Of a stretch of 27,491 bases of DNA, positions 1-27,491 are shown piece by piece (the stretch's first letter is position 1; each line of letters opens with the position of its first letter). The DNA lies in IMG/VR virus record IMGVR_UViG_3300038415_000462, positions 1 to 27,491 of that record. One strand, 5' to 3'. The position numbers and the translations under genes were made by a program. Source of the stretch: a virus. The notes beneath the pieces are model-generated. The model searched no databases. It saw nothing but the letters and a program-made list of their open reading frames with translations, and was not told where the DNA came from.

Positions 1-423
1 TTATCTGGGTGCTCGAACTTCAAGGGCAAAATCCTTATCGGAAAAAAAGAGATCAATATTGACGCCATGGGAAGGTTTATCAGGCGTGCCGCCGGTAAGG
101 TTCATGGTGATTGCTTTAACGTGTTCTTGTTCGTCGATCCTCCGCTTCAGGTCTTTGGCAAGGTCCGAAGAAATGTACCCAAATTGAACATCACCCCACC
201 AGACACCAATAGCATTGGGATCGTATTTATTGTCAGGTTCGGGTTTCAATTTCAGATACTGACCTGGTTTGGCATTGCGCTTGATGAGTGTTTGCCGATC
301 GGAGCCATCATCATTCTTTCGATCAACCCCAACGATCTTGGTATGAATAATATCTGGAGTTTCATCGTCACAATAAACCAAAACATCACCTTTGGGATTG
401 GCAGCTTTATCGATGAGCTTCAT
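1..423 (-). CDS. HIRAN-domain protein
   Basis: The 140-residue product has the core of the HIRAN domain at about residues 52-95: a conserved EPDNKYDPNAIGVW stretch followed by a FGYISSDLAKDL segment. In the family this is a small beta-barrel fold found alone in phages and bacteria and fused to HLTF-type DNA repair ATPases, where it binds DNA 3' ends. No helicase or nuclease domain is attached here, so it is the stand-alone type. A good ribosome site (GGAGGAAAATGCC) precedes the ATG. It is the last gene of a three-gene minus-strand group headed by the repressor and its start overlaps the end of the small membrane gene upstream. The role in the phage is not known; DNA-end or stalled-fork binding is inferred from the family only. 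Confidence 0.8.
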   Translation of the reverse strand: MKLIDKAANPKGDVLVYCDDETPDIIHTKIVGVDRKNDDGSDRQTLIKRNAKPGQYLKLKPEPDNKYDPNAIGVWWGDVQFGYISSDLAKDLKRRIDEQEHVKAITMNLTGGTPDKPSHGVNIDLFFSDKDFALEVRAPR

Positions 424-667
424 GGCATTTTCCTCCTTGCAAGATCAGGGCAAACGAGATGCCCCCACCGAAAACGATGGGGATGGCCATGATGTTGTGG
501 GGCATGATGGGCAGCAGGGCGAACATGCACAGGCTGGCCACCAGGGCGAAATGAACGGGGCGAGGCAGGGCCGGCCGGCGCAGGCTCAGCCAGATCACAT
601 GCAGCAGCACCAGGTATAGATCGAACTTAGGAAGTTTTCTTAGGTCGTTTGGATTCGGCGGCAACAT
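407..667 (-). CDS. small membrane protein, unidentified
   Basis: This 86-residue reading frame has a charged N-terminus followed by a hydrophobic stretch (about residues 13-24) and a long hydrophobic stretch (about residues 36-78) that could make two membrane helices. The chosen ATG is at 667 because a longer reading back to 757 would run inside the repressor gene; a weak GGGA ribosome site precedes it. It overlaps the end of the repressor gene by 41 bases and the start of the HIRAN gene by 17 bases, consistent with a translationally coupled minus-strand operon. I do not recognise a family. A superinfection-exclusion membrane protein would fit the position beside a repressor, but nothing in the sequence proves it. 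Confidence 0.45.
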   Translation of the reverse strand: MLPPNPNDLRKLPKFDLYLVLLHVIWLSLRRPALPRPVHFALVASLCMFALLPIMPHNIMAIPIVFGGGISFALILQGGKCHEAHR

Positions 668-1013
668 TTTTTTCCCGCTTTTCAGCAATGCGACGGCGCA
701 TCCGAATATATTCGATAACGTCGTTTTTGTCTTCTTCAGTGGGTAGTTGACTTGCAAGATGTGTAATCAATTCAATCAAATGGTCTTGTTTGGTTTTGGG
801 AGGCAGGAGACCGGCGGTTCGGAAAACATCCTCAGGTGGCAAATCAAAAGCGCGGGCAACGCCAAGACAGATATCGGGGCCAGGGTTGCGGTCTCCGCTA
901 AGGATAAGACTTAGGGTGGATGGGTTTATATCCGATCTCTTTGCTAATTCAGACTGAGACCAGCCACGTTCTTTCAATTCATCTTCAATTGCAGTTATGA
1001 ATAATTTATTCAT
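627..1013 (-). CDS. XRE-family transcriptional regulator, probable lysogeny repressor
   Basis: The 128-residue product begins with a typical XRE/Cro-C1 helix-turn-helix at about residues 5-60 (RGWSQSELAKRSDINPSTLS, then a GPDICLGVARAFDLPPEDVFRTAGLL helical end). The C-terminal part is a basic, charged helical tail ending KRPKKTS; there is no LexA/CI-type peptidase domain, so it is not a self-cleaving repressor. It is divergently oriented to the large rightward operon and faces a promoter region with repeated sites, the standard arrangement of a phage immunity gene. The ATG at 1013 was preferred over one 18 bases further out because the family usually starts close to the first helix. Function as the lysogeny repressor is inferred from family and position. 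Confidence 0.8.
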   Translation of the reverse strand: MNKLFITAIEDELKERGWSQSELAKRSDINPSTLSLILSGDRNPGPDICLGVARAFDLPPEDVFRTAGLLPPKTKQDHLIELITHLASQLPTEEDKNDVIEYIRMRRRIAEKREKNVAAESKRPKKTS

Positions 1014-1060
1014 CGTTGTAAAGTATTGCACAAATATGATTTGCTGTGGTCAATAAAACC

Positions 1061-1088
1061 TTGACAAATGAAATATAGTGTATATAAT
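1061..1088 (+). promoter_or_regulatory. sigma-70-type rightward early promoter
   Basis: TTGACA at 1061-1066 and TATAAT at 1083-1088 are both perfect consensus hexamers with a 16-base spacer. The start point would be near 1095, giving a leader of about 30 bases to the ATG at 1125. It points away from the repressor into the early operon and is flanked by repeated operator-like sequences, so it is the likely target of repression. Confidence 0.8.
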
Positions 1089-1100
1089 TTGCTCTGGTAA
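1072..1100 (-). promoter_or_regulatory. possible leftward promoter for the repressor group
   Basis: Read on the minus strand, TTACCA (1100-1095) and TATATT (1077-1072) are separated by 17 bases. This would transcribe the repressor with a leader of roughly 50 bases. Its -10 lies between the -35 and -10 of the rightward promoter, so the two would compete. Only 4/6 and 5/6 matches to consensus, so confidence is low. Confidence 0.35.
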
Positions 1101-1124
1101 AGTATTTATTGACTGGAGCAAAAG

Positions 1125-1400
1125 ATGGATGAGATTACCGAAAAGACCAAATATATTCCACGAATAATCAACTTACGGCCGGAAGTGTATGAGCTGGTCC
1201 AGGAGGAGGCGAAGCGGCGGCGCAACGGGCTGAAGGGCTTCTCGCTGACGCTGAACCAGATCGTGCTGGAATGGGCGGACGCGCACAATGTGGAGTTGCT
1301 GCCGGTAAATACGCGCGAGCTGCAGGACCTGCCGGCGGTGGAAAAGATTCTCGTTCCGGCAGAAACACCCCTGGAAAACGGGGTGCGGGCGGAGGCGTGA
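1125..1400 (+). CDS. small ribbon-helix-helix-like DNA-binding protein
   Basis: First gene of the rightward operon, about 30 bases after the predicted transcription start, with GGAG well placed before the ATG. The 91-residue product has a short strand-like segment (YIPRIINLRPEVYELV) followed by two helices containing EEAKRRR and SLTLNQIVLEWA, the pattern of a ribbon-helix-helix (CopG/Arc-like) DNA-binding unit in roughly residues 9-55. The rest is an unstructured, Pro/Glu-rich tail. A small regulator as the first early gene is usual in temperate phages (Cro-like or accessory repressor role), but the exact role here is inferred, and a structural rather than sequence match would be needed for certainty. 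Confidence 0.6.
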   Translation: MDEITEKTKYIPRIINLRPEVYELVQEEAKRRRNGLKGFSLTLNQIVLEWADAHNVELLPVNTRELQDLPAVEKILVPAETPLENGVRAEA

Positions 1401-1410
1401 AAAGGAGACT

Positions 1411-1890
1411 ATGGCGCGAATGACGATCGTTCTACCCGAGCAAGAAAAAAGTGCTCTTTATAGGCTTGCAGAACAAGGATTTAGGGAACCGCACGACCAG
1501 GTTGCTTTAATCATTCATAAGGAATTGGTGCAAGGAGGTCTTTTATCTCCAGTGCATGGTTCCTCAGAATGCCATATGGATGCTGAAAAGTTGGTAGCTG
1601 ATCGTAAGAAGCTCCTGGATTTGATGAGCACTTTTCCGGTCCTGGTAACAACCAATAATTGGTTCAGGGCATCGGACGGAAAGCAATATACCTGTGTGTG
1701 GGGACACGCCTCGATCATCTCTGCTACGGCACTGCTCGGCTTCGAACCGGCCCAAAGCACGAACTGGTTGATGGTCTTCGATGGCGGAAAACACACGCTG
1801 GTGGTCGGAGGCTGCCAGATCAATTACATCCAGATCTGTCCGGATGCGCCGGACGATAGCTTTATTTTGCGGGTTATTCCGGAGGGTTAG
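1411..1890 (+). CDS. ribbon-helix-helix-like N-terminus with unknown C-terminal domain
   Basis: A 159-residue protein preceded by AAAAGGAGACT. The N-terminal 45 residues (MARMTIVLPEQEKSALYRLA, then a second helix around DQVALIIHKELVQGGLL) fit a ribbon-helix-helix fold as used by small phage and plasmid regulators. From about residue 55 a separate part begins with a helix (MDAEKLVADRKKLLDLMSTF) and then mixed strands with several Trp and Cys residues that I do not recognise. The N-terminal half is AT-richer than the C-terminal half, which may hint at a domain fusion. The stop codon TAG is immediately followed by the ATG of the next gene, so the two are almost certainly co-translated. Confidence 0.65.
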   Translation: MARMTIVLPEQEKSALYRLAEQGFREPHDQVALIIHKELVQGGLLSPVHGSSECHMDAEKLVADRKKLLDLMSTFPVLVTTNNWFRASDGKQYTCVWGHASIISATALLGFEPAQSTNWLMVFDGGKHTLVVGGCQINYIQICPDAPDDSFILRVIPEG

Positions 1891-2175
1891 ATGCCAATAA
1901 TCTCGAATGGCCAGATCGTCAGACCAAGGACGTTCGATCCGGATGCGAAGACGAAGCCGGAGAGGGTGTTCGAGTTCATCGTGGCGTTCAAGCACGAACA
2001 TGATGGCAATTCTCCGACGATCCGGGAGATCATGGTGAACTGCAGGATCTCGTCCACCAGCATGGTTTGTTTCTACCTGAACCAGTTGGTGGCGAAAGGA
2101 TTGATCAAGCGGCCGGATGCCAACATCGAGGTGGTGGGCGGGAAGTGGATCTTCATCGGAGGTCATCATGGTTGA
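1891..2175 (+). CDS. LexA-type winged-helix DNA-binding protein without protease domain
   Basis: The 94-residue product matches the LexA N-terminal DNA-binding domain in layout: a first helix (ERVFEFIVAFKHEH), the signature NSPTIREIMVNCRISSTSMV that makes helices two and three, and a KGLIKRPD wing at about residues 67-75. In full-length LexA a Ser/Lys peptidase follows; here the gene ends right after the wing. Such short forms occur in phages and mobile elements and are thought to act as simple regulators, but this one has no sensor visible. It starts directly after the previous stop, and its end overlaps the next start by eight bases. Confidence 0.75.
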   Translation: MPIISNGQIVRPRTFDPDAKTKPERVFEFIVAFKHEHDGNSPTIREIMVNCRISSTSMVCFYLNQLVAKGLIKRPDANIEVVGGKWIFIGGHHG

Positions 2176-2425
2176 TCCTTATCGGAGCGGAGTGGCGGCG
2201 CTGTTCGCCGGGCACGCCAGGCAGGCGCTCTCGGTCCGGTTTGTGAGCAAGGTGAACCTGCTGTACAAATCTGCGCCACTGGTTAGCCAGGGCGAATTCG
2301 TGGAAGCGGTCGAGGCGTGGCCTTACCAGTATTCGATCCGAATCAACGGGGCGCATCATCCGGTCGGGGTCGTTGCGGCGAAATGGATCAACATCCTGGC
2401 CGGTCGGAAAGTGGTGGAGGAGTGA
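2168..2425 (+). CDS. hypothetical phage protein
   Basis: An 85-residue soluble protein starting at an ATG with a very good ribosome site (GGAGGTCATC). A longer reading from 2117 exists but would overlap the LexA-like gene by 59 bases and lacks a site, so 2168 is preferred. The sequence looks like a small alpha/beta protein with VRFVSKVNLLYKSAPLV and YQYSIRINGAHHPVGVVAAK segments suggesting strands. No motif is recognised. It sits in the run of early genes with overlapping starts and stops, so it is translated as part of the operon. Confidence 0.6.
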   Translation: MVDPYRSGVAALFAGHARQALSVRFVSKVNLLYKSAPLVSQGEFVEAVEAWPYQYSIRINGAHHPVGVVAAKWINILAGRKVVEE

Positions 2426-2426
2426 C

Positions 2427-2594
2427 ATGACCCCAAAGGAACCAAGAAAAGTGGAAGCAAGGAACATGAACACGGATGAATTCCTGTTGATCAGCATGAT
2501 CATCGGGTGCTTGATGTTCTTCGTGATGGTGGCCGGGGTGATCGGGGCAATCGACCTGGTCCGGACCGTGATCATCAAAATCTTGGGAGGCTGA
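2427..2594 (+). CDS. single-span small membrane protein
   Basis: A 55-residue protein beginning one base after the previous stop, with GGAGGAGTGAC upstream. After a charged start (PKEPRKVEARNMNTDE) comes one long hydrophobic segment of about 27 residues (containing LLISMIIGCLMFFVMVAGV), then a short tail ending LGG. This is one transmembrane helix with the N-terminus probably inside. No family is recognised. Small single-span proteins are common in early phage operons; no specific role can be given. Confidence 0.55.
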   Translation: MTPKEPRKVEARNMNTDEFLLISMIIGCLMFFVMVAGVIGAIDLVRTVIIKILGG

Positions 2595-2597
2595 GCG

Positions 2598-2816
2598 ATG
2601 GGCAACGTGAGCGGGATCCGGTTCGAGCCACTGTATTTTCGGCTCAGGCCACGCGGGAAGAAAATGTATTTTGCCGGGCTGCGTAGACTGAAGGTGACCC
2701 GGTATTCGCACACACGCGGGTTCAAGACAGCCTCGGCGGCGCTGGAGTATGCCAGGCGCTGGGCGAAGAAGGCAGACCGGCTAATCAATGTTTCCGTGGG
2801 CAAGGAGGCGGCATGA
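2598..2816 (+). CDS. small basic hypothetical protein
   Basis: This 72-residue protein is strongly basic, with Arg/Lys clusters (RLRPRGKKM, RRLKVTRYSHTRG, ARRWAKKADR). A helix rich in Ala and Arg lies at about residues 45-60. Such composition suggests nucleic acid binding, but there is no recognisable domain. It follows the membrane gene by three bases, and its stop overlaps the next start as ATGA. It would be read in the same operon as its neighbours. Confidence 0.6.
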   Translation: MGNVSGIRFEPLYFRLRPRGKKMYFAGLRRLKVTRYSHTRGFKTASAALEYARRWAKKADRLINVSVGKEAA

Positions 2817-3076
2817 CATACACGTACCAATTGCTGGATGCCAATACACCCGGCAGTTTGAGTGAAGTGGTCAACGATGCGTTGGCCAAGGGCTGGGAGC
2901 TGTGGGGCAGTCCGTTCTGGGGGCATAGTTATTGTCAGGCGGTGGTGAAGTGGGAAGAGAAGATCCACGACACGATTGAAGAGATGACAAGTGGCGATGT
3001 AATTCAGTTCGAGAGAGGCCCAGGTGGTTACGATCCCGAAACCAGCCATTTTCAATTCGGATGCCGATATGAGTGA
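2813..3076 (+). CDS. DUF1737-like protein
   Basis: The 87-residue product carries the pattern of the DUF1737 family in its first 50 residues: a YTYQLLDA strand, a helix leading to DALAKGWELWGSPFW, and a YCQAVVKW strand. Family members are small proteins of unknown function, common in phage and bacterial genomes. The remainder (about residues 52-87) is an acidic helix followed by a Gly/Phe-rich tail of unknown role. It overlaps the previous gene by four bases (ATGA) and the following one by eight, indicating translational coupling. Confidence 0.6.
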   Translation: MTYTYQLLDANTPGSLSEVVNDALAKGWELWGSPFWGHSYCQAVVKWEEKIHDTIEEMTSGDVIQFERGPGGYDPETSHFQFGCRYE

Positions 3077-3491
3077 CATCTTCCAGTCGACGGAAGTGTG
3101 GTGCATTGTGCTGCCGGGACTGGGGCGCGTGTTCCTGCAGGAGCATAACCAGCAGCCCGGGCGGATAGTGATCTGCCGGAAATGCCAGGGAGCGATCGAG
3201 CCGGGTACGGGTTGCCGGTTCGTGCAGGAACGGAACCTTGGGCGGATGCAACCCGTGACAAAGGGGAACGGGTATCTGTGCCGGACGTGCATCAAGCACG
3301 GGCTGCAGGAAACGGCCCGGTGGCAATTCAACGACACGGAAGCCAGTTTGTTCAAGGCAAACGGGTACACGCTCAAGCCGATCGAGGGACAGCGCCTGGC
3401 AGATCTGTGGATGCTGAACGGGACGGCGGGACTGATGGCCGGGATCCGGGAAGCGCTGGAAGTACCGCAAGTGATCATGAGGAAAGGATAA
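3069..3491 (+). CDS. zinc-ribbon-like hypothetical protein
   Basis: The 140-residue product contains three cysteine groups: CRKC at about residues 36-39, a lone Cys in PGTGC, and CRTC near residues 71-74, an arrangement that fits a zinc ribbon. The part before is beta-rich (VWCIVLPGLGRVFLQEH) and the part after is helical. The ATG at 3069 is chosen because it overlaps the upstream stop by eight bases in the same manner as other gene pairs here. An earlier ATG at 3024 would deepen the overlap. Function unknown; zinc binding is inferred only from Cys spacing. Confidence 0.6.
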   Translation: MSDIFQSTEVWCIVLPGLGRVFLQEHNQQPGRIVICRKCQGAIEPGTGCRFVQERNLGRMQPVTKGNGYLCRTCIKHGLQETARWQFNDTEASLFKANGYTLKPIEGQRLADLWMLNGTAGLMAGIREALEVPQVIMRKG

Positions 3492-3495
3492 CTCG

Positions 3496-3861
3496 ATGGA
3501 ATCGTCTTTGCAAACAATGCCCGCATTTTGGCCGGTTTTTGGCCTGGTACTGGTAAGCCTGGTGCTGTTCGGGCTGGCTTACAACAAGCTGACGACGTAC
3601 CTGGAACGCACCGGACGAGATCGTGGGTTCGTGAGCCTGCTGGTAGCGGCCGGGGCGGCTGTGACGATCCTGGCGACGGGGCTGCTGATCGGGCTGGTGA
3701 ATGCGTTGATCGTGCTGGCGTGCTTTGCGGCCAGCGGGGCGCCGATGATGATCGGGTCGATCAAGCGCTACGTGGACGCCCGGGCGGCGGATGAAAAAGC
3801 CGCGCGGCAGATGGTCAAGGAGGCCCTGGATGAGTCACCCAGCCCAAGTAGGCAAGAATAA
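3496..3861 (+). CDS. small multi-span membrane protein
   Basis: A 121-residue protein preceded by GGAAAGGATAACTCG. It has one hydrophobic segment at about residues 11-30 and a long hydrophobic region at 45-85 that can hold two more helices (LLVAAGAAVTILATGLLIGL and VNALIVLACFAASGAPMMIG). The C-terminal 35 residues are charged and helical (RAADEKAARQMVKEALDE), probably cytoplasmic. No family is recognised. It is not obviously a holin: it lies in the early block far from any lysis gene, and its last 32 bases overlap the next gene. Confidence 0.6.
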   Translation: MESSLQTMPAFWPVFGLVLVSLVLFGLAYNKLTTYLERTGRDRGFVSLLVAAGAAVTILATGLLIGLVNALIVLACFAASGAPMMIGSIKRYVDARAADEKAARQMVKEALDESPSPSRQE

Positions 3862-4054
3862 TTTCAACCAGGCGGTGGCGCGCGGGCGGCTGGCGAACAT
3901 GTTTGCCCGCAAGAACCTATCACGGATCGTGGAGGAGCAGCCCGGGCCGCAGGTGACAGCGCTGCTGATCGCCCGGGCCAGTTTGAATTTGGGCGAGATC
4001 GGGGATGTATTCGACGAGCTGGAGCAGATCGGACGGAAGGCAAGAGGAAAGTGA
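3830..4054 (+). CDS. small hypothetical protein
   Basis: A 74-residue, mostly helical protein. The ATG at 3830 has an excellent ribosome site (AAGGAGGCCCTGG) inside the end of the membrane gene, giving a 32-base overlap; starts further upstream in this frame lack such a site. The C-terminal half (IVEEQPGPQVTALLIARASL, then GEIGDVFDELEQIGRKARG) looks like two amphipathic helices. No family recognised. Confidence 0.55.
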   Translation: MSHPAQVGKNNFNQAVARGRLANMFARKNLSRIVEEQPGPQVTALLIARASLNLGEIGDVFDELEQIGRKARGK

Positions 4055-4112
4055 ATGAACCGGGGCGAGGTGCCCCGTTTCAGACAAAACCTTAGCAGGG
4101 TTTAGCGGTAGA

Positions 4113-4145
4113 GCGCCCGGGGTACACCTCCCAGACCCCGGGCGC
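4113..4145 (+). other. strong GC-rich hairpin in the 4055-4178 gap
   Basis: GCGCCCGGGGT (4113-4123) and ACCCCGGGCGC (4135-4145) form a perfect 11-bp stem with an 11-base loop. No T-run follows on the plus strand, so it is not a textbook terminator. The bases just before it (TAGCGGTAGAGC, 4103-4114) look like a tRNA D-arm, but no T-arm or acceptor partner follows. It may be a degraded tRNA-like remnant or an mRNA-stabilising structure. The rest of the 124-base gap holds only the ribosome site of the next gene. Confidence 0.5.
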
Positions 4146-4178
4146 GACCGAAAAGAGAAACAAGAAAAGGAGAACAGA

Positions 4179-4421
4179 ATGACAGAAGCATCGAGAGTTC
4201 GTTGTAAGTTTCGCTGTAACCAAATTACCAAACGACGTGAAAGTTATCCGCCGCCCGGAAGATTCCTTTTTGAAGCTCAATTTTCTGCGGTCAGCGAGGG
4301 CAGCGAAGAAAATAAGAAATTCTTCGCCTACACTCCCAGCGGGAACCTGAGCGTTGGCGCTTATCAGGAGGATCTTTTCGAAGTCGGAAAAGAATATTAC
4401 CTGGACATCAGCCCGGCTTAA
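4179..4421 (+). CDS. conserved phage hypothetical protein
   Basis: An 80-residue protein with a good ribosome site (AAAAGGAGAACAGA). The pattern is that of a small beta-barrel-like protein frequently seen in phage early regions: VRCKFRCNQITKR at the start, GSEENKKFFAYTPSG in the middle and FEVGKEYYLDISPA at the end. I recognise the SEEN, TPSG and PGKEYY-like motifs as recurrent in uncharacterised phage proteins but know no experimental function. It is bounded by a hairpin-bearing gap on the left and a 328-base non-coding, structured region on the right, so it may be a separate transcript segment. Confidence 0.7.
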   Translation: MTEASRVRCKFRCNQITKRRESYPPPGRFLFEAQFSAVSEGSEENKKFFAYTPSGNLSVGAYQEDLFEVGKEYYLDISPA

Positions 4422-4488
4422 AACAAAAACCCAAATTGAGGAGACTGTCGCCGGATTACATCGGGTAGGAAACTGCGTAGTGATCCGG

Positions 4489-4540
4489 GGTGGCGCTGGG
4501 CGGCCGGCATGGGCCGGTGCAGGTTCGAGACCTGCCCACC
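4489..4540 (+). ncRNA. tRNA-like fold lacking a D-arm, tentative
   Basis: GCAGG-TTCGAGA-CCTGC at 4519-4535 is a perfect tRNA T-arm (5-bp stem, 7-base TTCRANN loop). The bases directly after it, CCACC (4536-4540), pair with GGTGG at 4489-4493 as the acceptor stem of a tRNA would. Between them a 5-bp stem (4501-4505 with 4512-4516) closes a six-base loop GGCATG, which contains CAT where an anticodon would be. There is no room for a D-arm, and the acceptor pairing is only five base pairs, so this is not a normal bacterial tRNA. It may be a tRNA mimic, a remnant, or chance. Confidence 0.25.
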
Positions 4541-4696
4541 AACATACCCATAATGATAGGCCGGTAGTACCTGGAAAGGGTGTAGCGGCTGCGGTTGACT
4601 TGGGTGACGCAGCCAGGCCGGACCAGCGGAAACCAAAGCGCCCAAGCGAGAACCCGGCCAGGCACGCTTGAAAGGTGAGTGTGCCCAAAATAGACA

Positions 4697-4728
4697 GGGA
4701 GCAGGCGGATCTGGTGAAGCCTGCTCCC
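4697..4728 (+). promoter_or_regulatory. perfect 10-bp hairpin just upstream of the 4750 gene
   Basis: GGGAGCAGGC (4697-4706) and GCCTGCTCCC (4719-4728) pair perfectly around a 12-base loop. It ends about 12 bases before the ribosome site (AAGGAAGAG) of the gene at 4750. An A-rich stretch follows, so it is not a plus-strand intrinsic terminator. It could be an RNA processing or translational control element. Confidence 0.5.
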
Positions 4729-4749
4729 GAAAAAGAACAAGGAAGAGAA

Positions 4750-5031
4750 ATGAAAAAAATACCGATCGGTGCGCTGAAAGAATTTGCCAATAAATATGGC
4801 TGCGACCACGTGATCGTGTTCGCGACCACCGGCAAGATCGAGCATGTCGCTACCTGGGGAAGAAGCATCAAGGATTGTGACCAGGCTGCCCAATTTGGCG
4901 ACATGATGAAAGATGTCTTGGGATGGCCGAAAAGTCTACATGCGGTTCCCAACAGGGTGAAGCGCTTGCAGGAGCGGGTCAAAGAGCTTGAAGGCGTATT
5001 GGATGAAATTGAAGCGGAAAAGCGAGGATGA
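4750..5031 (+). CDS. conserved phage hypothetical protein
   Basis: A 93-residue protein. It starts KKIPIGALKEFANKYGC and continues with VIVFATTGKIEHVATWG, then DCDQAAQFGDMMKDVLGWP and a coiled-coil tail (RVKRLQERVKELEGVLDEIE). The central strand-helix pattern with a conserved DCDQAA and GWP is one I associate with recurring uncharacterised phage proteins. The ATG at 4750 with AAGGAAGAGAA before it is preferred over a GTG at 4675, because the extra 25 residues would be encoded by the hairpin at 4697-4728. No function known. Confidence 0.7.
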   Translation: MKKIPIGALKEFANKYGCDHVIVFATTGKIEHVATWGRSIKDCDQAAQFGDMMKDVLGWPKSLHAVPNRVKRLQERVKELEGVLDEIEAEKRG

Positions 5032-5035
5032 AATC

Positions 5036-5254
5036 ATGGAATTTCCAGTGGCGAAAGTGAAGGCGATCCGGGCGGATATCGGGGCAGGCAAGCTGCACCT
5101 GGCGTTCGAGATCAAGCTGGACGAGCGGACGCTGGAGCTGGCGCAGGCGCTGGCGGCGGGCGCGGATGCGAGCGGCGGACATGCCTCGCTGGAGGTGGAG
5201 CTGGCGCAGCCAGGGCTGCCGGGGCTGAGCGTGTTGAACCGGGAAACCGGGTAG
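5036..5254 (+). CDS. small hypothetical protein
   Basis: A 72-residue protein starting four bases after the previous stop, with GAGG at 5025-5028 as ribosome site. The first half forms probable strands and a helix (VAKVKAIRADIGAGKLHL, LDERTLELAQALAAG); the second half is Gly/Ala/Leu-rich and probably loose. No motif recognised. Strong third-position G/C preference agrees with its being a real gene of this operon. Confidence 0.55.
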   Translation: MEFPVAKVKAIRADIGAGKLHLAFEIKLDERTLELAQALAAGADASGGHASLEVELAQPGLPGLSVLNRETG

Positions 5255-5268
5255 ATCCAGGAGGAAGC

Positions 5269-5757
5269 ATGAAAGCACTGACTTTGTATCAACCTTGGGC
5301 GACATTGGTGGCCATCGGGGCGAAGCGGATCGAGACCAGGTCATGGAGCACGAATTACCGCGGCCCGCTGGCAATACATGCCGGGAAAAATCGCCGTTAC
5401 ATCAATAAAAGTAGTGATCATTGTGTCTGGGATGTGGACCCGTTTTACATAGCCCTTGCGGATGGAGGGGCAATCAGTAAATTCAACGCCACGGAAGATG
5501 AATTTACTATCGGTTGCATAGTGGCAACCTGTGAGCTGGTTGGGTGCTATCAGATCGACATAAATGATTTGCGCCCAAAAAGCATGGAGGGTTGGCTCGT
5601 AGCCGGAAAGACGTGGGGAAGAACGCCCCAAGAGTTGGCGTTTGGCGATTACACCATCGGTCGCTATATGTGGTTCCTGAACAAGGTGAAGAAACTGGAA
5701 GAACCTATCCCGGCGAAGGGCGCCATGGGACTGTGGGAGTGGAACGATGAACGCTGA
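5269..5757 (+). CDS. ASCH-domain protein
   Basis: The 162-residue product opens with the hallmark of the ASCH family: KALTLYQPWATLVAIGAKRI, ETRSW, then a YRGPLAIHAGK strand. A later GCIVATCELVGCYQI strand and a final PAKGAMGLWEW complete the domain, which spans the whole protein. ASCH proteins have a PUA-like beta-barrel, are often found in phages and are thought to bind RNA or modified nucleotides; some act as RNases or cytidine-derivative hydrolases. An excellent ribosome site (CCAGGAGGAAGC) precedes it, and its end overlaps the DnaA-like gene by 11 bases. The exact substrate cannot be read from the sequence. Confidence 0.85.
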   Translation: MKALTLYQPWATLVAIGAKRIETRSWSTNYRGPLAIHAGKNRRYINKSSDHCVWDVDPFYIALADGGAISKFNATEDEFTIGCIVATCELVGCYQIDINDLRPKSMEGWLVAGKTWGRTPQELAFGDYTIGRYMWFLNKVKKLEEPIPAKGAMGLWEWNDER

Positions 5758-6076
5758 GCAGGCCTGGCAATCGGCGGTAGGGCAGCTGCAGATGGAGATG
5801 CCGAGAGCGGCGTTTATTGCGTACGTGCGGGAAACGAAGCTGGTCAGTTACGAGATGGGATGGTTCTGCATCGAGGCGGCGAGTGAGTTTGCCAGAGATT
5901 GGCTTACGGCACGCCTGACCAGCACGGTGACCAGGATGCTGACCGGGATGATGAACCGGGCAGTGCAGGTGGTGTTTGTGGTGAAGAAGGAGGCAGAAAA
6001 ACAAGCAACAAAAAACAAGAATGATGATCCGCAACCTGATTTATTCAAAAAGGAAGGAAGACATGAGCGAAATTAG
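5747..6076 (+). CDS. DnaA domain-I-like protein
   Basis: The 109-residue product looks like a stand-alone copy of the N-terminal domain I of DnaA. AWQSAVGQLQMEMPRAAFIA matches the first helices, YEMGWFCIEAASEFARDWL the central strand and helix, and the end (AVQVVFVVKK) the last strand, followed by a charged linker. No AAA+ ATPase or DNA-binding domain follows. In bacteria domain I binds DnaB helicase, DiaA and other partners. A free copy in a phage might recruit or hijack host replication proteins; that role is inference. It lies two genes before a ParB-like gene and overlaps both neighbours. Confidence 0.6.
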   Translation: MNAEQAWQSAVGQLQMEMPRAAFIAYVRETKLVSYEMGWFCIEAASEFARDWLTARLTSTVTRMLTGMMNRAVQVVFVVKKEAEKQATKNKNDDPQPDLFKKEGRHERN

Positions 6077-6572
6077 ATTGAGCGTTCAGCAAGATCAGGA
6101 AGACACATTGAGCGAGCTGGTTCTGTCAATGGAAAAATTATTGGGCTGCAAGGTGACGCTAAGTGCTCAGGCCACGATCTACGAGGCTGAATCAGACAAT
6201 CCAAAAGCATTGGAGATCTTGCAGGAAATCTTCAGTGAGAATGACCTGGCGCAGGCCAGCAGGAAGACCACGGTAAAGATTTTGAAGGCCGTGAAGAAGC
6301 CGGTGGAAAAGGGCAAGAAGCCAGAAAAGAAAGAACGGAAGAAGTACGCCCGGAAAGAAGTCTTATACACGGTCCTGGATGGACCCTATGCCGGCAAGGA
6401 GCTGATGGCAGCGGGTATGTTTAAGATGCTGAAGACCGGCAAACTGGCTGAACACACGCACCTGAGCCATCCAGAAAAAGGAAACATGATCGTACTCCTA
6501 GATGCGCGCGGCTTTCTGTTTTTGGAATCGACAGATAAGCCGGAAATCGTGAAAGTCGAGGCGCAGCCATGA
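6063..6572 (+). CDS. hypothetical protein with basic linker
   Basis: A 169-residue protein whose start (6063) has AAAAAGGAAGGAAGAC upstream and overlaps the end of the DnaA-like gene by 14 bases. Residues 1-75 are acidic and helical. Residues 75-105 form a Lys-rich linker (KAVKKPVEKGKKPEKKERKK). The C-terminal part (about 106-165) reads as a compact beta domain with VLYTVLDGPYAGKELMAAGM and MIVLLDARGFLFLE. The linker suggests nucleic acid contact. Family not recognised. The gene ends overlapping the ParB-like gene by four bases, so the two products may work together. Confidence 0.6.
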   Translation: MSEIRLSVQQDQEDTLSELVLSMEKLLGCKVTLSAQATIYEAESDNPKALEILQEIFSENDLAQASRKTTVKILKAVKKPVEKGKKPEKKERKKYARKEVLYTVLDGPYAGKELMAAGMFKMLKTGKLAEHTHLSHPEKGNMIVLLDARGFLFLESTDKPEIVKVEAQP

Positions 6573-8404
6573 ACGAGGCGCCTGTGTTGATCGATATCAC
6601 GTTGATCACCGGCAACCCGTATCAGATGCGGCATATGTTAGACGGGGCCGCGGTGCAGGAGCTGGCCGAGAACATCCTCCGCAACGGTCTGTTGCAGCCG
6701 CCGACGGTGCGGCTTATGCCAGGCATGCAGGCGTTGTCGGCGCCGGAACGCATCGAAAGGGGCAAGGAAGCTTACGAGCTGGCGTTCGGGCACACGCGCC
6801 TGGCGGCGTTCAAGCTGCTGGCGAATTCGGATGACAGCGAAAAGCGGATGTTTTACCGGCAGATCCCATGTTTCATCAAGGACCTGGACGACCTGCAGAT
6901 GTTCGAATTGGCCGTCTCCGAGAATATCAAGCGGCGCAACCTGAACCCGGTCGAGACAGCCACAGCCATGCAGACGTACCAGGAAAAGTTCCAGAAGACC
7001 AGCGCCGAAACCGGCGAGTTCTTCAACGTCGACGAAGCCACGGTGCGTGGCACAGTGCGGCTGCTGAAGTTACCGGAAACGGCCCGAGCCAAACTGGCGG
7101 CCGGCGAGATCACCATGGGAGCCGCCCGGCAACTGCTGGTGCTGGTGCGAGTGGCACCCGAAAGCATCGAAAACGCCGTCAAACGCATCATCAACGGCGA
7201 CCAACCCGACAGGGTGGTGTCGGATGCGCTGGATGGGCTGGTCTACCACAACAAGGCCATCAAGATGTGGGCCGGCTGGCGCAGCGGCAAGCCGAGCGGC
7301 GGTTCGGGGCTGTGGGAGCTGGACGCGCCGGTCGGGAAATCGGCCAAGTACATGCCGCCGGTGGCCGGGCTGGAAGGGCTGAATAAGCACCTGGTCAGGA
7401 AACTGGCCGAGAGCGATGGAGTGGTATCTAACGGGGGCGAGCTGGAGGATTGGGCGTGCAAGCTGCAGGGCGGCCTGGTGGCGCCGGAGGCGTTGATCGC
7501 GCAGGGTGCGCCGGCCGACACGATCGAACGATTGAACCAGCTGGTCAACCCGCCGGCCTGCACGGCCTGCCCGTTCTACGTGCGGGAGCAGAACAACCAT
7601 TATTGCACCTGGAAGGTCTGCCACACCCGCAAGAAGGAGGCCTGGGCCTGGCTCGAAATGGAGAAACACGAGAAGAAGCTGGAGATCCGTCAATTATCGG
7701 CGGACGAAGCCCGGGCCGGTTTCGTGGTCCTGGGCAATTCTTACAACTCCGAAACGCGCCGGCAGGAAGAAGCGGCGATCGCCGCAAAGGATCACAACCT
7801 GCGGCTGCATATCAAGCCCGGGCAGTACGAGCACCCGTTCACCAAGTCGGAGATCGTCGAGGTGGTCTCGATCGCGCCGGCGGCGGTCGAGAAACAGAAA
7901 AAACAGAAGAAAGCCCATCAGACCGGCGAGGATGAAAAGGAACAGGCGGCGCGCTATAAGCGCGAAAGGGCGTTGGTGGAAGCCGCTAATAAATTCGAGA
8001 ATGCCGAAGTACCGCCGGTGTGTGCGCACTTGCTGGACGGGCTGGATAACCTGGGTTTCCTGATGGCGATGGCCCAAATAGATGACGATGACTTCCAACG
8101 GGAAAAAGTGACCTCCCGCAAGGAAAAACTGGAACGCTGCCGGAGGAATTGCATCAACCAAGTGATCAAAAAGACAGTAAATTACGATGAAAGGGAAAAA
8201 GGACTGGTGGCGATCGCCGAATACTGGCAGGGCGTGCTCAAGACGTGGGGCGTAGATCTGCCGGCGGACTGGCTGGAGAAAGCCGCCAGTTACTGGCCGA
8301 AAGAGGTCGAGCCGCCTACAGAGCCGGATATTCCTTCCAACGTGGAAAGCGGTCTGGAAGGTGGTGACGAGGGCGATGAGGAAAATGACGAGGAGGAAGA
8401 ATGA
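6569..8404 (+). CDS. large ParB/Spo0J-like protein with Cys cluster and acidic tail
   Basis: A 611-residue protein. The first 120 residues match the ParB/Srx-type N-terminal domain: NPYQMR, ELAENILRNGLLQPPTVR, AYELAFGHTRLAAFKLL, and the typical ENIKRRNLNPVETATAM that leads into a helix-turn-helix (about residues 115-215, with TVRGTVRLLKLPE and GEITMGAARQLL). In ParB this part binds CTP and parS DNA. After that comes a phage-type extension with a Cys cluster (CTAC near 331-334, then C..and VC near 345-351) that may bind zinc, and an extremely acidic end (DEENDEEEE). It could serve plasmid-like partition, replication or transcription control. No ParA gene is visible, so partition is doubtful. 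Confidence 0.8.
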   Translation: MNEAPVLIDITLITGNPYQMRHMLDGAAVQELAENILRNGLLQPPTVRLMPGMQALSAPERIERGKEAYELAFGHTRLAAFKLLANSDDSEKRMFYRQIPCFIKDLDDLQMFELAVSENIKRRNLNPVETATAMQTYQEKFQKTSAETGEFFNVDEATVRGTVRLLKLPETARAKLAAGEITMGAARQLLVLVRVAPESIENAVKRIINGDQPDRVVSDALDGLVYHNKAIKMWAGWRSGKPSGGSGLWELDAPVGKSAKYMPPVAGLEGLNKHLVRKLAESDGVVSNGGELEDWACKLQGGLVAPEALIAQGAPADTIERLNQLVNPPACTACPFYVREQNNHYCTWKVCHTRKKEAWAWLEMEKHEKKLEIRQLSADEARAGFVVLGNSYNSETRRQEEAAIAAKDHNLRLHIKPGQYEHPFTKSEIVEVVSIAPAAVEKQKKQKKAHQTGEDEKEQAARYKRERALVEAANKFENAEVPPVCAHLLDGLDNLGFLMAMAQIDDDDFQREKVTSRKEKLERCRRNCINQVIKKTVNYDEREKGLVAIAEYWQGVLKTWGVDLPADWLEKAASYWPKEVEPPTEPDIPSNVESGLEGGDEGDEENDEEEE

Positions 8405-8649
8405 CACCAGCAAGCTGCCCATTATGCCAATATTACACCCCGGATCTGAACCCGCAGGCGACGCCAGGAAACGGGCTCTGCCGACGGAATACGCCGACAC
8501 CGATATTCCTACCAAACGGCGCAGTGATCACCATCTGGCCGACTGTGCGGCCGACGGATTGGTGCGGCGAAGGCGAAGCCGGAATTTCACACGATACGAA
8601 AGCGATGGGCAATGCACTGCTGGATAAGGGCAATGGCCACCGTCACTGA
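8401..8649 (+). CDS. small Cys-rich phage hypothetical protein
   Basis: An 82-residue protein starting within the stop of the ParB-like gene (ATGA overlap). CPLC near the start, a GLCRRNTPTP stretch and a late RPTDWCGEGEAG match a pattern I have seen in many uncharacterised phage and bacterial proteins, in which Cys residues would hold a metal. No function is known. Its last 17 bases overlap the next, interrupted, gene. Confidence 0.65.
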   Translation: MTPASCPLCQYYTPDLNPQATPGNGLCRRNTPTPIFLPNGAVITIWPTVRPTDWCGEGEAGISHDTKAMGNALLDKGNGHRH

Positions 8650-8857
8650 TCCGCGCAGCCTGCTGGGCAAGTGGCTGAAGGACCATCCGCACAGCAACTA
8701 GGCGCACCGGGTGCTACGGTTTGACCGGGAGACGCTGGTGAGCTACTGCGGGCGCGTGTTTCCGATGTCGGAAGCAGTCGAGCCCGTGCAATCCGTGGCG
8801 TGCTGCCCGGATTGCACGGGAAAGTGGCGGCAGCAAAGAAAGAGATTCAAAAGGTAA
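8633..8857 (+). pseudogene. small zinc-finger-like gene interrupted by an in-frame TAG
   Basis: From ATG 8633 the frame codes for 22 residues (MATVTDPRSLLGKWLKDHPH, SN), meets TAG at 8699-8701, and then continues open for 51 further residues to TAA at 8855-8857. The downstream part is clearly protein-like: HRVLRFDRETLVSYCGRVFP then CCPDCTGKWRQQR, with Cys residues that fit a zinc finger. Without the TAG the whole would be a 74-residue protein in the usual position and phase of this operon. TAG ends many other genes in the window, so general recoding is unlikely. It is a nonsense mutation, a sequence error, or a leaky stop. The start has AAGGGC upstream. Confidence 0.6.
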
Positions 8858-8860
8858 GGC

Positions 8861-9118
8861 ATGGAACATAGTCCGGAAGATGTGGAAGGGTTCATCAAGC
8901 TGGTCAGGAGCATGCGGAACGCGCAATGGAAGTTTCTGAACACGCGCTCGCAGAACGATATGATCATGGCCCGGGCTGCGGAGAAACAGGTGGACGGCTG
9001 GCTGAATCACTTCGCGCAATTGCAGGCTTTTGGGAAGATTGTGCCAGGCGAACAACAGCCGCTTTGGCCAGATAGCGGAAAAGGCCAAAAATCGACGCCA
9101 GAAAGCCATAATCCATGA
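8861..9118 (+). CDS. small hypothetical protein
   Basis: An 85-residue helical protein three bases after the previous stop, with AAAAGGTAAGGC as ribosome site. The central region (FIKLVRSMRNAQWKFLNTRS, then MIMARAAEKQVDGWLNHFAQ) forms two probable long helices; the C-terminal 20 residues are polar and probably loose. A short Trp-containing helical protein in this place is common in phages but I cannot name a family. It overlaps the next gene by four bases (ATGA). Confidence 0.6.
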   Translation: MEHSPEDVEGFIKLVRSMRNAQWKFLNTRSQNDMIMARAAEKQVDGWLNHFAQLQAFGKIVPGEQQPLWPDSGKGQKSTPESHNP

Positions 9119-9396
9119 ATAAAACAATGCCCCTAAATAAAGCTGGCAGGCCTGTACAAACCGTGTACACCGAGACGTCCGTAGAACGAGACGTGCAGGC
9201 CAAAAAGAACGCAGGAATGAGTTTGCGGCAGATAGCGAAAATCTATGGATCACCGATCACGCATGCGGATATCGAGCGCATCCTGGCTGGTGTTTTTCCG
9301 GTCGGAATGGGGAAGAGGCGCGCGTTGCACATCCCGCCTGTTTGTTCGAAATGCGAGCAACCACTGCCAAAGCCGAAACGCGTTGTGCCTACCTGA
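9115..9396 (+). CDS. helix-turn-helix-type protein with Cys pair
   Basis: A 93-residue protein. Residues 25-58 (ERDVQAKKNAGMSLRQIAKI, then SPITHADIERILAG) have the spacing of a helix-turn-helix of the resolvase/sigma-region-4 type. Near the end CSKC could be half a zinc site. The frame stops at TGA 9394-9396 but stays open for another 41 residues (next entry), so the true protein may be longer or the gene may be damaged. It probably acts as a regulator in middle-gene expression, which is inferred from fold and place only. Confidence 0.6.
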   Translation: MNKTMPLNKAGRPVQTVYTETSVERDVQAKKNAGMSLRQIAKIYGSPITHADIERILAGVFPVGMGKRRALHIPPVCSKCEQPLPKPKRVVPT

Positions 9397-9522
9397 CTGA
9401 ACGAAGCGGTGGCAAATCTCCAATGGTTGGAGGCGGCCGCACAACCAAAACCGGACGAATATCGGGTGTATGCGCGCGGCGGAAAGCGCGTGCGGAATGC
9501 ACAACCTTTCACACCGTTTTGA
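9397..9522 (+). other. open 41-residue continuation after the TGA of the helix-turn-helix gene
   Basis: Directly after TGA 9394-9396, the same frame reads LNEAVANLQWLEAAAQPKPD then YRVYARGGKRVRNAQPFTPF and ends at TGA 9520-9522. The residue and codon pattern is protein-like, and there is no ATG or ribosome site to start it independently. It is best explained as the true C-terminus of the upstream gene, cut off by one stop codon. The base after the stop is C, a context known to favour readthrough. Confidence 0.45.
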
Positions 9523-9549
9523 GAGTAATTCTTAGATCCTTCAATTAAA

Positions 9550-9592
9550 AAGAGAGAGAGTGTGTGTGAGTGTGTGTGTGTGTGTGTGTGTG
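9550..9592. repeat. AG/TG dinucleotide microsatellite
   Basis: A run of about five AG units, four TG units, one AG and then about eleven TG units fills 9550-9592, immediately before the ribosome site (GAGG, 9592-9595) and start (9601) of the next gene. Read from a GTG at 9562 it is in frame with that gene and would add a Cys-Val-rich leader. Such tracts change length easily. Confidence 0.85.
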
Positions 9593-9600
9593 AGGATGCA

Positions 9601-10065
9601 ATGAGTAGAAAATATCCGAAAAGTGATCTACCTGAAAGTATCAGAAAACCGCATGCAGCAGCATTGAGAAATTATGCTAAAAATCCAGCAACGGGAAGGA
9701 ACGATGTGGTCAAAGACCAGGAAGAAGAACACGTAATACTCAAGAGCGAATCCAAACGCAAGCGAACTCAACCGGCCAAGACACCCACCCCGCGTCACAA
9801 ACCGATCGAGATGCCGAGCCAGGGACTGAAACAATCCGACATTTTGTCGTTCAACTGTGACGCCGAGAAGGCATTTGTGCGGCTGATCAGCCAGATCCTG
9901 CAGGAAGATGGTCCGCTGGCGTACCGCGACGCCGTGCGGGAGGCCGCCTTCGAGCTGAATGTCAGCACTGAAACGTCGAAGCGCTACTTGGAGAAACACT
10001 GCGCCCGGCGGGCAGAGTTCAGCATTGCGGATGGTTTCGTAACGCTGAGAAAGGCGAAGACATGA
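9601..10065 (+). CDS. hypothetical protein with winged-helix-like C-terminus
   Basis: A 154-residue protein. The first 85 residues are charged, Lys/Pro-rich and probably disordered (SESKRKRTQPAKTPTPRHKP). The last 65 make a compact helical domain (AEKAFVRLISQILQ, AYRDAVREAAFELNVSTETS, KRYLEKHC) ending in a FSIADGFVTLRK hairpin, a layout resembling a winged helix. DNA binding is therefore likely but not proven. The start at 9601 is preferred over the GTG at 9562 because GAGG is placed five bases before it. The gene is preceded by a microsatellite and ends overlapping the next by four bases. Confidence 0.65.
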   Translation: MSRKYPKSDLPESIRKPHAAALRNYAKNPATGRNDVVKDQEEEHVILKSESKRKRTQPAKTPTPRHKPIEMPSQGLKQSDILSFNCDAEKAFVRLISQILQEDGPLAYRDAVREAAFELNVSTETSKRYLEKHCARRAEFSIADGFVTLRKAKT

Positions 10066-10322
10066 GCGACGAACCGAAGCAACCGAAACAGATCACTTGT
10101 GAGTGTGGCAATCCGATCGGCGAACTCTACCAGTTGCACGATGGCCTTTGTCTGCTGGACACAGGCGGCGGATCGCTGGCGATGCATTACCAGGGCACCT
10201 GCAAGGCGTGCGGACGGCCGGTGTACTTCGATGTCAACCAGCAGAAGTTGGACCGGTTGATCAAGGGAGTCCAGGAACTCAGGCGTTCGGTAACACGTAT
10301 GCCACCTATTACCGGAGGTTAG
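10062..10322 (+). CDS. small zinc-ribbon-like protein
   Basis: An 86-residue protein with two Cys pairs, CECG (about residues 13-16) and CKAC (about residues 47-50), the standard spacing of a zinc ribbon. Between them are strands with YQLHDGLCLLD and AMHYQGT. After the second pair a helix follows (QQKLDRLIKGVQELRRSV). No function known. It is coupled to the gene before by ATGA and followed one base later by the next ATG. Confidence 0.65.
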   Translation: MSDEPKQPKQITCECGNPIGELYQLHDGLCLLDTGGGSLAMHYQGTCKACGRPVYFDVNQQKLDRLIKGVQELRRSVTRMPPITGG

Positions 10323-10323
10323 T

Positions 10324-10614
10324 ATGTCAATAAAATACATGGACATAAAAGAGTTTCAGGAATTCGGTTATCTCCAGGAACTGAACCGTCAATTCCTGCA
10401 CCCACTTGGTTTAGCTCTTGAGATCGTCATCGATGACGAATCAGGGAAAGCTAAACTGGGTCGCATTTGGGATTATAGCGAAGATCCAGAAGGAATGATC
10501 TTTGCCAAAGGACAAATTGACGCACTGAAAGCGGCGAGAGTTCAAGTCGCCTGGAACGAAAAGGCCGAAGCCAGGATCAAGAAGTTTGGCTTCATTATCC
10601 AGGATGAGTATTGA
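10324..10614 (+). CDS. conserved phage hypothetical protein
   Basis: A 96-residue protein with an ATTACCGGAGGTTAGT ribosome site. DIKEFQEFGYLQELNRQFLH followed by PLGLALEIVIDDESG, then LGRIWDYSEDPEGMIF form a pattern found again and again in phages of many hosts, without a known function. It is AT-richer than its immediate neighbours. The stop overlaps the HNH gene start (TGATG), so expression of the two is linked. Confidence 0.75.
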   Translation: MSIKYMDIKEFQEFGYLQELNRQFLHPLGLALEIVIDDESGKAKLGRIWDYSEDPEGMIFAKGQIDALKAARVQVAWNEKAEARIKKFGFIIQDEY

Positions 10615-11009
10615 TGCCGAACCGACCGCCATCCACGTGCAGGATACCTGGTTGCCCGCGTCTCAGTCATGGTGGCGGACTGTGCGATGAACACAAGGCG
10701 CAACGGCAACGGCAACTCGACGCCGAACGACCGACGCCAACTCAACGCGGATACGGTCCTGCATGGAAGAAGATCCGGGATGATCACCTCGAGAAGCATC
10801 TGTATTGTGTCGATCCATACCAGGTCCATGGCGCCAGTCAGGTCATGGCAACGGATGTTGACCATGTCATCCCGAGAAAAGAAGGTGGTACCGACGATGA
10901 AAATAATCTGCAGTCCCTGTGTCATGCCTGTCACAGCAGGAAGACGGCACGTGAAGACGGCCGGTGGGGCCGGAGACACCGCCGGATCTGGTCCAATGAC
11001 GACCGTTAG
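10614..11009 (+). CDS. HNH endonuclease next to terminase
   Basis: A 131-residue HNH nuclease. An N-terminal Cys segment (CRIPGCPRLSHGGGLCDEHK) is followed by a linker with YGPAWKKIRDDHLEKHLYC and the catalytic core ATDVDHVIPRKEGG, then DENNLQSLCHACHSRKT. The DH of the first motif, the N of the middle part and the last His are the metal and catalytic residues, and CHAC completes the zinc site. HNH proteins encoded just before the terminase in HK97-like phages are needed, with TerS and TerL, for cutting DNA at cos sites. That role is likely here because the next stretch carries tandem repeats. Confidence 0.9.
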   Translation: MPNRPPSTCRIPGCPRLSHGGGLCDEHKAQRQRQLDAERPTPTQRGYGPAWKKIRDDHLEKHLYCVDPYQVHGASQVMATDVDHVIPRKEGGTDDENNLQSLCHACHSRKTAREDGRWGRRHRRIWSNDDR

Positions 11010-11076
11010 GGGTATGGGGGTCGTTTTCCTTCGACCGTTTCACAGTGTACCGGTCGCCTGGTGCAATGCATTCACC

Positions 11077-11192
11077 CGCGAAATTCGAGCCGGGGGGGTA
11101 AAAACCGCGATATACAACAGGCGGGGGTATAAACCGCGTAATTCGGGCAGGGGGGGTGTTTTCCGCGTAATTATGCAGGGGGGTGTGTAGTG
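11077..11192 (+). repeat. four 29-bp tandem repeats, candidate cos/terminase recognition region
   Basis: Four units start at 11077, 11106, 11135 and 11164, each exactly 29 bases. Every unit begins CGCG, continues with an A/T-rich part (AAATTC, TATAC, TAATTC, TAATTA) and contains a G-run of five to seven bases. The last unit ends on the GTG start of the small terminase gene. Because 29 is not divisible by three and the units differ, it is not coding. Its place between HNH and terminase is where cos sites lie in many phages. The 67 bases before it (11010-11076) hold a small hairpin (GGTCG/CGACC) and no gene. Confidence 0.75.
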
Positions 11193-11693
11193 TCGCGCGG
11201 GAGGAAGCCACTACCGACGGCGGTGAAGGAGCTGAACGGGAACCCGGGCCACCGCGCGCTCAACAAGGCTGAGCCGCAGCCACCCCGGCCCAGCCGTGTA
11301 CCACCACCACCTAATCACCTGACCGGCGAGGCCAGGAAGAAATGGCAGAAGCTGGCCGGCCAGCTGCACCGGATGGGCGTGCTTACCGAAGTGGACCAGG
11401 ATGCGCTGGCGCGCTATTGTGTAACTTACCAGCGCTGGTTGCGCGCAGAGAAGGCGCTGGCCAAGGACGGAGATGTGTTGAAGACCAACAAGGGCAATTA
11501 CGTGCAGAACCCGTGGCTGGCGATCTCGAACCGGAGCCTGGGGCTGCTGAACGGCCTGGCGGCGGAGTTTGGGATCACGCCTAGCAGCCGGACCAGGGTA
11601 AAGGCCAACCCGCCCGAGGAGGAAGAGAAGCTGGAGAAGGAGCTGTTCGGGCCGAAGACGAAAATCATCAAGCCGGGAGGTACGAGTGGATGA
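11190..11693 (+). CDS. terS: terminase small subunit, P27 family
   Basis: A 167-residue protein starting at GTG 11190, with the AGGGGGG of the last repeat as ribosome site. RGRKPLPTAVKELNGNPGHR at the N-terminus, PPPPNHLTGEARKKWQKLAG, LHRMGVLTEVDQDALARYC and NPWLAISNRSLGLLNGLAAE are the signatures of the P27-type (HK97-like) small terminase. In the complex it recognises the packaging site and regulates TerL. It overlaps the following gene by eight bases. The ribosome site and gene start inside the fourth repeat may couple TerS production to binding of that region, which is a guess. Confidence 0.93.
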   Translation: MSRGRKPLPTAVKELNGNPGHRALNKAEPQPPRPSRVPPPPNHLTGEARKKWQKLAGQLHRMGVLTEVDQDALARYCVTYQRWLRAEKALAKDGDVLKTNKGNYVQNPWLAISNRSLGLLNGLAAEFGITPSSRTRVKANPPEEEEKLEKELFGPKTKIIKPGGTSG

Positions 11694-11955
11694 GTTGCGG
11701 TGCGATTATTGCCGGCAGCTATTTATAGCGACTGAGATCTTTGGCGGGTGCAGCTGCTGCGGGGCACCGGCGCCGGAAAAGATGAAGTTGGAATGGGGAA
11801 TATCACCGGTGGAAAGAGTGATCAGGAGCGGTTTCTTGACACCGAATGAGATCAGGGAGATGTTCAATTTTGAGAACCGGGCGCACGCTATGCGCTCCGA
11901 TGATAGCCTGCCAGGGCCGATCAGACTGGCAAGAAGAAAGGTTGACGATGAATAA
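11686..11955 (+). CDS. small zinc-ribbon-like phage protein
   Basis: An 89-residue protein starting at GTG 11686 (GGGAGGTAC ribosome site). An N-terminal CDYC...CSCCGAP segment matches small zinc-ribbon proteins that occur beside terminase genes in many phages. The rest has a short amphipathic part (ISPVERVIRSGFLTPNEIRE) and a basic C-terminus. No function is established for the family. The eight-base overlap with the TerS gene and eight-base overlap with the next small gene show it belongs to the packaging operon. Confidence 0.65.
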   Translation: MDELRCDYCRQLFIATEIFGGCSCCGAPAPEKMKLEWGISPVERVIRSGFLTPNEIREMFNFENRAHAMRSDDSLPGPIRLARRKVDDE

Positions 11956-12088
11956 ATTTTGGTGTTCGCTGTTCGGGCATAAATTCAACTTCATATGGGC
12001 AAAAGATAAAGAGGAGAAAATTGTGTTGCTATCCTGCTGTGAACGATGCGGAAAAAACCAAGCAGACAATAGATTTCATGTGGTGTAA
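11948..12088 (+). CDS. very small Cys-containing protein
   Basis: A 46-residue frame with an AAGAAAGGTTGACG ribosome site, beginning NKFWCSLFGHKFNFIW and ending with a CCERCGKNQ segment. Two Cys groups and a His could bind one zinc. It overlaps the preceding gene by eight bases and ends 11 bases before the large terminase, consistent with a real coupled gene. AT-richer than its neighbours. No family recognised. Confidence 0.5.
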   Translation: MNKFWCSLFGHKFNFIWAKDKEEKIVLLSCCERCGKNQADNRFHVV

Positions 12089-12099
12089 AGGGATAAGGG

Positions 12100-13848
12100 A
12101 TGCCTCGTAAGCTACCGGAGGCTGAGCGGTACGCACGGGACGTGGTTGCCGGAAGGATCGTGGCGTGCAAGCTGGTGCGCCAGGCCTGCCAGCGACACCT
12201 GGACGACCTGCAGAACGGTGCGGCGCGCGGGCTGGTGTTCGACCAGGCTGCGGCGCAGCGCGCTCTGAACTTCTTCGCGGTCTTACGGCACAGCAAAGGC
12301 GAGTGGGCCGGGCAGCCGCTGGTGCTGCAGCCCTGGCAAATGTTCATCACGTGGACCCTGTTCGGGTGGAAGCGGGCGGAGCATAAACGCTGGATCGTCG
12401 AGAAGAACGGCCAGCGCGAGGACAGTTCAGGCACGCGCAGGTTCCGAACGGCGTACCTGGAGGTGGCCAGGAAGAACGGAAAGAGCACCTGGGCGGCCGG
12501 GATCATGCTGTACCTGGCGTTTGCCGACGAAGTGGCGGGCGGGGAGCCAGGTGCGGAGTGCTACACGGCGGCGACGAAGCGGGACCAGGCGCGGATCGTG
12601 CACAGCGAAGCGATGCGGATGGTCAATAAAAGCAAGACGCTCAAAAGGCATGGTGTGGTTGCCTACAGAGACAACCTGCACTGCGCGGAGCGGGATCAGA
12701 AATTCGAGCCGCTAGGAGCGGACAGCGATACGATGGACGGGCTGAACGTGCACGCGGCACTGCTGGACGAGCTGCACGCGCACAAGACCAGGATGGTATG
12801 GGATGTGTTGGAGACGGCCACCGGCAGCCGGCGGCAGCCGATGATCATTGCGATCACCACGGCCGGCACGAACCGGCAGAGCGTGTGCTGGGAGAAGCAC
12901 GAGTACACCCGACAGGTGCTGGAAGGGAGCGTGGAAGACGATAGCTGGTTCGGGATCATTTTCACGCTGGACGAGGACGACGATTGGCAGGACGAGAAGG
13001 TCTGGTTCAAGTCCAACCCCAATCTGGGCGTGAGCAAGAAATGGGCGGACGTGCGCACGAAGGCGGCGCGGGCGAAGAGCATGACCAGGGCGCTGAACGC
13101 CTTCAAGCAATTAGAGTTAAATATCTGGGTGCACAGCGAGGTGAAGTGGATGAACATGGATGTCTGGGGGGCGTGCGCGGGGCCGGTGCCGGCGCTGAAA
13201 CTGCCCGAGCACGTGGCCGGACGGCCGTGTTACAGCGGGCTAGACCTAAGTAACAGCTCGGACATCACGGCACTGGTGCACGTGTTCCCGCCGCTGACGG
13301 AGGATGAGCCCTGGTTCGTGATCTGCCGGTTCTGGATCCCGGAAGACAACATCCTGGAGCGCAGCAAGGACGACGGAGTGCCATACGATGCATGGGTGGA
13401 AGAAGGGTATATCACGGCGACGCCGGGAAATACGGTGGACCAGGCGTGGATCCTGGAGGAACTGGGGGAGGATGCTCAACAGTTCCAGGTGATGGAGGTG
13501 CCATTCGATCCATGGGGAGCGGTGGGGATCGAGCCGAAACTAGCCGACATGGGGCTGCAGATGGTGGCATTTAGGCAGGGTTACGGCTCACTGAGCGCAC
13601 CGATGAAGGACCTGGAACGGATGGTGGCCAGGCACGAGATCGCGCACGGCGATAACCCGGTGCTGACGTGGATGGCGGATAACCTGATCGCGGTGGGAGA
13701 TCCGGCCGGGAACATCAAGCCGGACAAGTTGAAGAGCAAGGAGAAGATCGATGGAATGGTGGCGCTGATCATGGGGCTGGACCGGGGGCTGCGGAACCAG
13801 GGCGAGGCGGGGAGCGTGTACGAGGGGAGAGGACTGGTGATGATATAA
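12100..13848 (+). CDS. terL: terminase large subunit, HK97 type
   Basis: A 582-residue packaging motor. The ATPase domain has a Walker A ARKNGKST at residues 123-130 (preceded by RTAYLEV), a Walker B with catalytic Glu in HAALLDELHAH (218-228), and a coupling motif in IIAITTAGTN (about 249-258). The nuclease domain begins with GLDLSNSSDIT (380-390), whose Asp residues bind metal, followed by further acidic patches and a PFDPWGA segment. KEKIDGMVALIMGLDRG near the end is typical of the family. TerL pumps DNA into the prohead through the portal and cuts at the packaging site with TerS and the HNH enzyme. Length is normal for the family. Confidence 0.95.
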   Translation: MPRKLPEAERYARDVVAGRIVACKLVRQACQRHLDDLQNGAARGLVFDQAAAQRALNFFAVLRHSKGEWAGQPLVLQPWQMFITWTLFGWKRAEHKRWIVEKNGQREDSSGTRRFRTAYLEVARKNGKSTWAAGIMLYLAFADEVAGGEPGAECYTAATKRDQARIVHSEAMRMVNKSKTLKRHGVVAYRDNLHCAERDQKFEPLGADSDTMDGLNVHAALLDELHAHKTRMVWDVLETATGSRRQPMIIAITTAGTNRQSVCWEKHEYTRQVLEGSVEDDSWFGIIFTLDEDDDWQDEKVWFKSNPNLGVSKKWADVRTKAARAKSMTRALNAFKQLELNIWVHSEVKWMNMDVWGACAGPVPALKLPEHVAGRPCYSGLDLSNSSDITALVHVFPPLTEDEPWFVICRFWIPEDNILERSKDDGVPYDAWVEEGYITATPGNTVDQAWILEELGEDAQQFQVMEVPFDPWGAVGIEPKLADMGLQMVAFRQGYGSLSAPMKDLERMVARHEIAHGDNPVLTWMADNLIAVGDPAGNIKPDKLKSKEKIDGMVALIMGLDRGLRNQGEAGSVYEGRGLVMI

Positions 13849-13887
13849 AACGTAAAACGAAAAACGTAAATCGTTATTCGTGAAGGT

Positions 13888-13893
13888 TATAAT
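13888..13893 (+). promoter_or_regulatory. possible -10 box of a moron promoter
   Basis: A perfect TATAAT lies 23 bases upstream of the ATG at 13917, in an AT-rich spacer with repeated ACGTAAA motifs (13849-13870). No good -35 box is visible at 16-18 bases, so this is a weak call. It would give a very short leader that still includes the GGAAGGAAGG ribosome site. Confidence 0.3.
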
Positions 13894-13916
13894 TGGCAAG
13901 TGGAAGGAAGGAAAAA

Positions 13917-14123
13917 ATGGAAAAATTCAAAGTGTTGCCCCAAGCAATTAACGCTTATACAATCGATCCAGGACACTCGGACTGGACTGCTTTCATTCCG
14001 ATTTTTGTAAATGGTCAATCTCATGGACTTGGGCAGGTAGGTCCGGGAATAAAAGTGATGGCACCTACCCAGTTAGAATTGGATGAGCTGTTCGATTGGG
14101 TGATTGAAAAGCTGATGAGCTGA
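13917..14123 (+). CDS. small hypothetical protein, moron-like
   Basis: A 68-residue protein with a strong ribosome site (GGAAGGAAGGAAAAA). It is visibly AT-richer and uses different codons from the terminase and portal genes on either side. YTIDPGHSDWTAFIPIFVNG and a MAPTQLELDELFDWVIEKLM helix suggest a compact alpha/beta protein; no family recognised. Together with the next gene it forms a two-gene unit inserted between large terminase and portal and closed by a terminator, which is typical of a moron. Its job could be host interaction during lysogeny, but this is inference. Confidence 0.55.
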   Translation: MEKFKVLPQAINAYTIDPGHSDWTAFIPIFVNGQSHGLGQVGPGIKVMAPTQLELDELFDWVIEKLMS

Positions 14124-14124
14124 C

Positions 14125-14340
14125 ATGGCCAAAGGAACGATTGAAATAATGGCAGATCCAGATGCAGCAAAAGTTTTTCATCGCGGCTGGACTGGCACGT
14201 TGGAAGTAGGCACAGAGGGAAGAGCAGAGAAAGTACATGCCATTTGCAAGTATAAATACCGCTTGAGATCAGGTGAAACCCGGGTAGTGTTTACTTATGA
14301 CGAATATTTGCCTATTGTAAAGTTAGGAAACTTGTGCTAA
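14125..14340 (+). CDS. small hypothetical protein, moron-like
   Basis: A 71-residue protein that begins one base after the previous stop. Probable strands (TLEVGTEGRAEKVHAICKYK, TRVVFTYDEYLPIV) suggest a small beta-rich fold. Base composition is AT-rich like its partner upstream and unlike the surrounding structural genes. No motif is recognised. A strong terminator follows about 85 bases later, so the pair could be transcribed on its own. Confidence 0.5.
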   Translation: MAKGTIEIMADPDAAKVFHRGWTGTLEVGTEGRAEKVHAICKYKYRLRSGETRVVFTYDEYLPIVKLGNLC

Positions 14341-14371
14341 GATAAAAGACAACTGGGTGTGATGGACGACA

Positions 14372-14390
14372 GGGCGCAAGCCTTGCGCCC
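14372..14390. repeat. REP-like palindrome
   Basis: GGGCGCAA (14372-14379) and TTGCGCCC (14383-14390) pair perfectly around a three-base loop. It is preceded by CGACA and shares the CGACAGGGCGC...GCGCCC frame with the palindrome at 21345-21368. It lies between the moron-like genes and the terminator. Confidence 0.6.
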
Positions 14391-14424
14391 CTACCCATAC
14401 ATCTTCACGGGTTCGACGGAGTAC

Positions 14425-14476
14425 CGCCCGCCAGATTGGATCAGCAATGGTCCGCTCTGGCGGGCGTTTTTGTTTT
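14425..14476 (+). terminator. rho-independent terminator
   Basis: CGCCCGCCAGA (14425-14435) pairs perfectly with TCTGGCGGGCG (14456-14466) around a 20-base loop, and TTTTTGTTTT follows at once (14467-14476). It ends transcription coming from the terminase and moron-like genes before the head genes, or is read through when late transcription is antiterminated. It is the only classical intrinsic terminator I see in the window. Confidence 0.85.
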
Positions 14477-14512
14477 CCAGCCAAAAGCGCTGGACACGTA
14501 AGCTGGAGTCGC

Positions 14513-14734
14513 ATGACCCTGCCTCAGCAACCTGCAACCGAAACGCCCCAGATCCAAGCACGTAAAAAATTTTTCGTTTCCATCGAAACGACCGACGCGC
14601 TATTCGGCGTCGGACTGCTTTTTTTGTTCTTGGGGCTAACCCTGGCGATCGGCGTGGGCTGGGCATTCGCGGCGGTGGGGACAATTCTGATCGGGCTGGC
14701 CATCTGGTCAGTCACGCCGGCGGGAGGCGGATAA
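14513..14734 (+). CDS. small membrane protein before portal
   Basis: A 73-residue protein with a GGAGTCGC ribosome site. A charged N-terminus is followed by a long hydrophobic region (about residues 29-67) with ALFGVGLLFLFLGLTLAIGV and AFAAVGTILIGLAIWSV, which fits two membrane helices with a tight turn. The first gene after the terminator and one base before the portal gene. No family recognised; it might modify the cell membrane or be an orphan holin-like protein, both unproven. Confidence 0.6.
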   Translation: MTLPQQPATETPQIQARKKFFVSIETTDALFGVGLLFLFLGLTLAIGVGWAFAAVGTILIGLAIWSVTPAGGG

Positions 14735-14735
14735 G

Positions 14736-16847
14736 ATGCTGAAGCATCTGGCAGACATGCGGTACACCGATCGGGCCGTGGAGGCACAGACCGCGCCGCG
14801 CGGACGTGGAGTGGAGCGCCGGTGGAACTTCATGGGACAGGACCAGGCGACGTGGACGGGCGACGCGGTCACACCGGACAGCGCCCTGGGTGTGCCGGCG
14901 GTGCTGGCCTGCATCATCGTGCTGACAGAGGATATCGGCTCACTGCCGTGGTACCTGTACGACCGGCTGGCGAAGGGGAAGGGAAAGGCAGCCATGCAGG
15001 CGGTAAACCATCCGCTGTTCGAGCTGCTGCACGACACGCCCAACCCGGAAATGACCAGCATGAACTACCGGGAGATCGTGATCGGGCACCTGGCCGGCTG
15101 GGGCAATTCATATTCGCAGAAGATCTACTCCAAAGCCGGCGAACTCGTGGAACTGTGGCCACTGCTGCCGAACCGGATGCGAGTGTTCCGGGACGTGCCA
15201 GAGGGCCCACGCAGGTATCTGTACACGGCGGGATATGGGGACCCGATAGCGTTCACGCAGGACGAGATCCTGCACATCCCGGGATTTGGCTTTGACGGGC
15301 TGACGGGATACAGCCGGATCGAGGTGGCCAGGCAGGCCATTGCGATCATGATGGCGACGGAGAAATATTCTGGGAGCTTCTTCGAAAACGACGCCCGGCC
15401 GGGAGTGGTGCTGATGTATCCGAACCGGCTGAGCGACAAGGCGCTCGAGAACATCAAGGCGAGCTGGAACCTGGATTACAAGGGGGGCAGGAAGCACAGC
15501 AAGGTGGCGGTGGCAGAGGAGGGAGTGAAAATCGAAACACTGGGCCTGCCGCCGGAAGACAGCCAATTTGTGCAAACGAAACAATGGGGGTTGGAGGAAG
15601 TGTGCCGGATCTTCCGGATGCAACCGCACAAGATCATGCACCTGATCCACGCCACACTGAATAACATGGAGCAGCAGTCCATCGAGCACGTAACGGACAC
15701 GCTGCGGCCATGGGCAGTTCGGCTGGAGCAGAACGTCAACATGCAGTGTCTGACCGAGGCGGAGCGCCAGCGCTACTACAACGAGATCATGTTTGACGGG
15801 TTGCTGCGGGGTGACACGGCGGCGCGCTATACGTCGTACGTGCAGGGGCGGCAGTGGGGCTTCCTGTCAGCCAACGACATCCGCGAGCTGGAGAATCTGG
15901 GGCCGATCGACGGCGGCGACACGTACATGATGCCGCTGAACATGCAGGCGGTCGGGCAGGGGGCGCCGATGGACCCGAACACGGTCAACGACCAGAGCGG
16001 GAACCACTCCAAGACCCCCATGATCGTCGAAAGCCACCTGCTGGACCGCTTCTCTACCGAAGAGCGGATGAAGCGAGCCAAGTCAGCGGTGGAGACCCGG
16101 CGCCGGCTAATGGTGGCTGAGCGGCCGGTGATCAAGGACGTGGCAGCCAGGTGCCTGCGGCGTGAGATCCACGACGTGAAGGAAGCAGCGGGGAAGTATT
16201 TGAAGCCAGGGACCGGGGAAAGGAAAGAAAAAAGAGACGCGGGCCAAATGGATACCTGGCTGAAGTTGTTTTACGAGGGGCACCAGGACTTCGTGAAGAA
16301 GCAATTTGCGCCGGTGATCAGCAGCTACGGGGAGCTGGTGGCGGGGGCGGCGGGTGAAGAGACGAGCTCGGATGGCTGGACACCCGAAATCGAGCAGTTC
16401 GTGCAGGCGTATCTGGACAGCTACGCAGTACGGCATTGCGGGATCTCCGAAGCGGAAGTGCGCAAGATGGTCCAACGTGCCATCGACGAGGCGAACGCCA
16501 GCGGGGCAGATCCACTGGAAGTGCTGAACGGGGACCTGGCGGACTGGGAAGAGACCAGGTCGGACGAGATCGCCGGGCGGGAATCGGTGCGGGAAGGTAA
16601 CGCGGTTGCAAAGGCGGTATTCGTCGCGGCGGGATTTAGCGAGGTGGTGTGGGTGGTAACGGATGCCAATGCGTGCAATTACTGTGCAGGATTGGACGGC
16701 CAGGTGGTCTCAGTGACCAAGAACTTTTTGAACGCGGGCGAGGATTACCAGCCGGCCGGGACCAGCAGCCCGTTGAAGCCATCCGGGAACGTGGGACACC
16801 CGCCGGCGCATGATGGCTGCGAGTGCATGCTGGCAGCGTGGAACTAA
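14736..16847 (+). CDS. HK97-type portal protein fused to a MuF-like minor capsid domain
   Basis: A 703-residue protein, about 300 longer than a usual HK97 portal. Residues about 40-410 are portal: SALGVPAVLACIIVLTEDIG, NYREIVIGHLAGWGNSYSQK, LTGYSRIEVARQAIAI, then EEVCRIFRMQPHKIMHL. A Gly/Asn-rich linker leads to a helical C-terminal part (about 440-703) that ends with CNYC at 647-650 and HPPAHDGCEC at 688-697, the zinc-site pattern of MuF/minor head proteins. Portals form the dodecameric DNA entry ring; MuF-type proteins sit inside the head and may be ejected with DNA. The fusion would place this cargo domain on each portal subunit. The expected separate MuF gene is absent downstream, supporting a true fusion. 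Confidence 0.9.
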   Translation: MLKHLADMRYTDRAVEAQTAPRGRGVERRWNFMGQDQATWTGDAVTPDSALGVPAVLACIIVLTEDIGSLPWYLYDRLAKGKGKAAMQAVNHPLFELLHDTPNPEMTSMNYREIVIGHLAGWGNSYSQKIYSKAGELVELWPLLPNRMRVFRDVPEGPRRYLYTAGYGDPIAFTQDEILHIPGFGFDGLTGYSRIEVARQAIAIMMATEKYSGSFFENDARPGVVLMYPNRLSDKALENIKASWNLDYKGGRKHSKVAVAEEGVKIETLGLPPEDSQFVQTKQWGLEEVCRIFRMQPHKIMHLIHATLNNMEQQSIEHVTDTLRPWAVRLEQNVNMQCLTEAERQRYYNEIMFDGLLRGDTAARYTSYVQGRQWGFLSANDIRELENLGPIDGGDTYMMPLNMQAVGQGAPMDPNTVNDQSGNHSKTPMIVESHLLDRFSTEERMKRAKSAVETRRRLMVAERPVIKDVAARCLRREIHDVKEAAGKYLKPGTGERKEKRDAGQMDTWLKLFYEGHQDFVKKQFAPVISSYGELVAGAAGEETSSDGWTPEIEQFVQAYLDSYAVRHCGISEAEVRKMVQRAIDEANASGADPLEVLNGDLADWEETRSDEIAGRESVREGNAVAKAVFVAAGFSEVVWVVTDANACNYCAGLDGQVVSVTKNFLNAGEDYQPAGTSSPLKPSGNVGHPPAHDGCECMLAAWN

Positions 16848-16863
16848 CTGTGAAGGAGCGAGA

Positions 16864-17871
16864 ATGAGTGCAATAGCAGTTCATCACACAGCAACGACGG
16901 ACGGCGCCTGGGACGGCGGCGCGAACACGAAGAATTTGAAGGCGGACGGCGACGAGGCCTATTATCGCGGCGAGTTCGCCTGGCAGGATCCAGACAAGGA
17001 CGCGACGACCAAAGCGGCCTATAAGATGCCGCATCACATGGTGGCAGCAGCGGATGGCAAGATCGGGGCGGCCAACGTGAAGGCCTGCCAGTCGATCATC
17101 GGGATCTTGAACGGCGGGATGGGCGGCGTGGACATCCCGGACAAGGACCGCCAGGGAGTGTACAACCATGCGGCTGCCCACCTGAAGGATGCCGGCGAGA
17201 CGCCGGCAGAGCTGAAGAGCCTGGAGATCAACCCAGCCTACGAAACCCGCTCGGTGAAAGTGCAGCTGCGGGCGGGGCTGCTGGACGACCACCCGGTGAT
17301 CGAGGGGGTGGCGACGGTGTACAACCAGGAAAGCGTGATCGGCGGGTATTTCCGGGAGATCATCAAACCGGGATCGTTCACACAGTTGCTGGCAACCAAC
17401 CCGGACGTGATCGCGGCGCCGAACCATAACTGGGACATCGTGCTGGGACGCACCACGAACAAGACTCTGCGGCTGAGCGACCAGGCAGACGGGCTGCACT
17501 ACTCCATCGACGCCAACCCGGAGGACCCGGAAGCGATGGCGATGTATGCCAAGATCAAGAGGGGGGACGTGAACCAGAGCAGCTTTGCCTTCAACGTGCA
17601 GTCGGACCAGTGGGACCAGCCGGCGGATAAGAACATCCTGCCGCTGCGGACAATCTTGGTGTTTTCCGAGCTGATCGACGTCAGCCCGGTGACATGGGGG
17701 GCGTTCCCCCAGACGAGCGTAGGAGTACGCTCGAAACTACTCGAACTTTCGTCAGAGCAACCGGAGCTCCTGCCAGGCGGCGGGGATGCGGCGGATGCAG
17801 TGGCGCAGTCGCTGGCGCGGGCGCGCCGGGCGACCTACCGGCACTACGTGGATCTGGCGGATCTGTTCTAA
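16864..17871 (+). CDS. prohead protease (S78/U35 type) with an extra N-terminal domain
   Basis: A 335-residue protein from ATG 16864 (GTGAAGGAGCGAGA). Residues about 135-285 are the HK97-type prohead protease: VIEGVATVYNQESVIGGYFR, NHNWDIVLGRT with the probable catalytic His 188, VNQSSFAF with the probable Ser 239/240, and VTWGAFPQTSVGVR near the end. The first 120 residues form a separate domain (WDGGANTKNLKADGDEAYYR, YKMPHH, GVDIPDKDRQGVYNHAAAHL) seen in some phage proteases and possibly for capsid targeting. The enzyme cuts the scaffold and coat during head maturation. It lies between portal and scaffold-like gene, the usual order. Confidence 0.9.
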   Translation: MSAIAVHHTATTDGAWDGGANTKNLKADGDEAYYRGEFAWQDPDKDATTKAAYKMPHHMVAAADGKIGAANVKACQSIIGILNGGMGGVDIPDKDRQGVYNHAAAHLKDAGETPAELKSLEINPAYETRSVKVQLRAGLLDDHPVIEGVATVYNQESVIGGYFREIIKPGSFTQLLATNPDVIAAPNHNWDIVLGRTTNKTLRLSDQADGLHYSIDANPEDPEAMAMYAKIKRGDVNQSSFAFNVQSDQWDQPADKNILPLRTILVFSELIDVSPVTWGAFPQTSVGVRSKLLELSSEQPELLPGGGDAADAVAQSLARARRATYRHYVDLADLF

Positions 17872-17876
17872 CCAAC

Positions 17877-17937
17877 GTCGGCGACTCAGGTCGCCGACAT
17901 GCCCGATGGCGGCTTGAGGCCGCCTCGGTCGAAGGAG
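17877..17937 (+). repeat. two-hairpin intergenic element, copy A
   Basis: Hairpin one: GTCGGCGAC (17877-17885) with GTCGCCGAC (17890-17898), loop TCAG. Hairpin two: CCGA-t-GGCGGC (17903-17913) with GCCGCC-TCGG (17919-17928). GAAGGAG follows at once and the ATG of the scaffold-like gene is at 17946, so the element sits immediately before the ribosome site. Confidence 0.85.
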
Positions 17938-17945
17938 AAAAAGGC

Positions 17946-18344
17946 ATGAATACGATCGAATTACGTCAACAGCGGGCGGCAAAGATCGCCGAGGTACGCA
18001 CCCTGGTCGACCTGATCGACCAGGAAGCGCGTGACTTCACACCCGAAGAGCGCAGCAAGTTCGAAGCCCTGATGGGCAAGGACGGCAAGGGCGCCAAGGG
18101 CCCGGACGGTGGCGAGGTCGGGAAACTGGCCAAGACCATCGAGGAACGGGAAGCGCTGGAAGCGCACGAGCACGAGCTGATCGAGATAGCCGGGCGCAAG
18201 CCAGTCAAACCGGACGGGAAGCCCGTGACCCCCAAACAGGATGAAAAGCACATGCAGCGGTCCAAGTTCGAAGAGCTTGGAACCGTCGAAAAGGCGGCTT
18301 TCATCCGGAACGGTGGCGAAGTCGTCGAAGATCCGGCTGCCTAA
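17946..18344 (+). CDS. coiled-coil delta-domain/scaffold-like protein
   Basis: A 132-residue protein from ATG 17946 (CGAAGGAGAAAAAGGC). Its first 70 residues strongly resemble the N-terminal delta (scaffold) domain of HK97-family coat proteins: NTIELRQQRAAKIAEVRTLV, DLIDQEARDFTPEERSKFEA, LMGKDG, and a second helix KLAKTIEEREALEAHEHELI. In HK97 this domain is part of the coat protein and is removed by the protease. Here it stands alone, directly upstream of a P22-type coat gene. The C-terminal 60 residues are charged and possibly loose. It probably serves as a separate scaffolding protein, an inference from homology and position between protease and coat genes. Confidence 0.65.
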   Translation: MNTIELRQQRAAKIAEVRTLVDLIDQEARDFTPEERSKFEALMGKDGKGAKGPDGGEVGKLAKTIEEREALEAHEHELIEIAGRKPVKPDGKPVTPKQDEKHMQRSKFEELGTVEKAAFIRNGGEVVEDPAA

Positions 18345-18403
18345 GCTGGAGCGACTGCATAAGCCTGACAGATCAAATAAGAATATCTATTGGAGAGTGA
18401 AAA

Positions 18404-19552
18404 ATGGCAAACACATTTAATGGGCTATACCCCACCATCTACGCCGCCCTGGACCAGATCACCCGTGAGCTGGTCGGGTACATCCCGGCGGTATCCCGCA
18501 ACGCGAAGACCGATCAAGCGGCCCTGGGCGAAACGATCAGCTGGCCGGTCGTCGGGCAAGGCGCGGTCGGGACCCTGACTCCGGCTGCCTATGGTCCTTC
18601 GCCGTCCGACATGACTGTCGCCGCTCCGACCATGACCCTCAGCCACATGCGCGATTACCCGTTCTATCTGACGGGCGAAGAGCTGCTCGGCCTAAAGAAC
18701 GGTGGGAACGATCAAACGATCGTCCAGAACCAGTTCTACCAGGCCTTCCGCTCGCTAGTTAACGAAATCGAAGCGGCGCTGGTCGTCGCCGCCTACCAGG
18801 GAGCCTCGCGTGCCTACGGCACGGCGGGAACCCTGCCCTTCGCAACCGTTGGTGACTTCACCGACGTGGCCCAGACCCGCAAGATCCTGGCGGATAACGG
18901 CGCTCCGATGAGCGATATGCACCTGGTGCTCAGCACGGCTGCCGCAGCGAAACTGCGCGGCACGCAGTCGCTGCTCCTGAAGGTCAACGAATCCGGCACG
19001 GATGCAATGCTGCGCCAGGGCGCCCTTGGGCAGGTGGAAGGCTTCAGCCTGCACGAGTCCGGCCAGGTGACAGCGATCACGAAAGGAACGGGAACGTCCT
19101 ACGTGACCAACGGCTCGACCGCCCCGGGCGTGGCAGCGATCGTGCTGCAGACCGGTTCCGGTACCGTGCTGGCCGGCGACGTGGTGACCTTCGCCGCCGA
19201 TGCGGTCAACAAGTACGTGGTCAATGTGGGCGTGGCCGCCCCCGGCACAATCACCCTTGGACTGCCCGGTGCGCTGGTTACGATCGCCACCTCGAACGCC
19301 ATGACGATCGGCAACAACTTCACCCCGCTGTGCGCGTTTGACCGGAACGCCTTGCTGCTGGCTGCACGCACGCCGGCCATGCCGCCCATGGGCGACGCGG
19401 CCGACGACGTGATCGTGGTCCAAGACCCGCTCTCCAATCTGGCCTTCCAGATCGCCATGTACAAGCAGTACCGCCGGGTCGCCTATGACGTGGCGATCCT
19501 GTGGGGCGTCGCGGCAGTCAAGCAGAACAATATCGCCATTCTGCTCAGCTAG
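18404..19552 (+). CDS. major capsid protein, P22 coat (gp5) type
   Basis: A 382-residue protein with a TTGGAGAGTGAAAA ribosome site. It has hallmarks of the P22-like coat family: IPAVSRNAKTDQAALGETIS, YPFYLTGEELLGLKNGG, MHLVLSTAAAAKLRGTQSLL, and a long insertion (about residues 225-310, with GSGTVLAGDVVTFAAD) that matches the telokin-like/I-domain zone of these coats. The end reads LSNLAFQIAMYKQYRRVAYD, VAILWGVAAVKQNNIAIL, again typical. It builds the icosahedral shell using the HK97 fold. P22 itself has no protease, but here an S78-type protease and a delta-like protein lie just before, so the head module is mosaic. Confidence 0.88.
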   Translation: MANTFNGLYPTIYAALDQITRELVGYIPAVSRNAKTDQAALGETISWPVVGQGAVGTLTPAAYGPSPSDMTVAAPTMTLSHMRDYPFYLTGEELLGLKNGGNDQTIVQNQFYQAFRSLVNEIEAALVVAAYQGASRAYGTAGTLPFATVGDFTDVAQTRKILADNGAPMSDMHLVLSTAAAAKLRGTQSLLLKVNESGTDAMLRQGALGQVEGFSLHESGQVTAITKGTGTSYVTNGSTAPGVAAIVLQTGSGTVLAGDVVTFAADAVNKYVVNVGVAAPGTITLGLPGALVTIATSNAMTIGNNFTPLCAFDRNALLLAARTPAMPPMGDAADDVIVVQDPLSNLAFQIAMYKQYRRVAYDVAILWGVAAVKQNNIAILLS

Positions 19553-19600
19553 TGATCAGTGATTAGTGATCAGTAAGCAGGAAAGAACCTCACCCCTTAC

Positions 19601-19629
19601 CCCTCTCCTGAGCAAAACTCAGGAGAGGG
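19601..19629. repeat. perfect 12-bp palindrome downstream of the coat gene
   Basis: CCCTCTCCTGAG (19601-19612) pairs fully with CTCAGGAGAGGG (19618-19629) around a five-base loop. It lies 49 bases after the coat stop, following short direct repeats of TAGTGATCAGTGAT (19551-19571). An A-run follows, so on the plus strand it is not a classical terminator; stabilising the 3' end of the coat message is one possibility. Confidence 0.7.
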
Positions 19630-19648
19630 AAAAAAGAAAGAAGGAAGT

Positions 19649-20050
19649 ATGACAACCAAAGCAGGGTTTTTCGAGATGGTCAATCCGGAGGACCCGGAGG
19701 AAGTGATCGAAGTGCACCCGGCGACAGTGGATGCGCACCGGCAAGCGGGCTGGAAGCTGCTGCACCCGGAAGACCTGGTGAAGATGGCCCAGGCAGGGGT
19801 GATGCAGTTGAAGGCCGAGGGGAAACCCGTAAAGGCCGAGCTGGTCAAGATGTTCAAGGATGGCGAGCAGCTCCTGGTCCATCCGGACACGGTCGCTGCG
19901 CACATCAAGGCCCATTGGACGGTGATCGACCAGGGCTATCTCAAGCAAGCCGTGGAGACGGCCGAGAAGATCGTCAAGGCCGAGACGGCGCCGAAGCGGA
20001 CGGTACGGAAACCGGCCGCAGTGGCCGCGCCAGCGCCGAAGAAAGACTGA
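19649..20050 (+). CDS. small structural-region protein with two VHPxTVxAH repeats
   Basis: A 133-residue protein with AAGAAGGAAGT before the ATG. It contains the same 17-residue unit twice: VHPATVDAHRQAGWKLL at residues 21-37 and VHPDTVAAHIKAHWTVI at 76-92. A third copy begins the next gene's product. The C-terminal 35 residues are Lys/Ala/Pro-rich (APKRTVRKPAAVAAPAPKKD) and probably extended. Located after the coat protein where head decoration or accessory proteins usually lie. The motif is familiar from small phage head-region proteins, but I know no function. Duplication of the unit is directly visible in the sequence. Confidence 0.65.
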   Translation: MTTKAGFFEMVNPEDPEEVIEVHPATVDAHRQAGWKLLHPEDLVKMAQAGVMQLKAEGKPVKAELVKMFKDGEQLLVHPDTVAAHIKAHWTVIDQGYLKQAVETAEKIVKAETAPKRTVRKPAAVAAPAPKKD

Positions 20051-20051
20051 T

Positions 20052-20107
20052 CGTCGGCCGGCTTGTCCCCTGATGGGGATGCTACGCGAACGCCGGCTCG
20101 GGCGACG
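20052..20107 (+). repeat. intergenic hairpin element, divergent copy B
   Basis: CGTCG-GCCGGC (20052-20062) pairs with GCCGGC (20092-20097) and CGACG (20103-20107), enclosing a small TCCCC/GGGGA hairpin (20066-20070 with 20075-20079). It shares the CGGCTCGGGCG sequence with copy F, but ends 53 bases before the ATG at 20161, farther than the other copies. A GCGCCCCTACGGGA tail follows. Confidence 0.55.
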
Positions 20108-20160
20108 CCTCGAGGAGCGCCCCTACGGGATCCACCAGGAAGACAAAGGAACGGTAAATT

Positions 20161-21231
20161 ATGGCAAAGACGAGACTAACCAAGAACGGTGTGACCATCT
20201 ACGTGAACCCGGGCAATGTGGCTGCCCACGCTTTACTGGGCTGGATGCCCAACCCCGTGGCCTTGATCACCGCAGGAGCGCTGACGCTGGATGGCGCGCT
20301 GGTGACGGTGCCGGCAGCGCGGCTGAACGAGCTGGATCTGCCGCCCAGCGCGGTGGGAATACTGGAGAATTTGCACCTGCGGCACTACCAGATTGCCCCG
20401 GTGGTGGCCAGCGCGACGGCGGTGCATGCGGCCGCCAACCTGAACGTGGCCACGCAGAAGATCCTGAGCGGATTCAGCGCCCCGGACGTGCCGCGCGTGG
20501 CATCGGTCAAAGGCAGCGTGTCGGGCATTGCCGGCAACGTGACGGTGATCGGGACCAACATCCAGGACGAGCTGATCAGCGACACGATCGCCTTATCGGG
20601 AGCCAGCGCGGTGGCCGGCGTCAAGGCTTTCAAAACCGTGGTGGAGGTCGACGTTCCGGTGGAAACGCACGCACACACCGCCCAGGTGAACACCGCCACG
20701 GTAGTGGGATCGGTGACCCTCACCGGTAACGCGACTGTGATCGTGACGGCAGCCGGGATGAGTGGCAGCCCGAAGACAATCAACGTAGCAGTGACCAACG
20801 GCGATTCGGCTACGGTGGTGGCCGGCAAGATCATAACGGCGCTGGCAGCCGATACGTCGGTAAACGCCATGTTCTCGGTCGGGGGAGCGGGCGCCAACGT
20901 GGTACTGACTGCCCTGGTCGCGGCTGCGAACGACGCCACGCTCAACATCAGCACGGCCAACGGCACGTGCACCGGCCTGACATCAGAACCCACTTCGACC
21001 AACACCACGCCGGGCGTGGCGTACGACACGGTCAGCGTGGGCGTGGCCACCCTGGTGGGCCTGCCGCACATCGTGAGCTATCCGGCGGCGCTGCTGCTGG
21101 CGCTGTTCAACGGGACGGCCGACTCGGGCGGAAGCCTGGCAGTGGATGGGACCTACATCGAGAAAAATCTGTACACGCCGGCAGGCACCTATAACGGCAC
21201 CAAGCTGCTGGACCTGTATTACATGGCATGA
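20161..21231 (+). CDS. head accessory/decoration-like structural protein with beta-rich repeats
   Basis: A 356-residue protein starting with a copy of the VNPGNVAAHALLGWMPN motif (residues 15-31), shared with the previous gene. Residues about 110-175 (DVPRVASVKGSVSGIAGNVT, VIGTNIQDELISDTIALSGA) and about 180-275 (VTAAGMSGSPKTINVAVTNG, DATLNISTANGTCTGL) are two beta-rich modules that recur in phage tail, fibre and decoration proteins. The last part (YPAALLLALFNGTADSG, LYTPAGTYNGTKLLDLYY) may contact the capsid. Place between coat and connector supports a head-decoration role, as inference. Ribosome site AAAGGAACGG lies about 10 bases before the ATG. Confidence 0.65.
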   Translation: MAKTRLTKNGVTIYVNPGNVAAHALLGWMPNPVALITAGALTLDGALVTVPAARLNELDLPPSAVGILENLHLRHYQIAPVVASATAVHAAANLNVATQKILSGFSAPDVPRVASVKGSVSGIAGNVTVIGTNIQDELISDTIALSGASAVAGVKAFKTVVEVDVPVETHAHTAQVNTATVVGSVTLTGNATVIVTAAGMSGSPKTINVAVTNGDSATVVAGKIITALAADTSVNAMFSVGGAGANVVLTALVAAANDATLNISTANGTCTGLTSEPTSTNTTPGVAYDTVSVGVATLVGLPHIVSYPAALLLALFNGTADSGGSLAVDGTYIEKNLYTPAGTYNGTKLLDLYYMA

Positions 21232-21349
21232 CGGATTACGCCTTTCCCTTCCTTAAGGCGTGCCGACGGGAGCGGTCAGACATTGATAAGAGCGACACAA
21301 TTTGCCCTGAGCATGGATCGCCGCCGCTCCTGTTTCTAACGCAACGACA

Positions 21350-21416
21350 GGGCGCGCACCGTGCGCCCGGCGCCTCATGGCGCCTAACGTCCGATGGCGG
21401 CTCGAAGCCGCCTCGG
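21350..21416 (+). repeat. intergenic hairpin element, copy C
   Basis: Three hairpins in a row: GGGCGC/GCGCCC (21350-21355 with 21363-21368), GGCGCC/GGCGCC (21369-21374 with 21379-21384, loop TCAT), and CCGA-t-GGCGGCT/AGCCGCC-TCGG (21391-21402 with 21406-21416). The last is nearly identical to hairpin two of copies A and F and ends 24 bases before the ATG at 21441. The first 118 bases of the 209-base gap (21232-21349) show no gene. Confidence 0.8.
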
Positions 21417-21440
21417 CCAGCCCTACGGTAAGGAAAACGA

Positions 21441-22466
21441 ATGGATAGACTGTACTGCACGTTTGCTGACATGGTGGCGGACTTGAGCCCAACGACGGGC
21501 GGGGACGAGGCGGCCTGGATGGGGCACATCCGGGAGGCCTCGAGGCTGATCGAAGAGGCTTTCCACGCGCCGTTCATCCCGTATGCCGAGATCAAGCATT
21601 TCGACGGGAGCGGCGAGCGCATGCTGAAGCTGACCACGCCGCTGCTGGAGATCACCGGGACGATCATGAACTGGACGACCGCACTGACCTCGGCGGATTA
21701 CCTGCCAACGCCGTGCGACCGGATGTGGCCGAACGGACCCTACACCTGCTTCGAGACGGCGCCGCTGGCGCCGCACATGGCGGTGTGGCTGGAGTTCAAG
21801 GACGGGGTGGTGGTGCCGGGGCTGTGGGGGCTGTCGGAGGAGATTATCGACACGGGGGTCACGGTCCAAAACACCACCAAGCAGGCCGCGGCAGATAAAA
21901 CCCTACTGGTGGCAGACGGTTCGAAGCTCAGCGCGGGGATGGTGCTGTTCCTGGACAGTTTGGAGCAGGAGCTGATCACTGCCACCGGCGCACCCACGGC
22001 GGGAGTCACGACGCTGAGCCAGGCGATGGGTGTGGCGGACGATGTGTTGACACCGGCAAACGTGGCAGCGGCAAACGTGGGAGAGATGATCAGGGTGGAT
22101 TTCGAGAAAATGAAGATCGTGGATATCAACACGACGCAGTGGAGCGTGTACCGGAACTGGAACAAGACCAAGGCTGCCGCGCACCTGGCCGCAGCGAACG
22201 TGGACGTGTACCGCACTTTTACGGTGAGCCGGGGCGTGAACGGCACCACGCCAGCCGACCACCTGAACGGAGTGGAGATCTTCCGCTACGTGCCACCGGC
22301 GGATATCGGGTTGCTGGCCAAGGCTTGTGCGGCGCTGGCCAAGAAACTGGCGGACAGCCAGTACGCCGGGCGGACCGGCGACGCACAGTTGGGCCAGGTC
22401 TTTTACAACGACGTGGTCAATAAGGCGCAGCTGGAGCAGGCGCAGGAGAATTACCAGTGGAAATAG
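21441..22466 (+). CDS. head-tail connector-like protein with inserted beta modules
   Basis: A 341-residue protein with AAGGAAAACGA before the ATG. The N-terminal helices (YCTFADMVADLSPTTGGDEA, WMGHIREASRLIEEAF) and the last helix pair (IGLLAKACAALAKKLADSQY, GQVFYNDVVNKAQLEQAQ) resemble the HK97 gp6-type head-tail adaptor. The middle (about residues 135-290) is beta-rich, with two units that end in TVSRGVNGTTPADHLNGVEI, a sequence common in phage structural proteins. It probably forms the ring below the portal. Position before a gp10-like gene is the expected one. The adaptor fold is inferred from helix layout and context. Confidence 0.62.
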   Translation: MDRLYCTFADMVADLSPTTGGDEAAWMGHIREASRLIEEAFHAPFIPYAEIKHFDGSGERMLKLTTPLLEITGTIMNWTTALTSADYLPTPCDRMWPNGPYTCFETAPLAPHMAVWLEFKDGVVVPGLWGLSEEIIDTGVTVQNTTKQAAADKTLLVADGSKLSAGMVLFLDSLEQELITATGAPTAGVTTLSQAMGVADDVLTPANVAAANVGEMIRVDFEKMKIVDINTTQWSVYRNWNKTKAAAHLAAANVDVYRTFTVSRGVNGTTPADHLNGVEIFRYVPPADIGLLAKACAALAKKLADSQYAGRTGDAQLGQVFYNDVVNKAQLEQAQENYQWK

Positions 22467-22472
22467 GAATCC

Positions 22473-23015
22473 ATGAGCGATAAGGAAGTTGTTTTATCAG
22501 ACGACCTGCAGACCCAGATCCAGAAGCTGGAGGGGATGGACGACCTGCTGCAGCAGCACATGCGGCCGGCGATGACGCAGTCGGTCAGCCTGCTATCGGA
22601 TGCAGTCGAGCCGAACATCCCAACATTGACAGGCACGGCGCGGGCGTACTTCGGCACGCACGTGCTGGGGAGCGGAATCAACCTGACCGGCTACGTGGGC
22701 TGGAAGGGCAAGCCAACGGCTTTCTGGATGAACTTTGTCGAATATGGGGCCAGGCCACATGACCTGACGCCCAAATCCACCATTCGTAACGCACGCGGAG
22801 CAGCCATGTTCCGGTACATGCAGGAGAACGGATTTACGCCGACCGGCGTACACGTGGGAGTGAATGGGCAGTGGAAGACCATGCACACGCATCCGGGCTT
22901 CGCCGGGAGATTCCTGCTTTCGAATGCCTTCGACAGCAACGAGGAGGCGGTAGAGAGCATCTTCAGCCAGGCAGCGGACGACGTGCTTGGGGATCTGGCG
23001 GTCAACAATGCTTGA
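22473..23015 (+). CDS. HK97 gp10-like tail completion protein
   Basis: A 180-residue protein with TAGGAATCC before the ATG. The pattern IPTLTGTARAYFGTHVLG, then AFWMNFVEYGARPHDLTP, and the late HTHPGFAGRFLLSNAFDS are typical of the HK97 gp10/minor tail completion family, which has an FVEYGT...HPG core. In assembly it helps join head and tail, working with the connector upstream and the tail terminator downstream. It is six bases after the connector gene and overlaps the next gene by eight bases. An alternative reading as a decoration protein is unlikely. Confidence 0.8.
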   Translation: MSDKEVVLSDDLQTQIQKLEGMDDLLQQHMRPAMTQSVSLLSDAVEPNIPTLTGTARAYFGTHVLGSGINLTGYVGWKGKPTAFWMNFVEYGARPHDLTPKSTIRNARGAAMFRYMQENGFTPTGVHVGVNGQWKTMHTHPGFAGRFLLSNAFDSNEEAVESIFSQAADDVLGDLAVNNA

Positions 23016-23463
23016 GAACTGGATCGACCTGGTGTGCAAGGCTTTCGGGACGCTGAACACGGACGGTAACAACCAGCTGACCAGCTACCGCACCTTCGAG
23101 AAAGGCGAGATCCCGTCTGCATTGAGCGTCTATCCGTGCGCGATCACCTACGTGCCAGAGATGGAGCCGATCTACGTTGCCGGAGCGATCGGATCCCTGC
23201 TATGGTCCGGTACGACCGAGATACACATTACCCCGACCGTCGACCCGGCGCTGCTGCCAGGCGTGGAAAAATTCTACACCCGGGTGCTGCAGATGATGAC
23301 TGCCAACCGCAGCCTGGGCGGCAAGGTGCAGTATTTTGAGCTACCGGAAAATACGAAGGCGATGCACATTTCGCCGGTAACGTTAGGACAAGGACCGCTG
23401 CATTATGCAATGCTGGTCACCTGGGAAGTTCTGGAGAATGTCTCGCTCCCGCTGAGCGGATAA
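23008..23463 (+). CDS. tail terminator-like protein
   Basis: A 151-residue protein whose ATG lies eight bases before the stop of the gp10-like gene. Its pattern starts with a helix (LENWIDLVCKAFGTLNTDGN), continues with ALSVYPCAITYVPEM, TTEIHITPTVDPALLPGVEK and finishes with YAMLVTWEVLENVSLPL, a beta-rich fold like the tail terminator (lambda gpU-like) or minor tail proteins found in this place. It would cap the tail tube before joining the head. Family assignment is by layout and gene order, not by a clear motif, so alternatives such as another minor tail protein remain. Confidence 0.6.
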   Translation: MLENWIDLVCKAFGTLNTDGNNQLTSYRTFEKGEIPSALSVYPCAITYVPEMEPIYVAGAIGSLLWSGTTEIHITPTVDPALLPGVEKFYTRVLQMMTANRSLGGKVQYFELPENTKAMHISPVTLGQGPLHYAMLVTWEVLENVSLPLSG

Positions 23464-23466
23464 GCA

Positions 23467-23543
23467 TCGGCGACTCATGTCGCGGATACGCCCGATCCCG
23501 CAAAGAGCGCGGGACAAGTTGGCAGCTTGAAGCTGCCTCGGGC
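23467..23543 (+). repeat. intergenic hairpin element, copy D with branched distal part
   Basis: The first hairpin ATCGGCGAC/GTCGCGGAT (loop TCAT, 23467-23475 with 23480-23488) has one mismatch. Then GCCCGA (23490-23495) pairs with TCGGGC (23538-23543) and encloses two hairpins: TCCCGC/GCGGGA and GGCAGCT/AGCTGCC. The inner arms differ from other copies but pairing is kept. It ends 14 bases before the ATG at 23558. Confidence 0.8.
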
Positions 23544-23557
23544 AGAAGGAGAAAAAC

Positions 23558-23779
23558 ATGTTGAGCTATATCGGTGATGGAAGTGCGATCGTGGGGATCC
23601 CGGCGCGGGATCTGAGTGACGAGGAAGTGGAGGCGGCCGGCGGCGAGCAGCTGCTGCTGGCCAGCGGGTTGTATGCCAAACCGGTCAAGGCCGGGAAGAA
23701 AGTTGCATCGGCGACACAGGTTGCCGATGTAGCAGATGCTTCGGCGACTCATGTCGCCGAAGTGTCCGGTGGCGGCTAG
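23558..23779 (+). CDS. small tail-region protein whose C-terminus is encoded by a hairpin element
   Basis: A 73-residue protein with AGAAGGAGAAAAAC before the ATG. The first 45 residues (YIGDGSAIVGIPARDLSDEE, GGEQLLLASGLY) form a motif found in small phage proteins near tail genes, of unknown function. The last 24 residues (VASATQVADVADASATHVAE, VSGGG) come from the intergenic hairpin element E, read in frame. The stop TAG (23777-23779) lies at the loop of its last hairpin. So the original stop was probably lost or overwritten and the element became coding. Confidence 0.6.
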   Translation: MLSYIGDGSAIVGIPARDLSDEEVEAAGGEQLLLASGLYAKPVKAGKKVASATQVADVADASATHVAEVSGGG

Positions 23780-23791
23780 AAGCCGCCCCGG
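23706..23791 (+). repeat. intergenic hairpin element, copy E, partly coding
   Basis: Three hairpins: CATCGGCGAC/GTTGCCGATG (23706-23715 with 23720-23729, one G-U pair), CTTCGGCGAC/GTCGCCGAAG (23739-23748 with 23753-23762, perfect, loop TCAT) and CCGG-t-GGCGGCT/AGCCGCC-CCGG (23766-23777 with 23781-23791). GAAGGAG follows and the tail tube gene starts at 23808. The first two hairpins look like a duplication of the same unit. Confidence 0.85.
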
Positions 23792-23807
23792 TCGAAGGAG
23801 ATAAGCC

Positions 23808-25070
23808 ATGCCAGTCAACATCAATACCAACTCAGGCTCGAAGGCCATGCGGAAGATCCAGATGGGGCTGGAGGTAACACCGGGGACGATTGTGCCGGCC
23901 ACAGCAGTGTGGCGCGGACCGGGTGTCCTGACGGATAACCGCCAGATCGTTTACCCGAAGGAGGATATCGGGATCGGGCCGGGAGCGGACCGGGTGTACA
24001 TCCCCTTCCTGGGAGCGAGCCTGGCGCTAGCCCCGATCGAGGAGAATTTCGAGCAGGGACCGTACCTGTTCGAGCTGGGTGCCAAGAAAGTAGGGACGGG
24101 CGTGGCGGACGGCGCCGGATCCGGCAAGATCTACACCTACCCGTTCTGGTACAGCCAGGCCAACAAGCCAGTGCAGGCCGGGATCGGGATCCGGACATTC
24201 GAAGCCGGCGACGACATGCACTTCGAGAAGATGGAGTTCGGCTTCGCCGACACGATCACGCTGGACGGCAAGAGCAAGGGCGCCTGGATGATGAGCGCCA
24301 GCCTGCTGGGGCGGCAGGTGACGATCGGGCCGACCTACACGGCCAGCACGATCGCCTTCACCAACACCCATACCATCACCGACTCGGCTAACGGGCTGGG
24401 GGTGTTCCCGACGGGCGTGATCGTCAAAGTGATCGGCTCGAACCTGAACGACGGCATCTACACGGTGACAACGGGTGTAGCTGGAACGCTGACCGTGTCA
24501 GAAACGACCGCGACGGAAATAGCCGGCAACACGATCACGATCACGCAGTTCTTCACCGGCGGTGGGGCCGGACTGGCTTTGCCGGTGGTGGAAGACGTGC
24601 CTTTCGGGGAAAGCAAGCTGTACATCGATGCGATCGGCGGAACGATGGGGGCAACGCAGATGGCAGGGTTGCTGGCAGCCACGCTGACGATCAAGACGGG
24701 CATCGTGGGGCAGGAAACCGCCAACGGGGCGATCACGTTCGACCACCTGGAATTCACGCCGGAAGATATCACGCTCAAGATGACCTTCCTGATGCAGAGC
24801 GGTGCGATCGCCGAGAAGAGGAACTGGCAAACCAAGGTGCCGCGGCTGGTGCGGATCCAGAGCCAGGGCAGCGCGCTGACCACGCCAGGCACGACCTATA
24901 CCTACAAGACCCGCAACATCGACCTGGCGGGGGTGTGGGACAAGTTCGATGCGATCGGGGATCAGAACGGGGTGGACATCATCGTGGGAACGTTCCATGC
25001 CAAGTACGACGCGACGGCGGCAAAGTATTGTCAGATCCTTTACGTCAATCAAGTTGCGTCGCTTCCTTGA
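23808..25070 (+). CDS. tail tube (major tail) protein with inserted beta domain
   Basis: A 420-residue protein with CGAAGGAGATAAGCC before the ATG. The N-terminal region (KAMRKIQMGLEVTPGTIVPA, LGASLALAPIEENFEQGPYL) and the part after residue 270 (LAATLTIKTGIVGQETANGA, FLMQSGAIAEKRNWQTKVPR) have the features of siphovirus tail tube proteins: an early EVTPGT segment and long strands with hydrophobic patches. Between them (about residues 180-245) a repeat-like domain appears (TITDSANGLGVFPTGVIVKV, GTLTVSETTATEIAGNTITI) that could be an exposed surface domain on the tube. Its position after tail terminator and before the chaperone pair is standard. Confidence 0.75.
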   Translation: MPVNINTNSGSKAMRKIQMGLEVTPGTIVPATAVWRGPGVLTDNRQIVYPKEDIGIGPGADRVYIPFLGASLALAPIEENFEQGPYLFELGAKKVGTGVADGAGSGKIYTYPFWYSQANKPVQAGIGIRTFEAGDDMHFEKMEFGFADTITLDGKSKGAWMMSASLLGRQVTIGPTYTASTIAFTNTHTITDSANGLGVFPTGVIVKVIGSNLNDGIYTVTTGVAGTLTVSETTATEIAGNTITITQFFTGGGAGLALPVVEDVPFGESKLYIDAIGGTMGATQMAGLLAATLTIKTGIVGQETANGAITFDHLEFTPEDITLKMTFLMQSGAIAEKRNWQTKVPRLVRIQSQGSALTTPGTTYTYKTRNIDLAGVWDKFDAIGDQNGVDIIVGTFHAKYDATAAKYCQILYVNQVASLP

Positions 25071-25076
25071 GATAAG

Positions 25077-25131
25077 CATCGGCGGCCAAGGCCGCCGATG
25101 TGCCCGATGGCGGCTCGAAGCCGGCTCGGGC
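25077..25131 (+). repeat. intergenic two-hairpin element, copy F
   Basis: CATCGGCGGC (25077-25086) pairs perfectly with GCCGCCGATG (25091-25100), loop CAAG. GCCCGA-t-GGCGGCT (25102-25115) pairs with AGCCGGC-TCGGGC (25119-25131) with one mismatch. The ATG of the chaperone gene is 14 bases after the end. This is the clearest two-hairpin form, only seven bases after the tail tube stop. Confidence 0.85.
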
Positions 25132-25145
25132 GAGAAGGATAAATC

Positions 25146-25586
25146 ATGAAGATCGATCTGAATAAGATTTTGGCGGAGAAGATCGTGGAGCCGCTGGATT
25201 TGGGGGAGTATCACGCACAGTTTGCGGGGCAGGTGATGCAGGTGTGGGTGAACCCGCCGATAGCGGTGCGGCAGCGCTATGCGGCGATCAGGCGGCAGAT
25301 AGAGGGGATTCGGGAGGAGATCAAGGAAGAACTAAAGGCGAAGAAAAAACTGGCAGCCGAGCGATCGCAGGAACGCGAAGCATTATCGGGCCGGCTGCTT
25401 AAAGAGCAGGCGGAGTGGCTGAGCCAGATCTGGAGCCAGGGGCCGGAAGATACGCGCATGACGGCAGAGGAAGTGGAGCGGCTGCGCAGCGAGAGCCAGG
25501 AGACCAACCCGCGCCTGTTTTCCTGGCTGATCAGCCGGACGATCCGCTTGATGGCGGAGCACCTGGGCTTTGTAAAAAACGCATAA
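25146..25586 (+). CDS. tail assembly chaperone, short (G-like) product
   Basis: A 146-residue helical protein with GAGAAGGATAAATC before the ATG. The start (KIDLNKILAEKIVEPLDLGE, YHAQFAGQVMQVWVNPPIAV) is followed by a long charged coil (EGIREEIKEELKAKKKLAAE) and a final helix. By place (between tail tube and tape measure) and two-frame design it corresponds to lambda gpG. These chaperones coat the tape measure protein during tail assembly and are absent in the mature virion. Just before the stop codon lies the heptamer A AAA AAC, so a fraction of ribosomes would shift to make the long form. Confidence 0.8.
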   Translation: MKIDLNKILAEKIVEPLDLGEYHAQFAGQVMQVWVNPPIAVRQRYAAIRRQIEGIREEIKEELKAKKKLAAERSQEREALSGRLLKEQAEWLSQIWSQGPEDTRMTAEEVERLRSESQETNPRLFSWLISRTIRLMAEHLGFVKNA

Positions 25587-25786
25587 TCGCCGCCTGCCAG
25601 GATCTGGCGGTCGGCGCAGCCACGGACGAACCCTACATGGCAAAGACGCTACGGGCCATGAAGGTGCACCAGGTGACCGGGAAGGCGCTCTGGCCGTGGG
25701 AAGTGGACGAAATCGTACCGGAAGACTGGTTGGAGGCGATCCTGGCGGTGGTGGACGAGATACCGAAGAGAACGCCAAAGAATTGA
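25146..25786 (+). CDS. tail assembly chaperone, long (GT-like) product by -1 frameshift
   Basis: If ribosomes slip back one base on AAAAAAC (25574-25580), reading continues from 25580 in the -1 frame to TGA 25784-25786. That joins 145 residues of the short form to 68 more: RIIAACQDLAVGAATDEPYM, AKTLRAMKVHQVTGKALWPW, EVDEIVPEDWLEAILAVVDE, total about 213 residues. The added part has no good start of its own in frame. In lambda and most siphoviruses the analogous GT product binds the tape measure and recruits tube subunits. The frame relation (T frame one base back) and a typical slippery site support this strongly. Confidence 0.8.
25574..25580 (+). promoter_or_regulatory. -1 ribosomal frameshift site AAAAAAC
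   Basis: Zero-frame codons GTA AAA AAC put the heptamer in the exact X-XXY-YYZ phase (A AAA AAC). The zero-frame stop is only two codons later (TAA, 25584-25586). Downstream, GCCAG (25596-25600) and CTGGC (25604-25608) form a small stem extended by two C-G pairs across a bulge, starting about 12 bases after the slip site. Confidence 0.8.
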
Positions 25787-25793
25787 GGCATAA

Positions 25794-27491
25794 ATGGCAA
25801 AAGATTCGCTCTTAAACATCATTTTGAATATTGTCAAGCAGGGCACGGGGGACAAGGACGCCAAGGACGGGATGGCGGACCTGGAGGGTCAGCTCGGTAA
25901 TACTGCCCTGGCCCTGGCGGCCGAAGTGGTTGGTTTTACGACCCTGACCGGCGCCATTTTTGCAGGCATTGCAGCGCTGAAAAGTTGTATCGATGCAGCT
26001 GCGCAAGCCGAGACAGCCACCACACAGCTGGGGGCAACCCTCCTGAGCACCGGACGCGCCGGTGAAATAAGTACGCAGCAAATTGCGGCCCTGGGGGCGA
26101 GCATGTCAGGACTCTTTGATACCACTCAAATAGAGCAGGCTGCCACTGTACTGTCGCGCTACATGGACATTCCTACTGACCAAATTCCCGGCGACTTAAG
26201 GATGCTTGAGAATTATGCGGCTGAAATGGGAGGAACTTTACCGGATGCCGCCAACGTATTAGGCCGTGCGTTGGAAAGTGGGACGACGCGCAACCTGGGT
26301 TTTTCGCGAGAGATGTCGAACACCATAACCACGATGATGAGCGCGGGAGATATCGCCGGCGCCGACGCCCTGATCATGGAACAATTCAACGATAAATTCA
26401 GCGGGCAAGCCTCTGCGGATCTGATGACCTATGCTGGCGCCACACAGGCAGTTAGTACCTCTATGGATAATTTGAAGGCGGCATCTGGCTCAGATCTTCT
26501 CTCCAATTTCACTCTAATAAAGTTGACCTTTGCAGATTTGATCAACGAATACATTGAATGGGAGAGTCTTCAAAATGGTGGAAAACCTACCGGGCTGGCC
26601 GCTTATGCAGGCGAAGTAGATTACTCAAAAATGTCTACGGCCGCCTTGAACTCCGAGCTCGATCTGGTTAATAACGCGCTGGCAACGACAACCACAGAAA
26701 CCGGAAAAGCGATGGCCGGCCATGCTCAACTGGCGATACAGACCGAACTGGACGCGAGGGCCCACCATGATTTCTCCAGCGTTTTAAAAGATCTCCCCGC
26801 CCAGCTGCAAAATTTAAAAATTGCTACCGATGATAGCGGAACAGCTGACTATAAGGACACAAAGTACGTTTCGGACATGACGGGGGAATATAAAAACCTA
26901 ATCACGCAACTGGGCCAGATGAGCCCACGAACAATCGCTGTTGGCGAGGCATTTGGACTGTTGACCGATCAGGAAATCACTGCCATGACCAACCTGCATA
27001 ACTTCGATGCAGATATACAGGCATGGGGAAATAAACCGATCACTAAGACTATTGTTCTGGACATGTGGTACCAGGAAAACGACCTCGGTTACGGCGGCAA
27101 AGTTACAGATGACGGATCCGCCCCGGCAGCCACCACAAGCGCCAGCACCGGCAGCGGCGGGAAAATACAACTGGCGCCTTGGGCTTCTGCGGCTGACAAG
27201 GCTTATGCTGCGGCCCATCCGGCGCAATACGCACCCGTGACCGGCAACGCGGCCGGCGGACCGGTGGGCCCAGGCACCTCGTTGTGGAACGAAGGCGGCC
27301 GGCCGGAGGTACTGGTGACGGGCAGCGGTGGGATGATCATCAGCCACGATGAGGCCATGAAATCGCTGGGTGGCGGCGTCACAATCAATCTTTCCGTCAA
27401 CGGAGCCGGCGACCCAAAGGCCGTGGCGGATGAAGTGATCCGCCAACTGGGCACCACGATGAACCTGCAGGGAGCCAGGACCAGGCTATGA
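25794..27491 (+). CDS. tape measure protein
   Basis: A 565-residue protein with GAGGCATAA before the ATG, ending with TGA on the last base of the window. It starts with a helical part (SLLNIILNIVKQGTGDKDAK, LAAEVVGFTTLTGAIFAGIA), continues with long Ala/Thr-rich helices (AEMGGTLPDAANVLGRALES, MSAGDIAGADALIMEQFNDK), a central helical region and a Gly/Ser linker, and ends GNAAGGPVGPGTSLWNEGGR and PEVLVTGSGGMIISHDEAMK, a tail seen in many tape measure proteins. It sets tail length and helps DNA entry. At about 0.15 nm per residue it predicts a short tail of roughly 85 nm. Gene order after the chaperone pair supports the call. It is AT-richer than the preceding late genes. Confidence 0.88.
   Translation: MAKDSLLNIILNIVKQGTGDKDAKDGMADLEGQLGNTALALAAEVVGFTTLTGAIFAGIAALKSCIDAAAQAETATTQLGATLLSTGRAGEISTQQIAALGASMSGLFDTTQIEQAATVLSRYMDIPTDQIPGDLRMLENYAAEMGGTLPDAANVLGRALESGTTRNLGFSREMSNTITTMMSAGDIAGADALIMEQFNDKFSGQASADLMTYAGATQAVSTSMDNLKAASGSDLLSNFTLIKLTFADLINEYIEWESLQNGGKPTGLAAYAGEVDYSKMSTAALNSELDLVNNALATTTTETGKAMAGHAQLAIQTELDARAHHDFSSVLKDLPAQLQNLKIATDDSGTADYKDTKYVSDMTGEYKNLITQLGQMSPRTIAVGEAFGLLTDQEITAMTNLHNFDADIQAWGNKPITKTIVLDMWYQENDLGYGGKVTDDGSAPAATTSASTGSGGKIQLAPWASAADKAYAAAHPAQYAPVTGNAAGGPVGPGTSLWNEGGRPEVLVTGSGGMIISHDEAMKSLGGGVTINLSVNGAGDPKAVADEVIRQLGTTMNLQGARTRL

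Follow-up and report, generated by a model that had tools for sequence, protein, structure and literature searches.

A predicted HK97/P27-type cos site with a tandemly repeated putative TerS-recognition box in a viral contig

The cosB region of phage lambda carries the repeats R3-R2-R1 together with an IHF site. DNA recognition by small terminases is debated, the several sites of lambda being set against a single ring on a single site in HK97. In HK97, the minimal TerS site has been mapped to +15 to +29 from the cut, and in the TerS-DNA complex, in which 28 bp are resolved, the DNA is threaded through the ring (PMC11331095); TerS clamps this one site through two elements, an N-terminal arm that occupies the minor groove and a C-terminal helix placed in the major groove. 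A second point of reference is offered by SfI, the sequenced termini of which lack the 10 bases TGCCCGCCCC between the two ends (PMC3636060). In SfV and SfII, TGCCCGCCCC is followed by ATCGTTTTTTTATACC and then by CGCGAAAA, so that the box starts at +17.

The DNA analyzed here, a 27,491-base virus record from IMG/VR (hereafter the window), contains in succession an HNH endonuclease gene, a predicted cos site, a P27-type TerS gene and a TerL gene, with portal, protease and head genes downstream of terL (Table 1). HK97 has the same order (HNH gp74, cos, TerS gp1, TerL) and also resembles the window in its upstream G-rich element, in the GAC and GC-rich 10-mer that precede the cut (the HK97 sequence ends in GACCGCCGCCAAA) and in the distance of its TerS site from the cut. 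However, it has one mapped site of a different sequence (CCCGATTTTTTT), lacks CGCGAAAT and has no tandem array. SfI and SfV share with the window a P27-type TerS and a box, CGCGAAAA, at +17 from a sequenced cut with a 10-nt overhang, but they have one box, no G-run and no array. The lambda cosB is comparable in that several repeats for terminase recognition lie shortly downstream of the cut (both the recognition and the cut being predictions in the case of the window) and near the terS gene, whereas the window has a TerS of another family (PF05119/phrog_83, not Nu1-type), a different repeat sequence and regular spacing. An IHF-assisted cosB of the lambda type was rejected, as a search for an IHF site between the repeats found no match to the consensus WATCAANNNNTTR in the window. 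From these comparisons and the evidence below, we propose that the region is probably an HK97/P27-type cos site with an amplified TerS-recognition box, that is, a multi-copy, cosB-like putative TerS-binding array.

Table 1. Observed and predicted features of the packaging locus in the window
Feature	Coordinates	Strand	Sequence or basis
HNH endonuclease gene, packaging type	10611..11009	+	PF01844, E=1.2e-13; phrog_144, E=5.5e-31
G-rich element at HNH stop codon	11007..11029	+	TAGGGGTATGGGGGTCGTTTTCC; counterpart of GGGTAGGGGG..TCAAAATCTCT in relatives and of the G-run upstream of the HK97 cut
Predicted 10-nt cos overhang (cosN-like)	11051..11060	+	CGGTCGCCTG; predicted top-strand cut 11060/11061; homology only
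16-bp spacer, predicted cut to first box	11061..11076	+	16 bp also in contig-end-anchored relatives
Repeat unit 1	11077..11105	+	CGCGAAATTCGAGCCGGGGGGGTAAAAAC; +17 from predicted cut; canonical cos box; matrix rank 1, 15.8 bits
Repeat unit 2	11106..11134	+	CGCGATATACAACAGGCGGGGGTATAAAC; matrix rank 8
Repeat unit 3	11135..11163	+	CGCGTAATTCGGGCAGGGGGGGTGTTTTC; matrix rank 4
Repeat unit 4	11164..11192	+	CGCGTAATTATGCAGGGGGGTGTGTAGTG; overlaps terS start codon; matrix rank 2
Small terminase TerS, P27 type	11190..11693	+	PF05119, E=4.1e-28; phrog_83, E=6.1e-50; N-terminal GRKPxPT arm
Large terminase TerL	12100..13848	+	PF20441; PF03354; phrog_9, E=2.6e-175

The four 29-bp repeats had been reported in a first-pass annotation of this DNA, and reading of the sequence, a repeat search and TRF all recover them at the same positions. 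Self-match reaches 66% at period 29 but falls to 36-40% when the period is set to 28 or 30. The mean pairwise identity of the units is 0.64; for four-unit arrays with periods of 24-40, the corresponding maximum is 0.47 elsewhere in the window and 0.50 across 60 simulated genomes. The 29-bp array is real and far beyond chance. A coding repeat was rejected, 29 not being a multiple of 3. The CGCG starts and G-runs of five to seven described earlier are likewise seen (7, 5, 7 and 6 in units 1-4), as is the extension of the last unit to the terS start codon, a GTG at position 11190. Across 15 units from the window, L006, L007 and L008, the CGCG, two A/T positions and an AT are kept in nearly every unit, as is the G-run near positions 16-22, with variable bases intervening. 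This narrows the conserved part to a box of the form CGCG-WW-AT-N7-GGGGG-T, of which the array units are tandem copies. When a weight matrix derived solely from 22 boxes of phages that do not belong to the window's clade was scanned over both strands of the window, the score of the first unit, the top site, exceeded the maxima of all 20 simulated genomes; the scores of the other three are unremarkable singly, and it is their position that stands out.

A nucleotide search of the array region against 50,697 phage records gave no match. The box itself, usually in one copy, is present in dozens of phages whose packaging genes comprise HNH, P27-type TerS and TerL, and in these relatives the layout 3' of the HNH gene is constant: the G-rich GGGTAGGGGG..TCAAAATCTCT, then AC and a GC-rich 9-10-mer, then 16 bases, and then one copy of the box, CGCGAAAT(T/G), after which GGGGGTA often comes. 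The window has the same G-rich element, AC plus 9-10-mer, 16 bp and CGCG-WW-AT box. A loose scan of viral contigs with the box pattern returned nearly all chance matches, but yielded two further phages, L192 and L211; the HNH alignment was too divergent for scanning, and a scan with a single HNH returned known relatives and L377. In Chloroflexi genomes, TerS matches are few, and some of them are accompanied by a single box. In the Chloroflexi genome to which L107 belongs, two TerS copies (L421, L422) are separated by about 1.7 kb; one has an in-frame TGA, and the other is preceded by a single cos box. In a narrow search of the terminase literature, with most subscription papers outside its reach, no earlier description of the box was found, and a text match to its sequence proved to be only a cloning primer.

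The position of the box in relatives bears on what it might do. Replication iterons are typically direct repeats of 20-30 bp, a size into which the units fall, but an array that sits in the packaging module and matches the cos boxes of phages whose ends are known or inferred is exceedingly improbable as an iteron set. The overlap of unit 4 with the terS start codon might point to an operator regulating terS, via TerS or another protein. This is a very unlikely account of the repeats, since the single boxes of relatives lie far from terS and no sigma-70-type promoter was found in the stretch 10900-11300. Regulation by TerS of its own synthesis, as had been suggested, is also unlikely to be the main role, because many relatives keep the box directly after the HNH gene, at cos, with terS about 2 kb downstream. 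The same persistence beside the HNH gene might mean that the box is recognized not by TerS but by the HNH endonuclease or TerL; against this improbable alternative stands the TerS site of HK97, mapped at the same distance from its cut. We accordingly favor TerS as the protein for which each box would be a site.

The distance between box and cut is the feature that ties the array to cos. An AC/N10/N16/CGCG register is common to the window, SfI/SfV, a Klebsiella phage, L006, L008, L281 and L391, and all array phages examined have the layout AC/N9-10/N16/box, with the overhang register of L007 not an exact fit. Because the window has this shared register (GTAC, CGGTCGCCTG, N16, CGCG), its overhang and cut are predicted to lie as given in Table 1. 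The natural ends of contigs provide a further line of evidence. In one scan of 80 TerL-bearing contigs, 51 had an end upstream of terL at a distance of no more than 4 kb; the set consists of these upstream ends, and right-hand contig ends behind the HNH gene fall outside it. Nine of the 51 begin exactly 16 bases before a box, and one more begins 17 bases before one. If ends are taken as independent and evenly spread, the chance of nine ends at one base is about 5e-20 after allowing for 4,000 positions. Two others, L064 and L272, start a further 9 and 10 bases upstream, where the second nick of a staggered cut would be expected. These contig ends are read-outs of linear DNA ends in the relatives; within the window's own clade, no contig ending at the predicted cut was found. 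In L317 (positions 1-110), the contig opens with adapter-like sequence, which we take to resemble an Illumina adapter, and the junction lies exactly 16 bases ahead of a degenerate cos box, as would follow from ligation to a physical DNA end. Taken together, the +17 position of the box relative to sequenced or inferred cuts and the +15 to +29 interval in HK97 lend good support, by position and comparison, to the earlier suggestion that this is probably a cosB-like array at cos.

Most relatives have one box, but tandem copies recur. Close relatives with the same terminase retain the repeats: L004 and L006 have four units with a period of 29, L007 has three at 29 bp, and L008 has four at 28, 29 and 30 bp. 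Farther afield, L281 (TerS 56% identical) and L391 have three units at 27 bp, whereas two units are found at 24 bp in L192, L378, L393, L396 and L414, at 26 bp in L411 and at 30 bp in L211. An HNH gene beside the array was confirmed for L192, L211 and L281 only (upstream of the array in L211 and L281), the other arrays being assigned by sequence layout. An array with helically phased wrapping was rejected, since the period varies between phages. The same variation (24, 26, 27, 28-30 and 30 bp) argues against the earlier proposal that the period suits a helical or ring-wrapped complex, as does the threading of DNA through the ring in the solved relative. One could also suppose that only unit 1 works, as an ordinary cos box, and that units 2-4 are passive duplications, arising, for example, by slippage between G-runs: one box suffices in most relatives, and L007 has one unit fewer. 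Yet diverged relatives retain CGCG-WW-AT and the G-run in every unit despite drift of the spacer, and arrays recur in several phages with different periods, which makes purely passive copies unlikely. The reading that we prefer remains an array in which the additional units are likewise TerS-recognition boxes.

The window TerS has a basic, strongly conserved N-terminal GRKPxPT arm, invariant in the alignment. A structural model (pLDDT 70) gave as its first PDB match 8pop, the HK97 TerS-DNA complex, with a TM score to the target of 0.56-0.62 and a nonsignificant E=0.79; a sequence search of solved structures with this TerS gave no relevant match and no solved TerS. On the basis of sequence, we propose the following organization. 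From the HNH gene onward, the region would comprise the G-rich element, a staggered cut with a 10-nt 3' overhang, the 16-bp spacer and four direct copies of the box. TerS would bind each box, the A/T-only positions of which fit reading through the minor groove. One ring per 29-bp unit is possible, because the 24-30 bp period approximates the length of DNA resolved in the HK97 complex (28 bp). Unit 1 would determine the register of the cut. The role of units 2-4 is the least secure part of this scheme; they would increase the occupancy of the site by TerS and so might serve packaging initiation or the holding of the motor on the newly cut end. The array is thus best viewed as a multi-copy version of the HK97/P27-type cos recognition site, probably a docking array for the DNA-recognition protein of the packaging motor. 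More tentatively, several lineages might independently have made tandem arrays (two to four units of 24-30 bp) of a widespread cos box, on which several TerS rings would be aligned. For HK97/P27-type terminases, no description of such a multi-ring packaging complex was found in the literature searched. A natural multi-site cos of HK97 type makes the question of small-terminase recognition testable: each box might hold one ring, loading might be cooperative, or the additional copies might be spares. Further, a box that is conserved and lies at a fixed distance from the cut allows the cos ends of uncultivated phages to be predicted by a simple rule, and metagenome contig ends already read them out.

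Several smaller observations concern this locus and its counterparts. In L008, a second HNH-type gene (2019-2816; 265 aa in the longest reading) with zinc-finger-like motifs separates the packaging HNH gene from the cos boxes, in a stretch that lacks the usual G-rich element; this gene is possibly a homing-type insertion at cos. When the stretch 11007-11060 was compared among the near-identical L003, L004 and L005, the small differences fell exactly in the G-rich element, and, in L005, the predicted overhang also lacks one base. Part of repeat unit 3 has the same sequence as the G-rich element of L004, GGGGGGTGTTTTCC. The gap between terS and terL in the window (11686-12088) contains one or two small ORFs with CxxC motifs; in L008 terL directly follows terS, and in L006 the gap is about 1.5 kb. 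Upstream of the packaging genes, a (GT)16 run (9560-9592) lies at the start of an ORF (9562-10065), where it would encode CVCVCV, and the segment 6569-8404 encodes a ParB-like protein of 611 aa with ParB_N and HTH_ParB domains.
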